Of a stretch of DNA of 61,562 nucleotides, positions 1-61,562 are shown piece after piece (the first letter of the stretch is position 1; each line of letters starts with the position of its first letter). Source of the stretch: Erysipelotrichaceae bacterium (GTDB lineage Bacteria; Bacillota_I; Bacilli_A; Erysipelotrichales; Coprobacillaceae); contig JAGBPZ010000078.1 of assembly GCA_017633115.1 (NCBI GenBank), positions 1-61,562 of the forward strand. The letters run 5' to 3'. The notes beneath the pieces were generated by a model. It was given only the letters and a program-made list of their open reading frames with translations. It ran no database searches and had not been told where the DNA came from. The translations under genes and the position numbers were made by a program.

Positions 1-267
1 AAAATCAGAGTCGCAATTGAACCTGTGAGTATGGGACTATACAAAAGCATCGCATATGAAATATTCAAGCGAACTAACTCAATACTGATTGCTTTGGATG
101 GTAATTCTGCAGGTGCTAATTTGATTCAGGAAGCTAGAAACAGCAAAAAGAAATGTCGCCTGTTCGTTAATCCACATTCTAAAATGCTCAAGGAAAAAGC
201 TAATTCCCTGCAAGGTTATGTAACCCTATTAGAAAATAATGAAGAAGTTCTGAAATGGACAAAGTAA
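1..267 (+). CDS. Hypothetical protein, C-terminal part (5' end outside window)
   Basis: The frame is open from the first base of the window to a TAA at 265-267, so this is the last 88 codons of a longer gene. An internal GTG at 25 has no convincing ribosome-binding site and is probably not the start. The visible part is basic and mixed alpha/beta; the segment ALDGNSAGANLIQEAR resembles a strand-glycine loop-helix of a Rossmann-like fold. I do not recognise the family and assign no function. The gene ends directly at a strong intrinsic terminator and converges with comEC. Confidence 0.55.
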   Translation, partial: KIRVAIEPVSMGLYKSIAYEIFKRTNSILIALDGNSAGANLIQEARNSKKKCRLFVNPHSKMLKEKANSLQGYVTLLENNEEVLKWTK

Positions 268-295
268 AAGCCTCTCTACATGAAGAGGCTTTTTT
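266..295 (+). terminator. Intrinsic terminator of the left-edge gene
   Basis: A perfect 10-bp stem (AAAAGCCTCT / AGAGGCTTTT) with an 8-nt loop runs into a T tract. It starts at the stop codon of the upstream partial gene. Between here and 470 I see no gene and no clear signal. Confidence 0.85.
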
Positions 296-470
296 CGTGA
301 CGATTCGAAGTTCAAATATCCATTATGTTATGTCTCTTATACAACAAACAAAGAGGTTTATCATAATCGATACACCACGTAAATCTTTTGTCATAATTGA
401 GGTGCATCTGCTCAGTTTGATATTGTTCATCATATTTATTACGTTAAAATCTTGATTGCAGCACTATGGC

Positions 471-2468
471 TTACCGAAAGACATAATATCGAGAGCCATA
501 TTGTCGAATCGTTGAACTGCCATCTTCATCTGTACGCAATATCATAATATGACGCTGCTTTAAGCGTTCAATGACAATATCAGATGGATGACCATAAAGG
601 TTATGTTTCCCTACTCCAATCATGGCAATTTTCGGATGAACAATTTCAAAAAGTTTGACCGAAGATGAACCAGATGAACCATGATGAGGTACTTTAAGCA
701 CGTCTACATCAAGTTTCTTATCCTTATACAATGTGTATAAATCATCTTCTGTGTTGATACCCATATCACCCGTAAAAAAATAATGTACATTATGAAGTGT
801 GACATACATCAACAAAGAATTGTCATTAAGATTGTCATAAACACTTCCCGTCGATAACATATCGATAGAAAGACTACCAATGGATCGATGTGCTTCATAT
901 TTGTCAATCACATTTCTGACTTTAAAATGTTGCTTCAAACTATCAAGTGCACCACAGTGGTCAAAATCATAATGTGAGATATAAACATAGTCCAGACGAT
1001 TGACACCTATTGCTCGTAAATAAGGAATGATGGTCGAAGTAGCCAGGTCATAGTTATGATTACCACCAGTATCAATCAAGATGTTTCCTTGATTCATTGC
1101 CAGACGAATAAGTGTACAATCTCCCTGTCCGACATTGATCATAGTCACTTCATCGTAAATCTTATAGGTACTATAAATATGAAATACAAACATCAAGCTA
1201 ATTAAAAATAGCACCTCATGTTTAATTGACTGATTCATTTGTCGATGTACCAACAAAGACAGATAAGCGCTGTAAAACAAAACAATAAACATAAGGTTAG
1301 GTTTAGAAAATGTGATGAATGAACTCATATCATTGGTGAATAAAAGAATCGCTTCAAAAAGCTTTATTTCCAATTCTAAAATTGGTTGTAAAATCGCAAA
1401 AATCATTGACAATACCGTTGTCACATAAAAGATTTTAATCACTGGTTCAAGTAAGTTCACCAACAAATATGACAATATATTGATGGTGTAACTTGTGCAT
1501 AAAATAAGTGGTATTGAAGATAAATAAATCAAAAATGATTGACCTTTCATTCCTCTTGTCAAAAGTACCGCTAAATAAATGACATAAGAAAACACGAATG
1601 ACATATTAAAGATGATGTAAGCATTTTGAAAGATTTTCCATAAGAAAAGACCACTCAATACATCTAAAGCATTGAAGTGGTCTTTTAATAATTCCACTAA
1701 CACCAACATTAAATAAGCGCGTTCCAGGGATACGTTATAAGGAATATTATAGACGTAAAAGCCAAGAATGATTTTGGCAATGATGCTCGTTTTCTCTTTA
1801 TCAATAAACAAGACAAATAGCGTTTGAATCATAGTATACAAAATCATAATGTGCATGCCTGATAGAGCAAACATATGGACAATGGATAAATGACTCATTG
1901 TTTTATAATCTTCATACATCTCCTCATCTCTGACTCCAAGAATAAATAATCGTTGATACGACTGAATGACGTCATGACTTGACATCATTGATTCAAGTTT
2001 ATTAGCTAAATGAAAATGATGAGTGATATCATAAAATGATTCAATTCTTCCTTTTGCAACAATATGTTTTGACTTGAGGTAATGATGCTCATCAAATCCA
2101 TAGTCATTATCTGGCGGATCTATATCTAGATAACTTACCTGAACATCAATCTTGTCTCCATATAAGAGTAGTGTTTCACTATAATTATATAATTTGACAT
2201 TACCATACTCAGTTTTGATAATCACACTGTTTGTCTGCATATTGATTACTGTTCCATGTAGTCTTGCTGGTAAATCAATGTGTTTCTCAGGTCTTGAAAG
2301 AATGGCAACAATAATAAGTGTCACTATAACAGCTTCAAAGCGCTGACTATAAACAACAATTAAAAACACAATAATAAAAGGAATGAGGAATAAGGGATGA
2401 ACCAATCTGAACAGTACATACAATAACCCAATAATGGCATAATCAATGAGATGATAGCTTAAAGGCAT
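471..2468 (-). CDS. comEC: DNA internalization competence protein ComEC/Rec2
   Basis: This is the membrane channel expected to carry single-stranded DNA into the cytoplasm during natural transformation. The 665-residue protein starts with hydrophobic helices (about residues 8-60), followed by a soluble OB-like region, a multi-helix competence domain (about 190-430) and a C-terminal metallo-beta-lactamase-like domain (about 440-665). The last domain shows INVGQGD, ILIDTGG, SHYDFDHCG (the HxDxDH metal site), FTGD and KVPHHGSSGS, so the putative nuclease site looks intact. The start overlaps the end of comEA by 10 bp, the usual comEA-comEC coupling. Its length is slightly below the 700-800 residues common in the family. 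No terminator is evident after it. Confidence 0.93.
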   Translation of the reverse strand: MPLSYHLIDYAIIGLLYVLFRLVHPLFLIPFIIVFLIVVYSQRFEAVIVTLIIVAILSRPEKHIDLPARLHGTVINMQTNSVIIKTEYGNVKLYNYSETLLLYGDKIDVQVSYLDIDPPDNDYGFDEHHYLKSKHIVAKGRIESFYDITHHFHLANKLESMMSSHDVIQSYQRLFILGVRDEEMYEDYKTMSHLSIVHMFALSGMHIMILYTMIQTLFVLFIDKEKTSIIAKIILGFYVYNIPYNVSLERAYLMLVLVELLKDHFNALDVLSGLFLWKIFQNAYIIFNMSFVFSYVIYLAVLLTRGMKGQSFLIYLSSIPLILCTSYTINILSYLLVNLLEPVIKIFYVTTVLSMIFAILQPILELEIKLFEAILLFTNDMSSFITFSKPNLMFIVLFYSAYLSLLVHRQMNQSIKHEVLFLISLMFVFHIYSTYKIYDEVTMINVGQGDCTLIRLAMNQGNILIDTGGNHNYDLATSTIIPYLRAIGVNRLDYVYISHYDFDHCGALDSLKQHFKVRNVIDKYEAHRSIGSLSIDMLSTGSVYDNLNDNSLLMYVTLHNVHYFFTGDMGINTEDDLYTLYKDKKLDVDVLKVPHHGSSGSSSVKLFEIVHPKIAMIGVGKHNLYGHPSDIVIERLKQRHIMILRTDEDGSSTIRQYGSRYYVFR

Positions 2469-2932
2469 AATTGATCCCTGTACTTTTCATAACGTTTTTG
2501 CCCTATTCCACTGACATTCATTATATCTTCTATTGTTTCAAAAGGTGTTTGTTCACGATAATCAATGATTTTATCAGCCGTCTTTTCTCCTATACCATCT
2601 AGTGTCATGAACTCTTCCTTAGTGGCATGATTAAGAGAAATGGTATGTTTTGATTTGACTGGCAGATAAAGTGTCTCTTCTCCATGAACGATATGATTTT
2701 TGTCTATTGCTTTTAAATTCGCATTGCTTTTAACACCATATGTATCAATTAAATCACCAACACTCATTCCTTCTTCAATAGTGACAGTTCCCGTCGTTTT
2801 AAAAGCACCATCAAGAATCATCGTGACTTCAGTGGTGACACTTTCATCTTCCAATTTTTCTGGTTGACGATAAGAATAAATCATAGAGGCAGCTGATAAG
2901 AGGATGAGTCCTATTATTTTGAGACGTTTCAT
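2459..2932 (-). CDS. comEA: Competence DNA receptor ComEA (SLBB plus helix-hairpin-helix)
   Basis: This is a membrane-anchored receptor for double-stranded DNA in competence. A short N-terminal hydrophobic anchor (about residues 5-20) precedes an SLBB-like beta-grasp region (about 35-95) and a C-terminal double helix-hairpin-helix DNA-binding region (about 100-157) with TLDGIGEKTADKIIDYR and VSGIGQKRYEKYR. This is the standard ComEA order. It overlaps comEC by 10 bp and lies 20 bp beyond ruvB, so ruvAB-comEA-comEC may be read together. The later pilus genes of transformation (comG) are not in the window, so competence is plausible rather than shown. Confidence 0.92.
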   Translation of the reverse strand: MKRLKIIGLILLSAASMIYSYRQPEKLEDESVTTEVTMILDGAFKTTGTVTIEEGMSVGDLIDTYGVKSNANLKAIDKNHIVHGEETLYLPVKSKHTISLNHATKEEFMTLDGIGEKTADKIIDYREQTPFETIEDIMNVSGIGQKRYEKYRDQLCL

Positions 2933-2952
2933 AACATAAAAAAAGAGAATTA

Positions 2953-3945
2953 TTAAAATTCCCTTTCAATCCCAAAATGTCTAAAGGCTAAATCAGTAGC
3001 AATACGTCCACGTGACGTACGTTTGATCAAACCTTTTTGTAAGAGATATGGCTCATAAACATCTTCCAGTGTGACTGGTTCTTCACCAATGCTCGCTGCC
3101 ACAGCTTCTAAGCCCACTGGCCCGCCATTAAATCTCTGAATAATCCCAAGTAAATATTTATGATCGACATCATCAAGTCCAAGATCATCAACTTTTAAAC
3201 GATTGAGTGCTTCACGCGTACGTTCTAATGTGATAACCTCATCACCATAATATTGAGCAAAATCACGGACACGTCTAAACAATCTGTTGGCGATTCTTGG
3301 TGTACCGCGGCTTCGTCTTGCGAGTTCCATCTTTGCTTCATCATCCATTGGCATGCCATACACCTGAGATGTACGATTGATAATATCACGTAATTCATCA
3401 TCACTATAATAATCAAGCTTAGAAACAATACCAAAGCGGTCTCTTAAAGGTGCTGAAATATCACCAGCTCGCGTTGTTGCACCAACCAGGGTGAATGGTG
3501 GTAAGTCAATACGAATAGAACGCTTTGATGCGTCTTTTCCGATTATGACATCCACACAATAGTCTTCCATGGCTGGATAGAGAATTTCTTCAACAACTTT
3601 GTTGAGACGATGGATCTCATCGATGAACAGAACATCACCAGGTTCAAGTGCTGTTAATAGTGCGACAAGATCACCTGTTTTTTCAATTGATGGACCAGTC
3701 GTGATTTTAATATGGGTTCCCATTTCATTGGCAATGATCATTGACATTGTTGTCTTACCTAGTCCTGGAGGACCATAAAGTAAAACATGGTCAAGACTTT
3801 CATCGCGCATTTTAGCGGCACCTACGAATACACGCAGGTTATCTTTTAAATCGTGTTGACCGACATATTCGTCAAATGACACAGGACGAAGCTGCGCTTC
3901 TTCATCATCAATATGTGCCTGTGCATCTAAAAGTTCACGATCCAT
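2953..3945 (-). CDS. ruvB: Holliday junction branch migration ATPase RuvB
   Basis: This is the hexameric AAA+ motor that drives branch migration of Holliday junctions together with RuvA. The 330-residue protein has Walker A GPPGLGKT (about residues 58-65), Walker B DEIH (about 109-112), the sensor motif GATTRAGD and a C-terminal winged-helix region ending in the [13 protein letters not shown] signature. Length and start are standard. It follows ruvA by 15 bp. No ruvC is present, as is normal in Firmicutes, where RecU is the resolvase. Confidence 0.98.
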
Positions 3946-3960
3946 ATTATCATCCTTTCT

Positions 3961-4521
3961 TTATTTAACCATTAACGCTAATGCCTTCTTGACATATCCA
4001 TTTGTGTCTAATTGTTCATTAGCGAGTTTTTGCATGACTTTTGTAACTTCTGATTGCTTATAGCCAAGTGCCAGCAATACTTCAGAGGCTTCTTCAAATT
4101 CAACAGGCATTTCCACAATTTCCTGAGTTGCGGTCAATTTGCCCTGAAGATCAAGAATAATCTGTTGCGCTGCTTTTGGGCCAATACCAGGAATCTTCTT
4201 TAAGTAAGCGACATTTTTGTTTTCAATCGCATTAACAATCGCTTCAACTTCACCGGTCGCTAAAATACCAATAGCAGTCTTACATCCAATACCTTTGACT
4301 TTAATCAAATGCAGGAACAAATCTTTTTCTTCTTCAGTTTTGAATCCATATAACGTTATAGCGTCTTCACGAACCTGCTGATATACATAAACGACAAGCT
4401 CCTGTCCTTTAGTGAATGAATATGGATTTGACACAATGATTTGATAGCCAATACCATTATTATCAACAACGATACTATCAGAATAATGAGCCATAATCAT
4501 TCCTTTAATATAGTTATACAA
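3961..4521 (-). CDS. ruvA: Holliday junction DNA helicase subunit RuvA (TTG start)
   Basis: RuvA binds the four-way junction and loads RuvB. The protein has the N-terminal OB fold, two helix-hairpin-helix motifs (VKGIGCKTAIGIL and IPGIGPKAAQQII) and the C-terminal RuvB-binding domain. I choose the TTG at 4521: it gives the canonical N-terminus MYNYIKG and lies about 6 nt after an AAGGGGTG ribosome-binding site. The in-frame GTG at 4530 lies inside that site and is unlikely to be used. The gene begins about 45 bp after the obgE terminator. A weak TAGAAT -10 element lies between the two, so ruvAB may have its own promoter. Confidence 0.93.
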   Translation of the reverse strand: MYNYIKGMIMAHYSDSIVVDNNGIGYQIIVSNPYSFTKGQELVVYVYQQVREDAITLYGFKTEEEKDLFLHLIKVKGIGCKTAIGILATGEVEAIVNAIENKNVAYLKKIPGIGPKAAQQIILDLQGKLTATQEIVEMPVEFEEASEVLLALGYKQSEVTKVMQKLANEQLDTNGYVKKALALMVK

Positions 4522-4567
4522 ACGCTCCACCCCTTTTTCGTCATATGCACTATTCTAACATATTATT

Positions 4568-4597
4568 AAAAAAAAGTACGCGATTTGCGTACTTTTT
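4568..4597 (-). terminator. Intrinsic terminator after obgE
   Basis: Read on the minus strand, an 11-bp perfect stem (AAAAAGTACGC / GCGTACTTTTT, loop of 5 nt) continues into eight T. It overlaps the obgE stop codon and separates obgE from ruvA. Confidence 0.88.
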
Positions 4598-5879
4598 AGT
4601 CAGAGAATTCAAATTCGTAATCAAGAATGCGAACGGTATCGCCATTTTGACATCCTGCAACCCTTAATGCTTCATCAACGCCAATGTTTCTCATTGTGCG
4701 GGCAAAGCGCTGCATACCTTCATCAGTATAGAGTGCAGCCATTTCCAAAATCTTCTCGACCTTTTCTCCAGTGACAACATAGACACCTGGTTCATCCATA
4801 TAGACTTCAAATGCATTGCCATCATCTTCTTCATAGGTGTAAAGAACTGTTTCTTCCTCTTCATCTTGAAGCGAAATAGATTCTGCAGTTTCAAGTGTAT
4901 CAGCAATTGCATAAAGCAAAGGATCAAGGCCTTCATGGATTGGGGCAATAATTGGATAAACCTTGATATCTTCTCCCAATTGTTCCTTGAAGCGTTCAAG
5001 ATTATCATCTGATTCCATATAGTCCATCTTTGTTGCAACAACGATTTGTGGACGTTCAAGAAGACGATAAGCATAATCGCCTAACTCTTTATTGATAGAT
5101 AAATAGTCTTCATATGGATCACGACCTTCACTACCGCTCATATCAACAAGGTGAACGATAACACGACAACGTTCGATATGACGCAGGAACTGGTGACCAA
5201 GACCTTTTCCTAGTGAGGCACCCTCTATCAATCCCGGCAAATCTGCCATAACGAATGAACGCCCATCTTTAACCTGGACAACACCGAGATTTGGAACGAT
5301 TGTCGTAAAATGATAATCCGCAATCTCCGGCTTAGCACGACTGACAACTGACAGTAATGTTGATTTGCCAACACTTGGATAACCAACAAGTCCAACATCA
5401 GCTAACAGTTTCAGTTCAATACGTAAATTGAATTTTTCACCTGGTTCACCACGTTCACATAACGTTGGTGCTGGATTGCGTGATGTTGCAAAACGGGCAT
5501 TACCACGACCACCACGGCCACCTTTGGCAATAACTACCTTCTGACCATCTTGTGTCAAGTCAGCCATAATAGTGTCTTTATCATCATTATAAATGACCGT
5601 ACCAACAGGAACGCGGATCACTAAGTCATTGGCATCTGCACCATGCATTTTCTTTGGCATACCATTCTGACCGTTTTTAGCTACATAACGTCTGTTATAA
5701 CGTAGATCCAGTAATGTTGTCAGGGAATTTGTTGCCAAGAAAATAACGCTTCCGCCTTTGCCGCCATCTCCACCTGATGGACCGCCTTTAGGTACATAGG
5801 CCTCACGTCTGAATGATGACTGTCCGTCACCACCTTTACCTGCCTGAACATATATTTGAACTTTATCAACAAAATTCAT
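4596..5879 (-). CDS. obgE: GTPase Obg/CgtA, large ribosomal subunit assembly
   Basis: This essential GTPase is involved in 50S assembly and stress control. The domain order is the glycine-rich Obg fold (residues 1-158, with repeated GGxGG stretches), a G domain with G1 GYPSVGKST (about 166-174), DLPGLIEGAS (G3) and TKMD (G4), and the C-terminal OCT domain (about 350-427). The length of 427 matches Bacillus Obg (428). It sits next to rpmA, a widely conserved pairing, but an intrinsic terminator lies between them, so obgE may have a separate transcript. Its GGAGGCAACCGCT ribosome-binding region is clear. Confidence 0.98.
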   Translation of the reverse strand: MNFVDKVQIYVQAGKGGDGQSSFRREAYVPKGGPSGGDGGKGGSVIFLATNSLTTLLDLRYNRRYVAKNGQNGMPKKMHGADANDLVIRVPVGTVIYNDDKDTIMADLTQDGQKVVIAKGGRGGRGNARFATSRNPAPTLCERGEPGEKFNLRIELKLLADVGLVGYPSVGKSTLLSVVSRAKPEIADYHFTTIVPNLGVVQVKDGRSFVMADLPGLIEGASLGKGLGHQFLRHIERCRVIVHLVDMSGSEGRDPYEDYLSINKELGDYAYRLLERPQIVVATKMDYMESDDNLERFKEQLGEDIKVYPIIAPIHEGLDPLLYAIADTLETAESISLQDEEEETVLYTYEEDDGNAFEVYMDEPGVYVVTGEKVEKILEMAALYTDEGMQRFARTMRNIGVDEALRVAGCQNGDTVRILDYEFEFSD

Positions 5880-5900
5880 AGCGGTTGCCTCCTTTCATAC

Positions 5901-5929
5901 AAAATAAAGAATCCCATAAAGGGACTCTA
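5901..5929 (-). terminator. Probable intrinsic terminator after rpmA
   Basis: On the minus strand an 8-bp stem (AGAGTCCC / GGGATTCT, one G-U pair, 5-nt loop) is followed by the T-rich tract TTATTTTG. The tract is imperfect, so readthrough into obgE is likely. Confidence 0.6.
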
Positions 5930-5938
5930 TTTTAAAAA

Positions 5939-6223
5939 TTAAGCCTGAGGATAAACAGAAACCTGTTTCTTGTTTTTGCCAAGTCTTTCAAATTTGACTA
6001 CGCCGTCAACTTTAGCAAATAAAGTGTCGTCGCCACCTTTGCCGACGTTTTTACCAGGATGAATTTTAGTTCCTCTCTGTCTATAGATGATAGAACCAGC
6101 AGTACAGAACTGACCATCAGCTAATTTAGCACCTAAACGTTTAGATTCAGAATCACGGCCGTTCTTAGTTGAACTAACACCTTTTTTAGAAGCGAATAAC
6201 TGTAAGTCTAATTTAAACATCAT
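5939..6223 (-). CDS. rpmA: 50S ribosomal protein L27 with cleavable N-terminal extension
   Basis: This is a large-subunit protein whose N-terminal tail reaches the peptidyl transferase centre. The mature sequence ([20 protein letters not shown]) is preceded by the Firmicutes-type extension FKLDLQLF, which in Staphylococcus aureus is removed by the cysteine protease Prp after the LQLF motif. The prp gene lies directly upstream. Two ATG codons stand in tandem; both lie well placed after an AAGGAGG site, so the first or second residue may be the start. It is co-transcribed with prp and rplU. Confidence 0.97.
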
Positions 6224-6227
6224 GATA

Positions 6228-6545
6228 TTATGCCTCCTTCTTTAGTATTTCAATATACTGTCCATAGGACTCTTGCATAGTTTCCAGACTGATGACCAAA
6301 GTCTCTAGTATCAATTGTTCATCATGTGTGGAGCTATGGATTGTGATATTTGCATATCCATCTCTCAACGTGATTGATTGGTGTTCACGATCACCTAACG
6401 TGTATAAAGTGTTGGCAATTCCTGTCACTAGTGTACTGACACCAGCACAGACAAGATCTTTACCGTACTCATCAAATTCTGCATGTCCTGTTACTTCAAC
6501 ATTGACAATGTCTTTATTTTGATAAGTCACTTTGACTTTGATCAT
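6228..6545 (-). CDS. prp: Ribosomal-processing cysteine protease Prp
   Basis: This protein (YsxB family) cleaves the N-terminal extension of L27, which is essential for ribosome function in S. aureus. The 105-residue protein has the catalytic His in [11 protein letters not shown] (His21) and the catalytic Cys in DLVCAGVST (Cys33), with the spacing known for the family. Its ATG overlaps the rplU stop codon (TAATG) and its end is 4 bp before rpmA, so protease and substrate are made from the same transcript. Confidence 0.95.
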
Positions 6546-6859
6546 TATTCACCTACAGTGATAGCGTTGATTGTGAACTGAGTGTAAGGCTGTCTATGAC
6601 CTTGTTTCTTGTGGTAGTGTTTTTTAGGTTTATACTTATAAACAACGACTTTTCTTTCCTTACCCTGTTTTTCAACAGTTGCAGTAACTGTAGCACCTTC
6701 GATATAAGGTTTACCGACTGTTACTGTACCATCACTGACAAGAAGGACCTTATCAAATGTATAAGTTTCACCAACTTCAACATCTAATTTTTCAGTATAG
6801 ATAGTGTCACCAGCTTCAACTTTTAACTGTTTTCCGCCTGTTTCGATAATTGCGTACAT
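6545..6859 (-). CDS. rplU: 50S ribosomal protein L21
   Basis: This is a large-subunit protein of 104 residues starting [11 protein letters not shown], the classical L21 N-terminus. The longer in-frame extension upstream would place the GGGAGG ribosome-binding site inside the coding region, so I set the start at 6859. It contains the conserved basic C-terminal part [16 protein letters not shown]. It is first gene of the rplU-prp-rpmA operon, behind a structured leader and a strong promoter. Confidence 0.97.
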
Positions 6860-6958
6860 TGATGTACCTCCCTTTCTTAAGATTCTTAGACTCGCCAACC
6901 AAGGCAGCTTTATTGCTTTAATACCTTTTATGTGCGGTTGTAGCTAGAGGTCTACAAC
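6860..6958 (-). ncRNA. Ribosomal protein L21 leader RNA (putative)
   Basis: The roughly 100-nt untranslated leader between the predicted transcription start and rplU contains a 7-bp hairpin (GTTGTAG / CTACAAC, 8-nt loop, 6937-6958) followed by the unpaired stretch CGCACATAAAAGG and a smaller stem close to the ribosome-binding site. Location and layout fit the autoregulatory L21 leader of Firmicutes. I have not run a covariance model, so the family assignment is an inference from position and structure. Confidence 0.6.
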
Positions 6959-6964
6959 ACGGTA

Positions 6965-6993
6965 ATAGTATCATTTTTACCTATGTCCGTCAA
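6965..6993 (-). promoter_or_regulatory. Sigma-A promoter of rplU-prp-rpmA
   Basis: On the minus strand, -35 TTGACG (6988-6993) and -10 TACTAT (6965-6970) are separated by 17 nt. It fires into the L21 leader. Confidence 0.75.
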
Positions 6994-7015
6994 TCTATTT
7001 TTTGAGATTTTAAGG

Positions 7016-7942
7016 CTATTTTTCCTCTTTTTGAAGGACTTCATCCAAGCTCTTTCTCGGGCATGCCTGAGCGTAGATTTGCTGCAGTTTTTCTTTGGTA
7101 ACATGGGTATAAACCTGTGTCGTTGAAAGGTTCTCATGTCCTAAAAGTTCCTGAATAACACGCAGATCCATTCCCGCGTCTAATAAGTGTGTCGCAAAAG
7201 AATGGCGAATCGTATGGGGATGAATTTTGCGAATTGGATCATATAATGCCATTGTACGATTGACGATGTCCTGAACCCCACGATTAGTCAATTGACGACC
7301 ACGGGCATTCACAAAGACATAATCATGTCGCTCATGTTGGGCGCTCATGAGTTCTTTACGGGCGCTTTCAAGATAAGCTGTCAGCCATTCTTTTGCCACA
7401 TCATGAAACGGCACATAACGATCCTTATTCCCTTTACCATGAATCAACATCATATTTTGATTGAGATCGACACAATCAAGTGTAAGATTAACGACTTCCG
7501 AACAACGTAAGCCTGAAGCATACATTAGTTCCAACATTGCTTTATTACGTAAACCCAGCAATCCTGTAGTATCGATACTATCAAGATAATCAAGCATATC
7601 TTCCAGATAGAGAAAATCAGGATTACGTTGAGGAGTTTTTAATGATGACATCAACTTAAATGGATTATCATCGACCTGTTCATCACGATATAAATATTTA
7701 TAAAAGCTTCTTAAGGCACTTAACTTGTGATTAATTGTTGAATGAGTCAGTTTCCTGTGATCAAGATCAATCAGATAACCACGGATGACTTGATAATTAG
7801 CATCTGAAAAAGATTCATACCCCTCTTTACGCATAAAGGTGATAAAGTCATCAATTTCACGGCGATAAGAAGCAATCGTCAAGTCCGAATAACCCTTTTG
7901 AATTTCCAAATAATCAAGAAACTCATTACGGAGCTCATCCAT
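7016..7942 (-). CDS. xerC: Tyrosine recombinase XerC (CodV-like)
   Basis: This site-specific recombinase is expected to resolve chromosome dimers at dif with a XerD partner. An N-terminal SAM-like core-binding domain (about residues 1-90) precedes the catalytic domain with the full R-K-H-R-H-Y set: [50 protein letters not shown]. The ATG at 7942 is preferred because it lies 7 nt after AAGGGAG; the ATG at 7948 is too close. It overlaps the end of trmFO by 8 bp, matching the topA-trmFO-xerC order known from Bacillus. No integrase-associated att sites or mobile genes are nearby, which supports the housekeeping role. Confidence 0.92.
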
Positions 7943-9242
7943 GGTCATGCTCCCTTAAGAATTCTGTCATTGTCTCAATGGCACGATTGGCATAAGCCTC
8001 TTTTCGTTGTTTCTTTTTAACCTTTGTTGCCAAAGGTGGCAGTATTCCAAAATTAGCTTTCATAGGTTGAAAATCAGTTTTAGATGCATGAGTAATATAA
8101 TGAGCCAAAGCACCCATAACGGTCGTTTCAGGATAAACAAGCAGTTCTTCGCCTTTTAAATATCTCACCATATTGATACCGGCAACCATGCCACTTTGTG
8201 CTGATTCAACATAACCCTCAACACCCGTCATTTGTCCGGCAAAGAATAAATCATCACGACCAACATATTGATAAGTTGGTCTTAAGAACATTGGTGAATT
8301 GATAAAACAGTTACGATGCATGACACCATAACGAACAATTTTTGCATTTTCGAGTCCAGGAATCATATGAATAATACGGTCCTGTTCACCCCATTTCAAA
8401 TGCGTCTGGAAACCAACAATGTTATAAAGACTGCCAACCGCATTGTCCTGTCGCAATTGAACGACCGCATAAGGACGTTTTTCATGATCACGAGCCAGAC
8501 CGACCGGTTTCATAGGTCCAAACAACAAGGTCTGTCGTCCTCTTCTCGCCATCTCTTCAAATGGCATGCAGCCTTCAAAGAATTTCTCTTCGAAGTCTTT
8601 AGGATGAACGACCTCGGCTGCCATCAAGGCATCATAGAAAGCATCAAATTCCTCTTTTGTCATTGGACAATTAATATATTCGGCATCGCCTTTATCATAA
8701 CGTGATTTAAAATAAGCAATATCAAAATTGATAGAGTCTTTCTCGACAATAGGAGCAGCTGCATCGTAGAAATAAAAATAATCATTATCATCGAACAATG
8801 CCATGATGCTTTTTGACAAAGCATCACTGGTCAAGGGACCAGTCGCAATAATTGTTGGTCCATCAGGAATATGATCAACTTCTTCATGAATGACATTGAC
8901 AAGTGGATGTTGACTGATTTCCTCAGTCACTGCCTGGGCAAAGCCATAACGATCAACCGAGAGGGAACCACCTGCTGGTACGGAATGATTGCGTGCTTGA
9001 CGAATGATAATTGAATCATTCATTGTCATCTCATGCTTTAAGACACCTACCGCATTGTTTAAGCCATCAGCACGTAAAGAATTTGAACATACCAATTCGG
9101 CAAAATAATCTGTTTTATGAGCGTCCGTCATTTTGACTGGACGCATTTCATAGAGGTTGACAGGGATACCCGCTTTAACAAGCTGATGAACAGCTTCAAC
9201 GCCAGCTAGACCTGCACCAATAACGTTAACTCTTTGTTCCAT
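7935..9242 (-). CDS. trmFO: tRNA (uracil-54-C5)-methyltransferase TrmFO
   Basis: This folate- and FAD-dependent enzyme makes ribothymidine at position 54 of tRNAs. The N-terminus has the FAD-binding GAGLAGVEA motif; the conserved [15 protein letters not shown] and LVCSNSLR segments follow, along with [10 protein letters not shown] in the middle and [15 protein letters not shown] near the C-terminus. At 435 residues it matches the family. It lies between topA and xerC. A terminator separates it from topA, and an extended -10 promoter directly upstream suggests separate transcription of trmFO-xerC. Confidence 0.97.
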
Positions 9243-9258
9243 TTATATCACCGCATTT

Positions 9259-9267
9259 ATTCTACCA
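9259..9267 (-). promoter_or_regulatory. Extended -10 promoter of trmFO-xerC
   Basis: The minus strand reads TGGTAGAAT, an extended -10 element (TGnTAnAAT), directly after the topA terminator and 17 nt before the trmFO ATG. No good -35 box is visible. Confidence 0.5.
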
Positions 9268-9274
9268 TGAAAGC

Positions 9275-9305
9275 AAAAGAAAATGAACTGTGATTCACAG
9301 TTCAT
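9275..9305 (-). terminator. Intrinsic terminator after topA
   Basis: A perfect 11-bp inverted repeat (ATGAACTGTGA) is followed on the minus strand by TTTTCTTTTG. It begins a few bases after the topA stop. Confidence 0.8.
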
Positions 9306-9309
9306 CATT

Positions 9310-11397
9310 CTAGCTTGTTGCTTTTTTCTTTCTTGGTGTCTTGATAATCGTCTTACATGTCGGATAATTCGAGCAAGCTTTAAAAGGACCAAAACGACCT
9401 CTTTTAACGACGATTGGTGAACCACAATTAGGACATTTCTCGTCTGTTACTTCTGGTTCATTAGACTTAATGTATTTACATTCAGGATAGTTTGAGCAGG
9501 CTTCAAAACGACCATAGCGACCATTTTTAAAGACCATTGGACTACCACATTTTGGACAGGTTTCACCAGTTTCTTCAACAGTCGTTTCTTCTTTTTTGAC
9601 ATACTTACACTTTGGATAGTTCGAGCAAGCAACGAATTCACCAAAACGACCTTTACGAACAACCAGCTCGCCACCACATTCGGGACAGATTTCGCCAGTT
9701 TTTTCTGGTTGAATTTGTTCCATACCTGAATAAGCTTCTTCAAGTAATGGCTCAAATTTGTTTTCAAAATTCGTCAATACTTCAACATATGTATCCTGAC
9801 CATTCGCAATCTCATCAAGCGTGCTTTCCATTTTGGCAGTATATTCAACGTTAATAATACTATCAAAATATTCAAGCAGTTTTTCATTAGTCAATAAGCC
9901 ACTTTCAGTTGGTTTGAAAGTACGATCTACAACTTCAACATATTGACGTGTCTGAATGATATCGATGATTGTTGCATAAGTTGAAGGACGGCCAATACCA
10001 AGTTCTTCAAGTTCACGAATCAATCGTGCTTCTGTATAACGTGCAGGTGGTTTAGTGAAATGCTGATTCTTTTCAATTGACTTAGATGTCAGAATTTCCT
10101 GTTCAGCTAATTCTGGCAATCTGGCATCAGTTGCTTTTTCATAATCACCATAAACTTTTAAGTAACCATCAAATTTCATAACAGAACCACTGGCTGCAAA
10201 TGTATAACCATTGTTGTCCATCGTAACCGAAGTTGCATCCATCTTTGCAGGTGCCATTAAAGATGCTAAGGCACGGGCATAAATCATCGTATAAACACGA
10301 TACTGATCACGTGTCAAATATTTCTTGATGCTTTCAGGTGTACGATTGATATCTGTTGGACGAATTGCTTCGTGGGCATCCTGAACATTTTCAGTACGTT
10401 TTGAGACTTTTACTGATCCCAAATAGTTTTTACCATAATTCTTTTCAATAAAATCACGTGCCTGATTGACAAACACTGGTGAAAGACGAATTGAGTCAGT
10501 ACGCATGTAAGTAATTAAACCAACAGTTTCGCTGCCAATATCGATACCTTCATATAAGCGCTGTGCAATTGTCATTGTACGTCTAGCCTTAAGATTCAGC
10601 TTAGAAGAAGCTTCCTGCTGTAAGGTTGAAGTAATAAATGGCGCTTTTGACTGGCGACGTTTAACAGTCTTCTTAATATTGGTAATAGTAAAATCTTTAC
10701 TTAACGCATTATAGACTTCTTCAGTTGTCTTTTCGTTAGGCAATTTGATTTTACGATTGCCCTTTTTTGTCAGTTCGGCTTCAAATTCGATATTGTCTTT
10801 TTCAAATAAGGCTTTGATTTTCCAGTATTCTTCAGGAATGAAACTATTGATTTCCTGTTCACGTTCACAAATCAGTCTTAACGCTACTGACTGTACACGG
10901 CCAGCAGATTTTGATTTAATTTTCTTTTGTAACAGCTTAGATAATTTAAAACCAATAATACGGTCAAGCACACGTCTTGTTTCCTGAGATTTAACAAGAT
11001 CCTGATCAATTTTACGAGGATGTGATAAAGCATCGATAACCGCATTCTTAGTGACTTCATTGAAAACAATACGGTTATCATCATCCATATTTAAATCAAG
11101 CACCTGTGCCAGATGCCATGAAATAGCTTCTCCTTCGCGATCAGGGTCGGTAGCGAGATAGACTTTATCAGCCTGTTTAACAGCACTCTTCAAGTCTTTG
11201 ACGACACTTTTCTTATCTCTGCTGATGACATAATTAGGTTTGAAATTGTCTTCAACATCAACGCCTAAGCCGCCTTTGCCGGTAGTCGCCAAATCTCTGA
11301 TATGACCTTTTGAAGATGTAACCACATAATCAGAACCAAGATATTTTTCAATTGTCTTTGATTTTGATGGTGATTCTACAATCACTAAATTTGTCAT
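9310..11397 (-). CDS. topA: DNA topoisomerase I
   Basis: This type IA topoisomerase relaxes negative supercoils. The Toprim domain starts at VIVESPSKSKTIEKYL and carries DPDREGE (about residues 84-90); the active-site tyrosine is in GLITYMRTDS (Tyr297). The C-terminus holds three four-cysteine zinc ribbons (CPECGG, CPKCGS and CPNCGS, each with a partner CSNYPxCK), followed by a lysine-rich tail. The length of 695 is typical for Firmicutes. It has an AAAGGAGG ribosome-binding site and its own promoter in the gap to dprA. Confidence 0.98.
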   Translation of the reverse strand: MTNLVIVESPSKSKTIEKYLGSDYVVTSSKGHIRDLATTGKGGLGVDVEDNFKPNYVISRDKKSVVKDLKSAVKQADKVYLATDPDREGEAISWHLAQVLDLNMDDDNRIVFNEVTKNAVIDALSHPRKIDQDLVKSQETRRVLDRIIGFKLSKLLQKKIKSKSAGRVQSVALRLICEREQEINSFIPEEYWKIKALFEKDNIEFEAELTKKGNRKIKLPNEKTTEEVYNALSKDFTITNIKKTVKRRQSKAPFITSTLQQEASSKLNLKARRTMTIAQRLYEGIDIGSETVGLITYMRTDSIRLSPVFVNQARDFIEKNYGKNYLGSVKVSKRTENVQDAHEAIRPTDINRTPESIKKYLTRDQYRVYTMIYARALASLMAPAKMDATSVTMDNNGYTFAASGSVMKFDGYLKVYGDYEKATDARLPELAEQEILTSKSIEKNQHFTKPPARYTEARLIRELEELGIGRPSTYATIIDIIQTRQYVEVVDRTFKPTESGLLTNEKLLEYFDSIINVEYTAKMESTLDEIANGQDTYVEVLTNFENKFEPLLEEAYSGMEQIQPEKTGEICPECGGELVVRKGRFGEFVACSNYPKCKYVKKEETTVEETGETCPKCGSPMVFKNGRYGRFEACSNYPECKYIKSNEPEVTDEKCPNCGSPIVVKRGRFGPFKACSNYPTCKTIIKTPRKKKATS

Positions 11398-11425
11398 GTC
11401 TTTCTACCTCCTTTACGATTTATTA

Positions 11426-11454
11426 TTATTAACTAAACGATTCTCATTTGTCAA
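11426..11454 (-). promoter_or_regulatory. Sigma-A promoter of topA
   Basis: The minus strand has -35 TTGACA (11449-11454), a 17-nt spacer and -10 TAATAA (11426-11431), about 30 nt ahead of the topA start. Confidence 0.65.
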
Positions 11455-11487
11455 CAGGAATTGATTTTTCATATAATTGTCTTCCAT

Positions 11488-12261
11488 TCAGTCATGAAAA
11501 CAATATCTTTCTATGATATCACTGACATCCTGTACAAGGATGGCACCCTGAGAGATTAGAAAATTACATCCAGGTGCATCATCTAATCGTCCGGGCACGG
11601 CAAAAATATCCTTACCATATTCAAGTGCAAAACCAACTGTGATCATTGTCCCACTACGAAGGTTGGCTTCAGTAACTAAGACGGTTTCTCCAAGTCCGGC
11701 AATGATGCGATTACGTTTAGGAAAACCATCACGACGTGGCATATTGTCAAATGGATATTCACTGACAACTAAATGATTGGCCTTAATCGCTTCATATAAA
11801 TATTTATGGCGTTTTGGATAGGGACAATCAATACCACCACCTAAAACCGCAATTGTGTGGCCACCTTGTTCCATTGCGGTTTCATGAGCAATACCATCAA
11901 TGCCTATTGCCATTCCTGAAACAATCGTCAGATCCTCTTTTACAAGTTCACCAACAAGCTGTTGGGTGACTTGTCTACCGTAATCACTGCAATTGCGCAT
12001 ACCAATAACACTGATTGTATGATTGTTCGCAAGCGATAAATCTCCATAATAAAATAAGACAAAAGGCGGACATGTCATTGTCTTGAGACGTTCTGGATAA
12101 TCATCATCAAGGATTGTGACATAACGACTTTTCAAACGTGCAAGCAATTCTTGTTGTAATACAGTATCAACAGGTTCTTTCTCTTTTAGTGCCTGATAAA
12201 TAGCGTCAAACTGACCTTTATATTTAAGCGCGAAATAAAGTACGATTTCATTCATAGACAT
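11488..12261 (-). CDS. dprA: DNA-processing protein DprA/Smf
   Basis: This protein loads RecA onto incoming single-stranded DNA during transformation. The Rossmann-like DprA core is clear: SVIGMRNCSDYG, SGMAIGIDGIAHE, AVLGGGIDCPYPKRHKYLY, and FPKRNRIIAGLGETVLVTEA. At 257 residues it has only a short N-terminal extension and no C-terminal winged-helix domain, which is common in Firmicutes. The ATG at 12261 follows AAGGAGATTA; the upstream in-frame start would swallow this site. Together with comEC and comEA it indicates a potential competence system. Confidence 0.94.
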   Translation of the reverse strand: MSMNEIVLYFALKYKGQFDAIYQALKEKEPVDTVLQQELLARLKSRYVTILDDDYPERLKTMTCPPFVLFYYGDLSLANNHTISVIGMRNCSDYGRQVTQQLVGELVKEDLTIVSGMAIGIDGIAHETAMEQGGHTIAVLGGGIDCPYPKRHKYLYEAIKANHLVVSEYPFDNMPRRDGFPKRNRIIAGLGETVLVTEANLRSGTMITVGFALEYGKDIFAVPGRLDDAPGCNFLISQGAILVQDVSDIIERYCFHD

Positions 12262-12471
12262 TAATCTCCTTCTTATGTTTTGCATTCCCTATGAAAGAAT
12301 GCAATTTTATAGTTTCATCTTGATTTAATGTCTATTTGAACGACTGGAAACTTCAATGCCTATTGATCCCTCTAATTATATATAATGTCAAAAATCGCTT
12401 TTTGTCTCACTTTTTTACAAAATTTTATTATTCATAAACAATATTTGCATATAATCTAAATATCAGTGTAT

Positions 12472-12496
12472 AAAAAAACCCTCATATGAGGGTTTT
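12472..12496 (-). terminator. Intrinsic terminator after PTS IIB gene
   Basis: On the minus strand AAAACCCTCATATGAGGGTTTT forms a stem with a short loop, followed by further T residues. Confidence 0.88.
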
Positions 12497-12508
12497 CAAT
12501 AGTTAATC

Positions 12509-12817
12509 CTATTTACCGTTGATAATGTCTAAAGCAGTCTTTAATACTTTAGGACCATTCATAGTGCCGTAATCTCTCATATCGATAACTGCAACTGGAA
12601 TGTCACCAACTTTAGATTTAACTGATTTTAATGCGAAACGAACCTGTGGGCCTAATAAAACTACGTCAACTGGTAACTGATCTTCTACCTGAGATTCAGG
12701 AACTGCCCAGATTTCTGCATCGATACCCTGCTGTTTAGCAGCCTGTTCCATTTTAGTAACTAATAAGCTTGTAGACATACCTGCTGCGCAGCATAATAAA
12801 ATTCTTAATTTTGCCAT
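12509..12817 (-). CDS. Orphan PTS system lactose/cellobiose-family IIB component
   Basis: This is a cytoplasmic phosphocarrier that normally passes phosphate from IIA to the sugar bound by IIC. The 102-residue single-domain protein has the phosphorylatable cysteine in LLCCAAGMSTSLLV (Cys10 by alignment with CelA-type IIB proteins) and a Rossmann-like fold with DVVLLGPQVRF. It stands alone: promoter directly upstream, terminator directly downstream, and no IIA or IIC gene in the window. It may serve a IIC encoded elsewhere or have a regulatory role; substrate is unknown. Confidence 0.9.
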   Translation of the reverse strand: MAKLRILLCCAAGMSTSLLVTKMEQAAKQQGIDAEIWAVPESQVEDQLPVDVVLLGPQVRFALKSVKSKVGDIPVAVIDMRDYGTMNGPKVLKTALDIINGK

Positions 12818-12848
12818 ACTTTTTCTCCTTTTCTTTATTTCTACTTAT

Positions 12849-12876
12849 ATTCTACAATGTTCATAAATATTTTCAA
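12849..12876 (-). promoter_or_regulatory. Sigma-A promoter of the PTS IIB gene
   Basis: The minus strand has -35 TTGAAA (12871-12876), a 16-nt spacer and -10 TAGAAT (12849-12854). Confidence 0.6.
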
Positions 12877-13002
12877 GTGATTTTAATATGAAAAAGCATT
12901 TTCACATGTTATAACGAAATGAAATGAGATCACAATTTGATTTCATCATGCTTTATTTCAAAGCGGTTTGTTTTAGTATTTTTATAAACAAACATTTGGA
13001 TT

Positions 13003-13031
13003 TTGACATCAGATTATGACTACGTTATAAT
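13003..13031 (+). promoter_or_regulatory. Consensus sigma-A promoter of the cell-wall amidase
   Basis: A perfect -35 TTGACA (13003-13008), 17-nt spacer and perfect -10 TATAAT (13026-13031) lie about 30 nt before the start codon. The gene is likely strongly expressed. Confidence 0.85.
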
Positions 13032-13062
13032 TAATCTATCTTAAGAAAGGATCAGCTTGCTT

Positions 13063-14844
13063 ATGAAAAGAATAGTCTCATTTTTGATTGCGTTATCGCT
13101 TGTTATTCCGGTCACAACAAAGATCGTCAAAGCTGAAGACAAGCCTGTTGTCATTACCGTTGATGCTGGTCATGGAGGTAAAGATTCGGGTGCTACCTAT
13201 ACTCATGACGGCAAAAAAGTCTATGAAAAGACACTCAATTTAAAGATTGCCAAAGCAATTCGTGATGAATTAGAAACATATGACAATGTCGTCGTTTATA
13301 TGACGAGAACCGGGGATACCTATCCTACTCTGTCAGAACGTGTAGAACTCGCTGTCAGCAAAAAATCCGATTTATTGTTTAGTGCCCATATTAATGCGAG
13401 TGTAGATCATAAATCAACTGGTATGTATGCCCTTGTTTCCCGTGGACTCTATCGTCCAAAACTTGCTGAAGTGACTAAAGCAATCGGCAAGAACTGCCTC
13501 ACTTATTTACATAATGTCACAGGCATGACAGATCGAGGCTATCTTTTAAGAACATTAAGCGATACCTACTATCCTGGTAAAATTAAAGCTGATTACTACT
13601 ATATTATTCGTCAGGGTGTTATCGATAATATTCCTTCCATGATCATGGAACATGGCTTTATTGATAATGCAGCTGATTACAGTAAGCTCAATAGTGACGC
13701 CGAACTTAAGACAATCGGTCAGGTTGATGCAACTGCAATTGCGGAATACTTCAACCTGTCTAAAAAATCTGAAGTTGCTTACAATGAAGCAGCTGAAGCT
13801 CTTGAAGAAGCTCAGTCACCATATGATGATGCAAAAGCAGCTTACGAACAAGCACTTGCAGACAAGCAGGAGTTAACAGATGAGATTGACAATCTTGATT
13901 CAGGCATAGCTGAAGCTCAGGAACAAGTCACTAAAGATCAACAAGCTATTGAAGAAACACAAGCAACAATCAACAGCTTAAATGAACAGCTTGAAGCCTT
14001 ATCAGAAGATGAAGATGATGAAGCAATCCAGGCTGACTTAGATACAGCGCAGCAGGAATTAGAAGCGCTTAAAGCAAAACTTGCTGAAGATGAAAATGCC
14101 TTGACTACAGCTCAAGACAACTATGAGACTTCTAAGCAAGAACTTGAAGCAAGACTTGCAGAGCTTGAAACAACGATCAGTGAACTATATGCTGTTTATC
14201 AGGCTGCTAAAAATGATTATCAAGCTGCTCTGAATACTTACAACAAAGCTCTCAAGGCTTATGAAGCTGACTTAGCATCAATCAGTTCATTTAAAGCAAT
14301 TAAACTCTCCAAACCAAGTGTTACTGTTAAAAACACATCGGATGGTATCAATCTTTCATGGAAGAAAGTTCCTTATGCAGCTGGTTATAAGGTTTATCGT
14401 GCTTCTAGCAAGAGTGGTACTTACTCAAAAATAAAAACACTATCTGCTTCAAAACTGAGCTACACTGATACATCAGTCACTAATGGTAAAGCTGCTTATT
14501 ATAAAGTTTATGCTTACTTGGATGATCAATCAGTGGCTTCTTCAGTCAAAACCATGGTTTATTTAACGTCTCCTTCGATCACCTATTGTAAGAATGTTAA
14601 AAAGAAATCTATCAAAGTTAAATGGACCAAAAATGATAAAGCAACTGGTTATGTTGTCCGTTATGTGAAAGGTTCTACAACCAAAACAGTCACTGTTAAA
14701 GGTGCAGCAACACTCTCAAAGACAATCAAGTCACTCACTAAAAAGAAAACTTATAAAGTATCAGTTCGTGCCTATAAGACATTGAGTGATACTAAATACT
14801 ATTCACCATATTCAAGCGCACAATCAGTTAAAATCAAAAAATAA
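13063..14844 (+). CDS. Secreted N-acetylmuramoyl-L-alanine amidase with coiled coil and two Fn3-like domains
   Basis: This is a cell-wall hydrolase cleaving the bond between muramic acid and the stem peptide. A signal peptide (about residues 1-24, ending KIVKAED) leads into an Amidase_3 domain (about 30-235). Zinc ligands and catalytic glutamate are visible in VDAGHGGKDSGA, EKTLNLKIA, LFSAHINAS and IMEHGFIDN. Residues about 245-410 are a heptad-rich, Glu/Ala/Gln-rich coiled coil; the rest holds two fibronectin-III-like modules (LSWKKVPYAAGYKVYR and VKWTKNDKATGYVVRY). No LPxTG sorting motif or known wall-binding repeat is seen, so the coiled coil and Fn3 modules may position it on the surface. 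I prefer ATG 13063 over TTG 13057 from ribosome-binding-site spacing. Confidence 0.92.
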   Translation: MKRIVSFLIALSLVIPVTTKIVKAEDKPVVITVDAGHGGKDSGATYTHDGKKVYEKTLNLKIAKAIRDELETYDNVVVYMTRTGDTYPTLSERVELAVSKKSDLLFSAHINASVDHKSTGMYALVSRGLYRPKLAEVTKAIGKNCLTYLHNVTGMTDRGYLLRTLSDTYYPGKIKADYYYIIRQGVIDNIPSMIMEHGFIDNAADYSKLNSDAELKTIGQVDATAIAEYFNLSKKSEVAYNEAAEALEEAQSPYDDAKAAYEQALADKQELTDEIDNLDSGIAEAQEQVTKDQQAIEETQATINSLNEQLEALSEDEDDEAIQADLDTAQQELEALKAKLAEDENALTTAQDNYETSKQELEARLAELETTISELYAVYQAAKNDYQAALNTYNKALKAYEADLASISSFKAIKLSKPSVTVKNTSDGINLSWKKVPYAAGYKVYRASSKSGTYSKIKTLSASKLSYTDTSVTNGKAAYYKVYAYLDDQSVASSVKTMVYLTSPSITYCKNVKKKSIKVKWTKNDKATGYVVRYVKGSTTKTVTVKGAATLSKTIKSLTKKKTYKVSVRAYKTLSDTKYYSPYSSAQSVKIKK

Positions 14845-14847
14845 AAC

Positions 14848-14886
14848 AAAGGTGTTGTTCTTATAGACCGAGCAACACCTTTTTTG
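14848..14886 (+). terminator. Intrinsic terminator of the amidase gene
   Basis: The 10-bp stem AAAGGTGTTG / CAACACCTTT with a 15-nt loop is followed by a T tract, immediately after the stop codon. Confidence 0.85.
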
Positions 14887-14912
14887 CTTTTAAGTAAAGT
14901 TTGTCCTATAAT
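14884..14912 (+). promoter_or_regulatory. Sigma-A promoter of the C_GCAxxG_C_C gene
   Basis: The -35 TTGCTT (14884-14889) lies in the tail of the preceding terminator; after 17 nt comes a perfect -10 TATAAT (14907-14912). Confidence 0.7.
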
Positions 14913-14937
14913 ATAATAGAATCAGGAGGAATATAAA

Positions 14938-15345
14938 ATGAGTCAGTATTTAGAACATTCAAAACAATTACGCGCAAGAACTGATGTTCATTATAACTGC
15001 AATCAGGCAGTTTTCATCCCTTTTGCTGCTGCATTAGGAATTGATGAAACAACCGCCATGGCCATCGGCGCTAATTTTGGCGCAGGCATGCGCATGGCTG
15101 CTACTTGTGGTGCAATCACCGGTGGTTTAATGGCTTTAGGGTTATATGGTATCGATGATCCAAAAATCGTCAACCAGTTCTATCGTGAATTGCGTCAAAA
15201 TCATCAGAACTGTTTAGATTGTGCCGACTTGTTACGCATCAATAAGGAAACAGGCACACCTAAAAAGGTCCATTGTGACAACATGGTTTTTGAATGTGTG
15301 GAATTGGTAGAAAAGATTTTGCGCGACCAAAATAAAATAAGTTAG
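14938..15345 (+). CDS. C_GCAxxG_C_C family protein (putative redox-active)
   Basis: This 135-residue cysteine-rich protein has the conserved cysteine arrangement of the C_GCAxxG_C_C family. It starts with HYNCNQAVFIPFAAALG, continues with GANFGAGMRMAATCGAITGGLMALGL, then NCLDCADLL and two more cysteines near the C-terminus (CDNMVFECVELVEKIL). Family members are proposed to be redox-active, and some relatives carry selenocysteine; the biochemical role is unknown. AGGAGGAATATAAA is a strong ribosome-binding site. It is a single-gene unit with its own promoter and terminator. Confidence 0.82.
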   Translation: MSQYLEHSKQLRARTDVHYNCNQAVFIPFAAALGIDETTAMAIGANFGAGMRMAATCGAITGGLMALGLYGIDDPKIVNQFYRELRQNHQNCLDCADLLRINKETGTPKKVHCDNMVFECVELVEKILRDQNKIS

Positions 15346-15346
15346 C

Positions 15347-15372
15347 AAGGATGAGTAATCATCCTTTTTTTC
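15347..15372 (+). terminator. Intrinsic terminator after the C_GCAxxG_C_C gene
   Basis: The 8-bp perfect stem AAGGATGA / TCATCCTT with a 4-nt loop is followed by seven T. Confidence 0.87.
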
Positions 15373-15528
15373 TGCCGTATCTTTCTTAAATCATTTTCAT
15401 AACAAATCTGATTCATATAGTCTCGAAGATCAAGACGCCATATGCATTCATCACTCAGATTTACTCTTAATCGAGCTATATGATAAAATAATAAAAACTT
15501 TAACACCGTACAGAAATGGATGATATCT

Positions 15529-16200
15529 ATGAAAATTAATGAAATACCTACCTTTTATACAATCGATGATCTTATAAGAACCGTTGAAGAATTAGGTTTT
15601 CTGCCTTATTTCCAAAACAACATTCCTGGATTTTCTGTCGAGGAACATTGTGATCCTCGATATTTTTCGGAAAATATTGATGGACCATGGGAATGGAAAG
15701 GTCCTGTCATTCGTGAATCAAAATGTGTCTACGGCAAATATTTTCAGAAAAAAGCAGGTTTCATATCTAAAAAATGGTTTGCCGATTTCATGAATTATCG
15801 CCGTGATGGTTATGATTTTGATGCCCGTTTTAATGATCACTTAGCCACCAACAGACAAAGACAACTATTTGAACTGTTAGATCAGCAGGACTCAATGCTG
15901 TCAATCACAATGAGAGAACATCTAGGTCTTAAAAAAGGACAGGAAGAGTCAGTTATCAATCAATTATTTATGATGGGTTATATCACCACTTCTGATTTCG
16001 TCTATAAGAAAACGAAAAAAGGTATTCCTTATGGTTGGGGTGTGGCCCGTTATGCAACCATCGAACGCTATTATGGTGACGATTATATTCAAAAAGCCTA
16101 TCTTAAAGACCCTGTCGAGTCTTATCGAAATATTATCGAACATTTAAAATCAATCACAGATGCTGCTGAAGACGATGTTATTAAATTAATCAGACTTTAA
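15529..16200 (+). CDS. Conserved protein, AlkZ-related (winged-helix type)
   Basis: This 223-residue soluble protein has no signal peptide or membrane segment. It contains conserved-looking aromatic segments DGPWEWKGPVIRESKCVYGK, KKWFADFMNYRRDGYDFDARF and the C-terminal GIPYGWGVARYATIERYYGD. These recall the family annotated in Clostridia and Erysipelotrichia as AlkZ-related, distantly linked to winged-helix DNA glycosylases. I recognise the family by memory of these motifs, not by a search; catalytic activity is not established. The ATG at 15529 is preferred to the ATG at 15520 (GGATGAT precedes it), but both sites are weak. No convincing promoter was identified in 15373-15528. Confidence 0.6.
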   Translation: MKINEIPTFYTIDDLIRTVEELGFLPYFQNNIPGFSVEEHCDPRYFSENIDGPWEWKGPVIRESKCVYGKYFQKKAGFISKKWFADFMNYRRDGYDFDARFNDHLATNRQRQLFELLDQQDSMLSITMREHLGLKKGQEESVINQLFMMGYITTSDFVYKKTKKGIPYGWGVARYATIERYYGDDYIQKAYLKDPVESYRNIIEHLKSITDAAEDDVIKLIRL

Positions 16201-16248
16201 CAGTGCTTAAATAATCTCTACGACACTTAATGAAAACGATAATTTAAA

Positions 16249-16277
16249 CAAAAAAAGAACAAGGTTGCCCTTGCTCT
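16249..16277 (-). terminator. Intrinsic terminator after rnhB
   Basis: On the minus strand the stem AGAGCAAGG / CCTTGTTCT (loop GCAA, one G-U pair) is followed by seven T. Confidence 0.85.
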
Positions 16278-16280
16278 CAA

Positions 16281-16910
16281 TTATAAATCAAATATCGAAA
16301 TCTGTTGGTATAGCACATCTTTGACTGGTTTAAAGCTACGGCGATGAATTGGCGTAGCACCATAGGTTTTAAGTGCTTCTAAATGAGCTTTCGTTCCATA
16401 ACCTTTATGCTTCGCAAAACCATATTCAGGATAGAGTTCATCATACTGCTTCATAAGACGATCACGTGTCACTTTAGCTAAGATACTGGCCGCCCCAATT
16501 GACATCGATAAAGCATCGCCTTTAATAATAGCTTCATGAGGAATGGCATCCCCTAAAGGCATCGCATCTGTTAAGGCATAATCAGGGGCAGGAACAATGC
16601 GACGAATGATTCTCAACATCCCCTCTTTTGATGCTTGATAGACGTTGAGTCGATCAACTTCTTCAACACTTAAAACCTCTATTGAATATGCCAATGCGTT
16701 TTCAACAATAATATCATAAAGTTCTTCACGTTTACCTTCAGTCAATTGTTTTGAGTCGTTGATACGTTCATCATAATATCCTTCAGGAAAGATTACTCCA
16801 GCGACAGTTAATGGTCCAGCCAGTGGTCCTCTACCAGCTTCATCAAGACCAATGATTACGTTATAACCTTGTTGACGTGCCTCACGTTCATAACTTAAGC
16901 GATCACTCAT
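16281..16910 (-). CDS. rnhB: Ribonuclease HII
   Basis: This enzyme removes ribonucleotides from DNA and RNA from RNA-DNA hybrids. The catalytic acidic residues are in GLDEAGRGPLAGP (DE), the Asp of YALTDAMPLG, and the downstream IGAASILAKVTRD region with LYPEYGFAKHKGYGT. The ATG at 16910 follows GGGAGGAACCTC; the longer frame would include that site. It overlaps rbgA by 8 bp, so it is translationally coupled, matching the rbgA-rnhB pair of Bacillus. It is the last gene of lepB-rbgA-rnhB. Confidence 0.96.
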   Translation of the reverse strand: MSDRLSYEREARQQGYNVIIGLDEAGRGPLAGPLTVAGVIFPEGYYDERINDSKQLTEGKREELYDIIVENALAYSIEVLSVEEVDRLNVYQASKEGMLRIIRRIVPAPDYALTDAMPLGDAIPHEAIIKGDALSMSIGAASILAKVTRDRLMKQYDELYPEYGFAKHKGYGTKAHLEALKTYGATPIHRRSFKPVKDVLYQQISIFDL

Positions 16911-17760
16911 GAGGTTCCTCCCAGGTAATGCGACCAATCAGACCATCATAAAGATCCTTAAAGAATAATTCCACGACACGGTCATAATTCGTTTCACCCT
17001 TAAATTTTGGGATATGACGTACTTTAGCAATGTGATCAAAAACAGGTAAGACCCAATCATCATCGTTATCAAACTCCAAATCATAACGCTCTTTTAATAA
17101 CTGTGGATAATGAGTATTGAGATAACCAATCGCATAGATAAATAAGTCATCCAGTGGCAGGATGTCTTTTTTTATTGAGCCAATCAATGAAACATTCATG
17201 GCGGTGACTTTATCATCAAACTTTGGCGCTAGAATACCCGGTGTATCGTATAGTTCAAAATCTTTATCGATTTTGATGATTTGTTGGGATTTAGTGACTC
17301 CTGGTTTATTACCAGTGACTGTTGCTTTACGCTTTGCCAAGGCATTGATAAAGGTTGATTTCCCAACGTTAGGAATACCGATGACCATTGCTCTGATTGC
17401 ACGTGGTTTTAATCCACGTTTAGCTTGCTTTTCACGCTGATCTTTAAGAATAGATTTACATGTATCAATGATACGGTTATAGTCGTTAAAGTTTCTTAAA
17501 TTAACGCTCATAGCATGATAACCACGTGATTCAAATGCTTTGACCCATTTTGAGGTCAGGGCAGCATCCGCCATGTCCTGCTTTGTCATAACGATTAAAC
17601 GTGGTTTATTTTTGATGATTGGCTCAAAAGCCTCGTTCATAGATGAACGAGGTGCGCGGGCATCGACTAATTCGATGATAATATCAATGAGTTTTATACG
17701 CGATTCAACTTCGCGTGTTGCCTTGGCCATATGCCCAGGGTACCACTGCATTTGTGCCAT
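16903..17760 (-). CDS. rbgA: Ribosome biogenesis GTPase RbgA (YlqF)
   Basis: This circularly permuted GTPase is needed for late 50S assembly. The G motifs appear in permuted order: G4 VMTKQD near the N-terminus, then G1 GIPNVGKSTFIN, then G3 YDTPGILAPK. The N-terminal signature MQWYPGHMAKA is typical of the family. The ATG at 17760 follows AAGGAGGTCATAACT. It lies 13 bp beyond lepB and overlaps rnhB. Confidence 0.97.
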   Translation of the reverse strand: MAQMQWYPGHMAKATREVESRIKLIDIIIELVDARAPRSSMNEAFEPIIKNKPRLIVMTKQDMADAALTSKWVKAFESRGYHAMSVNLRNFNDYNRIIDTCKSILKDQREKQAKRGLKPRAIRAMVIGIPNVGKSTFINALAKRKATVTGNKPGVTKSQQIIKIDKDFELYDTPGILAPKFDDKVTAMNVSLIGSIKKDILPLDDLFIYAIGYLNTHYPQLLKERYDLEFDNDDDWVLPVFDHIAKVRHIPKFKGETNYDRVVELFFKDLYDGLIGRITWEEPHE

Positions 17761-17773
17761 AGTTATGACCTCC

Positions 17774-18340
17774 TTAATCAATCACGCGAGCATGATCAAA
17801 CGGATAGATGACAAGACCTTTTCTACTCCTGATTTGATCGATTTTAAAAGCTCCTAAAATACGGGAATCGGCAGAGTCAATACGATTATCCCCGAGAACA
17901 AAGTATTCATCATCCTCTAATGTCACAGTAAAATCATTTGTATAGACCTGACGGCTATGCAAAGCCATCTGTGAGGATACAAAATCCTGATCGAAGAAAT
18001 TTTCTTCAACGACTTCACCATTGACATAAAGGACATCATTTTTATAAGTAATTGTTTCGCCTGGCAGACCAATGACACGTTTGATTAATAATGGAAAATC
18101 TTCCATTTTAACAACTACAACATCGAAGCGATGAATTGATTTTTCATTAACTACAAGACCATTCATCAGGGTGATATCACCGTCGTAAAGGGTATTCATC
18201 ATTGAATCACCATTGACACGTATAGGAATCGTGACATAAGTAATCACCAACATAAAGACAACCACAATAATAATCATCGTTATTGCCTGTTTAAGTGATG
18301 ATGTCACGCGAAACTGTCGCTTGCTTTTTTGTTCATCCAT
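17774..18340 (-). CDS. lepB: Signal peptidase I
   Basis: This membrane protease removes signal peptides from exported proteins. One N-terminal membrane segment (about residues 18-38) precedes the catalytic serine in NGDSMMNTLYDGD (Ser46), the catalytic lysine in IKRVIGLPGE (Lys87) and the conserved GDNRIDSADSR. The start at 18340 follows AAAGGGGTGTTATC; the longer frame includes the promoter -10 box and is unlikely. It is first gene of lepB-rbgA-rnhB. It is a useful reference for the degenerate homologue at 61040. Confidence 0.96.
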   Translation of the reverse strand: MDEQKSKRQFRVTSSLKQAITMIIIVVVFMLVITYVTIPIRVNGDSMMNTLYDGDITLMNGLVVNEKSIHRFDVVVVKMEDFPLLIKRVIGLPGETITYKNDVLYVNGEVVEENFFDQDFVSSQMALHSRQVYTNDFTVTLEDDEYFVLGDNRIDSADSRILGAFKIDQIRSRKGLVIYPFDHARVID

Positions 18341-18364
18341 TGGGATAACACCCCTTTCCCTTTC

Positions 18365-18392
18365 ATTATAAACAATTGAGCAATAAATGCAA
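18365..18392 (-). promoter_or_regulatory. Sigma-A promoter of lepB-rbgA-rnhB
   Basis: The minus strand has -35 TTGCAT (18387-18392), 16-nt spacer and -10 TATAAT (18365-18370), between the rplS terminator and lepB. Confidence 0.7.
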
Positions 18393-18398
18393 ACAAGC

Positions 18399-18428
18399 AA
18401 AGAAAAAGAACGGGATTACCCGTCCTTA
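18399..18428 (-). terminator. Intrinsic terminator after rplS
   Basis: On the minus strand AAGGACGGG / CCCGTTCTT (4-nt loop, one G-U pair) is followed by TTTCTTTG. Confidence 0.78.
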
Positions 18429-18436
18429 GTCTGCGT

Positions 18437-18787
18437 TTAACGACGTAATTCTTTGATTCTAGCTGCTTTACCAGATAAGCCACGTAAGTAATGTAATTTA
18501 GCTCTACGTACTTTACCACGTCTAACAACTTCGATACGATCGATGATTGGTGAATGAAGAGGGAATACTCTTTCAACACCTACCTGATAAGAAATCTTTC
18601 TAACTGTGAAAGATTCACCAATACCCTTACCTCTGCGAGCAATACAAACACCTTCAAACATCTGAATACGTGTCTTATTACCTTCCTGGATTTTAACATA
18701 AACTTTTAAAGTGTCACCAGGTTTGAAGTCAGGAACATCATTTCTTAACTGGTTCTTAGTGATCTGATCAACTAATTGCATGTTCAT
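18437..18787 (-). CDS. rplS: 50S ribosomal protein L19
   Basis: This large-subunit protein sits at the bridge to the 30S subunit. It has 116 residues from the ATG at 18787 ([14 protein letters not shown]), which follows AAGGAGG by 9 nt; the longer frame upstream reads through the leader. The conserved [25 protein letters not shown] and C-terminal [12 protein letters not shown] segments are present. It is a monocistronic unit: promoter inside the trmD 3' end, structured leader, terminator after the gene. Confidence 0.97.
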
Positions 18788-18867
18788 ACTCTGTTTCCTC
18801 CTTAACGAATTTTGTCTTGAGAGTTCATTCGTCAATAGACCAGCGGAGCTCCTGCAGTCGTTGCGAC
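18788..18867 (-). ncRNA. Ribosomal protein L19 leader RNA (putative)
   Basis: The roughly 80-nt leader of rplS contains an AGTCG / CGACT hairpin with a CAA loop, the GGAGCTCC palindrome, and a longer pairing ACGAAT / ATTCGT that ends just before the AAGGAGG ribosome-binding site. This layout suits translational autoregulation as proposed for the Firmicutes L19 leader. No covariance search was possible. Confidence 0.55.
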
Positions 18868-18873
18868 TCACAC

Positions 18874-18902
18874 ATAATAACACTTTTTATTGTGTTATTC
18901 AA
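18874..18902 (-). promoter_or_regulatory. Promoter of rplS containing a dyad between the boxes
   Basis: The minus strand has -35 TTGAAT (18897-18902), 17-nt spacer and -10 TATTAT (18874-18879). The spacer region carries a perfect 8-bp inverted repeat AATAACAC / GTGTTATT that overlaps both boxes and the trmD stop codon. Confidence 0.6.
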
Positions 18903-19620
18903 TGTTTTTTTTGATTTCCTCAAGTAATAGTTGTTCTTCCTGACTTAATTTTCTTTGACTCAGTAAATCAGGTCGCTTAATAAGCGTACGTTTGAGGGAT
19001 TGTTTTAAGCGCCAACGACGAATATTTTCATGATGCCCACTTAAAAGGACATCTGGCACAGTTTCACCCTTGTAGTCATATGGGTGAGTATATTGTGGAT
19101 ATTCCAGTAATCCATCTGCAAACGAATCATCTTCATGACTTGCTTTGGTGATGACACCATCAAGCAAACGAACGACACTATCAGTGATAACCATTGCGGG
19201 AAGCTCACCACCAGTTAAAACGTAATCACCAATAGAAATCTCTTCATCAACATAATCACGGATACGTTCATCAAAACCTTCATAATGGCCACAAATCATC
19301 ACCAGATGCTTTTCTTGTGATAATCTTTTAGCTGTAGATTGATTAAACGGATGACCCTGTGGCGACATTAAAACAACAAGTGATTCACGATCGACAACAG
19401 TTTCCAAACAATCAAGTAAAGGCTGACATTTAAGTACCATACCCTGACCACCACCATAAGGTGTATCATCCACGCTTTTATGGCGATCTAAAGCAAAGTC
19501 ACGAAAATTGTGAATAGCGATTGAAACATATCCATTCGCTCTGGCACGATGAATAATCGAAGTATTTAAGAAGCCTTCAAACATTTCTGGGAAGAGCGAT
19601 AAAATATCAATCTTCATCAT
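18895..19620 (-). CDS. trmD: tRNA (guanine-37-N1)-methyltransferase TrmD
   Basis: This SAM-dependent trefoil-knot enzyme makes m1G37 and prevents frameshifting. Conserved segments are DILSLFPEMFEGFLNTSI, DDTPYGGGQGMVLK, LMSPQGHPFNQ, MICGHYEGFDER and EISIGDYVLTGGELPAM. The 241-residue length is standard. Three start codons (TTG, ATG, ATG) are in tandem; the ATG at 19620 has the best distance to AAGGGG. It overlaps rimM by 14 bp. Confidence 0.97.
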   Translation of the reverse strand: MMKIDILSLFPEMFEGFLNTSIIHRARANGYVSIAIHNFRDFALDRHKSVDDTPYGGGQGMVLKCQPLLDCLETVVDRESLVVLMSPQGHPFNQSTAKRLSQEKHLVMICGHYEGFDERIRDYVDEEISIGDYVLTGGELPAMVITDSVVRLLDGVITKASHEDDSFADGLLEYPQYTHPYDYKGETVPDVLLSGHHENIRRWRLKQSLKRTLIKRPDLLSQRKLSQEEQLLLEEIKKNIE

Positions 19621-20116
19621 CAATAAACCCCTTGATCAATTCAACATCGATACGCTTTTCATCAATATCAATTGCTTTAACAAATGCCTCAACATAAGGA
19701 ATCATCAAGCGTTTACCATTATGATCAACAGCAAGGATATCCTGATACATATTCTCATAGACATCTTCCACTTCACCAATTAATTCGCCATAGTTATAAA
19801 CCTTACAACCAACTAAATCATTGAAGTAATATTCATCTTCATCAAGCAGTTCTTCATCCTTAAAGGCATAACATTCCAGACCTTTATACTGTTCAACAAG
19901 ATTAATATCGCGCAAATTATTGATTGTAACTAAGTCATAGCCTTTATGGACACGATGGCTGGTGATTTCAACATCAATATCTTTGCCCTGACGACGAATA
20001 AACATGTGTGCACCAGGGGCAAAACGTTCATCAGGAAAATCCGTCATTGATAATACTTTAAGCTCGCCTCTAATACCAAATGTATTAATGATTTTTCCAA
20101 TTCTTACTTTATCCAT
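19607..20116 (-). CDS. rimM: Ribosome maturation factor RimM
   Basis: This factor assists maturation of the 30S head domain. The N-terminal beta-barrel begins RIGKIINTFGIRGELKVL; the C-terminal PRC barrel contains YYFNDLVGCKVYN and DILAVDHNGKRLMIPYVEAFVKAID. At 169 residues it matches the family. Its GGAGTAAATA ribosome-binding site begins only a few bases after the T tract of an intrinsic terminator, so it depends on readthrough from rpsP-khpA. It overlaps trmD. Confidence 0.96.
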   Translation of the reverse strand: MDKVRIGKIINTFGIRGELKVLSMTDFPDERFAPGAHMFIRRQGKDIDVEITSHRVHKGYDLVTINNLRDINLVEQYKGLECYAFKDEELLDEDEYYFNDLVGCKVYNYGELIGEVEDVYENMYQDILAVDHNGKRLMIPYVEAFVKAIDIDEKRIDVELIKGFIDDED

Positions 20117-20125
20117 TATTTACTC

Positions 20126-20154
20126 CAAAAAAAGGATGTGACGAACACATCCTT
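20126..20154 (-). terminator. Terminator or attenuator between khpA and rimM
   Basis: A perfect 9-bp stem (AAGGATGTG / CACATCCTT, loop of 5 nt) is followed by seven T on the minus strand. It ends about 10 nt before the rimM start and overlaps the khpA stop. Being inside an otherwise continuous operon, it probably lowers rimM-trmD expression relative to rpsP. Confidence 0.85.
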
Positions 20155-20407
20155 AATCACCATATGATTCGAATTTGATATCAAGACGCTGATCATTTAA
20201 ACGTCCTGGGACTGACATCAGGCGTCTAATTGAATTAGCCATGATGCCTTTACGGCCAATCAGTTTAGAAATATCTGCAGTGTCTGCATAAACACAGAGA
20301 ACCAATTCATCATCATCTGCAGATGGTAATTCTCTTACCTCTAAATGATCTTTATGATTAACTAATTCAACACAGATATCATATAATGTCTGTGTGTAAT
20401 CCATCAT
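20153..20407 (-). CDS. khpA: KH domain RNA-binding protein KhpA
   Basis: This small single-KH-domain protein (YlqC family, 84 residues) acts with KhpB in cell-division and cell-envelope control in streptococci. The GxxG loop appears as IGRKGIMANSIRRL, with an acidic N-terminal half. Its start overlaps the rpsP stop codon (TAATGATG). The position between rpsP and rimM is conserved in Firmicutes. Confidence 0.93.
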   Translation of the reverse strand: MMDYTQTLYDICVELVNHKDHLEVRELPSADDDELVLCVYADTADISKLIGRKGIMANSIRRLMSVPGRLNDQRLDIKFESYGD

Positions 20408-20679
20408 TATTTACCCTGTTTTGCGTCAGCGAATTCTTTGATGATGCCTTCTTTAGATAAGATATTCTTAACTGTAGCTGTAGGCTGTGCACCATTATTT
20501 AACCACTTTAAGATTTCTTCTCTCTTTAAAGAAACTGCTGCAGGTTCCTGACGTGGATCATAAGTACCTAACTGTTCGATGAAACGACCATCTCTTTTTG
20601 CACGTGCATCAGCTGCAACGACTCTATAGAAAGGTGCTTTTTTAGCGCCCATTCTCTTTAATCTAATTTTTACTGCCAT
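20407..20679 (-). CDS. rpsP: 30S ribosomal protein S16
   Basis: This small-subunit protein of 90 residues starts [28 protein letters not shown] without its usual relatives diverging. [12 protein letters not shown] and the C-terminal [17 protein letters not shown] segment are conserved. It is the first gene of rpsP-khpA-rimM-trmD, with a TAGGAGG ribosome-binding site. Confidence 0.98.
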
Positions 20680-20711
20680 AGTATTTTCCTCCTAATTTGT
20701 AATGCAGTCTT

Positions 20712-20739
20712 ATTATACAGTAAAACCACTAACTGTCAA
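20712..20739 (-). promoter_or_regulatory. Consensus sigma-A promoter of rpsP operon
   Basis: The minus strand has perfect -35 TTGACA (20734-20739), 16-nt spacer and perfect -10 TATAAT (20712-20717), about 30 nt before rpsP. Confidence 0.85.
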
Positions 20740-20893
20740 GTGTTTTTCCTTAACATTTTCCATCTCTTTTATTGAATATCATAGATTTTAAGGAATTTGA
20801 CCTCACAATTATCATCGATTTTCTCCTAAATGTCAAGGTCAAAAACTAGACAACGCTTTCATGAGTCAATAACTACTGTTCAGGTCTTATAAA

Positions 20894-21568
20894 TCAATCT
20901 TCTGCGGCAATCTTAGAGTTTCCATTCTTATAATTGATTGTCACACCTGGTTGAACGTTATATACGAAAACATTGAGTGATAAGCCTCTACCCTTGTCTT
21001 CAACTGACATCGCTTCAATTTGTACGCCATGAGCTAGAAGATTGCGTTTATGAAAAACTGGTGTTACCTCATAATAGACATGATGATTCGTATCGCGGAT
21101 ATATCTGGCTACCTGATTCTCAAATGGCAGCATGCCATGAATATTGAAATAACGTGTGCCGGTCATTAAATTACATTCGTTCGCATTTTCACCAGTCAAT
21201 TGATACCCAATAATATGGCAACGGTTATAGAGATATCTGCCATCTATAAAATCATATTTGATCAAATGCCAGCCACTTGGTCTAATCATCCCGATTGGTC
21301 CACGTTCTTCAGTAGGCATCGTTGCCTTTGAAATTCTCGCAATACAATAGCCTGCACGGCCTAAATCATCTAAAGGACTATAATACTCGTCAGACTTCTT
21401 AATCACCTTTAAATGATCAATTTCAGGCTTATTGTTGTGAAGGATCACATAAGGTTCACCACTATAGGAAGGTATGTCTGTAACTGAATAATCGGTTGTA
21501 TCATTTTGCTTAAAAATTTGACATCCTGTCAAACACAGGCAAATGCATAAAATAATGATTTTTCGCAT
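20894..21568 (-). CDS. Lipoprotein DNA/RNA non-specific endonuclease (EndA/NucA-like)
   Basis: This is a probable surface-anchored nuclease. The lipoprotein signal ends in LTGC (Cys at about residue 16). The beta-beta-alpha-metal nuclease core is visible: RPSGWHLIKYDFIDGRYLYN, then NRCHIIGYQL, which corresponds to the DRGH motif with the catalytic histidine, then the metal-binding asparagine region NLMTGTRYFNIHGMLPFENQVARY. This matches streptococcal EndA-type and Bacillus-type extracellular nucleases, which degrade one strand during DNA uptake or scavenge nucleotides. Its ribosome-binding site lies within 17 bp of the ffh terminator, so no independent promoter is seen. The region 20740-20893 holds no gene or clear terminator. 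Confidence 0.85.
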   Translation of the reverse strand: MRKIIILCICLCLTGCQIFKQNDTTDYSVTDIPSYSGEPYVILHNNKPEIDHLKVIKKSDEYYSPLDDLGRAGYCIARISKATMPTEERGPIGMIRPSGWHLIKYDFIDGRYLYNRCHIIGYQLTGENANECNLMTGTRYFNIHGMLPFENQVARYIRDTNHHVYYEVTPVFHKRNLLAHGVQIEAMSVEDKGRGLSLNVFVYNVQPGVTINYKNGNSKIAAED

Positions 21569-21584
21569 GTCACCCCTCCTCTCT

Positions 21585-21613
21585 TAAAAAAAGCACCTTT
21601 TTGTGGGTGCTTT
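21585..21613 (-). terminator. Intrinsic terminator after ffh
   Basis: On the minus strand AAAGCACC / GGTGCTTT forms the stem with a short loop, followed by seven T. It lies directly after the ffh stop and directly before the ribosome-binding site of the nuclease gene. Confidence 0.85.
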
Positions 21614-21614
21614 A

Positions 21615-23006
21615 TTAACGTTTTGAGTTTTTCTTTTTCTTTCTAACCTTCTTACGGTTAGGACTTAAGTTCTGACGTTTTGGACGCTGTGTAGGCATGC
21701 CAGTCATTGGATCGATGTTTGTCATCACTTCCATTGTTTTCTTAGCCTGCTCAAACTGTTTTAATAAACGGTTAACATCGGCAACTGTACGACCAGAACC
21801 TTTGGCGATACGTACTTTACGTTTCGCATTGATGATTTCTGGATGAGAACGTTCTTCAGGTGTCATCGAATAAATCAAAGTTTCAATGACTTTCATACGT
21901 TCATTGCTGACCTCATCATCGATTTTAGGCATGCCACTCATACCAGGTAACATACCAAGCAGACCAGATAATGGACCCATTTTCTTTAATTGATGAAGTT
22001 GTTCAAGCATGTCATCAAGGCCAAATGTGCCTCGTTTCATCTTGTTGTAAGCTTTTTTGCTTTCTTCTTCATCATAAACATTCTGAACCTTTTCAACCAG
22101 TGAGACAACATCACCCATACCGAGGATTCTGTCTGCCATACGATCAGGATAGAAAAGATCAAGTTGTTCAAGTTTTTCACCAGTACCGATAAATTTAATT
22201 GGTACGTGGGTGATATGGCGGATTGAAATCGCACCACCACCACGGGCGTCACCATCAAGTTTTGTCAATACAGCACCAGTAATGCCAAGCTGATCATTAA
22301 ATGAAGCAGCTACATTGGCGATTTCCTGACCTGCCAAAGCATCAACAACAAGCAGGATTTCATCAGGATTGGCAATTTCTTTTAAGTTTGCCAATTCCTG
22401 CATCAATGGTGCATCAATCTGTAAACGACCAGCGGTGTCGATGAGGATAACATCGTTATGATTCATTTTAGCATGCTGCAATGCCTCGATAACGATTGTT
22501 TCGGCAGAGACACTTGTGCCTTTTTCAAAAACAGGTACGTCAATCTGCTCACCTAAAGTCACTAACTGCTGAACAGCAGCTGGACGATAAATGTCACCGG
22601 CAACCAGTAATGGACGCTTCTTATATTTATTTTTGATATATAGCGCGATTTTTGCAGCTGAAGTCGTTTTACCTGAACCCTGAAGACCAACCATCATAAT
22701 GATTGTTGGTTTTTTCTCAAAGGAAATTTCAGATACTGATGTACCCAGTAATTCGACGAGTTCATCATGAACGATTTTAACAACAACCTGACCAGGTTTT
22801 AAAGTACCAAGGACATCCTGACCTAATGCCTTTTCTCTGGTCTTGTTGATGAATTCTCTTACGACAGTATAGTTAACGTCTGCTTCTAACAATGCCAAAC
22901 GGATCTCACGGAGCATTTGCTCCATATTTTCTTCAGTTAAGACATCTTGACCTCTGACCTTTTTCAGGGTCGCTTGCAGTCGTTCAGATAAAGATTCAAA
23001 AGCCAT
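21615..23006 (-). CDS. ffh: Signal recognition particle protein Ffh
   Basis: This GTPase of the signal recognition particle binds 4.5S/6S-like SRP RNA and signal sequences. The N domain is followed by the G domain (GLQGSGKTTSAAKIA, DTAGRL, TKLDGDARGG) and a C-terminal methionine-rich M domain with MGPLSGLLGMLPGM and the RNA-binding SKGSGR-like segment RIAKGSGRTVADVN. The C-terminus is very basic. It is the last gene of a run with ylxM, ftsY and smc. The SRP RNA gene itself was not found here. Confidence 0.98.
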   Translation of the reverse strand: MAFESLSERLQATLKKVRGQDVLTEENMEQMLREIRLALLEADVNYTVVREFINKTREKALGQDVLGTLKPGQVVVKIVHDELVELLGTSVSEISFEKKPTIIMMVGLQGSGKTTSAAKIALYIKNKYKKRPLLVAGDIYRPAAVQQLVTLGEQIDVPVFEKGTSVSAETIVIEALQHAKMNHNDVILIDTAGRLQIDAPLMQELANLKEIANPDEILLVVDALAGQEIANVAASFNDQLGITGAVLTKLDGDARGGGAISIRHITHVPIKFIGTGEKLEQLDLFYPDRMADRILGMGDVVSLVEKVQNVYDEEESKKAYNKMKRGTFGLDDMLEQLHQLKKMGPLSGLLGMLPGMSGMPKIDDEVSNERMKVIETLIYSMTPEERSHPEIINAKRKVRIAKGSGRTVADVNRLLKQFEQAKKTMEVMTNIDPMTGMPTQRPKRQNLSPNRKKVRKKKKNSKR

Positions 23007-23019
23007 GAATTACGCCTCC

Positions 23020-23355
23020 TTATATTCTTTTTAACATATCCAAGTAGGCATCGATTTCATCATGCCTTTTATCATTTTCTGCCTTTAGCTTTTCGATAAG
23101 CTCGAGGCGTTCTACGTGTTTTTCTAGCAGTCCGAGACGTTTTTCATAATTCTCCATCGTCTTAACTGCACGTTTAATATTATCATAAACAGCTGTACGA
23201 GAAACACCCATGTCATCAGCCACTTCAGAAAGTGACAGATCTTCCTCATAATACAGAGTTAAGTATTCATTTTGTTTATCAGTCAACAAGTCACGATAAC
23301 AATCCATCAATAAAATGACTTGTTCCTTTTTGGCAAGTGCATCTTCTTTAGCCAT
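23020..23355 (-). CDS. ylxM: Putative DNA-binding protein YlxM
   Basis: This 111-residue protein of the UPF0122 family has a sigma-70 region-4-like helix-turn-helix (LSLSEVADDMGVSRTAVYDNIKRA). The C-terminal half is a charged helical tail. It is conserved in front of ffh in Firmicutes, and in streptococci the YlxM protein modulates SRP activity. It lies between ftsY (5 bp) and ffh (13 bp). Confidence 0.94.
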   Translation of the reverse strand: MAKEDALAKKEQVILLMDCYRDLLTDKQNEYLTLYYEEDLSLSEVADDMGVSRTAVYDNIKRAVKTMENYEKRLGLLEKHVERLELIEKLKAENDKRHDEIDAYLDMLKRI

Positions 23356-23360
23356 TAGGA

Positions 23361-24344
23361 TTACCCCATTAAATCATGGCATAAGCCATAGATATATTGT
23401 TCAAGATCGAATTCCTGAAGGTCATCAATCTTTTCTCCAAGACCGATGAATTTAACTGGAATATTGAGAGTGTCTTTGACTGAAAGAATAATACCACCTT
23501 TAGCGGTACCATCCATTTTTGTCAATACGATACCAGTCACATTTGTAATCTTAGAGAACTCAGCCGCCTGAGAGACACCATTTTGTCCTGTTGTTGCATC
23601 AATAACAAGTAATGTTTCCTGAGGTCCATCAGGGACACTGCGCTGGATAATACGATTCATTTTTTCAAGTTCACGCATCAAACCAACTTTATTCTGTAAA
23701 CGTCCGGCAGTATCACAAATCAAGACATCAATACCCTTTTCCTGAGCACGTTTGACACCATCAAAAACAACTGATGAAGGGTCTCCGCCTTCCTTACCTG
23801 TGACACATTCAATGCCTAAACGCTCAGCCCAAACAACCAGCTGATCAATTGCCCCAGCTCTAAAGGTATCACCAGCTGCCAACATGACAGTTTTGCCATC
23901 TTCTTTCATCATCTTATGGGCCAGTTTCGCAATCGTTGTTGTTTTACCAGCACCGTTGACACCAACCATTAAAATGACAGTCAGTTCACCCTGAGGAGCA
24001 TAATTGATTTTTGTCGTCATGAATGTATCATTCGCATAGATAACAAACATCTTATCAACGATGATATCGTTAATTTCACCTGGATCAGTGATATTGCCTA
24101 AACGAACTTCTTTCTTGATTTCATCAACAATGGTCATAACCATGTTTACACCTACATCGCTCATGATGAGGATATCTTCAAGTTCTTCAAAATAAGCATC
24201 ATTGATTTCACGATAGCGGGCTGCTAAAGCATTGATGCGGGAAGAGAAATTCGTAGATGATTTGTCTAATCCTGCTACATATCTTTCGTTTTGCTTGGTT
24301 GACTGACCAAACAATGTTTCTTTAATTTTATTAAAAAATCCCAT
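23361..24344 (-). CDS. ftsY: Signal recognition particle receptor FtsY
   Basis: This SRP receptor GTPase docks ribosome-SRP complexes at the membrane. The 327-residue protein has a short charged N-terminus (no long A domain), the N domain and the G domain with GVNGAGKTTTIAKLA, DTAGRLQNK, TKMDGTAKGG and FIGLGEKIDDLQEF. It follows smc by 11 bp. The same smc-ftsY order is found in Bacillus. Confidence 0.97.
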   Translation of the reverse strand: MGFFNKIKETLFGQSTKQNERYVAGLDKSSTNFSSRINALAARYREINDAYFEELEDILIMSDVGVNMVMTIVDEIKKEVRLGNITDPGEINDIIVDKMFVIYANDTFMTTKINYAPQGELTVILMVGVNGAGKTTTIAKLAHKMMKEDGKTVMLAAGDTFRAGAIDQLVVWAERLGIECVTGKEGGDPSSVVFDGVKRAQEKGIDVLICDTAGRLQNKVGLMRELEKMNRIIQRSVPDGPQETLLVIDATTGQNGVSQAAEFSKITNVTGIVLTKMDGTAKGGIILSVKDTLNIPVKFIGLGEKIDDLQEFDLEQYIYGLCHDLMG

Positions 24345-24355
24345 AATATCGACTC

Positions 24356-27292
24356 CTATTCACTCGCAAAGCCTGTCGCATCTTTTAACTGGACGCTTAC
24401 TAGTTTCGTCACACCTTTATCCTGCATTGTTGCGCCATATAATAAGTCGCACTCAGCCATCGTACCTTCACGATGGGTAACAACGATAAATTGTGTCTTA
24501 TCTGAGAATTCACGCAAATATCTTGCAAAACGTTCAACATTCGCTAAGTCAAGTGCCGCTTCAACTTCATCAAGAATACACATTGGTACTGGACGAACAC
24601 GTAAAATCGCAAATAAAACTGATAAGGCAATCAAAGCATTTTCGCCACCACTGAAAGCCTGCAATTTAGCTGATTTACCTGGAGGTGCGGCATTGATTTG
24701 AATGCCTGTCTCAAGAATATCATCTGGATCCACATATTGTAAAGAGGCATGACCGCCACCAAACAAGTATTTGAAAACATGATCGAATTCTTTATTGACA
24801 GCGTTGAATGTTTTTGTGAAACGTTCAATCATAACTGTATCCATTTCACCAATAGCTTTCAATAATGTGTCTTGCGCTTCAACTAATTCCAAACGGTTCT
24901 TATTGAGCTTTTCATAACGTTCATTTGTTGTGTTATAGTCCTCAATCGCATCAAGATTCACATGTCCTAAAGCCGAAATGTCATGTCGCAACTGCATAAC
25001 ACGTTCCTTAGCGCTTTCCATTTCAACATTTGGATCTGCAATTGTAGCAGCATATTCATAAGTCATTTGATAAGCCTCATTCAAACGCATAAGAGCATTA
25101 TTGATTTGGCCATCAAGCTGAGTCTTAGACACTTTGTTTTCAGTTAATTCATGATCAATATCACGACTTTGACGACGCAATGCATTCAATTCGTTGATAG
25201 TATCAGTATTGTCATTGACATAACCCATACGAATCGCACGTTTAGTTTGAATCTGTTCATTCAACGCATCACGCTTTTTCATTTCTTCATTGAGTTCATC
25301 AATCAGCTGATTAGTTTCCTGTCCACTGATAATATCTTCTGCCATGACAGATTCATGAGTCAGGTCTTCATATTCCTTCTTAGCCAGTTCATAGTCACTG
25401 CGCTTCTTTGAGGCAATCATTTCCAGTTTGACTAAACTCATCTGTTTTTGCATCAATTCCTGACTGGTCTCACGTTGGATATCTTCAATACGTTTCAGCT
25501 GACGACGTTTAGTCGTAATATCCTTTTCTCTGTCATCAATCTGACGTTTCAAGCGATCAAGCTCTTTCTTGCCCATAAAGGTCGAATTATTTTTAGAACG
25601 CCCACCAGTTAATGAACCACCGACATTGATGACATCCCCATCAAGAGTAACAATGCGATAACGATGGAACAGATTTTTAGCAATTTCAATGGCATGGTCA
25701 AGATTGTCAACGACAACAATATTACCAATCTGATTTAAAACAACAGATTCAATTTTAGCATCGAAACGAACAAACTCTGCCATGATTCCCAGATAGCCTT
25801 CCATATTCTGAACCAGGAAGGCTGCATCTTCACGAAGGAAGCGAGGTTTCATGGTCTCAATTGGCAGGAATGTGGCGCGACCAGCACGGTTATTACGTAA
25901 ATAGCGAATAGCTTCTTTGGCCTGTGCATCATTTTGTGTGACTACATAAGAAGAAGCACCACCAAGTGCTGTTGCCAAAGCCTGCTCATAACCTTCTTTA
26001 GCTGTAATCAGTTCCCCAAGAACACCTTTAATGCCTGGTAAATGATTAGCGGCATTCAAGATTGAACGCACACCAAAGCTATAGTTTGAACGATTTTCTA
26101 TCTGTTCACGTAACTGCTGATACTGTTGGCGATCGTTAGACAAACGTATATTGATACGTTCAACTTCCTGACGAAGATGATTGATGGATTCTTCCTGAGT
26201 ATGATTCAGTTCTACTAAAGAGTCTTTCTCCGCCTTAGTTTCATTGTAACGTGTAGCACGGTCATTGTATTCCTGGATCGCATCTTTTAAAATAGCTCGA
26301 GCTTGAGCTATACGTTCTTCAGTTGATGTTTTATCATAATTTTCCAAAAGGAATTTACGATTGGCATCAATTTCCACACGCTGAGCTTCTAATCTGGTAA
26401 CGTGGTCCATCGTCTCCATCAACTGCTGCTGCAGATCATTGATTTCATTATCGAGGATGACCATTTTATCACGAAGGTCTTCAACACGTTGTTCATCAAG
26501 AATAATATCTGCTTCAATCGAAACTTTACTTTCTTCAGCTGTTTTGATAGCTTTATTCAACTCATTTAACTGTTTAGAAATCGCGTTGATTTCCTGAACC
26601 AGTACTGAAATTTCAATCGTTCGCAATTCGCCAGTTAATTCCAGATAAATTTCTGCCTTTTCTTTCTGGCGTTTTAATGGACCTAGCTGTTGTGCAAGTT
26701 CATTGACAAGGTCCTCAACACGTTCAAGATTACGTGTTGTACGATCAAGTTTCAAAACTGTTTCATGTTTCTTTTTCTTGTATTTAGAGACGCCAGCAGC
26801 TGCTTCAAATATACCACGACGCTCTTCAGGCTTACTGCGTACGAATTCACTGATATTGTTTTGGGAAATAATCGATAATGAATCACGCCCAATACCAGTG
26901 TCCATAATGAGTTCTGTAATATCTTTAAGGCGGGCACTTTGACGATTGATTAAGTATTCTGCTTCATTGCCCTGACGGTAAAGACGTCTTGTCAGTTCGA
27001 CTTCATTAGCATCGATTTCCAAAGTGTGGTCTTCGTTATCAAAAACCAATGTGACTTCAGCCACGTTTTGACCACGGCGGTCTTCACTGCCGGAAAAGAT
27101 GACATCACTCATGGTATCGCCACGCATCGCCTTAGCGGATTTTTCACCTAAGACCCAGCGCACGGCATCGATAATATTCGATTTTCCACATCCATTAGGT
27201 CCTACTATGCCGGTAATGCCAGGCATGAATTCAATCACGGTCTTATCGGCAAAGGATTTAAACCCATGTAATTCAACACGTTTTAAATACAT
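24356..27292 (-). CDS. smc: Chromosome segregation ATPase SMC, short-arm form
   Basis: This is the condensin ATPase. Walker A is GPNGCGKSN (about residues 32-40); the hinge spans about 417-560 (NHLPGIKGVLGELI to GGSLTGGRS); the ABC signature FSGGENALIALS (about 884) and Walker B ILDEVEAALD complete the head. The two coiled-coil arms are about 240 and 210 residues, clearly shorter than the roughly 320-330 of Bacillus Smc (1186 aa). The reading frame and all head and hinge motifs are intact, so this is a natural short form, as in Mollicutes. It sits 14 bp after the histidine kinase gene. Confidence 0.96.
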   Translation of the reverse strand: MYLKRVELHGFKSFADKTVIEFMPGITGIVGPNGCGKSNIIDAVRWVLGEKSAKAMRGDTMSDVIFSGSEDRRGQNVAEVTLVFDNEDHTLEIDANEVELTRRLYRQGNEAEYLINRQSARLKDITELIMDTGIGRDSLSIISQNNISEFVRSKPEERRGIFEAAAGVSKYKKKKHETVLKLDRTTRNLERVEDLVNELAQQLGPLKRQKEKAEIYLELTGELRTIEISVLVQEINAISKQLNELNKAIKTAEESKVSIEADIILDEQRVEDLRDKMVILDNEINDLQQQLMETMDHVTRLEAQRVEIDANRKFLLENYDKTSTEERIAQARAILKDAIQEYNDRATRYNETKAEKDSLVELNHTQEESINHLRQEVERINIRLSNDRQQYQQLREQIENRSNYSFGVRSILNAANHLPGIKGVLGELITAKEGYEQALATALGGASSYVVTQNDAQAKEAIRYLRNNRAGRATFLPIETMKPRFLREDAAFLVQNMEGYLGIMAEFVRFDAKIESVVLNQIGNIVVVDNLDHAIEIAKNLFHRYRIVTLDGDVINVGGSLTGGRSKNNSTFMGKKELDRLKRQIDDREKDITTKRRQLKRIEDIQRETSQELMQKQMSLVKLEMIASKKRSDYELAKKEYEDLTHESVMAEDIISGQETNQLIDELNEEMKKRDALNEQIQTKRAIRMGYVNDNTDTINELNALRRQSRDIDHELTENKVSKTQLDGQINNALMRLNEAYQMTYEYAATIADPNVEMESAKERVMQLRHDISALGHVNLDAIEDYNTTNERYEKLNKNRLELVEAQDTLLKAIGEMDTVMIERFTKTFNAVNKEFDHVFKYLFGGGHASLQYVDPDDILETGIQINAAPPGKSAKLQAFSGGENALIALSVLFAILRVRPVPMCILDEVEAALDLANVERFARYLREFSDKTQFIVVTHREGTMAECDLLYGATMQDKGVTKLVSVQLKDATGFASE

Positions 27293-27306
27293 ATTTATTC
27301 CTCATA

Positions 27307-28713
27307 TTAATTGTTTTGTTGGGTTGGTCTAAGATTAGAGATAGAAAGCTTCTTTGCCAGTTCACTCGCTCTTGACTCAAGCGGAATATGAACGGTAAAG
27401 ACTGAGCCTACATCTTCCTGTGATTGTACATCAATTGAGTATTCATGTAAATCAATGATACGTTTAACAATTGCCAATCCTAAACCATTGCCTTCTACGG
27501 CACGCGATTTATCGATACGATAGAAACGGTCAAAGATATGAGCAATATCTTCCTGACTCATACCAACGCCTGTATCAGCGATACTGACGTCTACACCTTT
27601 AGCAACACGCTTGACTTCAACGGTAATGACGCCATGTTCTTTCGTATATTTGATTGCGTTAGAAATAATGTTGACCCATACCTGCTCTAAGCGTAATTCA
27701 TCAGCATTAATGATGATATCACCACGAGGTTTGACAAATTCAATTTCAATATCCTTTGCCAGGGCCGCACTATCTTCAGTTTCAATAATTCTATTCAGCT
27801 GATTGATGAGTGAGAAGTCTGTATAATCCAGTTCAATGTCTTCTACTTCAAGAAGGGTCAGCTGTAACATATTTTTGGACAGTGTTGAAAGGCGTTTTGT
27901 ATTGAAAATAATGATATCAGCATACTTTTCACGCATTTCATCACTGAGATTTTCATTCTTCAAAATCGTTGCAAAACCCTGAATGGCAGTTAATGGTGTC
28001 TGGAATTCATGTGAGACATCACTAATGAATTGTTGTCTGATTTCTTCCTGTTTGCCAAGACGCATTGCCATCTGGTTGAAAGCACGATTCAACTTCGCCA
28101 TTTCCGAATTACCACTATATTGAACACGGACTTTATAATTACCTTTAGCAAGTTCTTCAGTGGCTTTGGTAAGATTTGAGATAGGTTTTGTGATAAAGTC
28201 AGCCAGAATCAAAAAGACCAGACAGCCAACTAAGAACATCACTAAAGCTGATAATAAGTAAGAATTGAGAACGGACTGATTGGTTCGCGTCATATCTTTA
28301 CCTACGGTAATGACATATGCATTACCATCATAACGTAATCGTTTGACTGTATAGTAGACAAATCCTTTGGAACCAATGTACTGTTGATTGACTTCCTTAA
28401 GATTAGAGACGTCATATTCCTTGATGTCATGTTCACTCGTTTTACCGTAGTTATGATTGACACCATTTTTACTAATCTGACAAGTCAAATTGTATTCATC
28501 AATATAGCTGTTAATGATGACATCAAATTCATTTTTAGAATGAACCTGACGAATCATCGCTGCAATATAATCAGTTGCATTTTCTAAATCTTCTGCAACC
28601 ATCGTTGCCTGATTCGCAAAATTCTGACGATAAGCCACATAACCTGTAACGGAGAAACTAAAAACCAGCGTCAGAATAAAGCCAATAATCAAACGGCCAT
28701 AGACTGATTTCAT
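27307..28713 (-). CDS. HAMP-domain sensor histidine kinase
   Basis: This is the membrane sensor of a two-component system. The first membrane helix (about residues 8-28) is followed by an extracytoplasmic sensor of about 120 residues, a second helix (about 153-175), a HAMP linker (ITKPISNLTKATEELAKGNY), HisKA with the phosphoacceptor in SDVSHEFQTPLTAIQGF (His about 234), and HATPase with NIISNAIKYTKE, DTGVGMS and GNGLGLAIVKRI. It overlaps the response regulator by 4 bp (ATGA). The signal sensed is unknown. Its 3' end is only 14 bp from smc, with no terminator between. Confidence 0.94.
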   Translation of the reverse strand: MKSVYGRLIIGFILTLVFSFSVTGYVAYRQNFANQATMVAEDLENATDYIAAMIRQVHSKNEFDVIINSYIDEYNLTCQISKNGVNHNYGKTSEHDIKEYDVSNLKEVNQQYIGSKGFVYYTVKRLRYDGNAYVITVGKDMTRTNQSVLNSYLLSALVMFLVGCLVFLILADFITKPISNLTKATEELAKGNYKVRVQYSGNSEMAKLNRAFNQMAMRLGKQEEIRQQFISDVSHEFQTPLTAIQGFATILKNENLSDEMREKYADIIIFNTKRLSTLSKNMLQLTLLEVEDIELDYTDFSLINQLNRIIETEDSAALAKDIEIEFVKPRGDIIINADELRLEQVWVNIISNAIKYTKEHGVITVEVKRVAKGVDVSIADTGVGMSQEDIAHIFDRFYRIDKSRAVEGNGLGLAIVKRIIDLHEYSIDVQSQEDVGSVFTVHIPLESRASELAKKLSISNLRPTQQNN

Positions 28714-29384
28714 TGATCAACCTCAATCTTATAGCCTAAAGATCGGACAGTGACAACTTTGAACCCAGGTAAATGACCAAGATTTTCACGAATACGTTTA
28801 ATATGGACATCAACTGTACGATCATAGCCATCATAATCCATACCCCAGATTTTTTCAATCAACTGTTCGCGCGTAAAAATCTGATTAGGATTTTTTGCGA
28901 GTTCAAATGCCAGCTCAAATTGTTTTAATGGTAAATGGATTGTTTCATCTTTATAGCGAACTTCATACTTATCACCATCAAAGACAACATCCCCTATTTT
29001 GACAATATTTGAGGCATTGACATTATAGCGTTTAAGAATTGTCTTAACGCGTGCCAATAACTCATCAGGATCAAAAGGTTTAGTGACATAGTCATCAATA
29101 CCAAGAGAAAAACCACGCAGTTTATCTTTAGATTGCGAACGGGCACTCAGCATAATGACAGGAAACTCACGATATTGACGCATTTCTTCAACGAGTTCAA
29201 AACCATCCATACCTGGCATCATAATATCTACGATGGCAAGATCAATATATTGATTTTCAACAATTTCAATGGCGCGTTCGCCATTGGCAGCCTGAAGGCA
29301 TTCAAAGCCTTCTTTATCTAAATAAAAACGTACCAATTCTCTGATATGTTCTTCATCATCAACAATCATAATTTTGGATTTCAT
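28710..29384 (-). CDS. OmpR/PhoB-family response regulator
   Basis: This 224-residue transcription regulator has a receiver domain with acidic pocket IVDDEEH, phosphorylated Asp53 in IVDIMMPGMDGF, the conserved Lys in YVTKPF, and a C-terminal winged-helix DNA-binding domain (about 125-224) with DYDGYDRTVDVHIKRIR. The ATG at 29384 follows AGGTGGTGG. It is translationally coupled to the histidine kinase. The residue set is that of the general PhoB group; I cannot assign a named ortholog. Confidence 0.94.
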   Translation of the reverse strand: MKSKIMIVDDEEHIRELVRFYLDKEGFECLQAANGERAIEIVENQYIDLAIVDIMMPGMDGFELVEEMRQYREFPVIMLSARSQSKDKLRGFSLGIDDYVTKPFDPDELLARVKTILKRYNVNASNIVKIGDVVFDGDKYEVRYKDETIHLPLKQFELAFELAKNPNQIFTREQLIEKIWGMDYDGYDRTVDVHIKRIRENLGHLPGFKVVTVRSLGYKIEVDQ

Positions 29385-29407
29385 AGATACCACCACCTAT
29401 CTAATGC

Positions 29408-29416
29408 ATTATACCA
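29408..29416 (-). promoter_or_regulatory. Extended -10 promoter of the two-component system
   Basis: The minus strand reads TGGTATAAT, a perfect extended -10, 24 nt before the response-regulator start. The upstream side overlaps the tail of the nrnA terminator; no good -35 is visible. Confidence 0.55.
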
Positions 29417-29423
29417 TAATGGC

Positions 29424-29462
29424 AAATAAAAACCTATATTGATTTCACACAATCAATACAGG
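29424..29462 (-). terminator. Intrinsic terminator after nrnA
   Basis: On the minus strand CCTGTATTGATT / AATCAATATAGG (12 bp, one G-U, 6-nt loop) is followed by TTTTTATTTG. Confidence 0.85.
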
Positions 29463-29470
29463 TCTAAAGA

Positions 29471-30397
29471 CTATAAAATAGCTTTTGCAGCCGCAATTAA
29501 TTTTGGTATATCGTTAAGATGATCAAGGGTTGCACCGGCTGCAAGGCGATGTCCGCCACCATTAAATTTGGCGGCTACCTCATTGACTGGATAGTCACGA
29601 CTGCGCAAACTGACGCGTACATTGTTGCCTTCTTTATTCTCAGTAATAGCAATCCAGATTTTGATTTCATCAATATCAGCGAGCTCCGTGACATATCCTG
29701 AAGCTATTTCACGACTAACACCTAATGCTTTTAAATCTTCATCTTTCATGACGTAATAACCGACGCCTTCATCATTGACATAATTGTTAAGAATGAAGCG
29801 TTTAATTTCTAATGATTTTTCTGATTTCAAATACATTTGACGATAAAGTGAATCAATGTTGATGCCAGTAGCAACTAAAAGAGAAGCGGCTGAAAATGTC
29901 TTTGCACTTGTATTTTGATACATAAAACGATTCGAATCACCAATAATACCCATATAAAGTGGCGCTGCTGCATCCTTCGTCAATGGATAAAGCTCGCTGA
30001 CTTCATTCATCATGTGAGTGATAATTTGCGCACAGGCAATTGAAGATTCATCGACAATATTTAAATCGCCATATTGATCAGTAATAATATGATGATCGAT
30101 TTTCACGATATAATCTGCATATTTTAAATCGCCATCAATTCTGTCCTTGCGTGCCGTATCCATCACAATAGCCAGTGATGGTTCTTCTTTCAATATGCAT
30201 TCAGGTAATTCAGGAAAATAACGTGACACAAGATCACTGGTAAAAACACCCATAAGGACAATACTTTTTTCTGGAAAATAGGTCTTAAGATAATGATACA
30301 TACCCGCCTGTGAGCCAAAGGCATCATCATCAGGATTGACATGGCGATAAAGCAAGATTTGATTATACTTTTTAATTAATTCAATGATAGGTTGCAT
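29471..30397 (-). CDS. nrnA: DHH-family oligoribonuclease/pAp phosphatase (NrnA-like)
   Basis: This enzyme degrades very short RNA or DNA oligonucleotides and/or dephosphorylates 3'-phosphoadenosine 5'-phosphate. The DHH domain shows YRHVNPDDDAFGSQ, VMDTARKDRI and KIDHHIITDQYG; the C-terminal DHHA1 domain carries RSRDYPVNEVAAKFNGGGHRLAAGAT. The ATG at 30397 follows GAGGTGATTACG. It is a single-gene transcript, divergent from the FGGY kinase. Confidence 0.93.
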   Translation of the reverse strand: MQPIIELIKKYNQILLYRHVNPDDDAFGSQAGMYHYLKTYFPEKSIVLMGVFTSDLVSRYFPELPECILKEEPSLAIVMDTARKDRIDGDLKYADYIVKIDHHIITDQYGDLNIVDESSIACAQIITHMMNEVSELYPLTKDAAAPLYMGIIGDSNRFMYQNTSAKTFSAASLLVATGINIDSLYRQMYLKSEKSLEIKRFILNNYVNDEGVGYYVMKDEDLKALGVSREIASGYVTELADIDEIKIWIAITENKEGNNVRVSLRSRDYPVNEVAAKFNGGGHRLAAGATLDHLNDIPKLIAAAKAIL

Positions 30398-30416
30398 CGT
30401 AATCACCTCAATGTGT

Positions 30417-30445
30417 ATCTTAACATTTTAATTCGTTCGACTCAA
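30417..30445 (-). promoter_or_regulatory. Sigma-A promoter of nrnA
   Basis: The minus strand has -35 TTGAGT (30440-30445), 17-nt spacer, -10 TAAGAT (30417-30422). It is back-to-back with the promoter of the FGGY kinase. Confidence 0.55.
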
Positions 30446-30454
30446 TGACTAAGG

Positions 30455-30483
30455 TTGTTTGACATACAAATTCAAAGTATAAT
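30455..30483 (+). promoter_or_regulatory. Sigma-A promoter of the FGGY kinase
   Basis: The -35 TTGTTT (30455-30460), 17-nt spacer and perfect -10 TATAAT (30478-30483) lie upstream of an AAAAGGAG ribosome-binding site. Confidence 0.65.
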
Positions 30484-30530
30484 GTTAGATAGAAGATATG
30501 TTGATGATAATAGAAAAGGAGAACACATTA

Positions 30531-32030
30531 ATGAAAGATTTATTGATCGGAATCGATTTAGGTACAACCGCATCAAAAGTTGTTGTATTCGATAAGGAAG
30601 GCCATGAAATCGCTTCTGCAAGTGAAGGTTATCTTGTTTACTATCCAGATCAAGGTTATGCTGAACAAGATCCTTATGAATGGTGGGAAGCTATTGCCAC
30701 TGCCATTGCAACATGTATCGATAAAGGCAATATTGACCCTCACGATATCAAAGGCATTGGTATTGACGGTCAATCATGGTCAGCCATTCCAATTGACAAG
30801 GATGGTAACGTTTTAGCCAATACCCCTATTTGGATGGATACCCGTTCTGCAGCTATTTGCCAGGAATTAGAAGATCGCATTGGCAAGGACAAAATTGAAC
30901 GTCTGAGCGGTAATACATTATCTGCAACCTACTCGACAGGCAAAATTCTCTGGTATAAAGAGAACATGCCTGACATGTATGCGAAAATTGATAAAATCTT
31001 ACAATCCAACAGTTATATTGTCTATCGTTTGACCGGCAAAATCTCACAGGATATCAGCCAGGCTTATGGATTCCATTTCTTCGATATCGAAAAAGGTGTT
31101 TGGGATGATGACATGCGTGAAGCTATGGGCATCCCTGCAAGCTTTATTCCACCAATTTCTAACTGCGACGAAGTTGTTGGTTATGTCACTGAAGAAGCCG
31201 CTAAAAAATGTCATTTAGTACCTGGAATTCCAGTTGTCGCTGGTGGTTTAGATGCAGCCATGGGTGCTTTAGGTGTTGGTGTCTTAAAAGAAGGACAGAC
31301 TCAGGAATATGGAGGCACATCATGTGGCTTCTCTATCTGTATGGAATCATTCCACTATGATCCCCGTATGGTTCTCTGCCGTCATGTTGTCCCAGACAAA
31401 TGGCTGATGCAGGCAGGTAGTAATGCGGGTGGACATATTATGAAATGGCTCCAGGACCAGCTTGGTGATTGTGGTAAACTGATCGATCCTGAAAAGAATA
31501 CCCTTGATCTCTACAATGAACTTGCAGAAATGGTACCAGCCGGTTCCGAAGGTTTAGTATTCCTGCCATATATGAATGGTGAACGCACTCCAATCTGGAA
31601 TCCAACAGCTAAAGGGGTCTGGTTTGGCCTCGACTATAATAAAACGACTGGGCATCTGATTCGTTCAGCAATGGAAGGTGTTGTTTTTGTCGAGCGTCAC
31701 AACCTTGATGTCGCTAAATCAACTGGCGCTAAGATCACTGACATGCTGGCAACTGGTGGCAGTACCAAATCAAGACTATGGACACAAATGAAGGCCGATG
31801 TCCTTCAGGTACCTGTTTTAATTCCTAAGGCTGATGAAGCAACAGCTCTTGGTTCAGCTATCTTAGCAGGTGTTGGTGTTGGTGTTTATGACAGTTATGA
31901 AGAAGCTATTGCTTTAACAATGGATGTCAAGAAACGCTATGAGCCAAGCACTAAAGATTTAGAAACATACGAAAAGAGTTACAAGCTTTATCGTGAAGTC
32001 TATGAAGCAACTAAACATCTCATGAAATGA
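30531..32030 (+). CDS. xylB: FGGY-family sugar kinase, probably xylulokinase
   Basis: This 499-residue cytoplasmic kinase starts LIGIDLGTTASKVVVFD, the first phosphate-binding motif, and contains GIGIDGQSWSAIPID, PIWMDTRS, and the C-terminal LATGGSTKSRLWTQMKADVL and ATALGSAILAGVGVG segments of FGGY_C. The overall resemblance is to xylulokinases, but FGGY specificity is hard to read and no isomerase, transporter or regulator gene is adjacent. The ATG at 30531 is chosen from the AAAAGGAGAACACATTA upstream. It is a single-gene unit. Confidence 0.85.
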   Translation: MKDLLIGIDLGTTASKVVVFDKEGHEIASASEGYLVYYPDQGYAEQDPYEWWEAIATAIATCIDKGNIDPHDIKGIGIDGQSWSAIPIDKDGNVLANTPIWMDTRSAAICQELEDRIGKDKIERLSGNTLSATYSTGKILWYKENMPDMYAKIDKILQSNSYIVYRLTGKISQDISQAYGFHFFDIEKGVWDDDMREAMGIPASFIPPISNCDEVVGYVTEEAAKKCHLVPGIPVVAGGLDAAMGALGVGVLKEGQTQEYGGTSCGFSICMESFHYDPRMVLCRHVVPDKWLMQAGSNAGGHIMKWLQDQLGDCGKLIDPEKNTLDLYNELAEMVPAGSEGLVFLPYMNGERTPIWNPTAKGVWFGLDYNKTTGHLIRSAMEGVVFVERHNLDVAKSTGAKITDMLATGGSTKSRLWTQMKADVLQVPVLIPKADEATALGSAILAGVGVGVYDSYEEAIALTMDVKKRYEPSTKDLETYEKSYKLYREVYEATKHLMK

Positions 32031-32031
32031 T

Positions 32032-32056
32032 AAAATCCCCTGCGGGGGATTTTTTC
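32032..32056 (+). terminator. Intrinsic terminator of the FGGY kinase
   Basis: AAAATCCCC / GGGGATTTT with a short GC-rich loop is followed by T residues, two bases after the stop codon. Confidence 0.88.
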
Positions 32057-32063
32057 TTTGGAC

Positions 32064-32094
32064 ATAAAAAAGATGTGCCAAAGCACATCTTTTG
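32064..32094 (-). terminator. Intrinsic terminator after ackA
   Basis: On the minus strand AAAAGATGTGC / GCACATCTTTT (4-nt loop) continues into further T. It faces the FGGY kinase terminator. Confidence 0.88.
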
Positions 32095-32100
32095 CATCAA

Positions 32101-33294
32101 TTATAAGCCTAATAAACGAACTGTGTCACGAGCAATCATGACTTCTTCATTTGTAGGAATAACATAGACTTTGATTGCAGAATCTGCAGCAGAGATTTCA
32201 CGAGCCTGATCACTTCTGATGGCATTCTTTTCAGCATCAAGTTTAACGCCTAAAGCTTCACTGCATTCTTTGATACATAAATCTCTGATATAAGATGAGT
32301 TTTCACCTAAACCAGCAGTGAATGCGATGGCATCACAACCACCTAATTCTACAAAGTAAGCACCAATATATTTAGCAACTGTACGTGCATATAAGTTACT
32401 TGTTAAGATTGCACGTTCATTACCTTCGTTGTAAGCTGCTTCGATATCACGAGCATCTGAAGAGATACCAGATACACCTAACATACCTGACTGTTTATTG
32501 TAAACATTCAACATTTCCTGAGGTGTCATGCCAGTCTTTTCACATAAGTAAGGCATAATTGAAGGGTCAACTGTACCGCAGCGTGTACCCATCATAACAC
32601 CAGCTAATGGTGTTAAGCCCATGCTTGTGTCATAACATTTACCATTCTTAACAGCTGTTAAAGAAGCACCATTACCTAAATGACAAACAATGACTTTAGA
32701 AGTTTCTGGGTTACCTAGTAATTTGATTGCCTGTTCAGAAACATATTTATGAGATGTACCATGAGCACCATATTTTCTTACTTTATATTTTGTGTAATAT
32801 TCGTAAGGTAATGCATACATGTAGCTTGCTTCATCCATAGTCTGATGGAAAGCTGTATCAAATGTGAAGACATGTTCAACACCTGGTAACGCTTTTTTGA
32901 AAGCACGATAACCAATTAAGTGAGCTGGGTTATGTAAAGGTGCTAAATCGCATAATTCCTCAACTTTTGCTTCAACATCATCGTCAACAATTGCACTATC
33001 AGCAAAATAAGCACCACCCTGGACGATACGATGACCAACTGCGTTAATTTCTGATAATTCCTTAACGATACCTTCGCTGATTAATGCTTTTAATAATGCA
33101 TCAACAGCTACACCATGATCAGGGAAAGGCTGTTCAACAGACTTCTTTTCACCATCATGTTTGATAGTGAAATTACCCATGTCCATACCAATACGTTCTA
33201 CTAAACCATTGCATATTACTTTTTCACTAGGCATATCAAACAGCTGGAATTTCAATGAAGAGCTGCCTGCATTAACCGCCATAACTTTAACCAT
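32101..33294 (-). CDS. ackA: Acetate kinase
   Basis: This enzyme converts acetyl phosphate plus ADP to acetate and ATP, the key energy-yielding step of mixed-acid fermentation. The 397-residue protein starts VMAVNAGSSSLKFQLF; it contains VGHRIVQGG, FDTAFHQTM, the KYGAHGTSHKYV loop, HLGNGASLTAVKNGK, TPLAGVMMGTRCG and FTAGLGENS. It has a GGAGGAATAATA ribosome-binding site. No pta gene is next to it. It may be the last gene of a run with dgkA, the flavodoxin and acylphosphatase genes. Confidence 0.98.
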   Translation of the reverse strand: MVKVMAVNAGSSSLKFQLFDMPSEKVICNGLVERIGMDMGNFTIKHDGEKKSVEQPFPDHGVAVDALLKALISEGIVKELSEINAVGHRIVQGGAYFADSAIVDDDVEAKVEELCDLAPLHNPAHLIGYRAFKKALPGVEHVFTFDTAFHQTMDEASYMYALPYEYYTKYKVRKYGAHGTSHKYVSEQAIKLLGNPETSKVIVCHLGNGASLTAVKNGKCYDTSMGLTPLAGVMMGTRCGTVDPSIMPYLCEKTGMTPQEMLNVYNKQSGMLGVSGISSDARDIEAAYNEGNERAILTSNLYARTVAKYIGAYFVELGGCDAIAFTAGLGENSSYIRDLCIKECSEALGVKLDAEKNAIRSDQAREISAADSAIKVYVIPTNEEVMIARDTVRLLGL

Positions 33295-33358
33295 TATTAT
33301 TCCTCCTCAATCTTATATAACAATTTTACTCAAAAGGCATCTAAAAGACAACTGTTTT

Positions 33359-33718
33359 TTAGCTGATGAACTGGAGCCCATAAGGGATAAAAATCATCAA
33401 ACCAATAATGGCCGCTCCCAATGAAATCACAAGAACAGCACCAGCTGCCGTATCTTTAGCCAACTTGGCAAGGGGATGGAACTCGGCAGTCTTCAAATCA
33501 ACGACTGCTTCAATGGCAGTGTTGATCAGCTCCATTGCCATTACCAATGCAATCAACAAAATACAAAGCATCCATTCGTTCTTTGTAATGTGAAAAAACA
33601 TGCCACAAACAATGACGGCAAGCGCCATAAGGGCATGAAATTTCATATGTGACTCTTGCTTAAAGGCAGCTTTAATGCCTTCAATCGCATAGCCAAAACT
33701 TATCATAAATGTTTTCAT
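33359..33718 (-). CDS. Undecaprenol/diacylglycerol kinase (DgkA family)
   Basis: This small integral membrane kinase recycles undecaprenol (Gram-positive UdpK) or diacylglycerol. The 119-residue protein has three membrane helices and the family signature MAMELINTAIEAVVDL, followed by HPLAKLAKDTAAGAVL. The metal and ATP-binding glutamates are retained. In Firmicutes this gene usually follows ybeY; here it follows a flavodoxin gene by 5 bp. Confidence 0.93.
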   Translation of the reverse strand: MKTFMISFGYAIEGIKAAFKQESHMKFHALMALAVIVCGMFFHITKNEWMLCILLIALVMAMELINTAIEAVVDLKTAEFHPLAKLAKDTAAGAVLVISLGAAIIGLMIFIPYGLQFIS

Positions 33719-33723
33719 TACTT

Positions 33724-34101
33724 TTACTTATAGTCGCCACCAACGACATCAATGACTTTTTTATACCCATCTCTATCTTTGATTTTACTGCCTTTTGAAA
33801 CAGGTACAAGGATAATATTCTCTCTGCCATTTTCCTTGACAAACGTACGTACTGCTGGTGGTAAAGCACCTGCCCATACTGGAGTTACAAGTAAAATATT
33901 TTTTACATCTTCATCAGGACGTTTATAGATACATGGATCTTCTCGCTTACTAATTGAAGCTTTGCCACCGCGGATAAAGCCTGTTTTACCACTGTAATCA
34001 ATACTGCCAATAATCTGGCGTGCCTGACATTGATACTTTTCCGCTAATCCATGGGCAATACGTTCACAAGTATTTGTTCTGGTGTAGTAATAAATATTCA
34101 T
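33724..34101 (-). CDS. Flavodoxin-like protein
   Basis: This 125-residue protein has a flavodoxin-type fold. The FMN phosphate-binding loop appears as YYYTRTNTCERIAHGLA, followed by the strand-loop ILLVTPVWAGALPPAVRTFV. The loop after the first strand is a variant of the usual T/S-x-T-G-x-T pattern (TRTNTCERIA), so FMN binding is likely but not certain. Role in electron transfer is inferred from the family. It is tightly packed between acylphosphatase and dgkA. Confidence 0.8.
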   Translation of the reverse strand: MNIYYYTRTNTCERIAHGLAEKYQCQARQIIGSIDYSGKTGFIRGGKASISKREDPCIYKRPDEDVKNILLVTPVWAGALPPAVRTFVKENGRENIILVPVSKGSKIKDRDGYKKVIDVVGGDYK

Positions 34102-34116
34102 TATATGATCCCCCTG

Positions 34117-34392
34117 TTAATAGTAATAAGATGATTTAAAGCCTTTTTCACCGGGAATTTCGGGAATGTCAATAATTTCTACATGAGTCACTTCCACGAA
34201 AGGTTCCTGGCCCAGACGTGTGATCCAACGTTGAATATTACCAACCATCCCCTGCACTTCTGCTTCAACACGTCCGTCTGATAAGTTACGGCACCAGCCA
34301 GTTAGATAGAATTCTCTTGCCAGATTCTGGCAACGGAAACGGAATCCAACACCTTGAACGGTGCCACTAAAATAGATATGTTTTCTTGCCAT
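34117..34392 (-). CDS. acyP: Acylphosphatase
   Basis: This enzyme hydrolyses acyl phosphates such as acetyl phosphate or carbamoyl phosphate. The 91-residue protein has the catalytic arginine in SGTVQGVGFRFR (Arg18) and catalytic asparagine in RNLSDGRVEAEVQG (Asn37). The ATG at 34392 follows AGAGGTG by 6 nt. The proximity to ackA is suggestive because both act on acetyl phosphate, but this is an inference. Confidence 0.94.
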   Translation of the reverse strand: MARKHIYFSGTVQGVGFRFRCQNLAREFYLTGWCRNLSDGRVEAEVQGMVGNIQRWITRLGQEPFVEVTHVEIIDIPEIPGEKGFKSSYYY

Positions 34393-34455
34393 ATACAACA
34401 CCTCTATTTTATTTTACTAAAGATAGTATTCAACTTACAGTATTTTAGCTGCGTT

Positions 34456-35181
34456 TTAAAAATTAGCGTGAAAATGGTGCATAATGATGCCTGCAGCGAC
34501 ACCGACATTAAGCGACTCCATCGTTGTGATTGGAATATATAATGCCTGATCACATAGAGACAATATGTCATCATGCATACCCTGTCCTTCACTGCCCATT
34601 ACAAAAGCCATTTGATCAACTGTCTTAATATCATCGATAGGAACAGCTGATTGAAGTGAGGTACCAATGACTTTAACACCCTTTTGTTTTAATTCAGGAA
34701 TTAAAGCCTTTAATTGACTGCGAATGACAGAAATATGAAATAATGCACCCTGAGTTGAACGTAAGACTTTATCATTGTAAAGGTCTACTGAATCATCGGA
34801 CAAGATCACCTGATCAAAACCAAATGCCAAAGCACTACGAATCATTGTTCCAACGTTTCCAGGATCCTGGACACCATCTAAAATCAGATAACGGTGCCCC
34901 GCAACAATCTTATTGTCTGGTTTACGACATCTGGCCAAAACATTCTGCGGGGTTTTAGTTTCTGATAAATGTTTAATGACGGTTTCTGAAACAATCAGAA
35001 CATCACAGTCACACTGATAATTAGAATCAGTAGTAATCACTAAATCAGCCATACCCGAAGCAAGAGCTTCGTTGACCATATGATGACCTTCAACTAAAAA
35101 ACAGTTTTCTTGATCACGATATTTTTTCTTATAAAGTTTTTTCAAAGACTTTATTGTCTCATTATGTATAGATGTAATCAT
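34456..35181 (-). CDS. TrmH/SpoU-family RNA 2'-O-ribose methyltransferase
   Basis: This SAM-dependent trefoil-knot RNA methyltransferase has the substrate-binding N-terminal domain (about residues 1-90) and the SPOUT domain with motif 1 LILDGVQDPGNVGTMIRSA, motif 2 FVMGSEGQGM and motif 3 YIPITTMESLNVGVAAGI. The exact substrate (23S rRNA or tRNA) cannot be read from sequence; Firmicutes usually carry several paralogs such as RlmB and YsgA. It overlaps the upstream YgjP-like gene by 4 bp. Confidence 0.92.
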   Translation of the reverse strand: MITSIHNETIKSLKKLYKKKYRDQENCFLVEGHHMVNEALASGMADLVITTDSNYQCDCDVLIVSETVIKHLSETKTPQNVLARCRKPDNKIVAGHRYLILDGVQDPGNVGTMIRSALAFGFDQVILSDDSVDLYNDKVLRSTQGALFHISVIRSQLKALIPELKQKGVKVIGTSLQSAVPIDDIKTVDQMAFVMGSEGQGMHDDILSLCDQALYIPITTMESLNVGVAAGIIMHHFHANF

Positions 35182-35837
35182 AAATGAATTCCTCGGAGTT
35201 TTTGTACACGCATTTGATAATCTGGCATGCGCAGATAGATTTCATGATAGAAAGCTTTTGAATGATTATGAACTAGAAAATGACAGAGCTCATGAAGTAC
35301 AACATAGTCAATCAGTTCTTGATCCAAATGAATCAGTTTGACATTAAAGGTAACTTTATGACGTTCATAATAACAACTGCCCCATCGTGACTTATAATTT
35401 TTAAATTCGATTTCAGGAAAACTTAGTTGATTAGAAAACGTTGGCAGATAATCGTATATTCGTCTGTTAATATAACTGGATAATTCATCAAACAGATAGC
35501 GATTAAGCGTACTCACATTGCCATGAACAATTAATTGCTGACCTTCGCGCATCACTAAGAGCCTGCCATCATCCACAAATCGTAATGTATAACGCTGTCC
35601 AAATAGATCTACATAACCACCTTCTCGGATATCATAAGGTGATTCATATTGATCTATTGCCTTAAGAAGCTTGTCAGCATTCTTTAAAATCAGTGTCTCA
35701 ATCTCTATCTTTGGTGTTCCATAAGGACATGTCACAACGATTTGACCTTTGTCAATCTTGATACGAATAGACTTCATACGCTTATAGGTCAAATCATAGA
35801 CATATTCCTGATTATTAATCATTATTCTATGTAACAT
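35178..35837 (-). CDS. YgjP/DUF45-type zinc metallopeptidase-like protein
   Basis: This 219-residue soluble protein has the zinc-binding HELCHFLVHNHSKAFY (HExxH form), preceded by the conserved FKNYKSRWGSCYYERHKVTFNVKLIHL. This is the M48-related YgjP-like family, fused in other contexts to helicases or restriction genes. The biological substrate is unknown. It precedes the SpoU methyltransferase with a 4-bp overlap. It appears to be the first gene of a possible run to dgkA or ackA. Confidence 0.88.
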   Translation of the reverse strand: MLHRIMINNQEYVYDLTYKRMKSIRIKIDKGQIVVTCPYGTPKIEIETLILKNADKLLKAIDQYESPYDIREGGYVDLFGQRYTLRFVDDGRLLVMREGQQLIVHGNVSTLNRYLFDELSSYINRRIYDYLPTFSNQLSFPEIEFKNYKSRWGSCYYERHKVTFNVKLIHLDQELIDYVVLHELCHFLVHNHSKAFYHEIYLRMPDYQMRVQKLRGIHL

Positions 35838-35927
35838 TTTATCACCGGTGTCATTTTACCATTTTTTCATAAAAGTGAAAAGAGGAGTCATTTATACCTC
35901 ATATGTCTGTAAAACCTATTTTCCCTC

Positions 35928-35955
35928 TTGAAACATGAAGCGATTTGATTAAAAT
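35928..35955 (+). promoter_or_regulatory. Sigma-A promoter of the lipid kinase
   Basis: The -35 TTGAAA (35928-35933), 16-nt spacer and -10 TAAAAT (35950-35955) lie about 20 nt before the start codon. Confidence 0.55.
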
Positions 35956-35976
35956 GGAAATGGGAGCTGATTTTCT

Positions 35977-36885
35977 ATGAAATGTTTATTCGTCATTAAT
36001 CCAGTATCTGGAACCCAGCATTTTCAAAATAGTATTAATGTTTTAATTGGTGAATTGATTTTAAAGACACCAATCAATACCGTTGATGTTTTTTATACAA
36101 GTGGCAAGCATGACGCGAGAAACCGCTGTGCAATCCTTGTCAAAAATCAGTATGATCTTATTATCTGCTTAGGTGGAGATGGAACAGTCAACGAAGTCAT
36201 GGATGGTGTCATCCGTAGTGGCAGCGATATTCCAATTGCCTTCCTGCCTGCAGGAACAGTCAATGACTTTGCGACTTATTTATCATTACCAACCTCAATT
36301 AGTGAACTTGTTGATTTAGTCAACGAATTCCATATCTCACGCATTGACGTTGGTCAGGTCGGAGAAGATGTTTTTGCGAATGTCATCAGTGGTGGTATGT
36401 TCAGTGATATTGCCTTCCAGGTCTCTTCACAGGATAAAAACACTTTTGGCCCATTGGCCTACTATGTCGCAGGCTTAACTCAACTGCCTCAACAGTTAGC
36501 TATGAATCTACATCTGAATATTACGACAGATATGGTTACTTTTGAAGAAGAAGCCTCACTATTCATGATTACAAACACATCACATGTAGGTGGTTTTGAA
36601 GGTATTACCCCTCTAGCAACTGTTGAAGATGGTTTATTAGACTTAATCATCATTAAACGCAGTAATGTAGCTGAGCTCTTAGCCGTAATAACTGACTACG
36701 CCCTCAACCGTCACACACAAAATCCAAACATCACTTATCTGCAGACAAAGTATATCAAGATCGAATGTGAAGAAGACATTCATTACGATGTAGATGGTGA
36801 AGAAGGCAGTGAATTCCCTATCGAGGTTCGCTGTCTGCCTAAAGCAGTCAGTATCCTGACATTCAAGGATAAAACAGAATTGTAA
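35977..36885 (+). CDS. Diacylglycerol/lipid kinase (DagK catalytic domain, YegS/DgkB type)
   Basis: This 302-residue cytoplasmic lipid kinase has the nucleotide-binding GGDGTVNEVMDG loop, VINPVSG at the start and LPAGTVNDFATYL; the C-terminal part has a beta-sandwich with DVDGEEGSEFPIEV. In Gram-positives DgkB phosphorylates diacylglycerol from lipoteichoic acid synthesis. Which lipid is used here is not determinable. It is a single-gene unit ending in a bidirectional terminator shared with the patatin gene. Confidence 0.9.
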   Translation: MKCLFVINPVSGTQHFQNSINVLIGELILKTPINTVDVFYTSGKHDARNRCAILVKNQYDLIICLGGDGTVNEVMDGVIRSGSDIPIAFLPAGTVNDFATYLSLPTSISELVDLVNEFHISRIDVGQVGEDVFANVISGGMFSDIAFQVSSQDKNTFGPLAYYVAGLTQLPQQLAMNLHLNITTDMVTFEEEASLFMITNTSHVGGFEGITPLATVEDGLLDLIIIKRSNVAELLAVITDYALNRHTQNPNITYLQTKYIKIECEEDIHYDVDGEEGSEFPIEVRCLPKAVSILTFKDKTEL

Positions 36886-36887
36886 GC

Positions 36888-36917
36888 AAAAAGATCTCTA
36901 AAATAAGAGATCTTTTT
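36888..36917. terminator. Bidirectional terminator between lipid kinase and patatin genes
   Basis: A perfect 12-bp stem AAAAAGATCTCT / AGAGATCTTTTT with a 6-nt loop has A on the left and T on the right, so it can serve both converging transcripts. It overlaps the patatin stop codon. Confidence 0.88.
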
Positions 36918-37764
36918 AACTATTAACAATTTCAATGATTTCGGCGAGATGTTTTTCTGCTAAATCATAACCATGCTGATAACAGGCCTTGATTTTATCA
37001 AGGTCTTTTTCCATTGATTCAACAATCAAGTCTGCATCAGGTCGGATAATCAAAGCCTGACCATTGGCTTCTAACGCTTCACAATATTTGACCGTTTCAT
37101 TATAAGCCTCATGTCTTGTCAATAATGGTTCAACAAGATTTGGGAACTTTTTCTTAATTAGTCTTGCGGCCATACGATTACTCTTTGTAAGGGTCTTTAC
37201 ATAGCCTTTAGGACGTGTCAGGACAATCAAAACTTTCTTATTACTGTCTTTAAGAGCTTTACGTACAGGGATAGGATCACAAAGACCACCATCATAATAA
37301 AGTTGTCCATTGACATCAATTGGTGGGAATAAAATTGGGATAGCACAAGTAGCTTTAATCATCTGATTACGTCGATCATTGGTATGACCATCAAGATATT
37401 CGATTTTTCCTGTCTTACAATTTGTTACACCTACAAGGATTTTTGTTTGACTTTTATTGAAAGTTTCATAGTCAAAAGGATAAAGCTCATTTGGAATCGT
37501 TTCAAAAGCATATTTTAAACCAAACAGACTATGCTCACCCTTTAACATATTACGCTTGCTGATATAGTCAGGATTGTTACGGTTTTCCAGCAAAATATTC
37601 AAATTACGTTTTGGTTGATGAGAGACATAAGAAAATGCATCAGTAATGCCAGCAGATACACCTATAACATAAGGGAACATAATATCATGGTCATTCAGGC
37701 AATCCATAATGCCACAAGAGAAAATCGGTCTGAATGTACCGCCCTCAAATATTACGCCACCCAT
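36916..37764 (-). CDS. Patatin-like phospholipase
   Basis: This 282-residue acyl hydrolase has the nucleophile elbow in VIGVSAGITDAF (Ser of GVSAG) and the aspartate of the dyad in YYDGGLCDPIPV. The usual oxyanion loop GGGxRG reads EGGTFRPIF here, a variant seen in related Gram-positive members. No signal peptide, so it acts in the cytoplasm or at the inner face of the membrane. Its ATG follows the ABC ATPase stop codon directly, so expression is tied to the ABC transporter genes. The natural lipid substrate is unknown. Confidence 0.9.
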   Translation of the reverse strand: MGGVIFEGGTFRPIFSCGIMDCLNDHDIMFPYVIGVSAGITDAFSYVSHQPKRNLNILLENRNNPDYISKRNMLKGEHSLFGLKYAFETIPNELYPFDYETFNKSQTKILVGVTNCKTGKIEYLDGHTNDRRNQMIKATCAIPILFPPIDVNGQLYYDGGLCDPIPVRKALKDSNKKVLIVLTRPKGYVKTLTKSNRMAARLIKKKFPNLVEPLLTRHEAYNETVKYCEALEANGQALIIRPDADLIVESMEKDLDKIKACYQHGYDLAEKHLAEIIEIVNS

Positions 37765-38544
37765 TTATGCTTCCTCATCCATAAAGAGACGCTGTGATTC
37801 TTCAGAATTGATATCAACGATCTTATGGAAATAGTCACGCTGGTTCATATCACCACGGACAATTTCTGTATCAATAATACCATCCTTGATATAAAGCACT
37901 TTGGATGAATACGAAGCAATCATTGAGTCATGAGTAACCATCAAAATCGATACACCATCGACTTCATTAAGCTCTCTAAATAACTGTAAGATTTCATGAG
38001 AATTCTTTGAATCCAGATTACCAGTTGGTTCATCAGCAACGATGAGTTTTGGTTCACTGATCAAAGCACGGGCAATAGCTGCTCTCTGACGTTGTCCACC
38101 TGAACATTCACCAGGTGTACGATCCAGAGTTTTACGAATATTCAAACGGTCAGCAATCTTTTCGATGCGAGCATCTATGTCTTCTTTTTTATAGTTGGCA
38201 AGTGCTAATGGTACGGCTATGTTTTCACGAATAGTCAATGAATCAAGCAGATTAAATTCCTGGAAGATAAAGCCAAGGTTTTCATAGCGGAAACGGCCAA
38301 TCTGGATTTCTGACATCGTTCTAACTTCAACATCGTTGATATAAACTTTTCCACGCGTTGGAATATCAATTGTTGATAAAGTATTGATAAAGGTGGATTT
38401 ACCGGCACCAGAAGGTCCCATAACACATACGAACTCACCTTCATGTAAGTCAAGTGAAACGTTAGTTAAAGCTTCAACAGGATGTTTAGTATTAACACCA
38501 TAGATTTTCGTTACATTCTGAGCAGATAAAATGACATTACTCAC
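37765..38544 (-). CDS. ABC transporter ATP-binding protein (BceA/MacB type)
   Basis: This 259-residue ATPase of the MacB/LolD/BceA group has Walker A GPSGAGKSTFINTL, Q-loop FIFQEFNLLDSLTIREN, signature CSGGQRQRAAIARAL, Walker B LIVADEPTGNLD and switch His in VTHDSMIA. It overlaps the permease gene by 8 bp. Together they resemble bacitracin-type peptide detoxification or lipid-handling exporters rather than sugar importers. Confidence 0.93.
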   Translation of the reverse strand: MSNVILSAQNVTKIYGVNTKHPVEALTNVSLDLHEGEFVCVMGPSGAGKSTFINTLSTIDIPTRGKVYINDVEVRTMSEIQIGRFRYENLGFIFQEFNLLDSLTIRENIAVPLALANYKKEDIDARIEKIADRLNIRKTLDRTPGECSGGQRQRAAIARALISEPKLIVADEPTGNLDSKNSHEILQLFRELNEVDGVSILMVTHDSMIASYSSKVLYIKDGIIDTEIVRGDMNQRDYFHKIVDINSEESQRLFMDEEA

Positions 38545-39844
38545 GATGCATACCCTCCTTTATTTTATCAAAGACAATTCGTTTATAAGCAATATAGGTT
38601 ACTACTCCCATGATCATCGATGGAATGATTGCAGATGATAACATAACTGATGCAAATAATTTTGTCGCTGCATCATTCATAACAAACAGAACCACTAATG
38701 GAATAACATAAATAAGTGGTGAAATAATCAACAGCACGTAATAACAAATAACTTCTAAGAAGACAATTCTGTCAATCTGATGTGGTGTAAAACCAAGTTT
38801 GTAAAGATTGAAGAAGAACGTCTTACGCATATGTGCTTCAGCAATATATTTATACATGATACTGACAGCGATCATCAATGTCACAACCATATAAGCAAGA
38901 ATACCAGTGACATATTCTCTTGGGTTATATCGCTGAGTCACAATGATGGCAATCATTGTAATCGTCGTTAATCCATGAATCAGGATCAACATTGATGAAC
39001 GACGTAAAGAAAATGCCAGATTACTAAAAGAAATCAATCTGATTTTACGGTCAATCCATAAACGTCCTTTAAGCTTATCAATCAGATTAGGAATGACTTG
39101 GTTGATACATCCCGTGACCCCTACTGCGCCAAGGAAACATGGCGGTAAATATTGCCCGCTTTCAAACGGTGTTGTCACTATGAGTGCCAGACCACCAGCG
39201 GCCATAATAAGATAGATGATATCGTGAACACGATACATAGCGGCAATATCGACTTCATTAGAGTGTTCCTGAGATAAAAGATATTGTAAATCATGACGAT
39301 GAATATAACCGGCATCAAGCATAAACATCATAAAGAAGACGACCCCAAGCAACAACAATGTGTCACGATAGGCATTAAACGGAATGAAGTTTGAATTGGA
39401 ATTGATGGATAAGTATTGATACATATACTTGTTGGCAACAAGAGCACCACCTGTTCCAGCAAGCATACCTAATGGCCCTGCAATCAAACTCATCACGATG
39501 AATTGTACAAAAAGATAGCTTGTGGAACTCATAAATGTCGATCCACTCATTTCAAGAATCGCAATGTCCTTTGTCTTATGTGTCAAATACAAGTTATTCG
39601 CATTAAACAACATATAACAACTGAACATAATGATAATTAGTGCCAACATTGTGGCAATTGGCACGCTGATGTCCTGCATTGACGTCCCACTCGTAGCGGC
39701 AGTATTATCGCGTAAAAACTCATTTTCGATAATGTTGAAAAACATGAATGAAGTCATGATGGCGAAGAATTCTGTCACCAGAAATGAGAAACTTTTGTGA
39801 GCATCTTTAACAAGCATTTTTAGCGCAAACTTGATTGTTCCCAT
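38537..39844 (-). CDS. ABC transporter permease, short BceB/FtsX-like
   Basis: This 435-residue membrane protein has about eight membrane helices. Helix 1 (about residues 18-38) is followed by a short outer loop and three helices (about 62-150), then a pair near 160-180, a central pair near 205-240, and a C-terminal group of four (about 285-415). It resembles the FtsX-like permeases of BceB, but is much shorter than the roughly 650 residues of BceB and lacks the large extracellular domain between helices VII and VIII. Substrate is unknown. It is the first gene of permease-ATPase-patatin; I find no adjacent two-component system. Confidence 0.8.
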   Translation of the reverse strand: MGTIKFALKMLVKDAHKSFSFLVTEFFAIMTSFMFFNIIENEFLRDNTAATSGTSMQDISVPIATMLALIIIMFSCYMLFNANNLYLTHKTKDIAILEMSGSTFMSSTSYLFVQFIVMSLIAGPLGMLAGTGGALVANKYMYQYLSINSNSNFIPFNAYRDTLLLLGVVFFMMFMLDAGYIHRHDLQYLLSQEHSNEVDIAAMYRVHDIIYLIMAAGGLALIVTTPFESGQYLPPCFLGAVGVTGCINQVIPNLIDKLKGRLWIDRKIRLISFSNLAFSLRRSSMLILIHGLTTITMIAIIVTQRYNPREYVTGILAYMVVTLMIAVSIMYKYIAEAHMRKTFFFNLYKLGFTPHQIDRIVFLEVICYYVLLIISPLIYVIPLVVLFVMNDAATKLFASVMLSSAIIPSMIMGVVTYIAYKRIVFDKIKEGMHRE

Positions 39845-39901
39845 GTCTGTTTCACCTCTTAGTCATTATTTTAACATACTTTGACTTTAAGATATAGATG
39901 C

Positions 39902-39929
39902 AAAAAAAAGCCGTACCTAAGTACGACTT
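39902..39929 (-). terminator. Intrinsic terminator of infC-rpmI-rplT
   Basis: On the minus strand AAGTCGTAC / GTACGGCTT (4-nt loop, one G-U) is followed by T residues, ten bases after the rplT stop. Confidence 0.85.
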
Positions 39930-39939
39930 ATGAGTTTCA

Positions 39940-40302
39940 TTATTCAGCTGCTAAAGCGTCTTTTGCAAGATCAGTTAATGCAGTGAAGCCTGCTGGATCT
40001 GCAATAGCGATTTCTGATAACATCTTTCTGTTGATGTCAACGTTAGCTAATTTTAAACCATGCATGAATTTAGAGTATGATAAGTCATTCATTCTTGCTG
40101 CTGCATTAATACGAGCAATCCATAACTTTCTCATTTCTCTCTTTAACTGTCTTCTGTCTCTGTATGCATACTGTAATGAATGCATAACCTGTTCATGGGC
40201 AGTTTTATATAAGGCATGTTTGCTACCAAAATAGCCTTTAGCCATCTTTAAAGTTTTATTTCTTCTGCGTCTTGTTTTGAATCCGCCTTTTACTCTTGAC
40301 AT
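39940..40302 (-). CDS. rplT: 50S ribosomal protein L20
   Basis: This large-subunit assembly protein represses its own operon by binding the infC leader. The 120-residue protein starts [20 protein letters not shown] and has the conserved [19 protein letters not shown] and [14 protein letters not shown]. It is the last gene of infC-rpmI-rplT, 22 bp after rpmI, with GGAGGAACGAAT as ribosome-binding site. Confidence 0.98.
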
Positions 40303-40324
40303 ATTCGTTCCTCCTTCTTAGTAA

Positions 40325-40513
40325 TTAGATACGACTCTTGATTCTCTTATAATCAGATGGATGAACATAAGTCTGTTTAGCTAAATGCTTTTTCTGCTTA
40401 TGAGTCTTTCTGTGAGCTAAATGAGATACGTAACCATGACCGCGTTTTAATTTGCCGGTGCCTGTTCTTCTTAAGCGTTTTTTCAAACCGCTATGAGTTT
40501 TCATTTTTGGCAT
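40325..40513 (-). CDS. rpmI: 50S ribosomal protein L35
   Basis: This 62-residue protein begins MPKMKTHSGLKKRLRRTGTG, the typical L35 sequence. The ATG at 40513 follows TAGGAGGAAAAGTAAA; the longer in-frame start would run through that site. C-terminal HLAHRKTHKQKKHLAKQTYVHPSD is also typical in part. It lies between infC and rplT. Confidence 0.98.
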   Translation of the reverse strand: MPKMKTHSGLKKRLRRTGTGKLKRGHGYVSHLAHRKTHKQKKHLAKQTYVHPSDYKRIKSRI

Positions 40514-40526
40514 TTTACTTTTCCTC

Positions 40527-41063
40527 CTACTTTTTCTTTGGTGCAATCACTGCTGTTAGTGTGCGACCTTCTAGTTTTGGTAGCTTTTCAACAGTACAAT
40601 TCTCGCCGCATTCTGCAACAAAATCTTCGATGATTTTCTGACCCAAATCGATATGAGCCATCTGTCTGCCTCTGAAACGCATTGTGATTTTGACCTTATC
40701 ACCATCATCCAGCCATTTTAATGTACGTTTTAATTTGACGTTTTTGTCATGTACATCAATTGTAGGTGAAAGCTGTGTTTCTTTAATTGAGACAGTTTTA
40801 GAATTCTTCTTGATTTCACGCTGTTTCTTCTGTTGCTCAAAGCGATATTTACCATAGTCCATAACTTTGCAGACTGGTGTTTTTGCTTTTGGCGCTACAC
40901 AGACAAGATCTAAATCAGCATCATAAGCAACCTGCAATGCTGCATTTCTATTGAGTACACCTAATTTGTTGCCTTCAGCATCAATGACTAAAACTTCCTT
41001 AAAACGGATTTGTTCATTGACCAAGTCATCATTTTTCTTGACTTGACGATCATACTTTCTAAT
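40527..41063 (-). CDS. infC: Translation initiation factor IF-3 (ATT start codon)
   Basis: This factor ensures fidelity of initiation and prevents subunit association. The N-terminal domain (LVNEQIRFKEVLVIDAEGNKLG) and C-terminal domain (KTVSIKETQLSPTIDVHD, KITMRFRGRQMAHIDLG) are complete. I place the start at ATT (41061-41063), 8 nt after AGGAGG. The only nearby GTG (41070-41072) is part of the ribosome-binding site itself. A rare AUU codon is a known trait of infC, allowing IF-3 to limit its own synthesis. It is the first gene of infC-rpmI-rplT. Confidence 0.95.
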   Translation of the reverse strand: MRKYDRQVKKNDDLVNEQIRFKEVLVIDAEGNKLGVLNRNAALQVAYDADLDLVCVAPKAKTPVCKVMDYGKYRFEQQKKQREIKKNSKTVSIKETQLSPTIDVHDKNVKLKRTLKWLDDGDKVKITMRFRGRQMAHIDLGQKIIEDFVAECGENCTVEKLPKLEGRTLTAVIAPKKK

Positions 41064-41222
41064 AAAAGCCACCTCCTAGCTCATAAATTAAATAGCAGAT
41101 AAAATAAAAAGTGTGCATTAATGCCCACTCGTCTCACATAGTTCATATCTTGTGACATTTGCCCATCGGTTTCAGCAATCAGGCGAGAAGCGGCACTTCT
41201 TCTTTCCACTATTTTTATTTAC
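41064..41222 (-). ncRNA. L20 leader RNA of the infC operon (putative)
   Basis: The roughly 160-nt untranslated leader starts about 6 nt after a consensus -10 box. It contains paired segments typical of this leader (for example GTGACATTTGCCC region pairing and the ATGTGAGACGAGTGGGC strand) and ends in an attenuator hairpin with a T tract. Position, length and the terminal attenuator match the Firmicutes L20 leader, where L20 mimics its 23S binding site to cause early termination. No covariance model was run. Confidence 0.7.
41101..41128 (-). terminator. Attenuator hairpin in the infC leader
   Basis: On the minus strand GTGGGCAT / ATGCACAC (2-nt loop, one mismatch) is followed by TTTTTATTTTA. 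An alternative strand just upstream (GTGAGACGAGTGGG) could form an antiterminator, which fits regulated readthrough. Confidence 0.65.
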
Positions 41223-41228
41223 GTAGAT

Positions 41229-41257
41229 ATAATACTCAAAAAGGATTGTTCTGTCAA
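41229..41257 (-). promoter_or_regulatory. Sigma-A promoter of infC-rpmI-rplT
   Basis: The minus strand has perfect -35 TTGACA (41252-41257), 17-nt spacer and -10 TATTAT (41229-41234). Confidence 0.8.
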
Positions 41258-41268
41258 CAACTACCGAT

Positions 41269-41298
41269 AAAAAAATGGGATATGATGAACATATCCCA
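41269..41298 (-). terminator. Intrinsic terminator after the aldo-keto reductase
   Basis: On the minus strand TGGGATATG / CATATCCCA (5-nt loop) is followed by seven T. Confidence 0.88.
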
Positions 41299-41308
41299 AT
41301 AATATCAA

Positions 41309-42442
41309 TTATTCATAATGAGCAGCAACATCTTTGAGATAATCAATGATTGTCAGATGTTGTGGACATACAGCTTCACACTGTCCGCATTCAATACAGT
41401 CACTAGCTTTACCATTCTTAGATGCTAAAATATCATAGTTTGTAAAATTGATTGTCCAACCCTTCTTCGTTAAATCTTCACGAGCATCTTCATTATACAG
41501 CGAGAAATATTCAGGAATTGGAATTGACATTGGGCAGCCATCTGTACAGTAATGACAAGCCGTACAAGGAATCGCAATCTGTCCATTGATAATATCAGCA
41601 ACTTTGAAACATGCCTGCTTTTCTGCTTCTGTTAATGGGACAAATTCTTTCATATAAGAGATATTGTCAAGCATCTGTTCCATATTGCTCATACCTGATA
41701 GAACGACCATAACGTTATCCAGGCTGGCAACAAAACGAATTGCCCAGGATGGCACTGAATAAGAACTGTCAAGATCTTTGAAAATCTGTTTTGCCTCTTC
41801 AGGAATATCCGCCAGTGAACCGCCCTTAACAGGTTCCATAACGATGACTGGCTTGTTATGTTTGACAGCTACTTCATAACATTTTCTTGACTGAATCCAT
41901 TCACTTTCCCAGTCGAGATAGTTGATTTGCAGCTGTACAAATTCCATTTCTGGATGTTCAGTTAAAATTGAATCAAGCAATTCTGGCGTGTCATGGAATG
42001 AGAATCCAGCATGTTTGACCAAACCTTCTGCCTTTTTATTGAGAAGCCAGTTAAAACAATCATATTTGTTGTAGGTTTCCATCATGCTTTCTTCAATCCC
42101 ATGGAGCAAGTAATAATCAAAGTAGCCAGCGCCCGTTTTTTCTAACTGTTCATTGAAAACCTTATCACGGTCTTCAAATGAGTGAACAAAACCAGCGTGC
42201 AGTTTTGTCGCCAGTGTATATGAATCTCGAGGATAACGACTAGTTAATGCAGCTTTTGCTACCTTTTCTGAAGCAAAACCATTATACATCCATGCTGTAT
42301 CAAAATAAGTAAAGCCTTGTTCCATGAATACGTCAACCATTTGTTTGACTAGTTCAACATTGACATCGGCAGCATTATTGACATCATTTCTTGGTAAACG
42401 CATCAAACCAAAACCTAGTTTTTTCTTTGGAATAAATTCCAT
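41309..42442 (-). CDS. Aldo/keto reductase with C-terminal 4Fe-4S domain
   Basis: The N-terminal TIM barrel carries aldo-keto reductase features: GFGLMRLPR, the Asp-Tyr pair in YFDTAWMYNG, the lysine in ATKLH, and the histidine in YYLLHGI. The C-terminal 90 residues have two cysteine clusters, CTACHYCTDGCP and CIECGQCEAVCPQ, for 4Fe-4S clusters. This architecture is common in anaerobes and suggests electron exchange with ferredoxin; substrate unknown. It is divergently placed from the MFS transporter, with both promoters in a 176-bp gap. Confidence 0.92.
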   Translation of the reverse strand: MEFIPKKKLGFGLMRLPRNDVNNAADVNVELVKQMVDVFMEQGFTYFDTAWMYNGFASEKVAKAALTSRYPRDSYTLATKLHAGFVHSFEDRDKVFNEQLEKTGAGYFDYYLLHGIEESMMETYNKYDCFNWLLNKKAEGLVKHAGFSFHDTPELLDSILTEHPEMEFVQLQINYLDWESEWIQSRKCYEVAVKHNKPVIVMEPVKGGSLADIPEEAKQIFKDLDSSYSVPSWAIRFVASLDNVMVVLSGMSNMEQMLDNISYMKEFVPLTEAEKQACFKVADIINGQIAIPCTACHYCTDGCPMSIPIPEYFSLYNEDAREDLTKKGWTINFTNYDILASKNGKASDCIECGQCEAVCPQHLTIIDYLKDVAAHYE

Positions 42443-42474
42443 TTTTACACCTCACTCTCCTTAAAACCCTCTTT

Positions 42475-42504
42475 ATTATACATTGTTTTTACAATTCTAT
42501 TCAA
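42475..42504 (-). promoter_or_regulatory. Sigma-A promoter of the aldo-keto reductase
   Basis: The minus strand has -35 TTGAAT (42499-42504), 18-nt spacer and perfect -10 TATAAT (42475-42480). Confidence 0.65.
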
Positions 42505-42567
42505 GATTCAAAACATTGGTAAAGAGTCAAAGCAGATCATAATTATATAATTCACATATGGACAAAA

Positions 42568-42596
42568 TTGAAGTTTGATTTTTCTTCGATTATAAT
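42568..42596 (+). promoter_or_regulatory. Sigma-A promoter of the MFS transporter
   Basis: The -35 TTGAAG (42568-42573), 17-nt spacer and perfect -10 TATAAT (42591-42596) precede an AGAGGTG ribosome-binding site. Confidence 0.7.
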
Positions 42597-42618
42597 AAAT
42601 TTAAGAGAGGTGTAGAAC

Positions 42619-43845
42619 ATGAAAAATAAATCCCCTAAGCATTGGATCGTTTTAGCATTATGTTGTTTAATGGTTACCGCCAGCCTTGGCTTGATGGCTA
42701 ACACATCTGGCGTCTTCTATACGCCTGTAGCTGAAGATTTAGGTATTTCAACTGGTGCTTTTGCACTCCAACAAACTATCTTTCTCATTGTTGTATCACT
42801 TGGTGCCTATTTCGTGCCAACGATGGTCAAAAAATTCAATTTCCGCCTTGTTCTTGCTGTTGCCGTAGCCGTCAATGCTTTTAGTATTATCATGATGTCT
42901 ATGGTGTCATCACTAATCGCCTTCTATATTCTTGGGGTGATTAGAGGTCTAAGCGCTTCGTTCTTCTTCATGGTTCCAGTTTCAATGATCATTACCAACT
43001 GGTTCGAAGAAAAACGTGGGCTTGCTATGAGTATTGCGATGTGCTTCAATGGTATGTCAGCTTTATTCTCACCGCTATTCACGGGTATGATTGGTGCCAT
43101 TGGATGGCGTATGTCTTATGTTGTCATGGCTGCTATGATTGTCATCTTATGTCTTCCAGCTATCATTTATCCGTGGAATTTCAATCCTCGTTCTGATGGA
43201 TTACTAGCTTATGGACATGTTGATGAAGAAGTTTTGACAAAAGCAACTGTGACTCACAAGAAGGAAGAAATGTCAATTATCATGCTGATCACTTTCATCA
43301 TTTTTGCTTTAACGACATTTGGTGTTACATCAATGGCTCAGCATTTCCCTGGCTATGCAACTTCTATCAACCTGACGATTGGTGCTACAATGTTGAGTAT
43401 GACAATGATCGGTAATATTCTTGCAACTGTTACTTGTGGTTCTGTTGCAGACAAACTCGGTGTTGTTAAAGCAACTCTTATTTACCTTGCGATTGGTACA
43501 ATAGGTATGACAATCATGCTTCTCATCCATGTTCCAGTTATCATGCTTGCAGGTGCTTTCCTGTTTGGTTTCGACTTCCCAATGGGTTCTGTTATCTTAC
43601 CTCTACTAACAGAAAAATTCTTTGGTATCGTTAACTACAACACAGTTTATCCTACTTTAGCTCTTGCCGGTAACATTGGTGCTGCAAGCTATTTGACAAT
43701 CATTGGTTTCATCTATGATGGTGCTAAATCTTATATCCCTGCCGTTATAATCTGTGTGGCAATGATGCTGCTCGCAATTGGTATGGTGGTCTTAAACGTC
43801 ATGGCACATCCTGATCAACAGGTCGCTGCTATTGAAGAAAAATAG
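42619..43845 (+). CDS. MFS transporter (OFA-like)
   Basis: This 408-residue membrane protein has 12 predicted helices with a central cytoplasmic loop (about residues 195-220) rich in charged residues. N-terminal NTSGVFYTPVAEDLGIS and the WFEEKRGLAMSIAMCFNGMSALFSP segment after helix 4 match MFS proteins that carry monocarboxylates or similar anions (oxalate/formate antiporter-like). Substrate cannot be read off. It is divergent from the aldo-keto reductase, which hints at a shared metabolite, and ends at a long terminator. Confidence 0.85.
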   Translation: MKNKSPKHWIVLALCCLMVTASLGLMANTSGVFYTPVAEDLGISTGAFALQQTIFLIVVSLGAYFVPTMVKKFNFRLVLAVAVAVNAFSIIMMSMVSSLIAFYILGVIRGLSASFFFMVPVSMIITNWFEEKRGLAMSIAMCFNGMSALFSPLFTGMIGAIGWRMSYVVMAAMIVILCLPAIIYPWNFNPRSDGLLAYGHVDEEVLTKATVTHKKEEMSIIMLITFIIFALTTFGVTSMAQHFPGYATSINLTIGATMLSMTMIGNILATVTCGSVADKLGVVKATLIYLAIGTIGMTIMLLIHVPVIMLAGAFLFGFDFPMGSVILPLLTEKFFGIVNYNTVYPTLALAGNIGAASYLTIIGFIYDGAKSYIPAVIICVAMMLLAIGMVVLNVMAHPDQQVAAIEEK

Positions 43846-43851
43846 TACACT

Positions 43852-43893
43852 AAAAAATGTGATTCGATCATTTAGTTCGAATCACATTTTTTT
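43852..43893. terminator. Bidirectional terminator between MFS and pseudouridine synthase genes
   Basis: A 16-bp perfect stem AAAAAATGTGATTCGA / TCGAATCACATTTTTT with a 9-nt loop can serve both converging transcripts. Confidence 0.9.
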
Positions 43894-43924
43894 ATTTTAA
43901 AGATTGTCAAGCCAAGAGATTCTC

Positions 43925-44767
43925 TTATCTCTTAATGCCCATCAAGCGTTTCATCTCAAAAGGCATATCGCTTTTAAAACTCATAACCTGTTTTGTGAAA
44001 GGATGTCTAAAAGCAAATTCATAAGCATGCAGACCTAGACGTTTAATTGGATTTGTTGTACCGCCATATTTTTGATCACCGATAATCGGGTGATGAATAT
44101 GAGCCATATGGACACGGATTTGATTTTTACGTCCTGTATCAAGGTGAACATCAAGCAGCGAATAATGTCCTTTGACCTTTTCGACTTGATAATGAGTGAT
44201 AGCTCTTTTTCCTCTTTTTGGTGAACCAACATACACTTTCTGACCTTTATTTTCTTCCAGATAATTATCAATCGTTCCTTTATCTGAAGAGAGCTTACCT
44301 TCAACAATCGCTTTATAGCCACGTGTTACAACATAATCGTTCCAGTTATGAGTCAGCTCATAGTAAAGTTTTTTGTTCTTAACGAACATCATGACTCCCG
44401 AGGTATATTGATCAAGACGATGAACAAGATAAATATCATCGCCTTTTTTCTTGAGATAATCTTTCACAATGGCATAAGCTGTACGGTCTTTATTGCTTCT
44501 TGTCTGCTCGGCAACCAAACCACATGGTTTATCGATCACAATGATGTCTTCATTTTCAAACAGAATTGGAAAAGGCAAAGGATTCTTTTGCTTCTCGCCG
44601 ATTGTTAAAATGTCTCCAGGTTTAAGCTCATAATCATAGCGGGTGATAGTATCACCATTGACGTTGACCTGCTTATATTTCAATAAGTTTTTTGCATCAT
44701 TACGTTTTTTATGGCAATGATCCACCAAATAGACAAGCAACGTTGTTGGTTCATTAATCTGATACAT
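43925..44767 (-). CDS. RluA-family pseudouridine synthase
   Basis: This rRNA or tRNA pseudouridine synthase has an S4-like N-terminal domain (NLLKYKQVNVNGDTITRYDY) and the catalytic aspartate in VHRLDQYTSGVMMFVKN. The further conserved strands LLDVHLDTGRKNQIRVHMAHI and GDQKYGG are present. It belongs to the RluC/RluD group, but Firmicutes have several members (YlyB, YjbO, YhcT), so the target uridine is uncertain. It overlaps the glycerate kinase gene by 14 bp. Confidence 0.93.
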   Translation of the reverse strand: MYQINEPTTLLVYLVDHCHKKRNDAKNLLKYKQVNVNGDTITRYDYELKPGDILTIGEKQKNPLPFPILFENEDIIVIDKPCGLVAEQTRSNKDRTAYAIVKDYLKKKGDDIYLVHRLDQYTSGVMMFVKNKKLYYELTHNWNDYVVTRGYKAIVEGKLSSDKGTIDNYLEENKGQKVYVGSPKRGKRAITHYQVEKVKGHYSLLDVHLDTGRKNQIRVHMAHIHHPIIGDQKYGGTTNPIKRLGLHAYEFAFRHPFTKQVMSFKSDMPFEMKRLMGIKR

Positions 44768-45869
44768 CTTGCTGGTAATCCTTCATAAAGTCTCTAACGT
44801 CATTTTCGAGGTTCGTGGCGCCTTCAGCAAGCATTACTGGTAATGGCTTAATGACTTTGTTGATGGAACGTACCTGATAGAAACCAGCAGCAAGTAATTC
44901 ATCTGCATCTTCCAGCTTACCTGCAAAACCAACGACTGGTTTATGATGTTTAAGGGCCAGACGTAATACTCCTAGAGGTGTCTTACCAAATAGCGTCTGA
45001 CGGTCCATGCTGCCTTCACCGGTAAAAATCAGATCACAACTCATGATTGCTTCCTCTAAATGCGTCATTTCGGCAATTTCTGTTAGTCCAGGAGCTAAGC
45101 GACCATTCATATAACTGATAATCGCAAAACCCAAACCACCAGCAGCTCCAGTACCAGCGAAACGACGATAATCATAACCTAATACAGCACTTGTGATACG
45201 ACCATAATAAGACATCTTTTTGTCCATTTCTTCAAGATTAGTGACACCTTTTTGTGGTCCAAAGACATATGTTGCCCCACGTTTGCCAAGTAACGGATTA
45301 GTGACATCACAGGCACCAATGATTTCTATATCTTTATCTTTTAAGGCATAACTATCTGTTTCAATCACAAAAATTTCATCCAAAGCATCACCACATGGTT
45401 TGATTGGTTTGTGATTGACATCAAGGAAACGAATGCCAAGCGCTGAAAGCATACCAACGCCACCATCATTAGTACTGCTGCCTCCCAACGTTATGAATAT
45501 GCGTTTAGCACCATGTTCAACGGCGTAAAGAATCATTTCTCCGACACCATATGTTGTTGTATGGATACCGTCTTTTTCTTCCTGTTTAAGAAGCTCCAGA
45601 CCACATGCCTGAGCACATTCAATGACAGCTAAATCATCACAAATCGCAATCTTAGCTTCTACTTTATTGAATAATGGCCCTGTGACTTCAATGGTATGAA
45701 CTTCTCCACCTAGAGAAGCATTGATAGCTTCCATTGTACCTTCACCACCATCAGCCATTGGTTTAATAATGACTTTGGCATCAGGTACTGCTCTCATTAC
45801 TGCATAGCCAGCTTCCTGCGCGCTGATACTCTCTTTAAATGAATCAAATGCCGCTAATATTTTCATCAT
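44754..45869 (-). CDS. Glycerate kinase (GlxK/GckA type 1)
   Basis: This 371-residue kinase phosphorylates D-glycerate to 2-phosphoglycerate (family PF02595 type). It begins KILAAFDSFKESISAQEAGYA, with KPMADGGEGTMEA, ITLGGSSTNDGGVGMLSALG and FAGTGAAGGLGFAI, and ends with LIFTGEGSMDRQTLFGKTP. It overlaps the pseudouridine synthase gene. No neighbouring glyoxylate or serine pathway genes are visible. Confidence 0.95.
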   Translation of the reverse strand: MMKILAAFDSFKESISAQEAGYAVMRAVPDAKVIIKPMADGGEGTMEAINASLGGEVHTIEVTGPLFNKVEAKIAICDDLAVIECAQACGLELLKQEEKDGIHTTTYGVGEMILYAVEHGAKRIFITLGGSSTNDGGVGMLSALGIRFLDVNHKPIKPCGDALDEIFVIETDSYALKDKDIEIIGACDVTNPLLGKRGATYVFGPQKGVTNLEEMDKKMSYYGRITSAVLGYDYRRFAGTGAAGGLGFAIISYMNGRLAPGLTEIAEMTHLEEAIMSCDLIFTGEGSMDRQTLFGKTPLGVLRLALKHHKPVVGFAGKLEDADELLAAGFYQVRSINKVIKPLPVMLAEGATNLENDVRDFMKDYQQDVSD

Positions 45870-45897
45870 ATATACCTCACCCTGTTAAATTGTCTCT

Positions 45898-45924
45898 ATT
45901 ATAACATAAAAAAGGCCTATGCAA
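45898..45924 (-). promoter_or_regulatory. Possible promoter of glycerate kinase gene
   Basis: The minus strand has TTGCAT (45919-45924) and a perfect -10 TATAAT (45898-45903), but with only 15 nt between. The -35 lies in the stem of the preceding terminator. Confidence 0.4.
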
Positions 45925-45937
45925 TCATGCATAAGCC
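45908..45937 (-). terminator. Intrinsic terminator after the PAP2 gene
   Basis: On the minus strand GGCTTATGCA / TGCATAGGCC (10 bp, one G-U, 4-nt loop) is followed by six T. Confidence 0.87.
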
Positions 45938-45943
45938 ATTCTC

Positions 45944-46585
45944 TTATTCATCTAATGTGTTTTTAAGGAAATAATAGTCTTTAACATAAACAAAATAATA
46001 CAAAATCAAATACAAGATACATGCGACCAAACCATCAATGATACTGTGTTGTTTGACAAACAGTGTTGATAAAATAATCAGGATTGCAAGAATCCAGTTG
46101 CCAATTTTCACTTGCGGTGAAACATTACAATAACACATAGCCATTGCCAAACCAACCGAGTTAAAGACATGGATACTAGGTAAAACATTGGTAGGTGTAT
46201 CACTGGCATAGATTTGGTTGACAAGGACACAGGCAATATTGCGATTAGGCACATAAGCTGGTCTTAAATCAAGTCCATTTGGATAGATCACTGAAACAAT
46301 GATGAACAGCGTCATCCCAATATAGAGAGCCGTCATCATCTTCAGATAGTTCTTCTTATCAAAAAAGAACAGATAAGCAAATCCGAGGACGAGATAGATG
46401 AACCATGCATAATAAAAGAAGATAAACCATTCACAAAATGGAATAGCGTAATCAATCTTCATCGTCATATAGTGAATCTTTTCTGGTGTTCTGTTTTCAA
46501 CCAGATAGAAACAAGCAAAGTAGACGATTGGATAAAGCAAAGTCCACCAATATTTAATTTTTTCCTTAAAAACCGACATATTCAT
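45944..46585 (-). CDS. PAP2-superfamily membrane phosphatase
   Basis: This 213-residue protein has about six membrane helices. The PAP2 motifs are partial: PSIHVFNSVGLAMA (motif 2 with His) and KQHSIIDGLVACI (motif 3 His and Asp). The first motif KxxxxxxRP is not clearly seen. This set resembles membrane PAP2 enzymes related to inositol-phosphorylceramide/phosphatidate phosphatases; substrate is unknown. Its start overlaps the prfC stop by one base (TAATG), so it is translationally coupled to RF3. Confidence 0.85.
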   Translation of the reverse strand: MNMSVFKEKIKYWWTLLYPIVYFACFYLVENRTPEKIHYMTMKIDYAIPFCEWFIFFYYAWFIYLVLGFAYLFFFDKKNYLKMMTALYIGMTLFIIVSVIYPNGLDLRPAYVPNRNIACVLVNQIYASDTPTNVLPSIHVFNSVGLAMAMCYCNVSPQVKIGNWILAILIILSTLFVKQHSIIDGLVACILYLILYYFVYVKDYYFLKNTLDE

Positions 46586-48174
46586 TAGTTCTTTGAAAAC
46601 TCCGTTAAAATTAAACCTTTATTACGTTCAGTGGCCCAGTTAATGCCCCACTGATTGCTAAACAATAACAAGTAACGGCCCTTTAAATCCTGGACACGTT
46701 TTGTATCAGACGAGATATTTAAACTATTGAGATCAATTTCTTCATTACCAATCCAACGAATGTATTCATATGGTAATGGTGTTTTAATGATATCAACTTT
46801 ATATTCATTTTTCAATCTGTATGTCAAGACGTCAAACTGCAAGACACCAACGACACCAACAATGATTTCTTCCATGGAACCGCCAATTTCAGTAAAAATC
46901 TGAATAGCGCCTTCCTGAGCAATCTGATTGACACCTTTAACGAACTGTTTACGTTTCATTGTATCTGTGTTACGGATACGGGCGAAATGTTCAGGCGCAA
47001 ATGTTGGAATACCTTCAAAATGGAATTGATGATTAGCGGTACATAAAGTATCACCAATAGAAAAGATTCCTGGGTCAAAAACTCCGATAATATCACCTGA
47101 GTAGGCTTCCTGAATCTCCTCACGGTCATCAGCCATTAACTGTTTAGACTGATTGAGTTTGATTTTACGATTCATACTCATATGGAACACTTCCATACCT
47201 TTAGTGAATTTACCAGAAGTAATACGCATGAAAGCCATTCGGTCACGATGAGCACGATTCATGTTGGCCTGAATCTTGAAAACGAAAGCACTGAAGTCCT
47301 CTGATAATGGATCGATTTCACCATCATCACTCATACGTGGCTGTGGTGGTGTTGAGAAATCCAGGAAATGTTTCAGGAATGGTTCAACACCAAAGTTTGT
47401 TAAGGCTGAGCCAAAACAAACAGGCGATAATTCCCCTTTATGAACACGTTCAAGATCGAATTCAGCACCAGCACCGTCAAGAAGTTCAACGTCATCAAGT
47501 AACGTATTATAATCATCCTGACCTAAAGCGTCAATAAGTTCTGGATCATCAACTGCGTATGAACGACTATCAACTTCAACTCTTCCCCCATTGACTGGAA
47601 TAAAGCGAATCACTTCTTTGGTTTCGCGTTCATAAACACCTTTAAAGTCTTTTCCACAACCAATTGGCCAGTTAACGGCACATGTTTCAACCCCTAATTC
47701 CTCCTGGATTTCATCCATAAGTTCATAAGGATCTCTAGCTTCACGGTCCATCTTATTAATAAACGTAAAGATAGGAATATGACGCATAGCGCAGACTTTA
47801 AACAGTTTACGCGTTTGTGCTTCAACACCTTTAGAAGCATCAATCACCATGACAGCACTATCGGCCGCCATTAATGTACGGTAAGTGTCTTCAGAGAAGT
47901 CTTCATGACCTGGTGTATCAAGAATGTTGATACAATAACCACCAAATTTAAACTGTAAAACAGAACTTGTGACAGAAATACCACGCTGTTTTTCAATTTC
48001 CATCCAGTCAGATACAGCATGACGCATATTTCTCTTACCTTTGACCATACCTGCTTCTTTAATGGCACCACCATAAAGCAGGAATTTTTCGGTCAAAGTT
48101 GTTTTACCAGCATCCGGATGCGATATGATTGCAAATGTACGTCGTTTATTAACTAAATCTGTAAATTGTGACAT
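46585..48174 (-). CDS. prfC: Peptide chain release factor 3
   Basis: This GTPase recycles RF1/RF2 after termination. The 529-residue protein starts in the G domain: ISHPDAGKTTLTEKFL (G1), GISVTSSVLQF (G2), LDTPGHEDFSEDTY (G3), FINKMDREARDP (G4). The C-terminal domains III contain GVVGVLQFDVLTYRLKNEY, typical of RF3. The ATG at 48174 follows GAAGGAGGTCGTT. It lies 18 bp after the aminopeptidase gene, probably in the same operon. Confidence 0.97.
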   Translation of the reverse strand: MSQFTDLVNKRRTFAIISHPDAGKTTLTEKFLLYGGAIKEAGMVKGKRNMRHAVSDWMEIEKQRGISVTSSVLQFKFGGYCINILDTPGHEDFSEDTYRTLMAADSAVMVIDASKGVEAQTRKLFKVCAMRHIPIFTFINKMDREARDPYELMDEIQEELGVETCAVNWPIGCGKDFKGVYERETKEVIRFIPVNGGRVEVDSRSYAVDDPELIDALGQDDYNTLLDDVELLDGAGAEFDLERVHKGELSPVCFGSALTNFGVEPFLKHFLDFSTPPQPRMSDDGEIDPLSEDFSAFVFKIQANMNRAHRDRMAFMRITSGKFTKGMEVFHMSMNRKIKLNQSKQLMADDREEIQEAYSGDIIGVFDPGIFSIGDTLCTANHQFHFEGIPTFAPEHFARIRNTDTMKRKQFVKGVNQIAQEGAIQIFTEIGGSMEEIIVGVVGVLQFDVLTYRLKNEYKVDIIKTPLPYEYIRWIGNEEIDLNSLNISSDTKRVQDLKGRYLLLFSNQWGINWATERNKGLILTEFSKN

Positions 48175-48192
48175 AACGACCTCCTTCAACTG

Positions 48193-49416
48193 TTAAAATG
48201 CGAAGTTGCCATCTTTGAAGATAACGATTTCCTGACCTGATTTTGTACGGGCAATGATTGACAGGTCAGCTGTACCAATCATAAAGTCAACATGAGTGGC
48301 TGAATCATTAATACCATGTTCATGTAATTCTTCTTTAGTCATTTCATAGCCATTTTTGATACATTCATTAAAACCAACACCAAGGGCTAAATGACAAGCA
48401 GCATTTTCATCATATAATGTACTATAGAATAAGATATTCAGATTAGAAATTGGTGAATCATAAGGTACTAAAGCTGCTTCACCTAAGTAATGGGCACCTT
48501 CATCAGTCTCAATGATACTTGTAAGTACATTCTTGCCAAGTTTAGCATCGTAATCAACAACGCGGCCATTCTCAAAACGGATCCAGAAATCATCAACGAG
48601 TGAACCATTGAAGTTAAGTGGTTTTGATGAATAAACAATACCATCAACACGTTTATAATCAGGTGATGTGAATATTTCTTCTGTTGGGATGTTTGGGAAT
48701 GAATAAATACCATCAGTTGTATAGCTGCCGCCACCTGCAAACAGATAGCCATCATTCATACCAATTGTCAAATCAGTACCTAATGAATTTGTATAGTGAA
48801 GCGTATCGATAGCCATATCATTAAGGATATTAACACGTTCTTCAAATGAACGACGATGTTCTTCCCAGGCAGCAAGAGGATCATCTGTATCAACACGGCT
48901 GACATGGTAAATAGCGTTCCATAAGGCTTCAACAGCTTCTTCATCACTCATATCATCAAAGACTTTATTGGCCCATTTTAATGATGGTGCACCAACGACA
49001 CACCAACGATCGATGCCATATTCAAGATGATCATAAAATGTGCTGCATGCTTCACGCATTGCTTTACGGTAAGCCTGCAATTTCAATGGATCAACATCTT
49101 TAAAGCCTTCAGGATCTTCAGAGTCAATCGTTAAAACAGCTGCATTTTTTAAAGCATAGTCATTACGTAAATGTTGAATATACTCCGGAACCTGCTTGAA
49201 GTAATCGATATCATTATTCATATAGCGCATACGTGTAATTTCACCATCAATATAATTTGGAATGACATCTTGAGCACCGACTTCAAAAGCCACTTTAGCA
49301 ATCGCTTTAACCAGCTCAGCTGATTCTACGTCTGCAGTTATAACCAAAACCTGACCTTTTTGCAGGTTAACACCCTTTTTTACAATTAGTTCAGCATATT
49401 TATGTATCATCATCAT
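48193..49416 (-). CDS. M29-family aminopeptidase (AmpS/PepS-like)
   Basis: This 407-residue metal-dependent aminopeptidase of the thermophilic-aminopeptidase family begins HKYAELIVKKGVNLQKGQVLVI. Metal ligands lie in the C-terminal half: NIPTEEIFTSPD (Glu), DEGAHYLGEAALV (His/Glu), NAACHLALGVGF and the HVDFMIGT segment. It acts in cytoplasmic peptide turnover. Three ATG codons are in tandem behind AAAGGAGTGA. It is the first gene of a run aminopeptidase-prfC-PAP2 ending in the terminator near 45908. Confidence 0.95.
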   Translation of the reverse strand: MMMIHKYAELIVKKGVNLQKGQVLVITADVESAELVKAIAKVAFEVGAQDVIPNYIDGEITRMRYMNNDIDYFKQVPEYIQHLRNDYALKNAAVLTIDSEDPEGFKDVDPLKLQAYRKAMREACSTFYDHLEYGIDRWCVVGAPSLKWANKVFDDMSDEEAVEALWNAIYHVSRVDTDDPLAAWEEHRRSFEERVNILNDMAIDTLHYTNSLGTDLTIGMNDGYLFAGGGSYTTDGIYSFPNIPTEEIFTSPDYKRVDGIVYSSKPLNFNGSLVDDFWIRFENGRVVDYDAKLGKNVLTSIIETDEGAHYLGEAALVPYDSPISNLNILFYSTLYDENAACHLALGVGFNECIKNGYEMTKEELHEHGINDSATHVDFMIGTADLSIIARTKSGQEIVIFKDGNFAF

Positions 49417-49439
49417 TCACTCCTTTGTCACAATTCTCA

Positions 49440-49467
49440 ATTCTACTAAAAAGCCATTCTTTGTCAA
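49440..49467 (-). promoter_or_regulatory. Sigma-A promoter of the aminopeptidase operon
   Basis: The minus strand has perfect -35 TTGACA (49462-49467), 16-nt spacer and -10 TAGAAT (49440-49445), about 25 nt before the start codon. Confidence 0.7.
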
Positions 49468-49615
49468 TGCCTTAACTCCAAAATTCTGTCAAATAACTCA
49501 ACTCTTTGATGACTGATACATGCATCAATCACGAAATTTTGACAAGATAAGAGACTAAAACAACCAAAAATTATCATTTATGTGAGGAAACACACCTTTG
49601 TCAAATAGATTTGCC

Positions 49616-49644
49616 TTGAAATTGAAAGTAATTAATGATAATAT
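49616..49644 (+). promoter_or_regulatory. Sigma-A promoter of the cold-shock gene
   Basis: The -35 TTGAAA (49616-49621), 17-nt spacer and -10 TAATAT (49639-49644) give a 5' leader of about 55 nt. A second TTGACA at 49538 lacks a matching -10. Confidence 0.55.
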
Positions 49645-49705
49645 AGGGTATATTTTTAAGATGCATGTTTAAACATCATCTTTAAAAAGTCAGGAGGCTC
49701 ATATA

Positions 49706-49912
49706 ATGGCTACAGGTAAAGTTAAGTTTTTCAAGGCCGATAAAGGTTGGGGCTTTATTAATGCAGAAGATGTACAAGGCGATATCTTTGTACACTATAC
49801 TTCTATTAAAGCCGAAGGTTTCCGTACATTAGAAGAAGGCCAGACTGTTGAGTTCGATTTGGTCGAAGGTGACCGCGGACCACAGGCCACAAATGTAAAG
49901 GTCGTTGAATAA
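49706..49912 (+). CDS. cspA: Cold-shock protein CspA family
   Basis: This 68-residue OB-fold single-stranded nucleic acid chaperone has RNP1 KGWGFI (about residues 13-18) and RNP2 DIFVHY (about 26-31). It is a complete single-domain cold-shock protein, with GTAKVKFF-like start and RGPQATNV C-terminal strand. SD is AGGAGG. The leader of about 55 nt is shorter than the long thermosensing cspA leader of E. coli, so cold regulation cannot be deduced from it. Confidence 0.97.
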
Positions 49913-49916
49913 GCGA

Positions 49917-49955
49917 AAAAGATACCCACATTCACTATGAATGTGGGTTTATCTT
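49917..49955 (+). terminator. Intrinsic terminator after cspA
   Basis: ACCCACATTCA / TGAATGTGGGT with a 3-nt loop forms a strong stem with an outer AAAGATA / TATCTTT extension and a T-rich tail. Confidence 0.87.
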
Positions 49956-50033
49956 TAGAAAGAATTAAGGTGTTTTTGGAGTGTACAACCCACAAATCAA
50001 AGAAAAAAGGTTTATCCATTTCTTGTTTGATGG

Positions 50034-50039
50034 TATAAT
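50034..50039 (+). promoter_or_regulatory. -10 element ahead of the BrxF-like gene
   Basis: A perfect TATAAT lies 36 nt before the start codon. The hexamer 17 nt upstream (TTTATC) is a weak -35. Confidence 0.5.
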
Positions 50040-50074
50040 ATTCTCAATAAGAAATAGTAAGGAGGAAATTGCCA

Positions 50075-50494
50075 ATGGACTATTTAACAAACAGTATTGA
50101 AGACGCATTAAAATCTTCTGTAAAGCTTATCCTGGTAATTGGCAGACCAGGTAGCGGTAAATCTAAAGTAGTTGCCGCCTATAGTAAAAAGTCAGGAATC
50201 CCTGTCATTGATTTATCAAAAATCATTACTAATGATAGCGAAGACCTTAAGAAAACAATGAAAAGCTTCATTGAAAATTATCGCTTCGATATCTTATTAT
50301 TAGATAATAAACGAGCACTCTATCAGACAATGGAAACTGCTGAATTAATGGACTTATTAAAAGAACTCAGCGAAAAGAAAATTGTCATCGCTACATGGAA
50401 TGGCTATATCGTTGATGGTCAGCTTTCTCATATCGTTAATGGTAAAGAAGATGTTTATCCAGTAGATGGAAGCTATCAATACATTATCGTATAA
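50075..50494 (+). CDS. Orphan BrxF-like P-loop NTPase
   Basis: This 139-residue single-domain P-loop protein has Walker A VIGRPGSGKSKV (about residues 20-31), a hydrophobic acidic strand FDILLLDNKRALYQ, and the C-terminal KKIVIATWNGYIVDGQLSHIVNG followed by YPVDGSYQYIIV. These three segments and the length resemble BrxF of BREX-3 phage-defence systems. No other BREX gene (brxC, pglZ, brxA, methylase, helicase) is in the window. It is a single-gene unit with a terminator. The ATG at 50075 is 9 nt after AAGGAGG. A stand-alone role is unknown. Confidence 0.75.
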   Translation: MDYLTNSIEDALKSSVKLILVIGRPGSGKSKVVAAYSKKSGIPVIDLSKIITNDSEDLKKTMKSFIENYRFDILLLDNKRALYQTMETAELMDLLKELSEKKIVIATWNGYIVDGQLSHIVNGKEDVYPVDGSYQYIIV

Positions 50495-50513
50495 AAATTA
50501 AATAGACAAAATA

Positions 50514-50546
50514 ATACCTCAGCGATCAAATCGCTGAGGTTTTTTA
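50514..50546 (+). terminator. Intrinsic terminator after the BrxF-like gene
   Basis: ACCTCAGCGAT / ATCGCTGAGGT (3-nt loop) is followed by six T. It abuts the end of the converging mnmM gene, whose stop overlaps the T tract. Confidence 0.9.
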
Positions 50547-51062
50547 GCGCTTTTCAATTGTAATCACGTAAGGTGCCTGACGCTTATTCATCATACGATA
50601 GGTTGAAACATTGAAGCGGTGAGAGTCAAGTGAACTGCAATACTCTTCAAGCCACTGTCCTTCTTGGGCGCCAGCTGCATGTCCGATATAGACAACAATG
50701 ACAATTGCTTGACGCATACATTCCACTGCCTTCTTAATAGCCTTTTGCGTTGTTTCAAGTACAGTTGTCACTTCATGGCTGATACCTGGCATATAGCCCA
50801 GATTGAATATACCTACATCAAATGATTCAACATAGCGATCAAAGTGAACATGTGAATCTAGAACCAAATGAACATTTTGACTGTTGATACGTCTTGAAGA
50901 CAGTTCAATAGCTTTCTGCTGAATATCGAAGGCATAGACAGTATCAGCATACTGACTTAAAAACAATGTGTCATTGCCCTGTCCTAAAGTAAAGTCAACT
51001 GCACATGCACATGGAAGATAGCGACTTAATTCTGAGTGGGCATAATCAACCATTGATTGCAT
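50544..51062 (-). CDS. mnmM: tRNA mnm5s2U34 methyltransferase MnmM (YtqB family)
   Basis: This small class I SAM-dependent methyltransferase carries the SAM-binding segment AVDFTLGQGNDTLFL and FDVGIFNLGYMPG, the NLGYxPG motif characteristic of YtqB/MnmM. Bacillus YtqB performs the last methylation of nm5s2U34 to mnm5s2U34 in tRNA. The length of 172 is typical. Its ATG lies one base after the vanY stop codon, so it is coupled to the upstream gene. Confidence 0.88.
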   Translation of the reverse strand: MQSMVDYAHSELSRYLPCACAVDFTLGQGNDTLFLSQYADTVYAFDIQQKAIELSSRRINSQNVHLVLDSHVHFDRYVESFDVGIFNLGYMPGISHEVTTVLETTQKAIKKAVECMRQAIVIVVYIGHAAGAQEGQWLEEYCSSLDSHRFNVSTYRMMNKRQAPYVITIEKR

Positions 51063-51063
51063 C

Positions 51064-52365
51064 TTAAGATTCCTTGACCTTCATCTTAGGCAGTTTACCG
51101 GTATAAAGGCAATATTCTTCAAGGGTCCACTGATGTTCACCAATCATCTTAGCCGCCTTTTTACCAACATAACGGAAATGCCATGCTTCTGAGGTAATAC
51201 CAGTGATCTTTGATGTATTTGGTGGATAACGAAGAATAAAGCCGTAATCGTAACAGTGCTTAACAGCCCACTTATATTCTTCAGTATCGCTAAAGACAAG
51301 ACGTTGTCCTTTGACAACTGACTTACTTGTCAAGTCAACACCTAAACCGGTCTGGTGATCAGAAGCGCCAGGTAAAGCTACATGTTCAGCAGCATACTGG
51401 CCACCAAAATTCTTCTCAAATGTCTTATAAGTAGATTGTTGGCGTTTATATGAACGATAAGCATCATTGATAACTAAAGTCAAGCCTTCAGTTTTAGCAT
51501 CTTTATACATTTCATTAAGAGCATCCATAGCCGCCTGACGTAATTTTGATTCATCACAATCAGGAGCCGCCTGAATACCACCCTTGACAGGTTCCACCAA
51601 ATCATCTGGTTCATAATCAGCAGGTAAATAAAATCCCTTTTTAACAAGCACAGTTTCTTTTGCTGGCTCGGTGATTGTGTAAGACGTTTTAAACTTATTG
51701 CTGGAAATAATCATTGGATACTCTGCTGCAAGTACTGCATAAGAAGCAGATTTCGTCTTGTCAAAGTAACTCTTATACTTAACGACATTAGCAGCACTAT
51801 AGCCATCAACTTCCATGAATACTTTAAAGTCATCATAAGCAACTTTATTGTTGATTAATGTTGAAAGATCTTCAGCATCCTGAGTTTTGAGTAATTCCCA
51901 TAAGACTTCATCACTATAGCCAAGATCATTTAACGCTTTGACCTGTTCATCATAAATTGTATTAATTTCACTGATCACATTTGTGAATTGAAGATCATCA
52001 TGGAGTGTCAGATATTGTTCATATTCATTATAATAAGAGACTTTGTCAGATAATGAAATCCAATCAGTGATATGATCTAGCTTATCCTCTTTCAATAATT
52101 CAGCGACATTGCTTTTACCTAGTTTTAAAATCTGAGATTGTTCACCAATAGAATAACCTTTGATGGCTAAACGGATACGTGAGAAATTGAAACCAACAAC
52201 GACACCAATTACAAGTACAACAGCCAGAACGATTTTAAGAATTTTCTTTTTCAAATCGCTTTTATATGGTGAATAACCATATCCATAAGAACGGGACATG
52301 CGAGTACGTCCACGATTAGGCTGAATGGTACTATATGTATAAGTATGTTTTCTTCGTCCAAACAT
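51064..52365 (-). CDS. Membrane-anchored D-alanyl-D-alanine carboxypeptidase, VanY/M15 family
   Basis: This 433-residue protein has a basic cytoplasmic N-terminus (about residues 1-40), one membrane helix (about 42-65) and an outer part. A helical stalk (about 75-220) leads to the M15 peptidase domain (about 255-433). Zinc ligands are in GASDHQTGLGVDL (His and Asp) and SEAWHFRYVG (His); INDAYRSYKRQQ is the substrate-side segment. It likely trims the terminal D-alanine of peptidoglycan. No vanA or vanS/R genes are nearby, so vancomycin resistance is not implied. Confidence 0.92.
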   Translation of the reverse strand: MFGRRKHTYTYSTIQPNRGRTRMSRSYGYGYSPYKSDLKKKILKIVLAVVLVIGVVVGFNFSRIRLAIKGYSIGEQSQILKLGKSNVAELLKEDKLDHITDWISLSDKVSYYNEYEQYLTLHDDLQFTNVISEINTIYDEQVKALNDLGYSDEVLWELLKTQDAEDLSTLINNKVAYDDFKVFMEVDGYSAANVVKYKSYFDKTKSASYAVLAAEYPMIISSNKFKTSYTITEPAKETVLVKKGFYLPADYEPDDLVEPVKGGIQAAPDCDESKLRQAAMDALNEMYKDAKTEGLTLVINDAYRSYKRQQSTYKTFEKNFGGQYAAEHVALPGASDHQTGLGVDLTSKSVVKGQRLVFSDTEEYKWAVKHCYDYGFILRYPPNTSKITGITSEAWHFRYVGKKAAKMIGEHQWTLEEYCLYTGKLPKMKVKES

Positions 52366-52475
52366 ACGCTTCCCTCCTTTGTAACAGTTCCACTATACAA
52401 CGCTCTAACATCATCTTCAAGCCCTTATCTTGAAAAAATAAGCTTCCTTCATAAGTGCCATTATCATAATTCATA

Positions 52476-52504
52476 TTGCATTCTTACCGTTTTTGTGTTA
52501 TTTT
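52476..52504 (+). promoter_or_regulatory. Possible promoter of the small membrane protein
   Basis: The -35 TTGCAT (52476-52481), 17-nt spacer and -10 TATTTT (52499-52504) lie before an AAAGGAGG ribosome-binding site. Confidence 0.5.
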
Positions 52505-52533
52505 ATGTGGGTAATTTAAAGGAGGTACTCACT

Positions 52534-52815
52534 ATGCATTTCGTCATCAGTGTTTTTATAGCAGTATGTTTAATTGCCGTCGTCGTATTATTCGCAGAGC
52601 TTTTCCCAAAATGGGTCCAGTATGCATTTATTGCCGTTAGCTGTGTGATCTCTGGTTATGCATTAGCTATCCTCGTACGCAAAATTGCAGAAGAATTTGC
52701 ATGGTATGCAAAACCTGATTTGATGCCTGCCTTTTACGCTGGTACTGGTGTAGCTTTTGTGGTTGCCATTATCGTTATGGTTATTATCAACAAAAAAGCC
52801 AACAAAGCAAACTAA
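52534..52815 (+). CDS. Small integral membrane protein, unknown function
   Basis: This 93-residue protein is very hydrophobic, with three probable membrane helices (about residues 3-22, 28-50 and 68-87). Between helices two and three lies RKIAEEFAWYAKPDL, and the C-terminus is KKANKAN. The start is set by AAAGGAGG at 8 nt; a longer in-frame extension upstream would cross the promoter and the opposite vanY 5' region and is unlikely. No known motif was recognised. It has its own promoter and terminator. Confidence 0.75.
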   Translation: MHFVISVFIAVCLIAVVVLFAELFPKWVQYAFIAVSCVISGYALAILVRKIAEEFAWYAKPDLMPAFYAGTGVAFVVAIIVMVIINKKANKAN

Positions 52816-52821
52816 GACAAA

Positions 52822-52848
52822 ACTGCTGTCACTGACAGCTTTTTTTGT
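52822..52848 (+). terminator. Intrinsic terminator after the small membrane protein
   Basis: GCTGTC / GACAGC with a 3-nt loop, flanked by AAAA and seven T. Confidence 0.75.
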
Positions 52849-52854
52849 ACCCAT

Positions 52855-52891
52855 AAATAAAGACCACAACGTTTGATCGCTGTGGTCTTTT
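52855..52891 (-). terminator. Intrinsic terminator after argF
   Basis: On the minus strand AAAGACCACA / TGTGGTCTTT (12-nt loop, partly pairing) is followed by a T-rich tail; the T tract is interrupted. Confidence 0.7.
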
Positions 52892-52897
52892 TCATAT

Positions 52898-53899
52898 TTA
52901 ATCAAATGCTTTTGTCATATCACCAAGAGTGGCAACCATGACAGCTTTAATGGTATGAAGTCTGTTTTCTGCTTCATCAAAGACAGTAGAATTAGGACCT
53001 CTGAAGACTTCATCTTCAACTTCACGAACATCAAGTCCCTGCTCCATCTTTACTCTGGCAACTTCTGTTTCAAAGTCATGATAAGCTGGCAAACAGTGCA
53101 TGAATAATGTCTTTGGATTACCAGTCTTGTTCATCATTTCCTGAGTGACACGATATGGGGTGAGCATCTTGACTCTTGGGCCATAAAGACTATCGTCTTC
53201 ACCCATAGATACCCAAACATCAGTGTAAATGACATCAGCACCTTTAACAGCATCAACATCACTGGTAATAGTGAGTGAGCCACCTGATTTTTCGTTTTCT
53301 TTGTTGCAGTAAGCAATAACTTCAGGATCAACTTCCAATTCATCAGGACCTAAAGCAATAAAGTCCATGCCAATTTTAGCAGCGCCATACATCAAGCCAT
53401 AAGCCACATTATTACGGATATCGCCAGTAAAGACAAATTTAATGTCTTCTAATGGTTTATCTAAATATTCCTGGATTGTCAGGAAATTGGCCAATGTTTG
53501 GGTTGGATGGTCAACATCAGTCAAACCATTCCATACAACGACACCAGAATATTTTGCCAGGTCTTCAACAGTCTTTTGTGCGAAACCACGGTATTCAATA
53601 CCATCATACATACGACCTAAAACCTTTGCGGTATCCTCAATTGATTCCTTTTTACCCATCTGTGACTGCGTCAAAAATGTTGGATGAGCCCCTTCATCAG
53701 CTGCTGCCACTTCAAAAGCACAGCGAGTTCTTGTAGATGTTTTTTCAAATAATAAACATACACTTTTACCTTCTAATGAACGACCAACAATACCAGCTTT
53801 TTTCTTAGCTTTAAGCTTCTTAGCTAAATCCAGTAAATATAATATTTCTTCTTTTGAATAATCTTTTAAAGTAAGAAAATGTCTACCTTTTAAATCCAT
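52898..53899 (-). CDS. argF: Ornithine carbamoyltransferase
   Basis: This enzyme forms citrulline from ornithine and carbamoyl phosphate, or the reverse in arginine catabolism. The 333-residue protein has the carbamoyl-phosphate signature [40 protein letters not shown] and [12 protein letters not shown] with the catalytic cysteine. The ATG at 53899 follows GGGAGGATCAATC. The gene stands alone: no argDE, carB, arcA or arcC in the window. Sequence does not tell anabolic from catabolic use. Confidence 0.94.
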
Positions 53900-53953
53900 G
53901 ATTGATCCTCCCATCATGTTTTGCCACAATCATATGACAATAAATATGGTGTT

Positions 53954-53982
53954 ATTATAATGAAAAACAGCGTTTGATTCAA
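53954..53982 (-). promoter_or_regulatory. Sigma-A promoter of argF
   Basis: The minus strand has -35 TTGAAT (53977-53982), 17-nt spacer and perfect -10 TATAAT (53954-53959). An ArgR box was not clearly seen. Confidence 0.7.
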
Positions 53983-53985
53983 TGA

Positions 53986-55467
53986 TTAATCATGTTTTCG
54001 AAATTTTCGGTGATGACGCAGACGCAAACTATTAATGTGAATACGTTGTGTTTTCGTGTAAAGACTTAATGAAGCATCATTGACAATAAAATCTCCACAG
54101 CCATCACTATCAATCATGACACGATGATAGCCATCGGTCATGATGTGTCCTTTATACTGCTTACCTATATACATACGTTTAACACCACCAGTAGCATTGG
54201 TCATCAAGACCACAAAACCATCTTTTCTTGCACTGTTGCCTTCATAGCTCCAGCCGACAATATTATGATGATCAAAATAATCATGACGTGTACCTGTCAT
54301 ATGTTCACGTAATTCAAGCATGGTGTCAATCAAATCCTGATGAGAAGGACGATCATCATGTTCAATGCCATAGTAGTCGCCAAAGAAGACACATGGTGTT
54401 CCCTCTTCACGTAAAAGAATCAAAGCATAAGCCATAGGCTTAAACCAGTCTTCAATGAACGACTGTAAATCCTGTGAAGGCTGGGTATCATGATTATCAA
54501 CAAATGTCACTGCATGCTCTGGAGAATGTTTGACAAGTGTATTTTCAAAAATACTGCCCATATCATAAGTACCATTTGAATGTGAAGCATCATACATATG
54601 GAAATGTAAAGGTACATCAAAAAGCATCATCGAATAGTCAACTTCTTCCAGATAGTTGATTAAATGACCCAAATCACCATTCCAGTATTCACCCACGGTT
54701 GGAAGCGGTTTTTCACTATAGTCACGCAATTCCTTGAGCCAGCGCTTATAGAAACTGGCTTCTATATGCTTAACTGCATCAAGTCTGAAAGCATCATTTT
54801 GACAAGTATCAAGATACCATTTGCCCCAGTTAATGCATTCTTCAGTGACCTCTTCATTTGAAAAGTCCAAATTTGCTCCCATTAAATAGTCAAAGTTACC
54901 AAATTCATCATCAACATGTTCTTCCCATTCTTTATTATCAAAGAGATAAAGACCATTGGTACCAGTTATTGCATCATAGTCAACACCAGAAAAATGATAC
55001 CAGTGCCAGTGGAAATCAGAGTATTGATCATGACGGGCAGGAAATGTAAATAAAGTATAAGCAACTACAATCTGATCATCAGATATAGCTTCATTACGGT
55101 TAGTCCTGTTGATTTCTTTAGCAACAACCAGTTCGTAACCATCAGCACCCATTTTATGATTGAGAACAATATCACTCATGACCTGTATTCCTGCACTATG
55201 AAGTGCGGAAATGCATTCGAGGTATTCTTCTCTTGTACCATATTTTGTCGCAATTGATCCTTTAGCATCAAATTCACCTAAATCGTACACATCATATACA
55301 CCATAACCAACGTCGTTGTTACCACCATTACCTTTATAAGCAGGTGGCATCCAGACCATGGTGAATCCGGCTTTACGCAAGTCTGAAGCACGATCTTTAA
55401 GAATCGTCCATAGATGAGGTTCATTTGGAAGGTACCATTCAAAATATTGTATTATGACATCTTTCAT
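53986..55467 (-). CDS. Cytoplasmic alpha-amylase (GH13, AmyA type)
   Basis: This 493-residue glycoside hydrolase has no signal peptide and begins MKDVIIQYFEWYLPNEPHLW, typical of intracellular AmyA-like amylases. The four GH13 regions are visible: DIVLNHKMGADG (I), AFRLDAVKHIEA with the nucleophile Asp (II), TVGEYWNGD with the acid/base Glu (III), and FVDNHDTQPSQ (IV). It probably degrades stored or imported maltodextrins. The start is chosen at 55467 because GGTGATG lies upstream; the 5' leader is then only about 10 nt. Confidence 0.92.
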   Translation of the reverse strand: MKDVIIQYFEWYLPNEPHLWTILKDRASDLRKAGFTMVWMPPAYKGNGGNNDVGYGVYDVYDLGEFDAKGSIATKYGTREEYLECISALHSAGIQVMSDIVLNHKMGADGYELVVAKEINRTNRNEAISDDQIVVAYTLFTFPARHDQYSDFHWHWYHFSGVDYDAITGTNGLYLFDNKEWEEHVDDEFGNFDYLMGANLDFSNEEVTEECINWGKWYLDTCQNDAFRLDAVKHIEASFYKRWLKELRDYSEKPLPTVGEYWNGDLGHLINYLEEVDYSMMLFDVPLHFHMYDASHSNGTYDMGSIFENTLVKHSPEHAVTFVDNHDTQPSQDLQSFIEDWFKPMAYALILLREEGTPCVFFGDYYGIEHDDRPSHQDLIDTMLELREHMTGTRHDYFDHHNIVGWSYEGNSARKDGFVVLMTNATGGVKRMYIGKQYKGHIMTDGYHRVMIDSDGCGDFIVNDASLSLYTKTQRIHINSLRLRHHRKFRKHD

Positions 55468-55483
55468 TTTCATCACCGTCTTT

Positions 55484-55492
55484 ATTATATCA
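55484..55492 (-). promoter_or_regulatory. Extended -10 promoter of the amylase gene
   Basis: The minus strand reads TGATATAAT (TGnTATAAT), just after the csoR terminator. The predicted leader is very short. Confidence 0.5.
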
Positions 55493-55502
55493 ATTCTCTG
55501 AA

Positions 55503-55533
55503 ATTTAAAAAAGTAGGACATTGTCCTACTTTA
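55503..55533 (-). terminator. Intrinsic terminator of the copA-csoR operon
   Basis: On the minus strand AAAGTAGGAC / GTCCTACTTT (3-nt loop) continues into T residues. It overlaps the csoR stop codon. Confidence 0.87.
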
Positions 55534-55780
55534 AAAGTGCTTCAATCATCTTGACCATTTCTTCGATTTTTTCTTCTTCTCCTGCCGAATCATGGACACA
55601 ATGACGTAAATGTGCAGTTAATATTTCTTGATTGGTCTTTTTCAATAAAGCCTGACTGGCTAAAATCTGATGCGAAATGTCAATACAATAGCGATCATCT
55701 TCCACCATTTTGATAATACCATCTATTTGACCTCGAACAGTCTTAAGATAGCGCATGACTTTTTGACTATCAGCTTTCAT
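55526..55780 (-). CDS. csoR: Copper-sensing repressor CsoR
   Basis: This 84-residue all-helical DNA-binding repressor has the Cu(I) ligands of the CsoR family: Cys32 in DDRYCIDISHQ, His57 and Cys61 in TAHLRHCVHD. The basic residues of the N-terminal helix (KVMRYLKTVRGQIDGI) are typical. Cu(I) binding releases it from DNA. Its ATG overlaps the copA stop codon (TAATG), so it is co-translated with the copper exporter. A perfect palindrome in front of copA is the likely operator, giving a self-regulated loop. Confidence 0.95.
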   Translation of the reverse strand: MKADSQKVMRYLKTVRGQIDGIIKMVEDDRYCIDISHQILASQALLKKTNQEILTAHLRHCVHDSAGEEEKIEEMVKMIEALLK

Positions 55781-56001
55781 TAATTGATTCCTGTCACTTT
55801 ATAGCCAGCATCAGCAACGGCTTTAATAATAACATCATCATTGACCTTTTTCTTCATGACGATATCAGCTTTCTTCTCTTCAAGGCTCACTTCAGCAGTG
55901 ACACCATCAATACTTTCAAGAGCTTCTTTGACATGTGCTGCACAATGTACACACATCATACCTTCAATCATCACTGTTTTACTTGTTTTCTTACCAAACA
56001 T
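55780..56001 (-). CDS. Nested in-frame CopZ-like copper chaperone (internal start in copA)
   Basis: Inside copA, in the same frame, the minus strand reads GAAGGAGGAAATGATATG: a perfect AAGGAGG 7 nt before ATG at 56001. Translation from here gives a 73-residue CopZ-type protein beginning MFGKKTSKTVMIEGMMC with one CVHC copper site and sharing the stop codon of copA. Free CopZ proteins of this size are standard partners of CopA. I infer that the ribosome may make both the long pump and a free chaperone; it could also be a remnant of a former separate copZ gene. No proof of use is available from sequence. Confidence 0.6.
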   Translation of the reverse strand: MFGKKTSKTVMIEGMMCVHCAAHVKEALESIDGVTAEVSLEEKKADIVMKKKVNDDVIIKAVADAGYKVTGIN

Positions 56002-58494
56002 ATCATTTCCTCCTTCAATAGTGATTACTTCATAGCCTGCTGCTTCAATAGCGGCTTTTAATTGATCATTATAATGTTCTGGTGCTTTCACACTAGCGTG
56101 TCCTGATTCAAGGTCAACCTCTGCTGTGACTTGCTCTAAATCATTTAATGCTTTAGCGACACGTGCCTGACAGTGTTCACACATCATGCCACCAACAGTG
56201 ACATCATAATCATAGAGGGCCACTTTTTCTTTCACATCAAGAACCGGTGTTGTCTCTTTAGTTTTGACTTCATATTCTACTGGTTTGAAGAATCTTAATC
56301 TAAGTGCATTCGTAACAACAAAGACAGATGAAAAACTCATTGCGAGAGATCCTAGCATTGGTGAAAGCTTCAATCCAAATGATTTATAGAATAAACCTGC
56401 AGCTACAGGGATACAAATCGTATTGTAAAATAACGCCCAGAATAGATTCTGTTTGATATTGCGCATCGTGGCATGTGATAAATCAATCGCATTAACAATA
56501 TCAAGCAGATTATTTTTCATTAAAACTAAGTCACTTGAATCAATCGCAATATCTAGACCATGAGTAAATGATATACCTAAATCAGCGCGCATAAGTGCTG
56601 GGGCATCATTGATGCCATCACCTGTCATCGCAACTTTAAAACCTTGAGACTGAAGATCAGCAATCACTGATTCCTTATCCTGTGGTAAAACTTCTGCCTT
56701 AACTTCCATTCCCAACTCTTGAGCAACGGCTTCAGCTGTACGCTTGTTGTCACCTGTTAACATCAACGTTTGAATACCACGTTGATGAAGCTGCTTAATG
56801 ACTTCTGGCGCTTCAGCCTTGATGTCATCACGTAATGCCATAACACCAGCATAATGACCATCGACTGCACCATACAGAACTGTTTTGCCCTGACTTGCAT
56901 AATCATCATGTGCTGTCACTTCAATATGATAACGTTCCATTAAACGTTTATTCCCAACAATGACAGTCTTGCCATTGATCACGCCTTTAAGACCTCCACC
57001 AGTGATTTCTTCATAATCAGAAATTTGAAGTTGACTATATGGCTGAGCCCTGGCAATCGCCTCTGCCAATGGATGAGAAGACTGACTTTCAAGATTTAAA
57101 ATATAATCAGCATCTTCGTCATTGATTGCCCAGTCAGTGACGACAGGTACACCTAAAGTCAAAGTACCAGTTTTGTCAAAGACAATCATATCAATACGAG
57201 AGGCCCCTTCTAAAGCCTCAGCATCGCGGATCAATAATCCCATCTTTCCTGCCACTCCAGTACCTACCATGATAGCTGTTGGTGTCGCCAAGCCTAATGC
57301 ACAAGGACAAGAAATGACAAGGACGGCAATTGCCATTGTCAAAGCAAAATGGAAGCTTTCACCTAAAATCATCCAGGCAATAAGAGTCACTAAAGCAATA
57401 CCAATGACTACTGGTACGAAGTATCCTGAAATGACATCTGCAAGTCTGGCAATTGGTGCTTTTGAATTACCTGCGTCTTCAACAAGATGAATAATCTGCG
57501 ATAGCGTTGACTGCTCGCTGGTCTTCATTGTTTTAACAACGATACGACCACTCTGGTTGATGGTTGCTCCAATTACTAAATCACCTACCTGTTTGTCTAC
57601 AGGAATTGATTCACCAGTAATCATGGATTCATCAACGGTGGTATGACCTTCAACGATTTCTCCATCAACCGCAATACTTTCACCTGATTTAACGACAACT
57701 AAATCACCAATCTGAATAGATGCAATTGGGACTGTCATTTCCTGATCATTTTTAAGCACAACAGCTTCCTCAGGTGATAATGCCATTAAGCCATTGATGG
57801 CATCAGATGTCTTTTTCTTGCTTCTAGCCTCAAAATACTTGCCAAGTGAAATCAATGTCAGAATCATTGCAGCTGATTCAAAATATAAGTTCATATGATA
57901 AGCATGTGCTTGCATTAAATCGAGTCGTCCCATGTAATAAGCCATCATAAACATACCATATAGACTATAGACAATAGATGCTCCTGAACCAATCGCAATC
58001 AGTGAATCCATATTAGGTGCTAAATGAGCTAATGATTTAAACCCGCCAATGAAATAATGACGATTGATGATGACAACGACACTGCAAAGAAGTAATTCTG
58101 TCAAGGCAAAGATCATCATGTTTTCATGGCCAAGGAAAATACTTGGAATAAATGGCCAGCCCATCATTGAACCCATTGATAAATAGAACAAAGGAATCAT
58201 AAAGACAAAAGATATAATGAGATCACGCAAGCGCTTCTCTAAATCTTCATCCTTGCGACTTGATGATGATTGTACCTTTTCTACACCTTGAAGAGCAGCA
58301 TCATAGCCGCCCTTTTGGACAGCTTTAATGATTTGATCTGTGGATGTGACGGTTTCATCGTAATCGACTTCCATCGTTTCCGAAAGAAGATTGACCTGAC
58401 ATTCATTAACACCTTCAACACCACGAACACTTTTATCGACATGAGCCTGACATGCCGCACATGTCATTCCCATAACATCAAACTTTTGTTTCAT
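55780..58494 (-). CDS. copA: Copper-exporting P1B-type ATPase CopA with C-terminal HMA pair
   Basis: This 904-residue pump exports Cu(I). The order is an N-terminal HMA domain (GMTCAACQAHVD), the membrane part with CPC (SCPCALG, about residue 398), phosphorylated Asp in DKTGTLTLG (about 440), the SSHPLAEAI site and GDGINDAPAL, then two further HMA domains: HMA2 from about 761 (VGGMMCEHCQARV) and HMA3 from about 832 (IEGMMCVHCAAHV). Most CopA proteins end soon after the last membrane helix; extra C-terminal HMA domains are unusual. HMA3 has its own ribosome-binding site and start codon inside the gene. Confidence 0.95.
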   Translation of the reverse strand: MKQKFDVMGMTCAACQAHVDKSVRGVEGVNECQVNLLSETMEVDYDETVTSTDQIIKAVQKGGYDAALQGVEKVQSSSSRKDEDLEKRLRDLIISFVFMIPLFYLSMGSMMGWPFIPSIFLGHENMMIFALTELLLCSVVVIINRHYFIGGFKSLAHLAPNMDSLIAIGSGASIVYSLYGMFMMAYYMGRLDLMQAHAYHMNLYFESAAMILTLISLGKYFEARSKKKTSDAINGLMALSPEEAVVLKNDQEMTVPIASIQIGDLVVVKSGESIAVDGEIVEGHTTVDESMITGESIPVDKQVGDLVIGATINQSGRIVVKTMKTSEQSTLSQIIHLVEDAGNSKAPIARLADVISGYFVPVVIGIALVTLIAWMILGESFHFALTMAIAVLVISCPCALGLATPTAIMVGTGVAGKMGLLIRDAEALEGASRIDMIVFDKTGTLTLGVPVVTDWAINDEDADYILNLESQSSHPLAEAIARAQPYSQLQISDYEEITGGGLKGVINGKTVIVGNKRLMERYHIEVTAHDDYASQGKTVLYGAVDGHYAGVMALRDDIKAEAPEVIKQLHQRGIQTLMLTGDNKRTAEAVAQELGMEVKAEVLPQDKESVIADLQSQGFKVAMTGDGINDAPALMRADLGISFTHGLDIAIDSSDLVLMKNNLLDIVNAIDLSHATMRNIKQNLFWALFYNTICIPVAAGLFYKSFGLKLSPMLGSLAMSFSSVFVVTNALRLRFFKPVEYEVKTKETTPVLDVKEKVALYDYDVTVGGMMCEHCQARVAKALNDLEQVTAEVDLESGHASVKAPEHYNDQLKAAIEAAGYEVITIEGGNDMFGKKTSKTVMIEGMMCVHCAAHVKEALESIDGVTAEVSLEEKKADIVMKKKVNDDVIIKAVADAGYKVTGIN

Positions 58495-58505
58495 GGAAAC
58501 CTCCT

Positions 58506-58522
58506 ATACCCCCTGGGGGTAT
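58506..58522 (-). promoter_or_regulatory. CsoR-type operator in front of copA
   Basis: A perfect 17-bp palindrome ATACCCCC-T-GGGGGTAT overlaps a GATAAT -10 box (58521-58526) and ends a few bases before the copA ribosome-binding site AGGAGG. G/C tracts flanked by TA and AT are typical of CsoR sites. Repressor binding here would block the copA-csoR promoter. A convincing -35 was not found. Confidence 0.8.
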
Positions 58523-58565
58523 TATCATTCTAACATTGTCCTCTTTTTAAGTAAAGAATATGACC

Positions 58566-58595
58566 TAAAAAAAGAATCAGTTGCCTGATTCTTTT
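58566..58595 (-). terminator. Intrinsic terminator after aspartokinase
   Basis: On the minus strand AAAAGAATCAG / CTGATTCTTTT (4-nt loop) continues into T residues. Confidence 0.88.
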
Positions 58596-59916
58596 AGTCT
58601 TCCTTAATAATAAATTCTTTGTAAATAGCTTTGATAGCACGTTCAAAGTAACGATTACGAACACCAATAATGATGTTTTCTTCACTTGAACCCTGGTCAA
58701 TCATCTTGATATTGATATTGTCTTTGGCTAGTGCTGTAAAGACTCTTGCAGCCGTACCAAGACTACGTTTCATACCTCTACCAACAACAGCGATTAAAGC
58801 TAAATCTGATTCAAGTTCAATCTTGTCTGGATCAGCTAAACGATGGATACCAGCAAGAACGCTTTGTTCGTGAGCAATAAAATCATTGACGTTGATAACA
58901 ACTGTCATGGTATCGATACCTGAAGGCATATGTTCAATTGAAAGACCATGGTCTTCAAAAACCTGCAGGACACGGCGACAGAAGCCGATTTCAGCATTCA
59001 TCATATCCTTTTCGATTGTAACAGTGGCAAAGCCTTTCTTACCGGCAATACCAGTAATGACATGTTTAGGCTTGTGACAAGTTGTTTCAACAATTAAAGT
59101 GCCTGAGTCATCAGGACGGTTCGTATTCTTAATATTGATTGGAATGCCAGCACTGCGAACTGGGAAAATCGAATTTTCATGAAGTACACTTGCACCCATG
59201 TAAGATAATTCTCTTAGTTCCTGATAAGTGATTGTTTCAATAACCTGAGAATGTTTAACGATATTTGGATCAGCAATCATAAATCCAGAGACATCGGTCC
59301 AGTTTTCATATAATGATGCGTTAGCACATTTAGAAACGATTGAACCTGTGACATCACTGCCACCTCTTGAAAAAGCCTGGATCTGTTGTGAGCCATCATT
59401 TTTTAATCCATAAAAACCAGGAATAACAGCTTTTTCGTGTTGAGCTAAAGCTTCTTTTAATAATGGATCAGTCCTTTTAGCATCATAATTACCAGATTCA
59501 TCAATACGGATAACATCAGCAGCATCGATGAAATCATAATCTAGATAATGAGCTAAAATCAAAGCATTCAGATATTCACCACGACTGATGACATAATCGA
59601 ATGACGCATTGTCTAAACAATTTTCTCTGATTGTTGCAAATTCATCAGCTAAGGAATAGTCAAGCTTTAATTCTTCAATAATACTGTTGTAACGATCAAC
59701 AATACTATCAAAGATATCATCGAAATCTGCTTCATTGCGATGAGAATAAGCAAGAATCAATAAATCTGTAACTTTTGTATCTTTGGCGAAACGTTTACCT
59801 GGTGCACTTGGCACAACATAACGACGTTCGTGATCTGCATTGATAATATTATAGACTTTTCTAAATTGAGTAGCATCCGCTAAAGAAGAGCCTCCAAATT
59901 TAACGACTTTAACCAT
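58594..59916 (-). CDS. Aspartate kinase
   Basis: This enzyme makes aspartyl phosphate for lysine, threonine and methionine synthesis and for cell-wall diaminopimelate or lysine. The 440-residue protein begins VKVVKFGGSSLADATQF and has the amino acid kinase domain (YVISRGEYLNALILAHYL, FSRGGSDVTGSIVS) followed by two ACT domains with ITGIAGKKGFATVTIEKDMMN and LALIAVVGRGMKRS. The ATG at 59916 follows AGGGGGATTTTG. Feedback ligand is not readable. It stands alone, with no dapA or asd adjacent. Confidence 0.95.
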   Translation of the reverse strand: MVKVVKFGGSSLADATQFRKVYNIINADHERRYVVPSAPGKRFAKDTKVTDLLILAYSHRNEADFDDIFDSIVDRYNSIIEELKLDYSLADEFATIRENCLDNASFDYVISRGEYLNALILAHYLDYDFIDAADVIRIDESGNYDAKRTDPLLKEALAQHEKAVIPGFYGLKNDGSQQIQAFSRGGSDVTGSIVSKCANASLYENWTDVSGFMIADPNIVKHSQVIETITYQELRELSYMGASVLHENSIFPVRSAGIPINIKNTNRPDDSGTLIVETTCHKPKHVITGIAGKKGFATVTIEKDMMNAEIGFCRRVLQVFEDHGLSIEHMPSGIDTMTVVINVNDFIAHEQSVLAGIHRLADPDKIELESDLALIAVVGRGMKRSLGTAARVFTALAKDNINIKMIDQGSSEENIIIGVRNRYFERAIKAIYKEFIIKED

Positions 59917-59941
59917 AGGCAAAATCCCCCTTATGTCTATA

Positions 59942-59969
59942 AGAATACAGATTTTCAAGTAAAAATCAA
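59942..59969 (-). promoter_or_regulatory. Possible promoter of the aspartokinase gene
   Basis: The minus strand has -35 TTGATT (59964-59969), 16-nt spacer and -10 TATTCT (59942-59947). Confidence 0.45.
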
Positions 59970-60015
59970 TACTATTTCATCATGTCGTGACGAGAAAAAT
60001 TTCAAGGTTTGAAGA

Positions 60016-60621
60016 CTACTCTGTATAACGTTTTAGGACGATACTGATTTTTTTATAAATCAGAGCTGTAATCAATGAAATGACACCATACTTAAAAATA
60101 TTGAATGGCAAAATAGAAAACAAGAACATCGTCATGGCATCTTTGACCCAAGGGTTAACGGCTACAACCATACCAATAATGGCATCCATTGTCATACCAA
60201 ACATGGTTGCATATAAAGGGAAAATCACAAAGAAATTAGAAAAGACGGCAAGAATACTGGTTGTTAAAGTAGAGACGGACATACCAATAATGGCGCCTTT
60301 TTTTGTTTTATTAAAACGATAAATAATAGATGCAATAGCCACAAATAAGCTTGTCAGGATAAAGTTAGACAGTTCTCCTACAAAAGCTGTTGATGTTGGT
60401 TTAATCAACAATTTCAAAAGAATTTTAATAGCTGCAGTCGCAATACCATAAAGTGGGCCATAAAGAAAACTGGCAATTAAGACTGGCAAGTCAGAAAAAT
60501 CAAACTTAATGAATGGTGGTGCTAAAGGTACCGAAAGTTCAAAGAACATCAGAATAGCTGCCATCGCACCCATCATTGCGATAATCATCATCTTACGCGT
60601 GTTGAATTTTGTTTGTTTCAT
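60016..60621 (-). CDS. ribU: ECF transporter riboflavin-specific S component RibU
   Basis: This 201-residue membrane protein is the substrate-binding S component of an energy-coupling factor transporter. It has six membrane helices and the RibU-like N-terminal run AAILMFFELSVPLAPPFIKFDFSDLPVLIASFLYG and later AVFSNFFVIFP. The upstream FMN riboswitch fixes riboflavin as the ligand. The ECF ATPases and T component are not in the window and are probably shared elsewhere. The start is a single ATG after AGAGGACACT. Confidence 0.95.
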   Translation of the reverse strand: MKQTKFNTRKMMIIAMMGAMAAILMFFELSVPLAPPFIKFDFSDLPVLIASFLYGPLYGIATAAIKILLKLLIKPTSTAFVGELSNFILTSLFVAIASIIYRFNKTKKGAIIGMSVSTLTTSILAVFSNFFVIFPLYATMFGMTMDAIIGMVVAVNPWVKDAMTMFLFSILPFNIFKYGVISLITALIYKKISIVLKRYTE

Positions 60622-60642
60622 AGTGTCCTCTTTCTATGGTGG

Positions 60643-60678
60643 CAAAAAAAATCTCTCCAAAAAATCTTTGGAGAGAAA
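60643..60678 (-). terminator. Terminator of the FMN riboswitch expression platform
   Basis: On the minus strand TCTCTCCAA / TTGGAGAGA is followed by eight T, between the aptamer and ribU. FMN binding would favour this hairpin and stop transcription. Confidence 0.87.
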
Positions 60679-60703
60679 TGAAAAAGTCATTATAAATACG
60701 CAC

Positions 60704-60809
60704 CATCTTTTTCCATCCGGACTATACCGTCGGTACCAGAATTGCACTGGTTCAGCTTGCGCTCGCGGACTGTCACCGCCGATCAGGAATTTCACCTGCC
60801 CCAAAGATG
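60704..60809 (-). ncRNA. FMN riboswitch (RFN element)
   Basis: The minus strand carries the conserved core in order: CATCTTTGGGGCAGG, GTGAAATTCCTGATCGGCGG, GACAGTCCGCGAGCG, AACCAGTGCAATTCTGGTACC and GACGGTATAGTCCGGATGG, closed by the P1 stem CATCTTT / AAAGATG. This is a complete class of RFN aptamer. It controls ribU by transcription termination. Confidence 0.96.
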
Positions 60810-60827
60810 TAGCTATGCTACAAGGTT

Positions 60828-60856
60828 AGTATAGACACACTACTATCATATGTCAA
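60828..60856 (-). promoter_or_regulatory. Sigma-A promoter of the FMN riboswitch and ribU
   Basis: The minus strand has perfect -35 TTGACA (60851-60856), 17-nt spacer and -10 TATACT (60828-60833), about 20 nt upstream of the aptamer. Confidence 0.8.
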
Positions 60857-61039
60857 GTTTTATGCTCAGAAGTTCCATTAAGTGTTTTCCTAAATATGAT
60901 AATATAATTTTCTAAATTATTAGGACATCTGAGAAACTAGTGAGACTTCACTTCTAAAACTTACGTGATTTTGTATTGTTGGAAAAGATGTTTAGAGAAT
61001 TCATGTACGCTTGTGTCAAGGAGCGAAGTTATTAGAGCA

Positions 61040-61513
61040 ATGCTGAAAGAACAAGATAAGAATTCGAATATTATTTTTAACATTATTGTACGATGTATCG
61101 TTATGAATATCCTCCTAGCGTTAATGCTGAATGCTTTTACACCCAACATATATCGCAAAGGAAACAGTTCTCATCTCCTATATGGCGACTTATATGTTCT
61201 CAGTCATTACGCCTCCATAGCTCACGACGATATTGTAAAGATTGTACATGATCATACTGTCCTAATGGCAAAAGTACTTGCGACTCACAATGATGAAGTA
61301 GATCTCAGGCAAAATCAGTTAGTGATTAATGGACAAATAATAAATTTCGAATTAAATCTGCAACAATCTCCCCTTCAGTTACCTTTAGCAGACAATCAAT
61401 ACCTTTTGCTCCTTGAACAAAACTCTGAAAGTCAACAGAGTGAATGTCTGATTGTAGAGCGTACGGCTATAAAAGGCAAAATCATTCTCGTCTTAAGACT
61501 TAAGGATTTCTAA
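61040..61513 (+). CDS. Degenerate signal peptidase I-like membrane protein
   Basis: This 157-residue protein (if started at ATG 61040) has one N-terminal membrane helix (about residues 10-34) and an outer domain resembling the signal peptidase I core: KGNSSHLLYGDLYVL for the usual serine-bearing GDSM..GD segment, HDDIVKI, then MAKVLATHNDEVDLRQNQLVINGQ for the K-R-V-I-G-L-P-G-D region, and LADNQYLLLLEQNSESQQSE for the usual GDN..S.DSR. The catalytic lysine position is Ala in a gap-free alignment and the serine segment is shortened, so protease activity is doubtful. The ribosome-binding site is weak. The next gene starts 24 bp on. Confidence 0.65.
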   Translation: MLKEQDKNSNIIFNIIVRCIVMNILLALMLNAFTPNIYRKGNSSHLLYGDLYVLSHYASIAHDDIVKIVHDHTVLMAKVLATHNDEVDLRQNQLVINGQIINFELNLQQSPLQLPLADNQYLLLLEQNSESQQSECLIVERTAIKGKIILVLRLKDF

Positions 61514-61537
61514 GAAAAAAAGAAAGGACTTTACTAC

Positions 61538-61562
61538 ATGAAGAAAAACTTGACTACGGCTG
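61538..61562 (+). CDS. Start of next gene, probably exported (cut by window end)
   Basis: An ATG at 61538 follows AAAGGA at 9 nt and opens MKKNLTTA, the beginning of a typical signal-peptide-like N-terminus (basic residues, then small/hydrophobic). Only eight codons are in the window. The position right after a signal-peptidase-like gene suggests a secreted or surface protein such as a pilin or TasA-like fibre protein, but this is an inference. Confidence 0.45.

Follow-up and report, generated by a model that had tools for sequence, protein, structure and literature searches.

A copper pump and its chaperone are textbook partners, and the programmed frameshift by which Escherichia coli obtains both from one gene, reportedly described by Meydan et al. 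2017 and Drees et al. 2017, had looked like a special trick. In E. coli copA, the N-terminal HMA domain is released as the free chaperone CopA(Z) by -1 programmed frameshifting (PMC5009743, PMC9548414, PMC7558416). The copA gene of a gut-dwelling Erysipelotrichaceae bacterium, contained in the 61,562-nt stretch of DNA analysed here (the window), raises the question whether pump and chaperone may also be obtained from one gene by internal initiation of translation. An earlier note on this DNA drew the comparison with the E. coli frameshift as a different solution to the same need, and we judge it apt: in both cases a single copA gives (here by prediction) a pump and a free single-HMA chaperone of ~70 aa, but E. 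coli uses the N-terminal HMA domain, a slippery site and a pseudoknot, whereas the gene described here would use its C-terminal HMA domain and an internal in-frame start with its own Shine-Dalgarno (SD) sequence.

The copA frame runs uninterrupted from 58494 to 55780 on the minus strand, with 904 codons and zero internal stops, and its product scores 612 bits against TIGR01511 (copper-translocating P-type ATPase), above the cut-off of 397. CopA1-type Cu(I)-exporting P1B ATPases are recognized by a P-type core (DKTGT, GDGINDAP) together with a copper-type CPC motif, and the window's CopA, which contains ISCPCALG and FDKTGT, belongs to this type. The gene and its operon comprise the following features:

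55780..58494, minus strand: copA, encoding a P1B-type Cu(I)-exporting ATPase of 904 aa with the domain order HMA1-ATPase-HMA2-HMA3 (ORF and NCBIfam TIGR01511)
58300..58482, minus strand: HMA1, the N-terminal metal-binding domain, with GMTCAAC (PF00403, 59 bits)
56029..56202, minus strand: HMA2, the first C-terminal HMA domain, with GMMCEHC (PF00403, 42.5 bits)
55798..55977, minus strand: HMA3, with GMMCVHC, the C-terminal domain of CopA and the entire domain of the putative nested CopZ (PF00403, 46 bits)
55526..55780, minus strand: gene for a csoR-family copper-sensing repressor, its ATG overlapping the copA/copZ stop codon as TAATG (ORF)
58506..58522, minus strand: perfect 17-nt palindrome ATACCCCCAGGGGGTAT, CsoR-operator-like, 5' of the copA ribosome-binding site (sequence)
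58500..58505, minus strand: copA's own SD, AGGAGG (sequence)
55510..55532, minus strand: terminator-like hairpin 3' of csoR, at the end of the copA/copZ-csoR operon (sequence)

The csoR-family product scores 56 bits against the RicR profile NF052430, below its cut-off. The palindrome ATACCCCCAGGGGGTAT looks like a CsoR operator and is a candidate for that role, which is consistent with the csoR-family gene at the end of the operon.

Three further features lie within the 3' part of copA and define the putative nested gene:

56009..56015, minus strand: internal SD AAGGAGG, encoding part of an EGGN linker (sequence; conserved in relatives)
55999..56001, minus strand: internal in-frame ATG, codon 832 (Met832), the putative start of the nested CopZ (sequence; start codon conserved in relatives)
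55780..56001, minus strand: nested copZ reading frame of 73 aa plus stop (CopZ profiles and alignment to 1k0v)

The earlier note had described a perfect ribosome-binding site, AAGGAGG, placed 7 nt before an ATG at the last HMA domain of CopA, in the interval 55780-56040, and all coordinates checked hold, with the feature on the minus strand: the gap between AAGGAGG (56015 to 56009) and ATG (56001 to 55999) is 7 nt, the 904-codon ORF confirms that the copA frame continues through the junction without a stop, stops are present in both other frames (TGA at 56003-56005 and TAA at 56025-56027), and the frame from the internal ATG reads MFGKK...GIN, a predicted product of 73 residues. Among the 65 in-frame ATG, GTG and TTG codons of this copA, Met832 has the strongest SD/start pair (-14.0 kcal/mol), followed by a GTG at codon 505 (-13.2 kcal/mol); copA's own start scores -15.3 kcal/mol, which is comparable with the internal site. 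Taken alone, the internal SD of the window's copA is only suggestive and could be due to chance, as an SD this strong arose somewhere in the linkers with P = 0.31 under a synonymous null of protein-preserving codon shuffles; the significance of the site therefore depends on its conservation in relatives. A separate internal transcript was also considered and rejected, with zero minus-strand promoter-like matches between the internal start and 57185 (>1 kb upstream) in scans that are weak.

Relatives were sampled from 60 whole genomes, 43 genomes of the window's family and 196 of its order, as well as from 80 named loci of other genomes, mainly Clostridia; the additional samples were drawn with a query lacking HMA domains and thus carry no bias toward fused genes. 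The same continuous copA frame was present in 41 of the 43 genomes of the family and, by hand count, in about 54 of the 147 genomes that made up the Clostridia sample, figures that hold for the sampled counts only, as the first query set was derived from fused genes. The earlier note had left a choice between two products made from one frame and a recent fusion or indel, and had proposed aligning copA of relatives in search of a stop between HMA2 and HMA3; no stop between the C-terminal HMA domains was found in the copA of close relatives. The first of its options is strongly supported, since the SD and start codon are kept across many genera, while the second fails. The nearby stops in both other frames would fit a fusion confined to this genome that is either recent or an artefact of an indel or a faulty assembly, but with the continuous frame found in so many other genomes this explanation is refuted and retains virtually no probability.

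With regard to the internal start itself, 208 distinct fused tails, mostly from Bacillota, were de-duplicated to 176 clusters at 80% identity, and starts were picked 6-9 residues 5' of the last HMA motif, blind to the SD. A start codon was present at this place in 160 of the 176 clusters, sometimes as GTG or TTG instead of ATG, and 153 of these 160 internal starts (96%) were preceded by a strong SD. The other 16 clusters have no start in the -6 to -9 range; in several of them, namely the window's own and those of L007, L009, L069, L074, L088 and L168, it lies a few residues further upstream. In 172 single-HMA genes, codon -8 from the C-terminal GMxCxxC motif was a start codon in 77%, and 98% of these start codons had a strong SD, compared with 3.4% among 4608 further in-frame ATGs of copA; on average, internal SDs also equal or outscore copA's own (strong in 96% versus 75%). 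Beyond what the earlier note had noticed, the arrangement is widespread, and the internal start shifts in position among the C-terminal HMA domains. The copA genes of the window's clade have two or three C-terminal HMA domains; in the window, L007 and L008, the internal start precedes the last of them. In the close relatives L009-L012 it precedes the first of two, so that their free chaperone is predicted to have two HMA domains; the SD is weaker in L010 and L011. In one locus (L263, in genome G059, with an open frame of 1124 aa), the linker that joins the ATPase to two C-terminal HMA domains is very long, and the last of these domains is preceded by the SD and start. A contig labelled as a Deltaproteobacteria MAG (L093) also carries a fused copA with AAGGAGG and an internal ATG, through either transfer or mis-binning.

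Conservation of this kind could arise at the protein level by coincidence, if linkers rich in K, E and G happened to be encoded as AAG GAG GAN and Met were favoured at the HMA boundary; KEE is indeed the commonest linker, and some individual P values are weak. This account is rejected by a null model in which codons were shuffled with the protein kept: across the 160 de-duplicated genes, mean SD energy was -11.25 observed versus -7.09 under the null (z = -18, a value that, like the P values, overstates independence because the sequences are related), and strong SDs numbered 153 versus 72 expected, with a null maximum of 91. Furthermore, the SD is not tied to one frame but falls in each of the three relative to copA (144/36/3 by spacing class), and for this reason the residues that it encodes vary (KEE; xGG, that is EGG, QGG or KGG; RR) while AAGGAGG itself is constant. 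Together with the narrow spacing between SD and start and with Bacteroidota linkers that have no SD, these observations make a coincidence extremely unlikely.

Folding of the mRNA points in the same direction as the codon choice. Mean folding energy over 40 nt reaches its weakest value, -0.9 kcal/mol, right at the internal start, compared with about -6 to -8 kcal/mol at 80-100 nt. An initiation region would be expected to show this, and in 77% of genes the fold at this position is weaker than that of synonymous shuffles. SD-like sequences stimulate frameshifting in some genes, and some of the linkers are A-rich, which would suit an SD-like element that stimulates frameshifting or makes ribosomes pause, for instance to allow time for membrane insertion. 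Neither pausing nor frameshifting needs a start codon 5-11 nt downstream or a minimum of mRNA structure at that start, the GTG and TTG replacements are still start codons, and no slippery heptamer was seen around the window's internal site on reading the sequence; we thus regard such a signal as having only a minute probability. A frameshift of the E. coli CopA(Z) type would be recognized by a slippery sequence, a stimulatory structure and an early stop in the -1 frame.

Bacteroidota provide a contrast, as SDs are generally absent in this phylum (PMC3155529) and its ribosomes fail to recognize SD sequences (PMC9976891). Fused copA genes of Bacteroidota carry a start codon at the same place in 23 of 30 cases, with a strong SD in 0 of these 23, whereas a strong SD was present in 26 of 27 cases in a parallel Clostridia sample; an SD-independent internal start is possible in the Bacteroidota genes. 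In the fused Bacteroidota copA loci L323-L351, the start codon stands 8 residues ahead of the HMA motif, and no SD is present. We took a nested gene to be indicated by an SD and start whose conservation within an open frame exceeds what the encoded protein requires, and this is what was found with the codon null, the three frames, the position control and the Bacteroidota contrast.

The nested frame has the properties of a CopZ domain, defined as a single complete HMA of ~70 aa with MxCxxC: it spans 73 aa, scores 46 bits against PF00403 and aligns to residues 3-69 of Bacillus subtilis CopZ (1k0v) with an E value of 1e-7. Its scores against the CopZ profiles (56 of 85 bits for NF047957, 46 of 91 for NF033795 and 41 of 62 for TIGR00003) lie under the NCBI whole-protein cut-offs, and the product is therefore classified as CopZ-like. 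The motif MxCxHC occurs in 168 of 198 C-terminal HMA domains of fused genes and in 21 of 24 separate CopZs encoded just 3' of unfused copA; N-terminal HMA domains carry MxCxAC/S/I instead. In a tree that is rough, given the short domains, 40 of 40 sampled C-terminal HMA domains were nearest a separate CopZ. Across the wider class, copA is in many cases unfused and is then followed directly, or overlapped at the stop codon, by a separate HMA gene, in some cases as ATGA (L256, L259), and the copZ SD often lies within the last copA codons or just after them (e.g., L256, L259, L284). Shared motif, tree and unfused relatives together identify the C-terminal HMA as a captured CopZ that has retained its start, and we conclude that copA and copZ were fused in frame with the copZ start kept, such that one gene would encode both a pump and a free chaperone.

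The unfused relatives show that SD and ATG once belonged to copZ, and both might therefore persist as unused relics of the time before fusion, with only the fused pump being made. Against this, the elements are kept in 153 of 160 genes whose tails are below 80% identity and whose linkers have changed in length and sequence, codon choice is under selection with the protein fixed (z = -18), and Bacteroidota retain the start codon with no SD; we consider a relic very unlikely. Internal in-frame initiation giving two proteins from one gene, after in-frame fusion of copZ, is in our assessment highly probable, although initiation in vivo, the stoichiometry of the two products and the function of the free one are deduced from sequence. 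In an ancestral copA-copZ-csoR operon, the stop or the difference in frame that kept copA and copZ apart would have been lost, after which the copZ ribosome-binding site remained under selection. On the mRNA made from the copA promoter, ribosomes starting at the first ATG would produce the Cu(I)-exporting ATPase with CopZ tethered to it as a C-terminal domain, while 30S subunits would also bind the internal AAGGAGG in an unstructured linker and start at Met832, yielding a free 73-aa CopZ predicted to bring Cu(I) to the pump.

The importance of the free form can be judged in part from the other CopZ genes of each genome, bearing in mind that a separate copZ could be hidden in drafts; the window's genome, a 96% complete draft, has zero other CopZ genes. 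Two candidates for a separate CopZ were rejected, a membrane-type HMA protein of 129 aa adjoining a FeoB-like gene and an HMA protein of 71 aa, with DCANC, adjoining a CadA-type ATPase. Some fused copA genes lack a usable internal start (L213, L307, L092, L030, L181 and L184). Three of these (L030, L181 and L184), in genus g26, have lost it, and their genomes hold a separate CopZ-like gene of ~57 aa (L311, L312 and L313, in G042, G165 and G171) that adjoins a purine nucleoside phosphorylase gene. In G131, a sister genome that has kept the internal start, this separate gene is absent. The pattern, a single evolutionary event, is as expected for a replacement of the nested copZ. In G266, which carries L307, neither a usable internal start nor a separate CopZ was found, and free CopZ is thus not indispensable everywhere.

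The system can also be placed beside others. Compared with the separate copZ of copA-copZ(-csoR) operons in Bacillus and Enterococcus, it shares the MxCxHC domain and the gene order, and the separate copZ of the sampled unfused relatives has a ribosome-binding site of the same kind as the nested one; the difference is that the intergenic stop is gone, which makes the CopZ domain the C-terminal tail of CopA. Cas11, made by internal in-frame translation within cas8 and cas10d (PMC11899642 and references there), is likewise a small C-terminal protein whose in-frame start lies inside a larger gene. It differs in being part of a CRISPR complex, an unrelated system. Archaeoglobus fulgidus CopA has both N- and C-terminal metal-binding domains and is, like the window's CopA, a Cu-ATPase with a C-terminal HMA domain; we know of no internal start in its gene. 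A. fulgidus makes CopZ as a protein of its own, to which an Fe-S domain is fused (PMC7558416). Searches of the open-licence literature brought up the E. coli frameshift but no account of internal initiation in copA.

In a broader sense, we see about an even chance that a dual-coding copA for pump and chaperone is ancient and widely retained in Bacillota and extends to Bacteroidota with an SD-independent internal start, that the pair of ribosome-binding sites sets the ratio of tethered to free chaperone, and that lineages swap between separate, fused-with-start and relocated copZ. If the internal start in copA is indeed used, annotation misses the nested copZ because its second start is in frame, and genomes scored as lacking copZ may have one; testing SDs at the junctions of domains against a synonymous null could reveal further hidden in-frame genes. 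Use of the internal start would also add a clear convergent case of 'one gene, two proteins', with a well-conserved internal initiation site to study, and would mean that a large share of gut Bacillota makes the copper chaperone within the pump gene by a route different from that of E. coli.
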